Below the pieces are notes generated by a model. That model saw nothing but the letters and a program-made list of their open reading frames with translations. It did not search any database and was not told the DNA's origin. The translations under genes and the position numbers were made by a program. A DNA stretch of 29,530 nucleotides from a virus: the IMG/VR virus record IMGVR_UViG_3300030104_005660, positions 1 through 29,530 of that record; one strand, 5' to 3'. Shown piece by piece: positions 1 through 29,530 of the stretch (positions within the stretch are counted from its first letter, which is position 1; each line of letters starts with the position of its first letter).

Positions 1-77
1 GCTTGATTTAGCGATTCCGCGAAGGCCCGTTCCAAAAGCTCATTCACGCTAAACCCTAAACCAAGACGGCCGCTGCT
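1..77. repeat. Terminal overlap, left copy (circular join)
   Basis: Bases 1-77 are identical to 29452-29528. The next base differs (A at 78, G at 29529), and the one after agrees. The overlap lies inside terL. An exact 77-base end overlap is what short-read assemblers with a 77-base word leave on a circular or circularly permuted molecule. It is an assembly sign, not necessarily a physical repeat. Confidence 0.85.
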
Positions 78-1133
78 ATTGCTGTCGCCCCGCGCGTGTT
101 CGATTTGGTGCAGACTGATTCCCCAGCCTTCAACCATCGTTTTTATTTCTTTAGCTTCAGCCTTTGGGGTATTGCGTTCTTTGCTGGTGTATTCGTCCAA
201 TACCCACAGCCTGTATCCATCGCTGGCTACCAGATAGCACACGGATGCACCAGGCTTTTCACCGTGGTCCCAGCCAAGTCCTATTGATTCGATATTCTCA
301 GGCGTATGTTCGAACACGTTCTCTTCGCTGAACGCGATCCAAGAATCCTGTGTAATTCCCTGCCATGCGCCTTCGACGCGCTGGGCATATTCCCAGGGCC
401 CGTATCCAGCGATTTGTGCAGCGATTGATTCGGGATCACGATGGGGACAGTTTTCGGCGCTTAGTTTGACGCGCTGCACATCCCATTCTTCGCGCGGGCC
501 TGTCCCTTCGTCTGGATTTCCTTCAACCCAATTCCGCAAGAATTCTGCGGGCCTTCCTATCGGCGTAAAGCACATGAAAGTTGGTGCGTTGTTCACCGCC
601 GTTCGTGATCTTGCTTCGCCCCAATGGCTTTGCTTTGGAAGCTCATCGACGCCCAACCAGTCAATTGTCGCACCGCTAAGTGCCATCTGGTCTTGGCTTC
701 CTGATTTGCCAACAATCAAAGAACCGTTTGCAAGCTCAATGATCTTAGATCCACCGCGCGTATAACCACGTGCGTCATCGTAAAAACAACGCGGATGAAG
801 CGAACCAGGCGGCTCGATTTCGCGCATCTTTCTGCTGAAGTTAGCCCAACCCCCTTTTAGATCAGCCGTCATGACCCAGCCTAAATTTGGGGCAGCGGTG
901 GTTTCTCGAAACGGATGGCGACCAATCGCGTGGGTCCATGCCTCAAAACACAAGGCTCGGGTTTTCCCAATTTGATTGCCGCCAATCAAAATGCGGCGAT
1001 TGTGCTGGCTTGAATGAAACGTGCGCTGACCAGGCGACATCCCACCAATTCCCGGCAGCGAAAGCTCATATTGCAACAGCGGGTTTTCCTTAAACGCCGA
1101 TGCTGCTAATTTGATTTTCGTTAGATTTATCAC
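1..1133 (-). CDS. terL: Terminase large subunit, N-terminal 378 residues (gene crosses the window join)
   Basis: Packaging ATPase and nuclease that docks on the portal and cuts the concatemer. It starts at GTG (1133-1131), which overlaps the previous gene's stop as GTGA and follows a GAGGGA ribosome site. Walker A is GGNQIGKT (residues 51-58). Walker B is IDWLGVDE (residues 157-164). The RNase-H-like nuclease acidic residues are visible as GLGWDHG (D289) and ARGDSNSSG (D350). The third acidic residue, in KHHFDAVGY (about D439), lies on the other side of the join in 29199-29451. The full protein is 461 residues, a normal size for the family. The call is firm because all three nuclease acids and both ATPase motifs are in order. 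Confidence 0.95.
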   Translation of the reverse strand, partial: MINLTKIKLAASAFKENPLLQYELSLPGIGGMSPGQRTFHSSQHNRRILIGGNQIGKTRALCFEAWTHAIGRHPFRETTAAPNLGWVMTADLKGGWANFSRKMREIEPPGSLHPRCFYDDARGYTRGGSKIIELANGSLIVGKSGSQDQMALSGATIDWLGVDELPKQSHWGEARSRTAVNNAPTFMCFTPIGRPAEFLRNWVEGNPDEGTGPREEWDVQRVKLSAENCPHRDPESIAAQIAGYGPWEYAQRVEGAWQGITQDSWIAFSEENVFEHTPENIESIGLGWDHGEKPGASVCYLVASDGYRLWVLDEYTSKERNTPKAEAKEIKTMVEGWGISLHQIEHARGDSNSSGRLGLGFSVNELLERAFAESLNQ

Positions 1134-1339
1134 GCCTGTCCCTCTTCGAGCCACCACACCAGATCAGGCCCTTCATCGAAATCATAAAATTCTATTTGAT
1201 CGTAAACAACATCAGCGCCTGCAGGAATCGATGCCCTTATGTCCACGAATTCGAAGGCATCATCCACGTCCAGCGCCCATTGGAATTTCGTCGAATGGAG
1301 CAAACCAAGCACGAAGACTTCGAATCGATATAGCGACAT
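1130..1339 (-). CDS. Small acidic protein between the terminase subunits
   Basis: Sixty-nine residues, not recognised. It is acidic and aromatic, with clusters such as DVDDAFEFVD and IEFYDFDEGPDLVWW. Its ATG (1339-1337) overlaps the TerS stop, and its TGA overlaps the GTG of terL, so the three genes are translationally coupled. The position suggests a packaging accessory, but the sequence shows no known domain. No signal peptide or membrane segment is seen. Confidence 0.7.
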   Translation of the reverse strand: MSLYRFEVFVLGLLHSTKFQWALDVDDAFEFVDIRASIPAGADVVYDQIEFYDFDEGPDLVWWLEEGQA

Positions 1340-1806
1340 TATTCAACCACGCTCCTACGGTTTAGGGCAGCAATGATGATCTCTTCAGGCAATTCGCTGA
1401 CGTGTTCAATGATCTGCGCACGCCCTTCTTTCGTGTTGGGATCCACCAACTGTTCGCTTTCTGGAATCACTTCTGGCTCGATTGGTTCGCGCCTATAGCC
1501 GTGCCGCCTTTCAAGCATCCAGGCTGCTGCAGTCCAGGTCCCTTCCTGTGCCGCCTTCTTTATTGTCGCCAACGCGTGCGCTGCACTTTGAGCTTCCGCC
1601 CTTTTAATGTCCTGCAAAAGCTGCAGTTTTTCGTTGTCGCCATCGCGGGCCTGTTCCAGCCAATAATAAAACGTGCGTTCCGAAATGCCTGCATATTGAG
1701 CCGCCAGCTTATTGCTGAGACCTAAGCGGATTCCTTCGATCAAACGCTGTTTTACCTCTGGCGTCATTTTAGCCATCAAGCGCACCGCTGCCTGGGTCCT
1801 GTCCAT
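1339..1806 (-). CDS. terS: Terminase small subunit
   Basis: Up to 155 residues, the expected size for a DNA-recognition subunit of the packaging motor. The N-terminal third reads as a helix-turn-helix: EGIRLGLSNKLAAQYAGISE followed by RTFYYWLEQARDG, the usual TerS 'resting, step, recognition helix, W' pattern. A helical middle (LLQDIKRAEAQSAAHAL) and TWTAAAWMLERRH are typical of the family. Two starts are possible: ATG at 1806 (AAGG only three bases upstream) or ATG at 1776, 30 bases in. Either way the start overlaps the end of the upstream methyltransferase gene. The call rests on the helix-turn-helix and on lying just before terL. Confidence 0.88.
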   Translation of the reverse strand: MDRTQAAVRLMAKMTPEVKQRLIEGIRLGLSNKLAAQYAGISERTFYYWLEQARDGDNEKLQLLQDIKRAEAQSAAHALATIKKAAQEGTWTAAAWMLERRHGYRREPIEPEVIPESEQLVDPNTKEGRAQIIEHVSELPEEIIIAALNRRSVVE

Positions 1807-3049
1807 TTGCCTTAGCCCATCGTGTCCACCGTCTTCGAATCACGTCACAATAGTGCGGATCCAATTCAATGCAGCGTGCAACGCGGTGCGTCTTTGCGCA
1901 GGCCATTAGAGTCGAGCCAGATCCCGCAAAGGGTTCGCCCACCAACCATCCAGGCACTGAGCTGTTTTCTATCATCGGCGCGATCAACTCCACAGGCTTC
2001 ATCGTGGGGTGCTCTTTTGAAGATCCTGGGCGCTTGCACTCTTGCACGGTGTCTACAGTACGCGGCACTGGATTCAACCGTGCAGCCCCGTCAAACCAGC
2101 CGTGAAAGATTGGTTCGTGTCGATAGTGATAATCTCCGCGGCCCATAACAAATCGATCTTTGACCCAGACTAATGTTCTGCGCCAATTGAAGTCTTCCAA
2201 GACCTGACCAAGGCGCCAGAAGATAGGACCTGCGGGCGCAGAAGCATACCAGGCTGCGCCAGGTTCACTATGTTTCACCAGCTCGGTGAACGTCGCGTGC
2301 CACAGATCCGCTGTTTCTTCTGGGCTCATCGAATCGTTCGATACCATCAAACCATCGGTTCGCCTATTCAGGCGCTTGGCTTCTTCGATGTCTTTCACTG
2401 CGTTGACTGAGACACCATAGGGCGGATCTGTCCACACGCACTTCAGCTTTTCGCCTTGCATCAGGGCTTCCCAGACATCTGGATCTGTCGAATCGCCGCA
2501 GATCAAACGATGTGGTCCCAGCTCGAAGATCTCACCAGGCTGCGACACGGGTTGTTCCCCGGCCTCTAAACCAGGCACGTCGAATTCGTCTTCGTCTAAA
2601 TCGAACGGCTCATCTGCCATGATGGTGGCCAGCTCATCTGCCGTCCATCCGATTCCAGAAACGTCCACGTCTTCTGCCTCTAATTCAACCAGGACCTTTC
2701 GCAGCAGATCGTCATTCCAGTCAGCTATTTCGCCAACTTTATTATCGGCCAAGGCCAGCAGCTTCGCATCGGCTGGATCCAGATCCATGTAGCGTACCGG
2801 CACACGATCCAGTCCCAGCTTTTCGGCAGCCAGAAACCTTGTGTGGCCCGCGATAATTTCGCCATTCTTTCGAGCGATAATGGGCGAAGCAAACCCGAAG
2901 CGCCTGATTGAATTCGCGACGTCTTCCACCGCGTGTTCGTTATCGCGCGGGTTTTCTGACCAAGGCGACAGCTCGGTGCGATTGACCCAGACTGCTGCAG
3001 CTTCGCTCTTTGACTTTGAGTGTTTCCCTGTTTGTTCCTGCTTTTTCAT
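1769..3049 (-). CDS. ParB-domain / adenine- or cytosine-N4 DNA methyltransferase fusion
   Basis: A 426-residue, two-domain protein. Residues about 20-110 are a ParB/sulfiredoxin-like domain, with GEIIAGHTRFLAA (63-75) as the hallmark. Residues about 175-420 are an amino-methyltransferase: GDST (185-188), the catalytic DPPY (208-211), HEPIFHGW (311-318), HPTMKP (347-352) and the SAM-binding motif PFAGSGS (373-379). DPPY precedes FAGSGS, the beta-class order. Such fusions are common next to phage terminase genes and methylate N6-adenine or N4-cytosine. Likely roles are protection from host restriction or marking of packaging substrate; that part is inference. The target sequence cannot be read from the protein. 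Confidence 0.93.
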   Translation of the reverse strand: MKKQEQTGKHSKSKSEAAAVWVNRTELSPWSENPRDNEHAVEDVANSIRRFGFASPIIARKNGEIIAGHTRFLAAEKLGLDRVPVRYMDLDPADAKLLALADNKVGEIADWNDDLLRKVLVELEAEDVDVSGIGWTADELATIMADEPFDLDEDEFDVPGLEAGEQPVSQPGEIFELGPHRLICGDSTDPDVWEALMQGEKLKCVWTDPPYGVSVNAVKDIEEAKRLNRRTDGLMVSNDSMSPEETADLWHATFTELVKHSEPGAAWYASAPAGPIFWRLGQVLEDFNWRRTLVWVKDRFVMGRGDYHYRHEPIFHGWFDGAARLNPVPRTVDTVQECKRPGSSKEHPTMKPVELIAPMIENSSVPGWLVGEPFAGSGSTLMACAKTHRVARCIELDPHYCDVIRRRWTRWAKANGQDPGSGALDG

Positions 3050-3052
3050 CGT

Positions 3053-3115
3053 TTATTTCTTCTTCCTTTTGCCTTTGGCTTTCTTCTTTTTCGTCCCGTA
3101 CATATACTTGGCCAT
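3053..3115 (-). CDS. 20-residue lysine-rich peptide
   Basis: A tiny gene with a very good ribosome site, GGAGG six bases before the ATG (3115-3113). The product is MAKYMYGTKKKKAKGKRKKK, with eleven lysines and one arginine in 20 residues. It fits exactly between the PAPS-reductase-like gene (ends 3139) and the methyltransferase gene (starts 3049), leaving gaps of 23 and 3 bases. The basic tail suggests nucleic-acid or polyanion binding, but nothing more can be said. The strong ribosome site and tight packing argue that it is translated. Confidence 0.6.
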   Translation of the reverse strand: MAKYMYGTKKKKAKGKRKKK

Positions 3116-3138
3116 TAGGCCCTCCTGCCTCGAAGGTA

Positions 3139-4107
3139 TCATTCGGTGCCGCTGTCGCACAATCCCCAACTGAGACATCCCGGTTCGCGTTCGTCTTCTC
3201 GAAAGAAGTTGTACTGCTTTCCACCGCGCGATGTCTTTGACCAGTCCACAACTTTATCAATAGGCGGCATTGTGAAGCCGTATCCAAGACCAGCAAAGAA
3301 AGTGGGTGGCCTAAGTTTCTTTTTCATCTCGCCACCTTCATCGATAATTTTCTGGTGTCGAGCTGCGGCAATTTTCTGAACGGCTTCTTCCAGCTCTCGA
3401 ATCAAATCTACTCTTTTAGAATCCGTTTCAGCCATATAGCGCACTTCTGATTTTCGACTGAAGATGCAGGGCCAACATCCCACGCGCTTTGCCCCTTGCA
3501 GGTATAGCTTGCACGGTCGAAGACCGTGACGGTGGTGGATGTCGATCACGTCTTGGACTGTCCAACGAATCAATGGGCGCCAGACCATGCAATCCATCGA
3601 AGTGCTAATTTCACGCTCGGGCAACTTGCTGCGGGCTTCGCTCTCATCAGCTCGAATGCCAACGACGTTCACTGGGCGCTCGAAATCGTTCGACTTCATA
3701 AACGCTTTGATCGTTTTCATTTTCAGGTTCTGGGTACACCAGCGATGGATGCGAGAAGGAAACATCCCCTTGTAAATTATCCACCGCAGCATCCCCGATG
3801 GCGAATGGCCCAGGAGGTCTTCAAAGTAAACCGCTAAGGCTTCTTGCTCTTCGTCCAAATCAGGCAATGGCGGTGTCAGAAACTCAATTTCTCCGATGGC
3901 TTCAGGAAGCTCATCTTTCAGGTACGAATACAAAACGGGGTGCTCCCAGCCTGTATCGAAGAACACTCTTCGGTGTTCGATGCCCTGCTCTTTGAGAAAG
4001 AGCGACATGGCTGCGGAGTCTTTGCCGCCTGAAATGCTTGCAAAATATTCAGGCTTTGTATCGCCTAACAATTCTCTCTTCTTCGCTTCTCTTTCTTCGG
4101 CTGTCAT
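3139..4107 (-). CDS. PAPS reductase-like PP-loop protein
   Basis: A 322-residue member of the adenosine-phosphosulfate / PAPS reductase and DndC-like superfamily. The nucleotide-binding PP-loop is SGGKDS (26-31). Other family marks are FDTGWEHP (50-57), RWCTQNLKMK (122-131) and VGIRADES (149-156). Cysteines at 199, 211, 214 (GCWPC), 311 and 317 could bind an iron-sulfur cluster, as in DndC. Homologs are frequent in phages; reported ideas are sulfur metabolism or phosphorothioate DNA modification, neither settled. The ATG at 4107 follows GGAGGG at a normal distance. The gene lies between an initiator-like gene and a DNA methyltransferase, which favours a DNA role, but this is inference. Confidence 0.85.
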   Translation of the reverse strand: MTAEEREAKKRELLGDTKPEYFASISGGKDSAAMSLFLKEQGIEHRRVFFDTGWEHPVLYSYLKDELPEAIGEIEFLTPPLPDLDEEQEALAVYFEDLLGHSPSGMLRWIIYKGMFPSRIHRWCTQNLKMKTIKAFMKSNDFERPVNVVGIRADESEARSKLPEREISTSMDCMVWRPLIRWTVQDVIDIHHRHGLRPCKLYLQGAKRVGCWPCIFSRKSEVRYMAETDSKRVDLIRELEEAVQKIAAARHQKIIDEGGEMKKKLRPPTFFAGLGYGFTMPPIDKVVDWSKTSRGGKQYNFFREDEREPGCLSWGLCDSGTE

Positions 4108-4802
4108 CAGGTCCCTCCTATGATTTGCCGCGCTGCTATCTGAACCGCTTCTTCGTATTTCTGGTCTGTGAATTGATCTCGGATTTCCACCAGCATTTCC
4201 TCTGCCTGTTTCACCGCTTCATCCCACTCTATATCCATTCGGGGTTTCTTCCACGGGTCGTGCCCGTTCGTCTTCTTAGTCGAGACTTCAGGCTTTATGC
4301 GATCAAATCCAGATCCATTCTTTTTCTTAAAAGAAGTGTATTTGTTTTTGTATTTGTAAGAGGAATTAACGCGCGATCGTCCGGCATCTGTCTGGTTGCT
4401 GTCCGTTTGCTGTCTGGCAGCTGTCCGTTTTAGCCTGCTAAGTCGCTGTTTTCTTTTGGGTTTGGTGGCTGGTTGCTGTCCGTTTCGTGTCTGGCCACTG
4501 TCTGGTTGCTGGCTGGTTTCGTGCGGTTTGCCCCGGCCGTCTTCTTGAGCTGGATCCCCGAAATCTTCGCCTTCGATCCAGCCGTTATAGATCGCCACCA
4601 CCTTTTCGCGCATTATGCGAGCACGCCACCGCGACCAGCCTGTGTAATTGGCCAGGTCCCGAATCGATACGTTCACGCCGCTATGCGTAAGGTTCCAACA
4701 CCATAAATAAGCCACTGCTTCTGGCGCTTGGTTTTCCTTCGTCCATCTGGTCTTGACCAGCGCCGCTGCGAATTCCGCAGGCACCGGATGCCACTGCTTC
4801 AT
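4107..4802 (-). CDS. Replication-initiator-like protein carrying a probable origin
   Basis: A 231-residue protein starting at ATG 4802-4800 behind GAGGG; an in-frame ATG at 4832 has a poor ribosome site. Residues about 1-85 look like a winged-helix DNA-binding domain of the phage O-protein kind, with VSIRDLANYTGWSRWRARIM as a recognisable helix-turn-helix. A polar linker rich in Q, T, S and R follows, then a short helical C-terminus. The linker DNA holds an 11-bp repeat array and an AT-rich tract (see separate entry), as the lambda O gene holds its origin. Family assignment is from the pattern only, so 'helix-turn-helix replication protein' is the safe call. Its stop overlaps the next gene's start. 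Confidence 0.68.
   Translation of the reverse strand: MKQWHPVPAEFAAALVKTRWTKENQAPEAVAYLWCWNLTHSGVNVSIRDLANYTGWSRWRARIMREKVVAIYNGWIEGEDFGDPAQEDGRGKPHETSQQPDSGQTRNGQQPATKPKRKQRLSRLKRTAARQQTDSNQTDAGRSRVNSSYKYKNKYTSFKKKNGSGFDRIKPEVSTKKTNGHDPWKKPRMDIEWDEAVKQAEEMLVEIRDQFTDQKYEEAVQIAARQIIGGT
4318..4369. other. AT-rich tract beside the repeats (possible DNA unwinding element)
   Basis: This 52-base stretch is roughly three quarters A+T by eye, in a genome near 50 percent GC. It lies 18 bases from the 11-bp repeats, inside the same gene, and encodes a lysine- and tyrosine-rich run. Iterons followed by an AT-rich segment inside the initiator gene is the lambda-type origin layout. The role is inferred from position and composition only. 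Confidence 0.5.
4388..4530. repeat. 11-bp phased repeats inside the initiator gene (iteron-like)
   Basis: Thirteen consecutive 11-bp steps can be laid from 4388 to 4530. Units 1-4 are CTGTCTGGTTG, CTGTCCGTTTG, CTGTCTGGCAG and CTGTCCGTTTT. Three degenerate steps (4432-4464) keep the phase. Then come GTGGCTGGTTG, CTGTCCGTTTC, GTGTCTGGCCA, CTGTCTGGTTG, CTGGCTGGTTT and CGTGCGGTTTG. The consensus is about CTGTCYGKTTG on the plus strand. Eleven is not a multiple of three, so each unit is read in a different frame and the peptide does not repeat. That points to selection on the DNA itself. GCTGTCCGTTT occurs exactly at 4398, 4420 and 4475. Confidence 0.75.
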
Positions 4803-4832
4803 TATTCCCTCGCTATTTATTCCCCATCGCAA

Positions 4833-4916
4833 TCCCGCTGGGAGCTACCCAGCGGGTGACCCGCGAAAGGTCGTGCGTTTGGGAATTGCTAACCCCGTTT
4901 ATGGGGTACTAAACAC
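4833..4916 (-). promoter_or_regulatory. Structured leader of the initiator gene with competing hairpins
   Basis: An 84-base gap between rusA and the initiator gene. It holds a perfect 9-bp inverted repeat, CCCGCTGGG (4834-4842) and CCCAGCGGG (4848-4856), with a 5-base loop. On the transcript, GCGGG just upstream could instead pair with the first CCCGC of this stem, so the two folds exclude each other. A second hairpin, ACCCC/GGGGT, lies near 4892-4907. No U-run follows either stem, so these are not standard terminators. Control of initiator translation, or RNA processing, is possible. Confidence 0.45.
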
Positions 4917-5366
4917 TTAGGGCAATGTGAGCAGAAGATCAACTGATCCCCTATCCCCAGGCTGTGCCCAACGCTTGTGGGCGATCAGGTCCACCACGAT
5001 ATTGTCATCTGCCAGGACGCCCGCCAAGACCAGCGAATCCAGGATGCACTTCGCGATGTTGTCTATGTCTGGTTTTCTGTCGCACAGCTCGATTCCAATC
5101 TTCGCCTTGGTGCACATCGCCTTTGGGCGTTTTCGATAAGCCCAGAATTCGATTTTCACGGGCTCGGTGATCGCGGGCCTTCGCCAGTGGGCTTTCAAAA
5201 CCAAAGAAGCGCTGCGCTCCCATTGGGCCGTCTTTGGTGGTGTGTAGGCTTTCGGAAATCCACCGCGCATTGCCACGCGGGGTCTGCCTTTACCAATCGG
5301 CTCTAATGGAATGACGCAGCGCCATTCTTTCTCTCTTTCCCTAAAGCAGTCTAATTTCGTTTTCAC
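4917..5366 (-). CDS. rusA: RusA-family Holliday junction resolvase
   Basis: A 149-residue endonuclease that cuts Holliday junctions and other branched DNA before packaging. The family marks are PIGKGRPR (23-30), the metal-binding KPDIDNIAKCILDSL (98-112) and GVLADDNIV (116-124), with the aspartates at 99, 101, 120 and 121. The start is GTG at 5366, overlapping the end of the upstream gene by 26 bases; the nearby AAGG is close to the start, so the true start could be slightly different. The length fits RusA (about 120-150). It works with the ERF-like and SSB proteins encoded elsewhere in this genome. Confidence 0.9.
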   Translation of the reverse strand: MKTKLDCFREREKEWRCVIPLEPIGKGRPRVAMRGGFPKAYTPPKTAQWERSASLVLKAHWRRPAITEPVKIEFWAYRKRPKAMCTKAKIGIELCDRKPDIDNIAKCILDSLVLAGVLADDNIVVDLIAHKRWAQPGDRGSVDLLLTLP

Positions 5367-5715
5367 GCCTTGTCACATAACAGGATTCGCACAGATACTC
5401 GCTGGTGCCGTCCCGGTTGTCTTTGCCCAGAAATTCGTCTTCCGGCACTGGGATCTTGCATTCTTCGCAGGGCCAAGAGGCGACGGGCCTCTGATCTGCT
5501 TCCCGCAATTCCATCGCGTCTTTCAGCGATTTTCTCAATTCTAAAAGACCCAGGACGTTTTTCAATTGCAGATCCAGCCCAGGATCATCAATCGACCAAT
5601 CCCCGTATTGGAACATTTCTAATTCGCTTTCGGACGCCTTGTGCAGGCCCAAATTGTCGAGCACCAGATGTTGGACTGATTCGCGGTTTATAAGGATTTC
5701 GAGTTTGATAAGCAT
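5341..5715 (-). CDS. Small putative zinc-ribbon protein
   Basis: A 124-residue protein of unknown role. Two CxxC pairs, PCEEC and LCESC near residues 82-86 and 107-112, could bind one zinc ion as a ribbon. The rest is charged and helical. The ATG (5715-5713) follows AGGAGGGAAA. Together with the upstream 6020 and 5744 genes it forms a run of small early-type genes with stereotyped ribosome sites. Such ribbons often mediate DNA or protein contact, but nothing here is specific. Confidence 0.65.
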   Translation of the reverse strand: MLIKLEILINRESVQHLVLDNLGLHKASESELEMFQYGDWSIDDPGLDLQLKNVLGLLELRKSLKDAMELREADQRPVASWPCEECKIPVPEDEFLGKDNRDGTSEYLCESCYVTRRENEIRLL

Positions 5716-5743
5716 TTTCCCTCCTATCGGAATGCTTGTGTGT

Positions 5744-6010
5744 TTAGAGGTTTCGAGGCACTGGTGCGCCGAGCAAGAAACCAGACTTAGGCTGTTTCAC
5801 TTCAATGCAGCCTGGTCCGTTTCCTTCGGGGTCGCGTGTTGCCCAAACTTCAGTGCCGTTATCGAAGCAGATGACGATAGGGCGTGCGTGCCATCCGACT
5901 TCTTCTGCTTCTTCTTCTGTTTGGAATCGAATCGACGTGACTGCTGCGCCTTCGAGCGCTGCCGATATCGTCAAAAGGTCCATCTTGGCTTGTAATTGAA
6001 TCTGGTTCAT
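5744..6010 (-). CDS. Small hypothetical protein
   Basis: Eighty-eight residues, not recognised. It reads as a small alpha/beta protein (VTSIRFQTEEEAEEVGWHA, IVICFDNGTEVW) without cysteine pairs or membrane segments. The ATG at 6010 follows AGGAGCAGGAA, a good ribosome site. Spacing to both neighbours is short, so it is probably part of one leftward operon beginning near 6622. Confidence 0.65.
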   Translation of the reverse strand: MNQIQLQAKMDLLTISAALEGAAVTSIRFQTEEEAEEVGWHARPIVICFDNGTEVWATRDPEGNGPGCIEVKQPKSGFLLGAPVPRNL

Positions 6011-6019
6011 TTCCTGCTC

Positions 6020-6391
6020 CTATTGGTTTTCTGGTTTGATCTTTTTCATTTGGTAGCCGGTAGCTTCGAAAAGCTCATCAATCAGTAGATTGATTTCCCA
6101 TGCGAATCGTTGTTCGCCACCGTTACTGGCTTGATAGTCTTCGATCTGATCGATGATTTGGCGCCCTTGGGGATCGTCTAAAGCCATAGAAAATGTGATG
6201 CTCATCGATGGGTCCCAGTGTGTTTTGTACGCGCGATAGGCTGCAATGGTTTGATTACGAGCTGCGATGAATTCGCTTTTCGCGATTTCGCAGTTGCGGC
6301 CGAATTTCTTCCAGCGGCTTTGAGCGCGGGCTTCTTTGTCTTCGGCTTTTTGCCATGCTGCGTATTTTTGAGATTTTGATCGGCTGGTCAT
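6020..6391 (-). CDS. Small helical hypothetical protein
   Basis: A 123-residue charged, mostly helical protein with a basic N-terminus (MTSRSKSQKYAAWQKAEDKE). The ATG at 6391 follows TAGGAGCCAAC. No family is recognised. The gene lies in the leftward early-type operon between two other small unknowns. Confidence 0.65.
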   Translation of the reverse strand: MTSRSKSQKYAAWQKAEDKEARAQSRWKKFGRNCEIAKSEFIAARNQTIAAYRAYKTHWDPSMSITFSMALDDPQGRQIIDQIEDYQASNGGEQRFAWEINLLIDELFEATGYQMKKIKPENQ

Positions 6392-6412
6392 GTTGGCTCC
6401 TAATGGTGTTGT

Positions 6413-6622
6413 TTAGAGGTTAGCGATCAGGCGACGTGCGGTGCGTCGAAGGCTGCGAAGCTGGCGACGTTCCCATTGGAGGTCACTTCTGTCAAATGCG
6501 CCGATCCTATCCGAAGCAAGCTCGATGTTGATCCAATCAATTTGCTTTGTGGCCTTGGCAATTTGAGCAGCCAAGCGGGCTTTTTCTCGGGATGTTGCTG
6601 ATTCGATTGTTGAGTTGGTCAT
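6413..6622 (-). CDS. Small arginine-rich helical protein, first leftward gene
   Basis: Sixty-nine residues from ATG 6622-6620, chosen over an upstream ATG (6727) because AAAGGGG lies at the right distance and the upstream stretch does not look coding. The product ends in a basic helix (QWERRQLRSLRRTARRLIANL), which could bind nucleic acid. It is the first leftward gene after the divergent control region. Function unknown. Confidence 0.6.
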   Translation of the reverse strand: MTNSTIESATSREKARLAAQIAKATKQIDWINIELASDRIGAFDRSDLQWERRQLRSLRRTARRLIANL

Positions 6623-6761
6623 TGTTTGCCCCTTTCTATACACACACATTACCGTTGTAACCGTGGGAATACCAGCGAAATCGACAAACAAATGCAGAAA
6701 GATATCTTCTGGCATTGTTCGAACCATTCCGCTAAGATGTTCACAGATACGCGGAGGGACC
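6623..6761. promoter_or_regulatory. Divergent control region with two palindromes
   Basis: A 139-base gap between the leftward and rightward blocks. It holds two perfect palindromes, AAGATATCTT (6699-6708) and GTTCGAAC (6717-6724), with centres 17 bases apart. A candidate rightward promoter is CTGGCA (6709-6714), an 18-base spacer and TAAGAT (6733-6738), each matching the sigma-70 consensus at four of six positions; the second palindrome lies in its spacer. Leftward candidates are weaker, for example TGGTATTCC on the minus strand near 6665-6673. The palindromes are good operator candidates, perhaps for the ribbon-helix-helix-like protein encoded at 7074. Confidence 0.5.
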
Positions 6762-7073
6762 GTGAAACAGCTTTTTTATGCAGTACTGGATGATCCAGGC
6801 GATTTGATCGAAGACGTCAGCTCACAGCTTTTTCTGAAAGTAGAAGACGCCGAAGACCAGCTCAAGAAAAAGGGATTCGGGTCTGTCGTTTGTTTCTTTG
6901 CGCAGCTCGGTGATCCTTACGAGCTGGTGAGAATCCCAAGATGGCACGGCTATGGCGATCCGCAGCTGCCTGTCTATTTCTGCAAATGCCCTCACACCAT
7001 CAACTATTCCCCGGCCTACTGCGAAGAATGCGAAAGGACGGCGGGACGTTTTAACCCAGACCAGGAGGTCTAA
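6762..7073 (+). CDS. Cys-rich small protein, first rightward gene
   Basis: A 103-residue protein starting at GTG 6762, which follows GGAGGG at five bases; the open frame extends upstream through the control region but without a good start. The C-terminal third holds CKCPH and CEEC (about residues 74-94), able to bind one zinc ion. The N-terminus (KQLFYAVLDDPGDLIEDV) is alpha/beta. No family recognised. It is followed immediately by the 7074 gene and probably leads the early rightward operon. Confidence 0.65.
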   Translation: MKQLFYAVLDDPGDLIEDVSSQLFLKVEDAEDQLKKKGFGSVVCFFAQLGDPYELVRIPRWHGYGDPQLPVYFCKCPHTINYSPAYCEECERTAGRFNPDQEV

Positions 7074-7265
7074 ATGACAAAGAAGGAAGAAAGCATTCGG
7101 CCGCGATCAATTCGGATCGACACCGAAGGCTGCAAAGAAATCGCCCTAATCATCGAAGAATACACAGGCGAGAAATTCTCTGAATCGGCCATCATCAGGA
7201 TGGCGGTGCGTGCAGGGCTACCCGTCCTGCGTGATCAATACACCAACAGAAAGGACGTGAAATAA
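7074..7265 (+). CDS. Ribbon-helix-helix-like small protein
   Basis: Sixty-three residues. The sequence RPRSIRIDTEGC followed by KEIALIIEEYTG and FSESAIIRMAVRAGLPVL follows the strand-helix-helix pattern of Arc/MetJ-type DNA-binding proteins. The ATG follows AGGAGG. If it binds DNA it may be an autoregulator of the nearby divergent region. The fold call is from pattern alone; it could also be an antitoxin-like or structural homologue with no DNA role. Confidence 0.62.
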   Translation: MTKKEESIRPRSIRIDTEGCKEIALIIEEYTGEKFSESAIIRMAVRAGLPVLRDQYTNRKDVK

Positions 7266-7966
7266 TGGCTTTAGATCAGGCACTATCGAAAGCACAATTG
7301 GCGGCTAAACAATTAGGAAAGGACAACAGAAACGATTTCCACAGATACAATTACGCCAGCGCAGAACAGAAGATTATGACGGGGCGGCTGCTCGCTGCGC
7401 ACGGCATTGCTTTTGTCCCGGTATCTTGCACCACATTCGAATGCGCTGGTAAGCCTTGGCTTCGCAGGCAGGTAAAACTGATCTTCGAAGATGGCGCCTC
7501 GGAATTGGCAGAAGTGGATTGGCCCATCGTAGTCGAAAAGGGGCGCCCTTTGGACAAGGCCACCGCCGCTGCCCATACGGCATCCCTTGGATATTTGCTG
7601 CGCGACATTCTTCTTCTGCCTGTAGTCGAAAGAGGACAGGAATTAGATGATCCAGTGCGGGACGAATTGAACCCCGAATATACAGGAAATGTTGCGGCGC
7701 CGAGCAAAGCCGAGCCGCCGAAAAAATCCAAAGAATCCAAAGAATCCAAAGAGGAAAAGATTCAGCGGGAATGGAAGGAAGACTACCACGCCTTTGTCGA
7801 GAAACTTGGGCCCCACGTCCAAGAAGAAGAAGGGGAATCCAAATTCGAAGCAATCTGCGTGATTGCAAAGGAAATGGGCTTTTCACGACCGTCAGAAATT
7901 GGAAGGGAAGAACGGCAGGCGTTCGTCAAAGCGATGCTTTCAGAAGTCGCAGGAGGCTTAGAATGA
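7265..7966 (+). CDS. erf: ERF-family single-strand annealing protein
   Basis: A 233-residue protein. Residues about 1-130 resemble the ERF recombinase domain: KDNRNDFHRYNYASAEQKI, then LLAAHGIAFVPV and KATAAAHTASLGYLLRDILLLP, the family's conserved 'Y.Y....', 'L...G.' and 'R..L...L' segments. A polar hinge with three 9-bp tandem copies (AATCCAAAG, 7725-7751) encodes repeated SKE, and a helical C-terminal domain follows. ERF proteins form rings and anneal complementary strands for phage recombination and circularisation. The ATG overlaps the previous stop by one base. SSB and RusA in the same genome are the expected partners. Confidence 0.78.
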   Translation: MALDQALSKAQLAAKQLGKDNRNDFHRYNYASAEQKIMTGRLLAAHGIAFVPVSCTTFECAGKPWLRRQVKLIFEDGASELAEVDWPIVVEKGRPLDKATAAAHTASLGYLLRDILLLPVVERGQELDDPVRDELNPEYTGNVAAPSKAEPPKKSKESKESKEEKIQREWKEDYHAFVEKLGPHVQEEEGESKFEAICVIAKEMGFSRPSEIGREERQAFVKAMLSEVAGGLE

Positions 7967-8313
7967 ACAACGGAATGCATTATTTCGGACAAATCGCAGC
8001 GGCAGCCTACGAACCGCACTGGCCCTGTCCAGAAGACATGGACCTGCAAAGTTGGCGAGACGGGATCATTTTTCACTGCAACAACGTCGAAGTCTATCAG
8101 GCACTTTTAGCGCGGTGCGAAGAGGCCAAACGAAACGGCATCGATCATTGGAGCATCAAAGGATTCTGGGAAATTATTCGCTATGACATCCGGCTGAAAA
8201 CAGATGGCGCGGTGTTCAAGCTAAATAACAATTTCACGCCTTTTTATGCTCGATTCCTAATGATGCGGAATCCTGAATTGAAAGGCTTCTTCGAAACGAG
8301 GAGCGCGAAATGA
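7963..8313 (+). CDS. Conserved-looking phage hypothetical protein
   Basis: A 116-residue protein that starts at ATG 7963, overlapping the erf stop as ATGA and preceded by AGGAGG. The C-terminal half (WSIKGFWEIIRYDI, KLNNNFTPFYARFLM, FFETR) looks like a compact helical phage protein of the recombination operon, but I cannot name a family. No cysteine pairs or membrane segments. Its stop overlaps the start of the next gene as ATGA. Confidence 0.7.
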   Translation: MNNGMHYFGQIAAAAYEPHWPCPEDMDLQSWRDGIIFHCNNVEVYQALLARCEEAKRNGIDHWSIKGFWEIIRYDIRLKTDGAVFKLNNNFTPFYARFLMMRNPELKGFFETRSAK

Positions 8314-8945
8314 CGCACCCAGGCCCTTTCGCTTCAGTCGAGCAAATCGCCTGGTTTTACCATCGACTGAATGAATTCAAATCAAACCAATTTTATACAA
8401 TTGCCAAGAGGGACAAAATGGCTGAAAACAAGAAAGTGAACCTATTTCAACTTGAGCAGCGGGCTGTCGAGCTGCTATCAAAGATTGAATTCGAAGAAGG
8501 CGAAGTGACGCCCGAAAGCGAAACAGAACTTCTGGCTGTCATCAGTCAGATGGATGACGCCGATGCTTTGCTCTGGTGGATGCGTCGCAAGGCCAAAGAT
8601 AGAATTCAAGACTGCTCGGAAACAATCCAGATCTTTCGCCATCAGAAAGGTCGCGCGGAAGACAAACTCGACTGGGTGAACGGCACTTGGATGCGTCTTC
8701 TTCAGACACGCGAAGACTTAGGAAAAGAGCCAAAAGCGCGTGGTTCATGGGGCACAGCCTATATTTCGAAGGGAAGCGAAAAGCTGGAAATCACTAACCC
8801 CGACACAGTGGGCCTCAAATATCAGAAGGAAACTGTCACAGTAACGATAGACAAATCCAAGCTGCTGAAAGACCTCAAGGCGGGCATCAAATGCAAAGGC
8901 GCACGCACTATCCGCAGCCCCTTCCTTTCAGTCAGGAGCAAATGA
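8310..8945 (+). CDS. Gp157-like siphovirus protein
   Basis: Up to 211 residues. From residue 37 on, the pattern matches Siphovirus Gp157 proteins: NLFQLEQRAVELL, an acidic helix, a long coiled-coil (about 65-120) and a beta-rich tail with EITNPDTVGLKYQKE. Two starts are credible: ATG 8310 (GAGGAG upstream, overlapping the previous stop) and ATG 8418 (AGAGGGA upstream), the latter closer to the family's usual N-terminus. Gp157 lies in recombination operons next to annealing proteins and SSB, as here; some members are reported to confer phage resistance, which is not evident from this sequence. Confidence 0.75.
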   Translation: MTHPGPFASVEQIAWFYHRLNEFKSNQFYTIAKRDKMAENKKVNLFQLEQRAVELLSKIEFEEGEVTPESETELLAVISQMDDADALLWWMRRKAKDRIQDCSETIQIFRHQKGRAEDKLDWVNGTWMRLLQTREDLGKEPKARGSWGTAYISKGSEKLEITNPDTVGLKYQKETVTVTIDKSKLLKDLKAGIKCKGARTIRSPFLSVRSK

Positions 8946-9037
8946 TGAAGGCATTCGCATGGGCAGTCTTTGGGATCGTGGTCTGGTATTTGATCACTTG
9001 CTTAGTCTTTCTGACATTGCCCGCTGATCCTATCTGA
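8942..9037 (+). CDS. 31-residue single-pass membrane peptide
   Basis: MMKAFAWAVFGIVVWYLITC and on to a short tail: one hydrophobic helix of about 20 residues with a lysine before it. CAGGAG lies at a good distance before the first ATG, which overlaps the previous stop. Small membrane peptides of this kind are common in early phage operons; the role is unknown. The following 100 bases contain a hairpin rather than a gene. Confidence 0.55.
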   Translation: MMKAFAWAVFGIVVWYLITCLVFLTLPADPI

Positions 9038-9043
9038 TCTCTT

Positions 9044-9091
9044 GGGGCGGCATCGGCTTTTGCGGGTTTACGGTGTCGCCCCTTCTTATTT
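9044..9091 (+). terminator. Hairpin with U-rich tail in the rightward block
   Basis: GGGGCGGCATCG (9044-9055) and CGGTGTCGCCCC (9071-9082) pair over 12 bases if G-U pairs are allowed, with a 15-base loop, and TTCTTATTT follows. This resembles an intrinsic terminator or attenuator inside the early operon. A smaller GGGC/GCCC hairpin follows at 9100-9111. The genes downstream continue in the same direction, so partial termination is more likely than full stop. Confidence 0.45.
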
Positions 9092-9134
9092 CGCAGCTCG
9101 GGCGTTTGCCCCGGCCTCATTTTCTGGAGTAGAA

Positions 9135-9362
9135 ATGACAGACAAGACGATTCGACCTGACTGGGAAGGGCAGGTCTTGAACCAGCTGCCTGAAATTATG
9201 GGCGCGTTTCAAATGATAGCCGCTGAGTTAGCCACGCGGGACCACGAAGAAGCATGGCAATTGTGCCGCAAATATCAAAAGCTGGCTGACAAAATGCGAG
9301 GCCCGCTGGTGGACCTTTTCGAAGTGCGTGATCGTGAACTTGGAAAACGGAATCTGAAATAA
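9135..9362 (+). CDS. Small hypothetical protein
   Basis: Seventy-five residues from ATG 9135, behind GGAG; an open frame continues upstream but crosses the hairpin. The product is helical (AFQMIAAELATRDHEEAWQL) with a charged C-terminus. No family recognised. Its stop overlaps the start of the methyltransferase gene by one base. Confidence 0.6.
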   Translation: MTDKTIRPDWEGQVLNQLPEIMGAFQMIAAELATRDHEEAWQLCRKYQKLADKMRGPLVDLFEVRDRELGKRNLK

Positions 9363-9889
9363 TGCGCTTTGCTTATGCAGATCCCCCTTACCTGGGCTGT
9401 GGTTCTTTATATTCAAAGCACCATTCTGAGGCTTTGAACTGGAATAAAATCGAAACGCACGAAGATCTCATTCACCAGCTCGCAGAATTCGATGGCTGGG
9501 CGATGTCTCTCAGCGCCCCTTCCCTGAAACAGATTCTTCCGTTGTGCCCTGAAGACGTTCGAATTGCCGCATGGGTGAAACCTTTCGCGGTTTTTAAGAA
9601 AGGCATAAATCCCGTCTATGCATGGGAGCCCGTGATTTTTCACGGCATTCGAAAGCGCGGGCTTGAAGAGCCCCACGTGAAGGACTGGGTAAGTGCAAAC
9701 ATCACAATGAAGAAGGGACTACCCGGCGCCAAACCAGCAGCGTTCTGCGATTGGATTCTGGACGTGCTTGGATATCAAGAAGGCGACACGATGGAAGACT
9801 TATTTCCAGGCACCGGATCAATGGAAGAAGCCCTTTGTAGGCGTTCGATTTCTGGCTGGAAACAGGCACCGCTTTTTGAATCCATATAG
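9362..9889 (+). CDS. DNA adenine N6-methyltransferase (small, phage type)
   Basis: A 175-residue methyltransferase. The catalytic motif is DPPYLG (7-12), right at the N-terminus. The SAM-binding motif DLFPGTGSM (146-154) comes near the C-terminus, the beta-class order. KPFAVFKKGINPVYAWEPVI and GAKPAAFCDWILDVLG are family-type connecting segments. The start ATG overlaps the previous stop. It is the last rightward gene. With the ParB-methyltransferase at 1769 the phage has two DNA methyltransferases; whether they share a target cannot be told. Confidence 0.88.
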   Translation: MRFAYADPPYLGCGSLYSKHHSEALNWNKIETHEDLIHQLAEFDGWAMSLSAPSLKQILPLCPEDVRIAAWVKPFAVFKKGINPVYAWEPVIFHGIRKRGLEEPHVKDWVSANITMKKGLPGAKPAAFCDWILDVLGYQEGDTMEDLFPGTGSMEEALCRRSISGWKQAPLFESI

Positions 9890-9968
9890 TGAAGCCCACC
9901 AGGACCAGACTCCCAGTGGGCTCCTAAGCCGAGCGACGCCGAGCGCAGCCGAGCCTGAGATTTTAGAC
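9890..9968. other. Convergent gene junction: hairpin and 10-bp tandem repeat
   Basis: The rightward and leftward blocks meet here. AGCCCAC (9893-9899) and GTGGGCT (9916-9922) can form a hairpin with a 16-base loop, without a T-run on either side. Next to it GCCGAGC occurs three times at exact 10-base steps (9928, 9938, 9948), one helical turn apart. The same heptamer appears singly elsewhere. It could stop transcription from both sides or bind a protein. Confidence 0.5.
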
Positions 9969-10367
9969 TTAAAAAGGCACTTCTTCTTCGTCTGAATATG
10001 GCATTCGCACAATCCGATCTTCGTGAGTTGGCTGATATGAAGAAGGCGATTCTGCGATTGGTCTGGTTCCACCTTTGACGGTTCGCGCGATCAGCTCAAT
10101 GGCCATTCGTTCTTGTCCCGTCTTTTTATCCTGCCACTTGTTGATCTTCGTTCGTCCTTCGACCAAGACCTGCTGGCCCTTCGTCAGATATTTTGCCGCG
10201 TATTCAGCGCTTTGTCCAAAGCACGTGCAAGTCCACCATTCGGTTTCTTCGCCCTTGCGTTCAGCCTTTACAGCCACACGAAGTTTCGTCACTTGCGTGC
10301 CTGTTTGCGTTGTGCGCGGTTCTGGGTCTGCTCCCAGGTTCCCTATGATTATTGTTTTCGAAAACAC
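9969..10367 (-). CDS. ssb: Single-stranded DNA-binding protein
   Basis: A 132-residue OB-fold SSB. It has FSKTIIIGNLGADPE at the start, WWTCTCFGQSAEYAAKYLTK in the middle, LVEGRTKINKW, and the acidic C-terminal tail DEEEVPF used to recruit partner proteins. The start is GTG at 10367, behind AGGAGGG; a second AGGAGG lies 20 bases upstream. It protects single strands and works with the ERF-like protein and RusA. It sits at the far end of the late block, separate from the other replication genes, behind a structured leader. Confidence 0.95.
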   Translation of the reverse strand: MFSKTIIIGNLGADPEPRTTQTGTQVTKLRVAVKAERKGEETEWWTCTCFGQSAEYAAKYLTKGQQVLVEGRTKINKWQDKKTGQERMAIELIARTVKGGTRPIAESPSSYQPTHEDRIVRMPYSDEEEVPF

Positions 10368-10485
10368 ATTTCCCTCCTATCGGATGTGCCTCCTAAACTT
10401 AACCTAAAGAAGAGCCCAAGGGGCAGCTATGCGGAGGGACACACAGCAAAACTCCTGCAGGAAGAAGCCTGCCCCAAGGGCCAGA
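10368..10485 (-). promoter_or_regulatory. Structured ssb leader
   Basis: A 118-base gap upstream of ssb. Two 13-base arms (10414-10426 and 10469-10481) pair as GCCC/GGGC and GGGGCAG/CTGCCCC around a 2x2 internal loop, with a palindrome TCCTGCAGGA (10453-10462) between them. On the minus-strand transcript the stem is followed by UCUUCUUU, so it may be an attenuator or weak terminator that isolates ssb from the lysis genes. No convincing promoter was found inside it. Confidence 0.5.
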
Positions 10486-10701
10486 TCAAACGTCTTCTTC
10501 TAAAATCTCGGGCTCGGCTTGGCTCGGGTCTTCAGCGGGTTCTTCGGCAGGCGCTTCTTCAGCTTCTGGAATGTTCGCTGCGTCTTCTTCGCCCAATTCG
10601 AGCTGGCAAGACCCCCAGCTGCCCGCAATAATCAGGGCGCCTCCTGCGACAGCCACCTTGGTGGATTTCTTCGCTTCTTTGATTTTGTCTTTGATGCTCA
10701 T
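10486..10701 (-). CDS. Small membrane-anchored acidic protein in the lysis cassette
   Basis: Seventy-one residues. A basic N-terminus (MSIKDKIKEAKKSTK) leads into a short hydrophobic helix (about 16-30) and a long acidic tail rich in E, A and P. That topology, N-terminus in and tail out, would suit a spanin- or holin-associated protein, but there is no clear lipobox. The ATG overlaps the preceding gene's stop as ATGA and follows GAGG. The place directly after the endolysin-like gene supports a lysis role; this is inference. Confidence 0.6.
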   Translation of the reverse strand: MSIKDKIKEAKKSTKVAVAGGALIIAGSWGSCQLELGEEDAANIPEAEEAPAEEPAEDPSQAEPEILEEDV

Positions 10702-11336
10702 GCAATGTCCTCTTCGTCGATCAACGAATAACTGAAGGTTTTCCAGGTCGGGTGGTGCTCTATCTGCAAATGGCACAGGTCCATCAATTCCAGAAAATCC
10801 CGTTCTTTTTTGAAGACCTGACAGCCAGCCGAATATGTATATTTTTTCCCAGTGCGAGAATTGATGCCCGATATCTTCCGGCTGTCCTTTCCTGCCTTGT
10901 GGATGTTGGTGCCAAAATATCCGGTTTCTTTTGTTTCTTCTTGAAACTCCAGAATCAAATCCCTGTCTGCATCCCGGTAAATTGTGATGGGCTTAGGGCC
11001 TCGGGCCACCAGTGCCTCATAGCGATTCGAGTGCAAACCTAAAACATAAGCGCTTTGATATTGGCCTCGGGCGATAATCGCCGTTCCATCAGCGTTGTAC
11101 ATCTCAGGAAAACGCAACGCCATCGCGCCGGGATCAGTTGTGGCAGCCCAAGACTTCGTTATCCACCGGCCGCCTTTTTCTTCCCGATAGGTGCAAGTGA
11201 TCAGATCATCGAATTGGTCTTCTGACTGATCGCGCGTGCTGCTCCGAATTCCGACAATGTTCAGATTGAACGCGTGGCCACCGTCGTAGACTTTGAAGCC
11301 TATTTCTTCCAGTGTCTGAAGCAGCGGCGGCAGCAT
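10698..11336 (-). CDS. Putative endolysin / L,D-transpeptidase-like peptidoglycan enzyme
   Basis: A 212-residue protein. The C-terminal half carries GTNIHKAG (H146) and, after a gap, YSAGCQVF (SAGC at 169-172). A His followed by S-x-G-C is the catalytic layout of L,D-transpeptidase (YkuD-like) domains, which act on peptidoglycan peptides. The position beside two holin-like genes supports a lysis role. No signal peptide is visible, so it would need the holin to cross the membrane. A true transpeptidase, a peptidase on that fold or a lookalike are all possible. Confidence 0.6.
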   Translation of the reverse strand: MLPPLLQTLEEIGFKVYDGGHAFNLNIVGIRSSTRDQSEDQFDDLITCTYREEKGGRWITKSWAATTDPGAMALRFPEMYNADGTAIIARGQYQSAYVLGLHSNRYEALVARGPKPITIYRDADRDLILEFQEETKETGYFGTNIHKAGKDSRKISGINSRTGKKYTYSAGCQVFKKERDFLELMDLCHLQIEHHPTWKTFSYSLIDEEDIA

Positions 11337-11564
11337 TTAATCTGCCTTCTTAAATAGCAGATCGTGAACCAAATCCACCAACAGGCCGATAACCACTTCT
11401 TCTTGGCGCTCATTTAGCACGGGAATATTTACTTTCGAATTGATCAGATCAATGACGAATTCCCGTTTTGCTTTTCCAGTCTTTGGACCAGGAAAAAGGT
11501 CTTCTGCCATTAGAACCGCGTGCTTTATTACGTTTCCGCGATTGATTTTCTTCTTTCGTCTCAT
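11337..11564 (-). CDS. Small lysis-cassette protein of unknown role
   Basis: Seventy-five residues, basic at the N-terminus (MRRKKKINRGN) with GKAKREFVIDLINSK and NIPVLNERQEEVV following and a mildly hydrophobic C-terminal helix. It lies between the UviB-like holin and the endolysin-like gene, with 2-base gaps or less. The Gly-Lys-Ala-Lys segment loosely recalls the cytoplasmic part of LLH-type holins, but no N-terminal membrane helix is present. Confidence 0.6.
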   Translation of the reverse strand: MRRKKKINRGNVIKHAVLMAEDLFPGPKTGKAKREFVIDLINSKVNIPVLNERQEEVVIGLLVDLVHDLLFKKAD

Positions 11565-11566
11565 TT

Positions 11567-11725
11567 CTATTCCACAGCCTTTAGGACCCGTTCAAACAGG
11601 TCTTCGTATTTCTTCGTCATGGCGCTGAGTTGCGCACCGTATTTCTTGTTCTGAAAGATCAGATAGCCCAGGAACAGCCCTGTCACGCCTAAATCAATCA
11701 GCTCGGTGATAATCTCGCCTTCCAT
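11567..11725 (-). CDS. BhlA/UviB-like holin-type membrane protein
   Basis: Fifty-two residues: MEGEIITELIDLGVTGLFLG then YLIFQNKKYG and a charged helix. A single N-terminal membrane helix followed by a basic, helical tail is the pattern of BhlA/UviB proteins, which permeabilise membranes in phage and bacteriocin lysis. The gene is next to a coiled-coil membrane protein and upstream of an endolysin-like gene. It is a strong holin candidate but is named from pattern only. Confidence 0.65.
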   Translation of the reverse strand: MEGEIITELIDLGVTGLFLGYLIFQNKKYGAQLSAMTKKYEDLFERVLKAVE

Positions 11726-11726
11726 G

Positions 11727-11918
11727 TCAGCCTTCCATAAAGATACCGATGCACTGCATGATCACGACTGTTGCCATAATCAGGCCCTGCGCGGTAGCTA
11801 TTTTCTGCTTCACAGAATCCATTTCTTCGCGAATTACAGCCACTTCAGATTCCAGCGTGTCTGTTCGTTTTTCGAGCACAGCCACGTCCGTTTCTAATTT
11901 TCGAACACGTTGTTCCAT
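11727..11918 (-). CDS. XhlA-like coiled-coil membrane protein
   Basis: Sixty-three residues from ATG 11918, behind AGGGG; an upstream ATG (11960) lacks a ribosome site. Residues 1-40 form a coiled coil with heptads (RKLETDVAVLEKRTDTLESE), and the C-terminus is a membrane helix (AQGLIMATVVIMQCIGIFM). This is the layout of hemolysin XhlA-type proteins, which act with holins at the cell membrane. Two bases separate it from the UviB-like gene. Confidence 0.65.
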   Translation of the reverse strand: MEQRVRKLETDVAVLEKRTDTLESEVAVIREEMDSVKQKIATAQGLIMATVVIMQCIGIFMEG

Positions 11919-11926
11919 GGTCGCCC

Positions 11927-12211
11927 CTATAGCCTGCCGCGCAAAAACCAGACCTTCCAATCAGCAGGAGCATCTGTAAATGAATCAGGATCTGTCGTAG
12001 CGTAAGTGATGCTGTATTTGTTTAGATCTTTCTCGGCATCAAACAGATTTAGATGACGGGTCAAAGTGCACTCAATTAGAGCGCAGTTCGAATAGGAAGT
12101 CACTTTTGAGGTGCTGCCCATGTCAACACCCCACAATTCACCGGCTTCGACATCGGTGACGATTTGCTGTGCAGCCGAGGAGCTTGAACATTGGATAAAT
12201 AAAACTGTCAT
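11927..12211 (-). CDS. Hypothetical distal tail protein
   Basis: Ninety-four residues, probably all beta (MTVLFIQCSSSS, GELWGVDMGSTSKVTSYSN). The ATG overlaps the preceding gene's stop as ATGA. It lies between a fiber-like gene and the lysis cassette, so it is more likely the last tail gene than a lysis gene. No family recognised. Confidence 0.6.
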   Translation of the reverse strand: MTVLFIQCSSSSAAQQIVTDVEAGELWGVDMGSTSKVTSYSNCALIECTLTRHLNLFDAEKDLNKYSITYATTDPDSFTDAPADWKVWFLRGRL

Positions 12212-13179
12212 GTCAAACTCGCACGATTTTCGACAGGCTGAAGGATATAGCGAATGCGCTTAATCCTTATATTTCCCAAGACGTTGTTATTGTTATCGGC
12301 GCCAAACCAGACACACAGGTGCAAATAAGGCCGCGTTGTGCTGTCGCTGATTTTAGTCGTGTTGTCATAGCAACTTTGCCCAGCAATCGACAGCGGATAG
12401 AAGGGCGTGTCTGAGCTGTAGCTGCCGCCCCAGATATCATTTCTGCCCGCGCTGTTTTCCTTCCTCATTGGCGGCGTGCAAAAGACGATAGAATCGTGTG
12501 CCTGAGCTGGCGCACTGGCCTGATTTTTCCACGAATAACCGTGACTGGTGCCAGAGGTCGTGAAGTAGGTTTTATAGCCCGAGTAATAGACGTTCGTGTT
12601 TGAGGTGGCTGAAGGCTCATTGCCTGCCGACTTTTTGACCTGTGCTGCAAGCCAAATGTTTGCGCCAGGATCTCCTGGGTTTCCACTTTGATCGCTTCCA
12701 TAGCAAGCCAAGCCAACCATGCAGGTCATGTGCTGGCCGTATCCGCCGGTGGCCCCTCCGTTAATAGGCCCGCCACCAGCAACGTCGAAGAGCACCTCGA
12801 TTTTTAGCACCATCGATTCGGGCTGAAACAGATGTGCAGGCGTGCCAGAAGGCACCGCTATTCCGGCATCTGCCCACGGGGAAATGTGCAGTTTGCGAAT
12901 CATACACTTTCCTTTCGTTGTTGCGCCTTGGATTTGCAGCTTTGTAGAAGCAGCCTGGTTGAAAACTAAAATGTCACCGTCCATACCAAGGCTGGTGTCG
13001 GCAGTGACGCCCGAGCCATCGAAGACAGACCAGCCATTAGCGTCAGTTGGATTTAATGGCAGATCAATCCAGGATTTGAATTCGTTACTTGAGCCGCCAC
13101 CACCGCCAGCTTGATCTTGGCGCCTTCGGGTTCCACGCGTCAGCGTGAATTGAGGTCTTGCAATGCCCATTTTTACCAT
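12208..13179 (-). CDS. Fiber-like distal tail protein
   Basis: A 323-residue protein from ATG 13179 (or ATG 13170), overlapping the stop of the previous gene; the open frame extends further up but lies inside that gene. A basic N-terminus and a glycine stretch (AGGGGGSS near residue 25-32) are followed by a long beta-rich region with many Ser, Thr and Gly. That composition fits a tail fiber or receptor-binding tip. No Asp-boxes or collagen repeats are seen. The call rests on composition and position. Confidence 0.55.
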   Translation of the reverse strand: MVKMGIARPQFTLTRGTRRRQDQAGGGGGSSNEFKSWIDLPLNPTDANGWSVFDGSGVTADTSLGMDGDILVFNQAASTKLQIQGATTKGKCMIRKLHISPWADAGIAVPSGTPAHLFQPESMVLKIEVLFDVAGGGPINGGATGGYGQHMTCMVGLACYGSDQSGNPGDPGANIWLAAQVKKSAGNEPSATSNTNVYYSGYKTYFTTSGTSHGYSWKNQASAPAQAHDSIVFCTPPMRKENSAGRNDIWGGSYSSDTPFYPLSIAGQSCYDNTTKISDSTTRPYLHLCVWFGADNNNNVLGNIRIKRIRYILQPVENRASLT

Positions 13180-13550
13180 CCAGCCTGAATGAAATAAATC
13201 GTGGTAACCGTATTGTCGCTGCCCGCATCGCAAACAGTGCGGTGGTAAAGTGTGCCATTTGCGATGTGATATCTTGAATCGTCATCGAAAGCATTGCTTT
13301 GATCCGAAGCAGCGGTGGCTTGGCAAACAGTCTGGACTGCCGCGCTTGCAGCTGCAGCTGTTACCAAGATGGGCGCTACGGTAGATGCTGTTCCAGAAGC
13401 CTTTGTGCAAAGCTGATTCAAGACGCGGCCCTTATTCGGCAAGCCTGTGATGGTTGCTTCAGTAGCGGCACCAGCTTCGGTTTCTTGGACCTGCACTTTA
13501 TAATCAGGGCCTCCTATGTGGCTGACAGTAATCGTTGCTGAGTAAGCGAT
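13173..13550 (-). CDS. Tail protein with a probable AUC start codon
   Basis: The frame is open from the preceding stop and has no ATG. A GTG at 13496 would give 107 residues, but its nearest AGGAGG is 13 bases away. A GGAGG at 13557-13561 lies six bases before an in-frame ATC (13550-13548), and reading from there gives AYSATITVSHIGGPDYK in front of the GTG, which reads as normal protein. I therefore place the start at ATC, giving 125 residues. The product resembles small phage tail-fiber-region proteins, with QVQETEAGAATEATITGLP at the start and HRTVCDAGSDNTVTTIYF at the end. Function not known. Confidence 0.6.
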   Translation of the reverse strand: MAYSATITVSHIGGPDYKVQVQETEAGAATEATITGLPNKGRVLNQLCTKASGTASTVAPILVTAAAASAAVQTVCQATAASDQSNAFDDDSRYHIANGTLYHRTVCDAGSDNTVTTIYFIQAGW

Positions 13551-13561
13551 AGCGCACCTCC
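13550..13561 (-). promoter_or_regulatory. Ribosome site GGAGG placing the start at a non-canonical ATC
   Basis: On the minus strand GGAGG (13561-13557) is followed by TGCGCT and then ATC. The spacing of six bases is ideal. No ATG, GTG or TTG lies in this frame between the site and GTG 13496. The site decides the start of the 13173-13550 gene. Confidence 0.5.
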
Positions 13562-13589
13562 AGATGCAGTGTTTAATTTGGGCCTTGGT

Positions 13590-15215
13590 TTATCCCGTTG
13601 GAATTGTATCCCGTGGAAGATCAGGAATTAAGAGGAAAGTGATCAACAAGCCTGTATCGCCCCATTCGATGCTCTGAACAATCACAATCTGCGTTTCGAA
13701 AAACAGATCTTCGTCCGTAAGCGCGACGATATCGCCAGGTTCAATCCAGGCCAGTTTATAAGGCGCTTCATAAGCTACAACCCGATGTTTCGAAGCGTAC
13801 GCTCGTGACATCCAGTTGATTACTCGACCCGCGGAAGCGCGTGAACCTATTAGCTCAGTTTCTACTTCAAGCGCCTTAGTGCCGAAACGGGAATAACTGA
13901 ACACCGTATAGTCGGACCTCCAAAGAAAAGCGTGCGTTTCTCGGTTTTGATCGCCGCTGATAGTTACCGTTTTTGTCAGCTTATTGAACCGCGCGTTGTG
14001 CCGATATCGAATGCTGATTTCGTTATAGATTTCGTTATCCGAATATTCTACTGGCCCTGTTCGAAAAAGATCCACGTTAGCTGTTAGCGTTGTTTTAGAG
14101 TCTTCTTCGGTGGCATCATATCGCCACACGACGGGGTAAATTCCGTCTGCAGTAGCGCGAAGAGAACAAGGCAAAAGAGGCAGAATTTCGTCGCGCAGAA
14201 ATTCCATCGCATCGACGCGTTCGCTTAGATAAAAATCAAAAGTGATAAAATTCAGAAACTTAGCCGCAGCTGCGCATCGGCCATCATCTACCTTGGCGCC
14301 ACTTTGGTGAAGAAAATATCGAACCAAATCACCGCCACCAGTCAGATAGTTTTGTTTGTGGCTTTCTGTAAGTGGATCTTCTGGCGGTTTAATTCCAAAG
14401 GGCGAAAAAATACCACCGCCGCCTTTCGTCCATTTTGCAAAGTAGCTATCGCCTTCTGCGTAATAGCCAGCCAGATTCACATAAAGATATTGTTGGCCCA
14501 AAGAATCTGTTGCAGTCACTAAGGGCTGATTTGAAAGCGCCTGCGTATCGCCGTCTTTCTTTATTCTCAAAACATCGACATTGGTGGCTGTGCATGGATG
14601 TCCGGCAACCATCCCTTCGATAGGACTGCCAGTGCTGTCCACCACGTACATCGGTGAACCCTCGTATTCTTGACGCCCAGGCGCCCCAATAATCAGCGGA
14701 TAGACGGCGCCTTCACAATTGTCATCGCAATCGCCAAACTGAACAGCTGAATCAACAACCGCTGTTGCGGCAGGAATGATCTGCGTATTTCTAAGCCATT
14801 CGGGTTCGATGTTAAAAGATACTGGTTCCCCAAGGCCGCCATAAGAAGGTTCTTGAACAGACCCAGAAACGATCGTTTGCCTGTCATCAAAATCATCTTC
14901 TGAGTCTTTGCGAAACAGCGCTAATTCTGCTTTTGCGCTTCCGAAGTCAACGCCCTGGGAAATGAGCTTTGCAAGGTTAATTGCGAAGGTCACGGTTACA
15001 GACGCACTGGGCAAATCAAAATCTGAAGTGGCAAACGTTGTTTCGGTGCTAAAACTAACGTCAGTCAGCGTGCCGTCATAATCAAGCGCAGATCCATCAG
15101 AATCTATCGAAATGCTTTCTGTCGCGAATCGGTAAACCACGCCGCCAAGAGTAAGGGTCAACAGCCAAATCAGGTCTGCGTCTCTTAGGTCGCTTTCTGT
15201 GAACCATTTAGCCAT
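13590..15215 (-). CDS. Tail hub / tip-like protein
   Basis: A 541-residue, mostly beta protein. It begins MAKWFTESDLRDADLIWLLT and ends with a beta-rich segment (IEPGDIVALTDEDLFFETQI). The order tape measure, large tail protein, hub, fiber is normal for siphoviruses, and several parts (AYASKHRVVAYEAPYKLAWI, LRDEILPLLPCSL) look like central tail-hub proteins. No catalytic motif is visible. The ATG follows GAAGAG weakly and lies two bases after the previous stop. Confidence 0.6.
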   Translation of the reverse strand: MAKWFTESDLRDADLIWLLTLTLGGVVYRFATESISIDSDGSALDYDGTLTDVSFSTETTFATSDFDLPSASVTVTFAINLAKLISQGVDFGSAKAELALFRKDSEDDFDDRQTIVSGSVQEPSYGGLGEPVSFNIEPEWLRNTQIIPAATAVVDSAVQFGDCDDNCEGAVYPLIIGAPGRQEYEGSPMYVVDSTGSPIEGMVAGHPCTATNVDVLRIKKDGDTQALSNQPLVTATDSLGQQYLYVNLAGYYAEGDSYFAKWTKGGGGIFSPFGIKPPEDPLTESHKQNYLTGGGDLVRYFLHQSGAKVDDGRCAAAAKFLNFITFDFYLSERVDAMEFLRDEILPLLPCSLRATADGIYPVVWRYDATEEDSKTTLTANVDLFRTGPVEYSDNEIYNEISIRYRHNARFNKLTKTVTISGDQNRETHAFLWRSDYTVFSYSRFGTKALEVETELIGSRASAGRVINWMSRAYASKHRVVAYEAPYKLAWIEPGDIVALTDEDLFFETQIVIVQSIEWGDTGLLITFLLIPDLPRDTIPTG

Positions 15216-15217
15216 CG

Positions 15218-18200
15218 CTATAGCTCTTCTTCGATAGTCAGCGTGTTGACCCGCATTACTTCGCCCGCCGAGCCTGAATTCTCATCCCCAACAATACAGT
15301 CTTCTGAAACCCCGGTGATAACCCGGCCGTATAAAGCTGCCGTCAGGCCCTGCATGGTCTTGGTGTCGTTTCCACTGCTTCCTGATTCGATGTTTGCACA
15401 ATAAACCACCGGGATGTGTGGCCCAGCGGTGTAAGCGTTGATCTGGCGCATTGTTGACGGAAGGTCGCCTCTGTATCCAATTGGCAAAGCTCCACTGGTG
15501 GAAGTTGCCACTAAATAATCTGGAGCAGGCGCAGAACCTTGAATTGAAGTGACATCGATGCCTTCGCCCCATCCGAACACAACGCTTCGGCGGTTTTCAG
15601 ACCGTTTGAAACTGGATCTGCTGCCGTCGCGATAAGTAACCACCTCTGTATTTGGCTCTGTCGCAAGCGTTCTGCCCCAGGAGTAATCCTGCGACATCAA
15701 GTGAAGTGGCCCTAAAATCATCTGGCCAATTCGATAATGACCGTCTGCGGTCCCTTGGCTTGCAGCAATTACAAGGCGCAGGCCCTTATAGCTATTTGCC
15801 AGTTTGTGAACCGCGATCAGAATTCTTGGGCTCCAAATGTCGAGCGTGCCCGTTGTCGCAATCACAATAGGCGTGCTCTCCATTTCGACGTTTGCACGCA
15901 CATAATTGGCTTGCTGTGTCCATTGTCCTGCGCCGTTTGCTGTGATCTTGCGAGAAAAATCACTGCCACTGGATGGGTTCACGCGGACGGTTCCGCCAAT
16001 TAATTCATTGAATTCATAATATCGGCCTGGGGCAGTGCTTGCGGATGGATTCACAAACATTGAGATATCGCCTTGTTGATAGGCCAAGTTAGTCTGGCCT
16101 GCTGCTAAATCAATAGCGGCGATGGTTGCCCAAGAAGAGCCATTCCACGCTTGAAGGTTGGCCGTTCGCCAATTGCACCCATCTAAATAAAGACCCAGCT
16201 CGGTGTAGCGATTGACGCCTGAAAAGGTCCACGCAATGGTCTGTTCACTTTCGTCATTTGAGCGCCAGCCTTTAGAAGGCGAAGGCTCGCTAAATGGAAT
16301 GGTTCGTTCAATTCCATACGCATAGCGCGTGTCAATGTTCCAAGAATCACCAGGCGTTGTTGGCCCGTCAATTGCTCGAATTCGAACCCCATCGTCCACA
16401 TAGGTAGAATTCATTGTGCTGTAAGGTTTACCGTTAAGATTGGTGGGGTTTGTAAAGCCGCCTGCAAACGGAGTTTCGCCTGCGTATTCATCGCTGGTAA
16501 AATTGAACCAATGCCAACGCGAAGAAGCCGTGCTTGAAGCGACATGCCCAAAGCGCACGAAATTGCCTGCGCCACCAGTATTGCCCGCAAGCGTCTGATT
16601 AGAACAGACCGTTGACCACGCGTTGTCAGCTGCGAATGTCATCTGTCGAGCGAAGACAGTGACCTTATTGCTTTTGAAAAAGGCCAGCACCTCAACTCCG
16701 TTCGTGGCGCAATCGATGCTTAGGGTGCCTTTCGTGCCGCCATCTGCATCATCCACTACAACATCGCCAGCTCGAATGTTGATTTCTGTGGTGTAAACGT
16801 CCGATGCGTCATCCAGTCCAATAGTCGCACGAACGTATTTATTGCTGGCGCCTGTCTGGCTGACATGCTGCACCCCGAAGTGGATAATCACGCCCTCTGC
16901 AATGGTTCCAGCTACGTTCTTCTGGTATTCAACGCGGCCGTTGGTGGTGGTCAGGCCAAGATAGCCGCTGGTCACAGCCTGCGTAAACGTCGCAGTGGTC
17001 GAAGCGGTCCATCCGCTGAAATTCCCAGGCAATTCAAACGGCAGATATTCGTAATCCCAGCAGACTAATCGCGCGATGTCACCGTTCGCTTGATAGCTTC
17101 CCAGGGTCACGGTGTTGTAGCCGCCCATGTAAGATACCGCTAAGGATTGATCCCGATTGGAAGTGCTTGCAGACCAGGAATGAAAAAGCGCCAAACGTCC
17201 ATGACCAGATACCAGTCCAAAATCGCGCGGAAAATCTGCAGTGGTTTCAGCAAAATAAAGCGTGCCACCTGTACCGCTGGCGTTCAAAGACGATTCAGTG
17301 CCTTGCCCTAACCATTCGTAGGCGCCTGTTATTTCAGAACCCCCAGAACGATCCATGGCCATTCTAATGTCGCCCACGTTGTTTGTGGACATTGAGCCGC
17401 CAGTCGATCTTCCGCGTGCGATCAAATACAGAATGCCATCGTCACCGATGCAGGCAGCTATTTCGGCATCAGTAAAAACGCGCCCGCCGCCCCATTTGCC
17501 TGCTTCCCAAGAACCTGTACTGACAACATTAGCGCTTAAAAAAGTGCTGGCGTTAGTCAGTGGAATATACGCAGAAGCGAGTATTTTTCTGCCGACAAAG
17601 AGAAAAGTGCCACTTGGATTGTACGAAACATAGAAGACATTAAAACCGTTATTTGCTGGAACAATTTCAGCCTGTACCCCATTCACGGTCCTGTCCCAGA
17701 TTTCTACAAGATCGAAAGTGTTCCCTAAGTCGCTGCTTGCATATTGGGCGAAGCCGTCCTGAAACGAGCCCGTGCTGGTGTCATTGCTTTGAAAGCCAAT
17801 AATAAGAAGCACTTGGCCACCGCTATAGGCAGCCCTCATTTTAGCAGAAGGACGATCATCTAAATCATAGTCAGTAGCCGCGCTGCTTACTGGAATCGAA
17901 TCTGGCAAGCAGGCTTCACTGGCGCTTACCCAATTCGCCCCGTGATCATCAGAATAAAAAGAACCAACTTGGACCGTTTCGCCAGGCACATTCTCGTTGT
18001 AATAATAGAGGACAATTCGCCCGCTCGGTAATTTCATCAAGCATGGGTGCAGGCCCTGTGTGATTGAATCTGTTGTCGAGTAGACTGTGACGCCTGCGCT
18101 GTGCGTACCGCTGGCGTCTAAGCTGTGAAATCGAATTTGATAATAGACCGTGAAAGAGGAAGTGATCTTTCGCGCATAGCAATATCCAACTTTATCATCG

Positions 18201-18589
18201 TCCATCAGGACGGCATGCTTTTGATAAACCGCGTTTGTGCCTGCCGCTGTCAGTGGATCGCAGACATCTAAAGGATCCCAGCCGCTATACGTGTGCGCAG
18301 GCCAATGGCCACGCCAGCTCGAAGCTGAATCACTTTCATTCTTAAATCTAAAAGTGGCGCCGCCTTTGCCGGGATGTCCTCCGCGATGGGTAGCAATTCG
18401 AAGCTGCTTGTTTGCGGATTGGCTGCCTGTCGCTTCTAAATTAACGTCTGTATTGGCTTGAGGAATAGGCACGCCTGGCAAAGGTCCCGCCTGAGAAAAG
18501 GAAGAATGCGCAGCGCTAAGGTTTGATTCAGTAAGGCGATCATCTGGAATCAAAAGCCCTCTGAAGTTTGTTTTTGAAAACTGCGCCAT
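15218..18589 (-). CDS. Large tail protein with sialidase-type Asp-boxes
   Basis: A 1123-residue virion protein. Two Asp-box motifs of the form S-x-D-x-G-x-[TN]-[WF] lie at 213-220 (SDDHGANW) and 285-292 (SSDLGNTF). With HPCLMKLPSGRIVLYYYNEN (181-200) they suggest a beta-propeller of the sialidase/BNR kind over roughly residues 100-480. The rest is beta-rich, with jelly-roll-like segments. The catalytic arginine triad of real sialidases cannot be assigned, so glycan binding is as likely as cleavage. The ATG overlaps the tape-measure stop as TAATG. It lies between tape measure and hub, so it is probably part of the tail tip. Confidence 0.72.
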   Translation of the reverse strand: MAQFSKTNFRGLLIPDDRLTESNLSAAHSSFSQAGPLPGVPIPQANTDVNLEATGSQSANKQLRIATHRGGHPGKGGATFRFKNESDSASSWRGHWPAHTYSGWDPLDVCDPLTAAGTNAVYQKHAVLMDDDKVGYCYARKITSSFTVYYQIRFHSLDASGTHSAGVTVYSTTDSITQGLHPCLMKLPSGRIVLYYYNENVPGETVQVGSFYSDDHGANWVSASEACLPDSIPVSSAATDYDLDDRPSAKMRAAYSGGQVLLIIGFQSNDTSTGSFQDGFAQYASSDLGNTFDLVEIWDRTVNGVQAEIVPANNGFNVFYVSYNPSGTFLFVGRKILASAYIPLTNASTFLSANVVSTGSWEAGKWGGGRVFTDAEIAACIGDDGILYLIARGRSTGGSMSTNNVGDIRMAMDRSGGSEITGAYEWLGQGTESSLNASGTGGTLYFAETTADFPRDFGLVSGHGRLALFHSWSASTSNRDQSLAVSYMGGYNTVTLGSYQANGDIARLVCWDYEYLPFELPGNFSGWTASTTATFTQAVTSGYLGLTTTNGRVEYQKNVAGTIAEGVIIHFGVQHVSQTGASNKYVRATIGLDDASDVYTTEINIRAGDVVVDDADGGTKGTLSIDCATNGVEVLAFFKSNKVTVFARQMTFAADNAWSTVCSNQTLAGNTGGAGNFVRFGHVASSTASSRWHWFNFTSDEYAGETPFAGGFTNPTNLNGKPYSTMNSTYVDDGVRIRAIDGPTTPGDSWNIDTRYAYGIERTIPFSEPSPSKGWRSNDESEQTIAWTFSGVNRYTELGLYLDGCNWRTANLQAWNGSSWATIAAIDLAAGQTNLAYQQGDISMFVNPSASTAPGRYYEFNELIGGTVRVNPSSGSDFSRKITANGAGQWTQQANYVRANVEMESTPIVIATTGTLDIWSPRILIAVHKLANSYKGLRLVIAASQGTADGHYRIGQMILGPLHLMSQDYSWGRTLATEPNTEVVTYRDGSRSSFKRSENRRSVVFGWGEGIDVTSIQGSAPAPDYLVATSTSGALPIGYRGDLPSTMRQINAYTAGPHIPVVYCANIESGSSGNDTKTMQGLTAALYGRVITGVSEDCIVGDENSGSAGEVMRVNTLTIEEEL

Positions 18590-21054
18590 TACAGCCTGCC
18601 CCCTACACGGCCGCGTTTACCGGCACGCTTCGATTTATTTAGTGCGTTTTTCAAAGGGCCACCTTTTCTCAAAGAGTCTGCAACAACGCGATCAAGAACC
18701 TTTTGTTTATAAGTCAGCTCAATAACGACAGGCTGACTGCTGCCCCGGCCGCTGTTCAGCGACTCGACTGCGCTGGCGCCTCCTATCGAATTCACGGCGG
18801 ATTGGTTCAGAACGGCTTCGCCGCCTTGGGCATTAATAGTTTGATCGCCTTGGCCGCTAATCATTCCGCCTTGGTGAAAGGCAGGCTTTTGAGCGCTGAT
18901 TGTTGCAATTTGCGCTGCAGCTGTTCCTAAAATTAGTGGAATCAACGCCTGGCCTAAGACGGGACCCAGACCTGTTGGTGGTGGACCTAAAGCCGCCATG
19001 CTGGCGCTGGCTGCGGTCATTGCCACGTTAGCTATTTCAACTCCCTGCTGAATCGCAAAAACGCGTGCCATTTCCTGTTGTCGCTTTTGCTCAAATTCGG
19101 CTTTTATCTTTTCTTGTTCCTCCATATTGCCAGCCGCCATTTCCAACGCCTGGGCTTCTTCGTTTGCTAAATCCTGAAGCATCATTTCAGCGAAAGAATT
19201 CACTGCGGCGCCAATAGTATCCGAAACCATTCCAATGGTCTGAATTGCTTCTTGCGCTGCTGCAATTTGCAATTCTAAGAGTCTTTCATTTTTCTCTTTT
19301 TCGATGTCTTCAATTTTCGCGGCATATTGCTCATAACTAACCAGCTGATCGTCAAAGGCGCTTTGGGCCGCGTCAAACTGGGCCGAAAATTCTTCTTTAG
19401 CAATTTGAGTTTCGCTTTTTCGAAGACCAATGCTTCCTTCGATCAATGCTGCTTGATCAGCGTAATAATTTGATTCTGCTTCTCTTCGGCTATCTGACGC
19501 ACCGGCTATCAACTCAGCAGCTTCGGCTTCGGACAGTGCGCCTTTAATTCTTAGGGCGTTGATCTCAATGATTGATCTTGCTTCTTCTCTTTCAATAACT
19601 GCGAGATCGCCACGGGCCTGGGCCAGCATATCCAGGGCTACTTTTCGCGAAGCTGCTAAATCGGTTTCTGATTTGCCTGCTTCAGCCCGAGCTGCTGTGT
19701 TGCGTTGGGTGCCTCTTAGGTTGTCTTGAAGAATAGAGTTGTAGCGCGTATCAATTAGAATCTGTTCTTTAGTAGCTGATAACTGAGCATCTATTGCAGC
19801 CATTGAAGCCGCCAACGCGGGCCCTAATAAGCCGGTTGCTGACAGGGCCGCCTTTGCCATTGCAGCGCCATAATTGAGCATCTGCATTGCAGCCTGCATT
19901 GAAAGGTCGCCTTGAATAGCCATTTCCATCGAAACTTCGCGGATAGCATCGATGTCATTATCTGCCTGCGCACGCAGCAGTTTGCTTTGCCTTGCTGATT
20001 CTTCCTCTTGTTTGATTCGAATTTCCAGGATCTTGCGGCGCCGTCCTTCTTCTTCTTCGATACCATTGATCAGATCTCTTCTGACCTTTGCTGCTTCGCT
20101 ATCACCATTCATTGCTGCTTCTTGCGCTTGTGTAGCTTTATGCAACTCACCTCTTGCAACTTGGTACGCTATTTTTAATTGTCTTTGTTGGTGGCTTGCC
20201 GCGTTTCCAACTTTTGTGCCGTCTTCCATTGCTTTTTGGTGTTCGTTATATGCCAGCCTTGCTTCTTCAACTTTGTCTTTGGCGTCTTCAAAATCTTCGA
20301 TAAAATCCGCAAATGGATCATTTGCTTCTTTGACGGAATCAGCAAACTCATCCTTCATCGTGTCGCTCAAATTCTGCAACTCAGCGCGAAGCCTTGTGGT
20401 CTGGCCTTGCAAAACAGACAATTCGATTTTGGTGGACATAAAGCGTTTCTGCGCAGCATCAAGCGCTTCAATTGCCCCTTCAAGTTCTTCTGTGTCTATT
20501 GTTGCGCCTCTTGCTCGTTTAGACCAGGCAAACAAAGCTGCGCCTGCTCCCAAAACGCCAACGGCTATCAATCCAACCGGCGATGACAGCGCTGAAATAG
20601 TGTTCTTAAAAAGACCTGCGCCTTTTGCGGCGCCTTCGATACCGCCAGAAAGAGCAGACGCATTCGAAATCATTGTGCCCAATTCGGGATTCACAACAGA
20701 AACAGCGCCAGCAATGCCTGACATCGCAGAAGCAGAATCGCCTGCCGAATCCTTTAATTCATCAAGACCTTGCACTGAATCGTCAGCGCTTTGCTTTATT
20801 TCGTTCCCAGTAGTCCGCGCCTGTTTCCCTGTTTTGGCCAGGGCGTCTTGAGTTCTTGATTGGTTGCTTTGAAGTTGATCAGCAGACTTTTTAGTTGTGC
20901 GATCCAGCTTTTTGAATTCGTCATCGACTGTTTCGCCAAAGTTCTCAGTATTGTTTGAGAGATCCTTTAAGCCATTCTGCAGCTCGCCTAATCCGCTGAT
21001 TGCTTCAGTCGAATCAACGCCTACTGCTATCGAAATTCTGCCTTGTTCGCTCAT
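18589..21054 (-). CDS. Tape measure protein
   Basis: An 821-residue, mostly helical protein that sets tail length. Coiled-coil heptads run through residues 20-110 and most of 200-680 (for example RRKILEIRIKQEEESARQSK). Hydrophobic segments lie at about 158-177 (SPVGLIAVGVLGAGAALFAW) and near 715-745, as usual for tape measures. At about 0.15 nm per residue the tail would be near 120 nm long. It follows the chaperone frameshift pair directly, the diagnostic order. The ATG overlaps the stop of the frameshift extension. Confidence 0.9.
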   Translation of the reverse strand: MSEQGRISIAVGVDSTEAISGLGELQNGLKDLSNNTENFGETVDDEFKKLDRTTKKSADQLQSNQSRTQDALAKTGKQARTTGNEIKQSADDSVQGLDELKDSAGDSASAMSGIAGAVSVVNPELGTMISNASALSGGIEGAAKGAGLFKNTISALSSPVGLIAVGVLGAGAALFAWSKRARGATIDTEELEGAIEALDAAQKRFMSTKIELSVLQGQTTRLRAELQNLSDTMKDEFADSVKEANDPFADFIEDFEDAKDKVEEARLAYNEHQKAMEDGTKVGNAASHQQRQLKIAYQVARGELHKATQAQEAAMNGDSEAAKVRRDLINGIEEEEGRRRKILEIRIKQEEESARQSKLLRAQADNDIDAIREVSMEMAIQGDLSMQAAMQMLNYGAAMAKAALSATGLLGPALAASMAAIDAQLSATKEQILIDTRYNSILQDNLRGTQRNTAARAEAGKSETDLAASRKVALDMLAQARGDLAVIEREEARSIIEINALRIKGALSEAEAAELIAGASDSRREAESNYYADQAALIEGSIGLRKSETQIAKEEFSAQFDAAQSAFDDQLVSYEQYAAKIEDIEKEKNERLLELQIAAAQEAIQTIGMVSDTIGAAVNSFAEMMLQDLANEEAQALEMAAGNMEEQEKIKAEFEQKRQQEMARVFAIQQGVEIANVAMTAASASMAALGPPPTGLGPVLGQALIPLILGTAAAQIATISAQKPAFHQGGMISGQGDQTINAQGGEAVLNQSAVNSIGGASAVESLNSGRGSSQPVVIELTYKQKVLDRVVADSLRKGGPLKNALNKSKRAGKRGRVGGRL

Positions 21055-21332
21055 TTTTGGTTTGCCCCTATTTGATCTCTCTTCGCATATTCTGCGAGCT
21101 TTTTCTGAATGAGCGCTTTTCTATCGGGCTTCGACCTTTTCGCGATTTCCTTTTTTGGCATGTTCTCGATTCGCCAAAGTGCGATTAATCGGATCTTTTC
21201 ACTCTTTTCCAGCGAATAAAACCAATCAGGCGCCTGCCCCCAGTCCTTTGCTATTTTCAGCGCTACCAGGTCCAGCGTTCCCTTCTTCAGGAAAGTAGTC
21301 GGCCTTTTCAGACACTTCTTCCTCCTTCGGCA
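21051..21332 (-). CDS. Tail assembly chaperone extension in a shifted frame (T-like)
   Basis: The frame is open from 21332 to a TGA at 21051 that overlaps the tape-measure ATG, and it reads as clear protein: LVALKIAKDWGQAPDWFYSL, KIRLIALWRIENM and a basic end. It has no ATG with a ribosome site, so it is probably made by frameshift from the upstream gene. The relation is +1 (or -2), not lambda's -1. A likely site is the G-run at 21237-21241, where Gly-tRNA on GGG can re-pair after a +1 slip; TTTC at 21291-21294 is another. The start is not known exactly. Confidence 0.65.
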   Translation of the reverse strand, partial: CRRRKKCLKRPTTFLKKGTLDLVALKIAKDWGQAPDWFYSLEKSEKIRLIALWRIENMPKKEIAKRSKPDRKALIQKKLAEYAKRDQIGANQK

Positions 21333-21654
21333 TCAAATTCCAAATTTCCACAAACAGTGGAAGGGTCTTTGAATACAAATCGGGAAGCACTGTTTTTCTA
21401 ACGATCAGCCATTCTAAAACTTCGCCACCGTATCGAATGCAATCAGCGCCTGCAGCATCATAAATTGGCGGATGATTTTTGTTCCGGTCGTGATCCCAGC
21501 AAACGCCCAGGATAGCCGCACTCAACCGAGCAAGCCGAGCGCGATTCTCCTGATTGGCGCCGTATTCCGAAATCAAATCATTGATCACCACGAAAGACTT
21601 AGGGCGCCGCAAATAAACAACGCCTAAGCCTTCAATTTTAATTTCGTCTCGCAT
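21226..21654 (-). CDS. Tail assembly chaperone, upstream frame (G-like)
   Basis: A 142-residue protein from ATG 21654, behind AGGAGGGAAC; an earlier ATG at 21675 lacks a ribosome site. It lies between the tail tube and tape measure genes, where tail assembly chaperones are found. Its last 100 bases overlap a second open frame that runs on to the tape measure start. Lambda's G/GT pair is arranged the same way. The chaperone keeps the tape measure soluble while the tail tube assembles. No strong family motif is visible, so the call rests on position and the overlap. Confidence 0.75.
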   Translation of the reverse strand: MRDEIKIEGLGVVYLRRPKSFVVINDLISEYGANQENRARLARLSAAILGVCWDHDRNKNHPPIYDAAGADCIRYGGEVLEWLIVRKTVLPDLYSKTLPLFVEIWNLMPKEEEVSEKADYFPEEGNAGPGSAENSKGLGAGA

Positions 21655-21678
21655 GTTCCCTCCTATGCGAATCAACTA

Positions 21679-22182
21679 TTAGGATTGCCCAGTGAACGAA
21701 ATTGGCCCGTATACCTCACCAGAAATGGACAAGGTATCAGGATCGCCCTCGGCAAACGATGCAGTCAGCAGAACCTTGTCGAAGATCGCAACGGCATCTG
21801 CGGAATCGCCATGATCCGTGCCTTCAACGGTCATTCTAACTTCGCACATGAATTGCTCGAATCCCGTGCCAGCCACGCTGGTCAAAGCAGACCCAGCCTG
21901 GGTTGCGTTCACAAAATCGAGAATCACGCCTGACGCGCCTGCATTTGTGAATTCCCTGAAATGTACATCGAACGATAGGGAGCCAACCTGATCATCGCCC
22001 TTGCGAACACCAACGATAGTGCCGCGATCCCGAATCACAATTCGGTCTGCGTCTTCGCCTAAAAGATCCGCAGTGAAGTTGCCATCTTCGTAATCTACTG
22101 TGAGGGTTACTGGCGATCCACCGCCGCTGATTAATGAGACAGTGCCGTCCCGCCTTACCTTAACGCTATTGCTCAATGCCAC
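21679..22182 (-). CDS. Major tail tube protein
   Basis: A 167-residue beta-rich protein (TLTVDYEDGNFTADLLGE, GSLSFDVHFREFTN) that builds the tail tube. It starts at GTG 22182 behind AGGAGG. The order terminator, gp10-like, tube, chaperone, tape measure is the normal siphovirus order. Length and composition fit. The family is named from context and beta pattern only. Confidence 0.75.
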   Translation of the reverse strand: MALSNSVKVRRDGTVSLISGGGSPVTLTVDYEDGNFTADLLGEDADRIVIRDRGTIVGVRKGDDQVGSLSFDVHFREFTNAGASGVILDFVNATQAGSALTSVAGTGFEQFMCEVRMTVEGTDHGDSADAVAIFDKVLLTASFAEGDPDTLSISGEVYGPISFTGQS

Positions 22183-22191
22183 GATGGCCTC

Positions 22192-22698
22192 CTAAATGGT
22201 TGTAGTCCCGGAAAGAATATCAAAGTTTTGGGCCATTGTCCCTTCCATCGCTCGCAGCGTGACCCGTTTCCGTTTGCGGCCGATGTTTTTTATGATTCTG
22301 TTTTTTAGCTCAGTGATTTTGTCTGGCAGAATTTCGTCTTCTATTCTGTCCTGCACCACGGTCCATTCTCGAATTCTTGATCCAGACCTATGAATGTCAG
22401 CTGCGTACATTTGGCCTTTTTCTTTTCCAACACGGGCCTTGGCATCATTGAGTATTTCAACGCCGCGCTCATATCCGAATTCCCCAGCTCGCATCATTCG
22501 GAATTTCCAGCCAGATCGTGAAGTGCCCTTTTGTTCTTCAGGATAGCTTGGACCGTATCGCCAGCCTTGCCAATGCTCTTTGGCAAGAATCACTGAGTCT
22601 TCGCCCATTTCTTCTAACACTTCCATTTCGCTTTCAAACAGCACGCCATCCAAATCCATAGGAAGATCAAGCGTCACTTTGACGTTTGCAGACATCAC
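22192..22698 (-). CDS. HK97 gp10-like tail completion protein (copy 2)
   Basis: A 168-residue protein. SRSGWKFRMMRAG, a hydrophobic middle and a helical, basic C-terminus (KITELKNRIIKNIGRKRKR) resemble the preceding gene, whose SRAGWTYYVQ is similar. The start is GTG 22698 or ATG 22695 behind AAGGA, overlapping the previous stop. Both are candidates for HK97 gp10-type connector or tail-completion proteins. The relation between the two copies is judged by eye. Confidence 0.55.
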   Translation of the reverse strand: MMSANVKVTLDLPMDLDGVLFESEMEVLEEMGEDSVILAKEHWQGWRYGPSYPEEQKGTSRSGWKFRMMRAGEFGYERGVEILNDAKARVGKEKGQMYAADIHRSGSRIREWTVVQDRIEDEILPDKITELKNRIIKNIGRKRKRVTLRAMEGTMAQNFDILSGTTTI

Positions 22699-23258
22699 AG
22701 AATCCTTCGCATAAGAGAGATCACGTTTCGAGCCGCATCCTGTCTTCTTTGAAGCGCAGAAATCGTTGGTATTGTGCCACGCCCAGTGCGCTGCAATGCG
22801 ACTGCAGGATTCTGTTCTTGCGCCAGCTTTTCACGATACTCGGCTTCAGTCCTATCGATTTGTTCTTTCAGCCTTCGATACAGTCTGGGCTTGTTAGCTT
22901 TCCAAACTTCCTGCAGCAGCTTTTGATACCAGGGCCTGCCGCCTTCGCGGACCGGGACCTGTCCTTTTTTGGTGACCCAGGCTGAATAGGGCACGAAGTT
23001 TTCAAAGATGACAGCAAGAACGCCTGGATTCGGCTGCACATAATAAGTCCAGCCAGCTCGGCTGGTTCCTGTGTCCACGGGCCAGTTTCTTCGAATGACA
23101 CGCATCTGCGCGTTCACTTCCTGCGTGATTACAAGGTCTTCTTTTGGAGTAAGGGCGCGAAATTCGCCATGCACCTTCTTGATATACATGTCGATTTCAG
23201 GCAATCGCGCGGTGGCTCGAATCTGTCCGAAACGGTTCTGGTCTTGAATAGCCGCCAT
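22695..23258 (-). CDS. HK97 gp10-like tail completion protein (copy 1)
   Basis: A 187-residue protein. The segment RNWPVDTGTSRAGWTYYVQP then VIFENFVPYSAWV is the classic 'P-V-D-T-G-x-S-R-x-x-W ... N...Y....' pattern of HK97 gp10-like proteins, which join head and tail. The C-terminus is helical and basic. ATG 23258 overlaps the previous stop as TGATG. Confidence 0.75.
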   Translation of the reverse strand: MAAIQDQNRFGQIRATARLPEIDMYIKKVHGEFRALTPKEDLVITQEVNAQMRVIRRNWPVDTGTSRAGWTYYVQPNPGVLAVIFENFVPYSAWVTKKGQVPVREGGRPWYQKLLQEVWKANKPRLYRRLKEQIDRTEAEYREKLAQEQNPAVALQRTGRGTIPTISALQRRQDAARNVISLMRRIL

Positions 23259-23695
23259 CAGATTACCAACGAAAGCGTATAGATCACACGAAGTTGGAAA
23301 GCCGTGACCATAAAGGCGCCACCACCGTCATAAGTCTGAGTTGCTGGCGAAAAGAGAATTGCAGCTTCTGTTGTTAGATTGCTGCCGTTGGCGCTAAGAT
23401 ATCGCATAGCCCTATGCAGATCTTGCAGCGCTAAACTGGGTGCCTCTTGGCCGTCCCCAGGCTTCAGGCTGTGGCACAACTCGACGTTGAATGATTGCTC
23501 AATTCGTAATCCATCAGATGCGGGTTTACCCCGGCCTGGCGATGACGAAGGACTAAGCGATTGTGGGCGAACCGAAAAAGACCGATTCAGCCGTGGCGAG
23601 CTGGCCCGCTGAACACCCAACGGTGAACGGGCTTCAGTCAGTCCAGCCGCATTCAGTCTGGAAATCACAGCAGTCAACGCGGTGTTGGGTTCCAT
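23258..23695 (-). CDS. Tail terminator-like protein
   Basis: A 145-residue protein. Its second half (QSFNVELCHSLKPGDGQEAP, ALQDLHRAMRYLS, FQLRVIYTLSLVI) is alpha/beta and ends in a long beta strand, compatible with a tail terminator or minor tail protein. The first half is low-complexity and basic (SPRLNRSFSVRPQSLSPSSS). The ATG follows GGGG closely. Position before the gp10-like genes is the argument; the sequence alone does not prove it. Confidence 0.55.
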   Translation of the reverse strand: MEPNTALTAVISRLNAAGLTEARSPLGVQRASSPRLNRSFSVRPQSLSPSSSPGRGKPASDGLRIEQSFNVELCHSLKPGDGQEAPSLALQDLHRAMRYLSANGSNLTTEAAILFSPATQTYDGGGAFMVTAFQLRVIYTLSLVI

Positions 23696-23697
23696 CT

Positions 23698-24438
23698 TTA
23701 CCCCGGCAGTCTTCGTCTTGAGCTGGACAGCAGAAGGACGGGTGACCCAGTAACGATTTCTTCACTCAGCTGGTTATCTTCGTTATTGTCGATAGTACTG
23801 CGCAAGCGTTCAAGGTCGCGCTCGTATTGCTCAGAATAGCGTTCTGCAAACCTGAAGTAACGGTCGTTATTGCCCAGTAAGGTTGCGTAATCATAAAAGA
23901 GCAATTCGAACGATCTATCAAAGAGCACTTGGCGCAATGCGCTGGGTGTTCGCCATCGCCAGAATGGAACGCCTTCGAGATACAGCCGTTCAGTGATATC
24001 GGTCCACGCTTGGTCAATATATCCCTGCAGGCTGGTAATCGAAGAGCCCAGCAAATTTGCAGCTTCGCTATGACGCGCCACAAGATCTGTCTGCCCAATA
24101 GTCGGATACAGCCGTGCTCGACATAAGACGGCATCATTGTAAAAAGTGAAAGTGGCCCCGGATATTACAAGATCCACTTTGACTAACCACCGCTTCGCGA
24201 AGTCTTCACCGCTCGTAATTGCTGCTGCAATGGTAGCTGACGTGAAAGTGCCGCCAGCAACAGTGCCTGCCACCGCATCAACGATCGCTTCCCCGCTGGG
24301 CTTGTACACCGTCAGGGTTCCACTTGTCACAGTGACGGCTGCCCCACTTCTCTCGATTGCTACTTCGATCTGTTGATCTTTGTCGCGTTCAATAAAAGTG
24401 GGGCCTGCCCATCTTGCGCTGTAGACAGTATCCGACAC
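23698..24438 (-). CDS. Head-tail connector-like protein
   Basis: A 246-residue protein. Residues 1-110 are beta-rich, then a helical half (YIDQAWTDITERLYLEGVPF, FELLFYDYATLL, RYSEQYERDLERLRSTI) follows. The helical half resembles connector/adaptor proteins of the gp6 kind that sit below the portal, and the beta half might be a separate decoration-like domain. The ATG lies three bases after the preceding stop. The assignment is moderately sure. Confidence 0.55.
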   Translation of the reverse strand: MSDTVYSARWAGPTFIERDKDQQIEVAIERSGAAVTVTSGTLTVYKPSGEAIVDAVAGTVAGGTFTSATIAAAITSGEDFAKRWLVKVDLVISGATFTFYNDAVLCRARLYPTIGQTDLVARHSEAANLLGSSITSLQGYIDQAWTDITERLYLEGVPFWRWRTPSALRQVLFDRSFELLFYDYATLLGNNDRYFRFAERYSEQYERDLERLRSTIDNNEDNQLSEEIVTGSPVLLLSSSRRRLPG

Positions 24439-24441
24439 CGA

Positions 24442-24807
24442 TTAGCTCAGATTGATTGGCACAACAGCCAGCAAAGACCAGCCGCTGGCGCTGGCATCAG
24501 CAGCATCTGCTGCACAGAATACAATCGCACTTTCGTTTTGATTCACAGTGGCCAGCGTTGTCGAGTCGTCAGCCTGTGCAATCAGAAGATTTTCTGAGCC
24601 ATCTGCACGATTGAAGATCCAGAACCAAGCGCCCTTTCGTGGTGCTGGCAGCGTGATCGTGCGATTCGAACCGCCAGGATCAAGGCCCAGCATCTGAGCA
24701 TCATCGTGCTTCAGAGTTTTGGCTGCGCCGAGTGTTTCCAGCTCATAGCCGCCTGGGTTCCAGACCTGTCGCGGAATCTTAAAAGGATTTTTTCCCGAGA
24801 AGCTCAT
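24442..24807 (-). CDS. Putative head decoration or minor virion protein
   Basis: A 121-residue beta-sandwich-like protein (TLKHDDAQMLGLDPGGSNRT, APRKGAWFWIFNRADGS, GWSLLAVVPINLS). This Ser/Asp-rich, single-domain pattern is seen in small phage surface proteins. It lies in the head gene cluster between the capsid and connector genes. No specific family is identified. Confidence 0.55.
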   Translation of the reverse strand: MSFSGKNPFKIPRQVWNPGGYELETLGAAKTLKHDDAQMLGLDPGGSNRTITLPAPRKGAWFWIFNRADGSENLLIAQADDSTTLATVNQNESAIVFCAADAADASASGWSLLAVVPINLS

Positions 24808-24831
24808 TTCAAATCTCTCTTTTTATGTGGG

Positions 24832-24975
24832 TTATTGTTTTGCGCTTTTGCGCTTATCGTCTCGAATTGCTGACTGGCGGGCCTTCTCTTTAGCGAGCTT
24901 GGGATCAATCCCGTGGTTCACCATGTGCCGCACCGTGATGTCGATCTTCTCTCTTTGCCCAGCGCGTTCGCCCAT
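24832..24975 (-). CDS. Very small basic helical protein
   Basis: Forty-seven residues from ATG 24975, which overlaps the preceding stop as TGATG; an upstream ATG at 25056 lies inside that gene. The product is charged and helical (MGERAGQREKIDITVRHMVN, then LAKEKARQSAIRDDKRKSAK). It is probably translationally coupled to the preceding gene. Function unknown. Confidence 0.5.
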   Translation of the reverse strand: MGERAGQREKIDITVRHMVNHGIDPKLAKEKARQSAIRDDKRKSAKQ

Positions 24976-25667
24976 CAGGTCGTGACCTTCGCTGTGCGCT
25001 TTTTCGGTGTGCTTGGCTTCTTGGCCCGAGCCAACTTCTCGTTGTGCTCTTTCCAAAACTTCTGCATGCCTTCGATTCGCTCTTCACAGCGCTTCAGGCG
25101 TGTCGCCAAGTGCGGGTTACGATCAACGCGACCAATCAGGCTGTTCAGCTTGTTCTTTTCGCGCTCAACAATTCCGACATAAACTTCTCGCAACAGCGGT
25201 GCGATGATCCCCGAATCACGAACGTGAAGAAGAAAGTCTTTCCACGTTTCCTGCTGTTCGCTGTTGTTCCAGATAATTTCATCGGAGGGTAGGACCACCG
25301 CGCTTTGGTTCCAGTCCACATAGTATTTATCGGTGGATCCGCGAATCGGGTAATAGCAGACATAATCCTGGAAATCGCCCAGGCGTTCATCTTTTGGATC
25401 GACTGCCGTGCCGCCCATTTCTGAGACGCGTGCCAATGTCAGCGCCATCGATCCATCCTTCTTCACGCCGTTTAGCCCCGGCCGCGCTTTGATCTTCTTC
25501 AGATTCGGAAGGAAGCCGTGCTTGGTGTCAAAGGTCCACGCCTTGGGAAAATGGACATAAACAAACTTGTAAGTGCGTTTGTGGCGTGGTCCGATTGGAA
25601 GCCCTTCATCTTCCCGAATCACGCTCTTTTCTTTCTTTGGTTTTGTTAGATGCAGCGTTTCGCGCAT
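24975..25667 (-). CDS. Unknown head-module protein
   Basis: A 230-residue protein with a basic, lysine-rich C-terminal tail (ARAKKPSTPKKRTAKVTT) and a central beta-alpha region (YKFVYVHFPKAWTFD, GDFQDYVCYYPIRGS). The ATG follows AGGAG. It lies after the major capsid gene and its terminator, so it is a candidate minor capsid or internal protein. No family recognised. The basic tail could contact DNA. Confidence 0.6.
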   Translation of the reverse strand: MRETLHLTKPKKEKSVIREDEGLPIGPRHKRTYKFVYVHFPKAWTFDTKHGFLPNLKKIKARPGLNGVKKDGSMALTLARVSEMGGTAVDPKDERLGDFQDYVCYYPIRGSTDKYYVDWNQSAVVLPSDEIIWNNSEQQETWKDFLLHVRDSGIIAPLLREVYVGIVEREKNKLNSLIGRVDRNPHLATRLKRCEERIEGMQKFWKEHNEKLARAKKPSTPKKRTAKVTT

Positions 25668-25692
25668 GCCTGCTCCTGCAGTAAAAGGGTTA

Positions 25693-25732
25693 GGGCTCGC
25701 AGCCAGTCGTGAATGCTTCCGACTGCGAACCC
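25693..25732 (-). terminator. Intrinsic terminator after the major capsid gene
   Basis: On the minus strand GGGTTCGCAG (25732-25723) and CTGCGAGCCC (25702-25693) form a 10-bp stem with one G-U pair, which can be extended inside by GTCG/CGAC after a small bulge. TAACCCTTTTAC follows. The tail is only moderately U-rich, so partial termination after the abundant capsid message is the likely role. Confidence 0.6.
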
Positions 25733-25748
25733 TTCGCCTGGGTGGTTA

Positions 25749-26666
25749 TTAGGTGGCCGATGAAAGGATTTCACAGCCGCGACTTTGATCAGCGACAGAA
25801 ACGCCCATGATCATGGTCGCCCAGACAGCGCTGGCGCCATCTGCTGCGGTTCGATCCAGCTCGACAACAAGCTCACCAGCATCAACAATCAAATTCGATG
25901 CGGGAATGTGTCCAGACATCGAAGAGACGTTTCCAAGCCCGTAAGCAATAGCGCCTTGAGTGAAAATGCCGCCTTGGTCATTTCCGCCAGAAGTGTCTAC
26001 CGCATCAGCGACGTAGAAATCCACGCCCATCCAGCTTCCGCGAAATCCGGGACCATGCGAGGCCAAGGTTTCATTCGTAGCGGGAAGAAACTGGGCACTG
26101 CCCGCCTCCGATCTTAGGCTGCTTTGGAAATGATTCCATTGCACGGGACTAAGAACGCAAGTGTACGGTCCTGCGTTTAGGGCGCTGTTTAGGGTGAAGA
26201 CACCGTCATATATGTCGTCAACCTGGAGCGCGACGCCCGAGCTGCCCACTTGAGCAGTGAAAGTTGGAAGCGCATCGCAGATGATCGATGTGAAAGTGAC
26301 AGCCACACCGTCCATTAGGTTTTTCACCATCCGGTCGATATTGACGGGCGATCCACTAACTGGCAGAAGGTCTGCAGCAGCATAACCGCGACGATACTGA
26401 ACCAGCGCAATGTCGAAGGACGTGGTGGTGTAAGCCGTAGGGGTAATGGTGGTGTTTTCGCCGCTAACCGCGAAAGCCCCAGGAGCAACGTCCTGAATGA
26501 CGTTCATGGTGTCAGAACCAGCGGGATTGTAGGAAATTCGCGTGCAAACAGAACGCAGGTCGGACGGATCATAAAGCGCCTGGGTGATCTCATTTGCCAG
26601 GATCTCAGCAACGGCAGCGCCGTTGGTTTCCGCCTGGGCATAAGTCAGCGCGTTGGTAACAGCCAT
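25749..26666 (-). CDS. Major capsid protein
   Basis: A 305-residue protein starting at ATG 26666, behind GGAGG; an ATG four codons earlier lacks a ribosome site. It is alanine-rich with many beta segments (DTMNVIQDVAPGAFAV, TYTTTSFDIALVQYRRGYAA is interrupted in the real order) and a helical part near 105-135, compatible with the HK97 fold. It follows the portal and scaffold genes and is followed by a hairpin terminator. A promoter-like sequence lies just upstream. Length and place make the call good; no motif proves it. Confidence 0.82.
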   Translation of the reverse strand: MAVTNALTYAQAETNGAAVAEILANEITQALYDPSDLRSVCTRISYNPAGSDTMNVIQDVAPGAFAVSGENTTITPTAYTTTSFDIALVQYRRGYAAADLLPVSGSPVNIDRMVKNLMDGVAVTFTSIICDALPTFTAQVGSSGVALQVDDIYDGVFTLNSALNAGPYTCVLSPVQWNHFQSSLRSEAGSAQFLPATNETLASHGPGFRGSWMGVDFYVADAVDTSGGNDQGGIFTQGAIAYGLGNVSSMSGHIPASNLIVDAGELVVELDRTAADGASAVWATMIMGVSVADQSRGCEILSSAT

Positions 26667-26678
26667 TTCGGCCTCCAA

Positions 26679-26796
26679 TAAAATAGTTGATTTTGATTTT
26701 TATCAAGCCGATTTTGAATTGGGCAGAACTATCGTATCCGGGCACGTGTCACGGCTTGCCTTTTGAATACTGCTTTAAGGGGTGTCCTGTCAAGGC
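26679..26796 (-). promoter_or_regulatory. Candidate capsid promoter region
   Basis: A 118-base gap between scaffold and capsid genes. On the minus strand a perfect TTGACA (26793-26788) lies 18 bases before TATTCA (26769-26764), a sigma-70-like pair with a good -35 and a modest -10. A long AT-rich leader then leads to the capsid ribosome site. GATTTTGA occurs twice in the leader. No hairpin terminator for the scaffold gene was seen. Confidence 0.45.
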
Positions 26797-27483
26797 TTAC
26801 GTGATCAGACCCTTTGCACGCCATTGCTGCATTATCTCTTCGCGGTGCTTTCCAAGGCTGCCGCCATTGCGAGATCGTAGCTTTCGCATTTCTTCCACGG
26901 TCCATTCTTTTCCGCGATTGTCAGCAGGCTGTCCTGCGCCAGCATTCGGGTTGCCTTTCATCGCTGCAGCCAGCGCGTTTAGGAGCTGATCATTATTGTT
27001 TTCTGCGCTCGGGCGCTCGGGCCGAACCGCCGAGCCGGATTCTTGAGCTGCTGGTGTAGCGGGCGAAGCCAATCGATCAAAGTGCACCGAATACAGTGGA
27101 TCGTCACGGTTCGCTTCCAGCCACGCATCGAATGGCGGGCGTTGGTCTGTGCCTAATTCAGAAACAGCCGCTGCGTATTCCCGCCGAAAGAACCGGCGAA
27201 CGCTGTCTGCCTTGAATCCCTGATTGATCAGATGCATGTCTTGTTGATAGCTCGTTTCCCTCGAAGACAGCTGGGTTTGGGCTTCCTGTAATTGGGCCTT
27301 CAATTCTTCGATTTGTTTATGAGCTGTTTCCTGCGCTTGCACGGCTTCCCTCTTTGCGCTGATTTCTTGTTCCAGTCGGAAACTCGGAATCAGTCTTTCT
27401 GTTGTTTGATTTGTTGCAGCGCCATTGCTGGTTCCATTTGTCTGCGTTGGCGTGCCATTCGTTTGCGTTGATTCTTCAGCCAT
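26797..27483 (-). CDS. Scaffolding protein
   Basis: A 228-residue, helical and acidic-to-neutral protein, made to guide capsid assembly. A low-complexity N-terminus rich in T, N and G precedes a coiled-coil (about 40-90: EQEISAKREAVQAQETAHKQ, IEELKAQLQEAQTQ), and the C-terminal part is charged and basic (EEMRKLRSRNGGSLG). It lies between portal and capsid genes. The ATG follows GGAGGG. The call is contextual plus composition. Confidence 0.8.
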   Translation of the reverse strand: MAEESTQTNGTPTQTNGTSNGAATNQTTERLIPSFRLEQEISAKREAVQAQETAHKQIEELKAQLQEAQTQLSSRETSYQQDMHLINQGFKADSVRRFFRREYAAAVSELGTDQRPPFDAWLEANRDDPLYSVHFDRLASPATPAAQESGSAVRPERPSAENNNDQLLNALAAAMKGNPNAGAGQPADNRGKEWTVEEMRKLRSRNGGSLGKHREEIMQQWRAKGLIT

Positions 27484-27486
27484 TGG

Positions 27487-28938
27487 TTATCCCTCCTGCG
27501 GCATTGGTTCTTCTTGTGGCGCTCTTTCGATTGCCATTAGCTCTTCTTCAATTTGGCGAACGCGAAGCAGTCGATCTAACGCTTCTTCATCGCTTTCTAT
27601 TTCGGGGTGCAGCCTGCGCAGTGCGTCCAGCTTTGAGAGCACGCCCAGGTCCACTTCAGCTTTTATCAATTCAGCCTCTGCCTTCATTTCTTCAATAGAA
27701 GGCTTCATTGACCGATAGCTAATCTTATAATCGCGCGGATCTTCGCTGAGGTCTGTGCCGATATAGAAGTTAGACAGCTGCGCTGCCTTAGAAAGTAATT
27801 CTTGATCAGCCATTCTAAAAGATGGTTCGACCAACTTCTGCGCACGCCTTTGGCCGGATCGTGAAACAACGATGGCATAACCTGACTGCGCCTGAGTGAT
27901 CTGCAAATCGGCAGGGTTCAAACCGGCATAAACAGCCAGGCCCTGCTCGTATAGCCGCAGCGCTTCTGCCGACTGCAGCGGATCCATCGCCGCAGCAAAC
28001 TGACCAAGGCTGCCACCGCCAGGTCCTTTACTGCTAAATTTCAGAATGCTTTTTCGGTCCACTGGAACCACTTCAACCGGCGTGCCTGCTATCGTTCGCG
28101 TGTGTCCAGCTTGGCTTTCCACGTCCAAAACCCATCGTTGTGGATGGGCCGACGAAACAAAGCCGTCATTCCACGATGTCCACAATGCGCACAATTTCAG
28201 CGCACCATCCGACAATTCGATGCCGTCAGTCCAACTCCACAGCCGAGATCCCACTTGGCGATGGTACAGGACCCAGGGAAGGATTGGTGCACCGTCGCGA
28301 TTTCGATATGGATATGCGCCTTCACCAGCCAGCTCGGGCGCCCACTTTTCAGTGGCATCTACCCGTTCGCCATCGTCATCGATTTCATCGATTCTGAAAA
28401 CGGGGTTTGCTGGGTCGCAAACATCCCAAACTTCAAACGTCCAGACATCGCCGCGATATCGCAATTCTTCAACTTTGCCTGGTTGATCCGGCTGGTCTGG
28501 CATCGCTTTGACCACCACGTGATCTGGCTGCACCACGCGATAGCTGGCTTCTGTCGCATCAGACCAATGCTTCCAATCGAGCCGCACCAAGCATTCGCCC
28601 ATTGCTAAGGTATAAAGCGAAGTTTGCTGTTGCTGAGCCCATAGCCTTGGCGTGACCACCGAAGAAAGATCTGCCTCTTCATCCGTTGTCACAGAAACAT
28701 CGGGTGGCTCAAGATACGCGACGTTTAACTGTTGATAGATCAAGCGGTATGGATTGCGACTGAGATCTGGCGAGATGATCATGTCCTGGGCCAGCTCAAG
28801 ACTAAACTGATCCTGGATTGCTTCGATCACATCGTTCTTGTGTTTTCCAGTCAGCAGACGATATCGAAGTGCTTGTTCATCCCATCGGGCACGATCCGAA
28901 GGGTTTTCCGGCTGGATTGTTTGCGGGATCGCCAGCAT
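27487..28938 (-). CDS. Portal protein
   Basis: A 483-residue protein that forms the dodecameric DNA gate at one capsid vertex. The length and fold-pattern are right: an alpha/beta N-terminal region, a central region with LYTLAMGECLVRLDWKHW and ILPWVLYHRQVGSRLW, and a helical C-terminus (SIEEMKAEAELIKAEVDLGV). It lies downstream of TerL and upstream of scaffold and capsid. The ATG is one base after the preceding stop, with GGAAA as a modest ribosome site. Family judged from context and pattern. Confidence 0.85.
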   Translation of the reverse strand: MLAIPQTIQPENPSDRARWDEQALRYRLLTGKHKNDVIEAIQDQFSLELAQDMIISPDLSRNPYRLIYQQLNVAYLEPPDVSVTTDEEADLSSVVTPRLWAQQQQTSLYTLAMGECLVRLDWKHWSDATEASYRVVQPDHVVVKAMPDQPDQPGKVEELRYRGDVWTFEVWDVCDPANPVFRIDEIDDDGERVDATEKWAPELAGEGAYPYRNRDGAPILPWVLYHRQVGSRLWSWTDGIELSDGALKLCALWTSWNDGFVSSAHPQRWVLDVESQAGHTRTIAGTPVEVVPVDRKSILKFSSKGPGGGSLGQFAAAMDPLQSAEALRLYEQGLAVYAGLNPADLQITQAQSGYAIVVSRSGQRRAQKLVEPSFRMADQELLSKAAQLSNFYIGTDLSEDPRDYKISYRSMKPSIEEMKAEAELIKAEVDLGVLSKLDALRRLHPEIESDEEALDRLLRVRQIEEELMAIERAPQEEPMPQEG

Positions 28939-29187
28939 TTAGTATTTCCGCCTGACCCATCCCAGCGCATGAAGCTGCTGGCTGGTGAGATAGGCCACCG
29001 CCAAACGGTCGCCCTTTGCAGTCTGCTCTTCGCCTTCGAGCTGCCAAATTTCCACGCCTTTTTCCGCTTCCGGTTTTGCCTTGGCGCCAATCACGATTTT
29101 GATATCGCCTTTCTTCCCGGCCTCACCCGAGCCGTCCCGAGCGGGCTTCTTTGCTTTTGGCTTCTTGCTGGATTTATCGTCAGCCAT
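28939..29187 (-). CDS. Small basic protein between TerL and portal
   Basis: Eighty-two residues from ATG 29187, which follows GGGAG; the open frame further upstream overlaps terL. The N-terminus is lysine- and alanine-rich (ADDKSSKKPKAKKPARDGSG) and the C-terminus is a small beta-alpha unit (GDRLAVAYLTSQQLHALGWV). No family recognised. The stop precedes the portal start by one base. Confidence 0.65.
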   Translation of the reverse strand: MADDKSSKKPKAKKPARDGSGEAGKKGDIKIVIGAKAKPEAEKGVEIWQLEGEEQTAKGDRLAVAYLTSQQLHALGWVRRKY

Positions 29188-29198
29188 GTTTGCTCCCA

Positions 29199-29530
29199 TC
29201 AAATGATTAGATAGCCGCTGTCTGATAGGCTTTCTGTCAGATAGCATTCCGCGATGTATCCCACTGCATCGAAGTGATGTTTTAGGTCCCCGTGGGATTC
29301 GCCACGCCAGTGGCGTAACGCGCTGACCAGTCGCTTGCATCTGGTGTGAACCATGAACCGACCTTCGACACAGGCTGAAGATAGCATACGAGCACGCGCT
29401 TTGACAGAACCAGAACCTTTCCACGGCACTTGGATATTGAAGGGCGCCTTGGCTTGATTTAGCGATTCCGCGAAGGCCCGTTCCAAAAGCTCATTCACGC
29501 TAAACCCTAAACCAAGACGGCCGCTGCTGT
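29199..29530 (-). CDS. terL: Terminase large subunit, C-terminal part (continues into 1-1133)
   Basis: This is the C-terminal end of the same terminase. Bases 29452-29530 duplicate 1-79, so the unique part is 29199-29451 (83 residues and the stop). It contributes GESHGDLKHHFDAVGY, whose aspartate completes the nuclease active site. The frame is preserved exactly when 29451 is joined to base 1. The fragment has no start of its own here because the window ends inside the gene. The next gene leftward starts 11 bases after the stop. Confidence 0.93.
   Translation of the reverse strand, partial: SSGRLGLGFSVNELLERAFAESLNQAKAPFNIQVPWKGSGSVKARARMLSSACVEGRFMVHTRCKRLVSALRHWRGESHGDLKHHFDAVGYIAECYLTESLSDSGYLII
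29452..29530. repeat. Terminal overlap, right copy (circular join)
   Basis: This matches bases 1-79 except at 29529. The difference changes AAT to AAC in terL, both asparagine, so it looks like real sequence variation rather than random error. Confidence 0.85.

Follow-up and report, generated by a model that had tools for sequence, protein, structure and literature searches.

Positions 4318–4516 of a viral genome in IMG/VR (record IMGVR_UViG_3300030104_005660) very likely form a phage replication origin, which lies in the linker-coding part of the gene for its own initiator and would be bound by the product of that gene. The window analyzed here is the whole stretch of 29,530 nucleotides, positions 1 to 29,530 of the record. 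The gene at 4110–4802 very probably encodes a replication-starting protein, P0001. It contains an array of 11-bp units, and since the pattern in the DNA persists among relatives even as the encoded residues change, this array is very likely the place where copying of the genome starts.

Layout of the array, its flanking elements and P0001

Ten 11-bp units were located in the minus-strand gene, laid out as five units, three degenerate steps and five units (Table 1). Read along the gene, the unit is an 8-bp core, M-C-R-GACAG, plus 3 free bp. The core carries 0–1 mismatches in eight units and 2 mismatches in two units, and a further step beyond the distal cluster (4517–4527) has 4 mismatches. The consensus core MCRGACAG forms direct units with no dyad symmetry. 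The array lies in mid-gene, ~285 bp from the start codon, and 44 bp separate the last core of the distal cluster from the first of the proximal one. The lag-11 identity over 144 bp was 0.53, the best value elsewhere in the window being 0.39, and none of 20,000 first-order Markov shuffles reached the value of the array (maximum 0.50). The initial annotation had described thirteen 11-bp steps at 4388–4530. This periodicity was borne out, as were the degenerate steps in phase and ten as the number of units, while the extent was not, as it omitted the unit at 4374–4384 beside the AT-rich tract. The tandem-repeat finder TRF, suggested as a check, recovered the array independently with periods of 11 and 22.

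Table 1. Features of the putative origin and its surroundings, with window coordinates
Feature	Position	Strand	Basis or remark
RusA Holliday-junction resolvase gene	4917–5366	−	Upstream of the initiator gene
Initiator gene (P0001, 231 aa)	4110–4802	−	Translation; stop codon at 4107–4109
P0001 layout: N-terminal helical HTH domain, long disordered linker, short C-terminal helix			AlphaFold prediction
N-terminal HTH domain, presumed iteron reader	4569–4802	−	Alignments; conserved W..P, NPAP, GWS-W-K/R-A
Distal cluster, five units: CCAGCCAGCAA, CCAGACAGTGG, CCAGACACGAA, ACGGACAGCAA, CCAGCCACCAA	4462–4516	−	
Three degenerate in-phase steps between the clusters	4429–4461	−	
Central element GACTTAGCAGG	4434–4444	−	14 bp before the first proximal core
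Proximal cluster, five units: ACGGACAGCTG, CCAGACAGCAA, ACGGACAGCAA, CCAGACAGATG, CCGGACGATCG	4374–4428	−	Last unit abuts the CG run
CGCGCG run	4370–4375	−	Directly after the last unit
AT-rich tract, presumed unwinding element	4318–4369	−	78.8% AT
TTACAAATACAAAAACAAATACA, TAC spaced by multiples of 6 bp	4337–4359	−	

Further elements accompany the units. The AT-rich tract, already recognized beside the array in the initial annotation, is present and has the highest AT content of all 52-bp windows in the 29.5-kb record. In homologs, TAC hexamer tracts occur in other reading frames, and an A/C-rich tract follows the C/G run. An alternating or near-alternating C/G run was detected at the same place in all 18 aligned homologs. 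The central element has a family consensus of approximately ACTTACG and occurs in all three codon phases. Its information content was 6.99 bits, against 3.23 ± 0.81 bits in codon redraws (maximum of 2000, 6.04), in a test over seven lineages in which the anchor was set by the iterons only and the core registers were also set by eye; L031, L006, and L015 were left out because their anchor had been chosen with the element in view. The central element, the CG run, and the 44-bp gap are additions to the first description of this region.

In the AlphaFold model of P0001, helices span residues 9–17, 28–40, 47–54, and 58–77, with confidence from approximately residue 20. Residues 79–180 mostly have pLDDT values <50, corresponding to a linker predicted to be disordered, and the C-terminal helix (188–228) is of low confidence. 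No match to P0001 was found in Pfam, PHROGs, or NCBIfam. Specifically, Pfam indicated no RepA_N domain (PF06970), PHROGs gave no direct match to the DnaD-like loader profile (PHROG 2514), and none of the three databases showed similarity to lambda O or the PHROG O-like proteins. P0001 also has no AAA+ domain. No match was detected among 50,697 named phage records, and tblastn searches of named phages with P0001, L003, L022, L036, and L018 as queries returned no match to the proteins themselves. The HTH of P0001 showed a weak profile resemblance to the N-terminal domain of DnaD-like phage proteins (hhalign probability 71%, pairwise E 3.7e-5, 30 columns). Fold searches against the PDB yielded no significant match. 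A BFVD search gave two, both to unnamed viral proteins, and its weaker matches carry HTH, DnaD-like, and replication-initiator names.

The region around the gene was also surveyed. Genes of the Erf-like, Gam-like, and SSB types are present at a greater distance in the window, and the window ORFs that were checked included neither a helicase nor a loader. The gene before the initiator is RusA in the window and, it seems, a RusA-like frame in L003 and L006. A PAPS-reductase-family gene (3139–4107) follows the initiator, and a similar-looking frame lies close downstream in L006 (5012–5950). At 1769–3049, a ParB-N domain is fused with a DNA methyltransferase domain, adjoining the terminase small-subunit gene (1339–1806) on the same strand. 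The Erf-like gene contains a tandem 9-bp repeat, AAAGAATCC, at 7721–7752 (3.6 copies); as its period is a multiple of three, it is a coding repeat.

Relatives of P0001 and constraint on the DNA

Iterative scans of IMG/VR, together with one of GTDB genomes, identified 17 relatives of P0001, with identities of 97% (L001), 42% (L022), and 14–31% (the others). L022 is a contig in a Phycisphaerae MAG, and no second carrier was found among 198 genomes of that class. The N-terminal domain (W.P.P, N.AP, G, W) is common to nearly all 17 relatives, and all 17 have a variable linker with the C/G run at the same place. The distant homologs (15–42% identity) carry different 11-bp motifs at the same place in the gene: ACCGTACA in L022, ACCGGACA in L020, ACCAGCCA in L018, ATCGGGCA in L003, and TGGGACA in L036. 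The inter-cluster distance of 43–44 bp recurs in L022, L018, L028, L036, L003/L002/L011, L006, and L020 (43 bp in L020), while the cluster size ranges from 1 to 5 units. The 11-bp phase, for which a comparison of homologs had been proposed, is kept while the motif and the codons change, though it is absent in some lineages: L014/L015/L034/L039 and L006 showed no lag-11 signal (weak 10/10/11 spacing or few units). In the IMG/VR lineage of L014, L015, L034, and L039, the spacings are 10, 10, and 11 bp instead of a strict 11 bp, suggesting that conservation acts on the single helical turn and not on a length of 11 bp.

The C-terminal parts of the relatives differ in extent. The L022 protein has an extra, confidently predicted helical C-terminal domain (residues 154–242, AlphaFold), most of which is missing from the window and L001 proteins; a tblastn search of the window and the L001 record detected no separate copy of it. 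The window (4107–4350) and L001 initiators stop ~100 aa before L022, the closest longer relative. In L006 (4001–4654), the initiator frame enters unrelated low-complexity sequence after the CG run and overlaps the next gene (4458–5051); this initiator looks frameshifted or truncated, or its C-terminal part lost. A small Cys-containing protein is encoded after the initiator in L003 (5768–6286) and L006 (4458–5051), a gene absent from that place in the window. The L006 copy had no family match, and this protein is a candidate loader or partner.

To separate DNA-level from coding constraint, codons were redrawn from the usage of each gene, with the protein kept unchanged. In the window, the observed periodicity exceeded the redraws at lag 11 (z 3.7) and lag 22 (z 4.9). 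The combined Stouffer z over 12 lineages was 8.1 at lag 11, 5.5 at lag 22, 5.1 at lag 34, and 5.0 at lag 44, and ≤1.8 at all other lags. Five of the 12 lineages were weak or null alone (L019, L031, L015, L006, and L030 [p 0.048]), so the 11-bp rule is strong, but not universal.

The substitutions point in the same direction. Between the window and L001, the silent:replacement ratio was 2:6 in the array, CG run, and tract, and 20:3 outside (Fisher p 0.0026), where 11 silent changes and no replacement fell in the N-terminal domain, and 9 silent changes and 3 replacements in the C-terminal part. For L003 and L002, the ratio was 2:11 inside versus 53:10 outside (p 3.5e-6). Substitutions in the window-L001 array mostly change amino acids, whereas those elsewhere are mostly silent. 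All seven in the array fall at 11-mer positions 8, 9, or 10, which make up the 3-bp spacer; by simple arithmetic, the chance of this is (3/11)^7, or ~1e-4. The proximal array of L003/L002/L011 likewise varies only at phases 0 and 7–10. Conservation at the DNA level leaves the spacer free. With a lag-11 signal beyond protein-preserving redraws and substitutions that avoid the cores, these comparisons uphold the earlier proposal that DNA, not protein, is what is conserved in the array.

Arrays found from the motif and in named phages

We scanned the 2.9 million viral contigs of IMG/VR for three window-type cores at an 11-bp period, using no protein information. The scan returned 22 contigs, L001's own and 21 others; we estimate from the information content of the core that well under one would be a chance match, presuming an assumed collection size of some tens of billions of bases. 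The array lies in the linker region of an initiator-type gene in 13 of the 22 contigs, L001's included. In the other twelve (L048, L051, L056, L059, L060, L063, L064, and L066–L070), the product of the open frame begins with an HTH-like domain. PHROG matches were obtained for nine of ten proteins tested, and these were to a DnaD-like helicase loader, a replication initiation protein, or O-like proteins. A CG run after the array is also present in L060/L069 and L064. In nine of the 22 contigs (L049, L050, L052, L054, L055, L057, L061, L062, and L065), the array is outside recognizable initiator genes, in short or other frames or at contig ends; L065 has core copies in both orientations. BLASTN with an idealized iteron array as query gave no match, probably through masking by the low-complexity filter.

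Named phages carrying relatives of the scan-found DnaD-like proteins were also tested. Mid-gene 11-bp arrays were detected in Staphylococcus phages HSA84 (z 4.4) and PVL (3.3), Klebsiella phage Chronis (4.2), Lactobacillus phage Lrm1 (3.4), Pantoea phage PA-1 (3.1), and Bacillus phage 000TH010 (2.4). Little or no such signal was obtained for Anoxybacillus A403, Shewanella 3/49, Vibrio 1.206, and Listeria A118 (none in A118). The Chronis array consists of 3 units, 44 bp, and 3 units, and the gap in PA-1 measures 44 or 55 bp according to how one degenerate unit is treated. In several named phages with such genes, the next gene encodes a helicase or loader. The initial annotation had considered the one-turn, 11-bp spacing unusual; its presence in the DnaD-like and O-like genes of these phages indicates that it is common. 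We found no description of 11-bp iterons in phage initiator genes in the open-licence literature.

Known systems, a possible mechanism and other explanations

Lambda O is composed of an N-terminal DNA-binding domain, a linker, and a C-terminal part. In lambda, iterons in the middle of the initiator gene are followed by an AT-rich tract that opens (PMC7466680, PMC5043065), and O dimers bind to the iterons, each an inverted repeat of 19 bp (PMC5043065). The window also has iterons and an AT-rich tract inside the initiator gene. A lambda-style origin, as originally proposed, fits all comparative tests run, and the motif-only scan leads to initiator genes. The likeness is partial, however: the units of the window are direct, 11 bp long, and lack dyad symmetry, they form two clusters separated by ~44 bp, and they are accompanied by a central element and a CG run. 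P0001 has no sequence match to the Pfam or PHROG O families.

The DnaD-like and O-like initiators (PHROG 2514, 186, 270, and 678), exemplified by phages Chronis, PA-1, HSA84, and Lrm1, resemble the window in their mid-gene 11-bp arrays followed by AT-rich DNA, and several IMG/VR members have the same MCRGACAG core. Their N-terminal domains, however, are longer and end in a conserved NY..Y motif, their C-terminal domains differ, few of them have a CG run, and the window protein itself matches none of these families. In the RepA_N protein Rep of pSK41, an N-terminal winged HTH binds four Rep boxes central within rep, the ori-encoded residues form a dispensable linker, and the C-terminal domain binds DnaG (PMC5703833). 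The window shares the central position of the sites in the initiator's own gene, the linker-coding DNA, and the N-terminal HTH (here predicted), but its protein has no sequence match to this family. An analogy only may be drawn with the basal unwinding system (BUS; DnaA-boxes, GC-rich gap, DnaA-trios) of bacterial oriC, in which double-strand sites, a GC-rich spacer, and a short-period A-containing tract follow in the same order (PMC8287927); the window has no DnaA box near 4.3–4.5 kb, its tract consists of TAC hexamers instead of GAT trios, and P0001 is not an AAA+ protein. The region is best read as an intragenic iteron origin of the lambda O/RepA_N functional kind, with membership in neither family; it departs from lambda O both in protein sequence and in the form of the iterons. 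The initiator family is represented in none of the databases searched, and its 11-bp units are combined with some fixed parts that are new.

Drawing on lambda and pSK41 RepA_N for binding, stoichiometry, and opening, we infer the following steps. The N-terminal HTH would bind as a monomer to each 8-bp core, once per helical turn, which would align the bound protomers on one face of the DNA. They may form two blocks approximately four turns apart, in a nucleoprotein assembly that ends at the CG run and could drive opening of the adjacent AT-rich tract. The C-terminal part might recruit host or phage helicase-loading factors, although P0001 is missing most of its relatives' helical C-terminal domain, which makes this step less certain. 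That loss counts against the origin reading, as do the lack of a helicase or loader among the ORFs checked, the lack of a GC-skew turn at 4.4 kb, the lack of a match between P0001 and any curated initiator family or a significant one in the PDB, and the nine scan contigs with arrays outside initiator-type genes.

That the region represents an undescribed class of origin is a bolder reading, to which we give somewhat less than even weight. Such a class would combine a one-turn array (10–11 bp; 8-bp core, free 3-bp spacer), a fixed 44-bp split, the ACTTACG-like element, the CG run, and the TAC tract. Its compact HTH would read an iteron code, MCRGACAG, common to otherwise unrelated DnaD-like and O-like initiators, and the protomers may assemble into an unbroken filament leading into a phage equivalent of the unwinding module of bacteria.

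General origin signatures were also surveyed. The cumulative GC skew has no turn at 4.4 kb, where the initial annotation had set one as a test, though skew follows gene direction here and is thereby confounded as an origin marker; a local turn occurs near 5.8–6.0 kb. We rejected GC skew as a marker on both grounds. DnaA boxes were not found near 4.3–4.5 kb and are fewer in the window than expected by chance, and an Rfam search gave no match.

Among other explanations, an autoregulatory operator, at which an HTH protein other than an initiator controls transcription, by repression or modulation, through binding to repeats within its own gene, is improbable. A predicted HTH protein with repeats in its own gene would suit it, and an initiator may also autoregulate, but the array lies ~285 bp into the gene, directly beside the tract with the highest AT content in the record. 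Moreover, the motif-only matches are PHROG replication initiators and DnaD-like loaders, and such genes adjoin helicase genes in named phages.

A partition centromere of the parC type, bound by an adaptor, is less probable still. The unit of R1 parC is 11 bp long, and the site lies outside the parR gene and requires an actin-like motor. It contains two sets of five short direct repeats and acts with the ParM motor (PMC4949242). The window shares the 5 + gap + 5 layout, but its array is within a replication gene, the window proteins scanned (a subset of the ORFs) included no ParM, TubZ, or ParA, cluster sizes vary among the relatives, and the genes with such arrays are replication genes according to PHROG.

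The two remaining explanations have a very slight probability each. A low-complexity (Q/T/D-rich) coding linker, with DNA periodicity arising by chance or repeat slippage, agrees with the predicted disorder and with the ability of slippage to create tandem repeats; it is already disfavored by the codon redraws, which fail to reproduce lag 11, by a substitution pattern opposite to coding constraint, and by the phase kept in relatives with different motifs. A site for another phage or host protein (e.g., packaging or nucleoid-associated) merely located in the gene gains from P0001 being the ligand by inference, but lineages that differ in the iteron motif differ in the N-terminal domain as well, and arrays occur in initiator genes of otherwise unrelated phages.

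An origin bound by its own initiator would have several consequences. Pfam, PHROGs, and NCBIfam all lack the P0001 family, yet the DNA by itself suffices to read its likely origin. Should the iteron rule hold, origins and initiator genes in uncharacterized phages could be found with a simple DNA pattern. The central element, CG run, and TAC tract offer defined targets for mutation. Because the arrays found in nature have 1 to 5 units per block, changing motifs, and a ~44-bp gap, they allow a direct test of how helical phasing contributes to origin opening.
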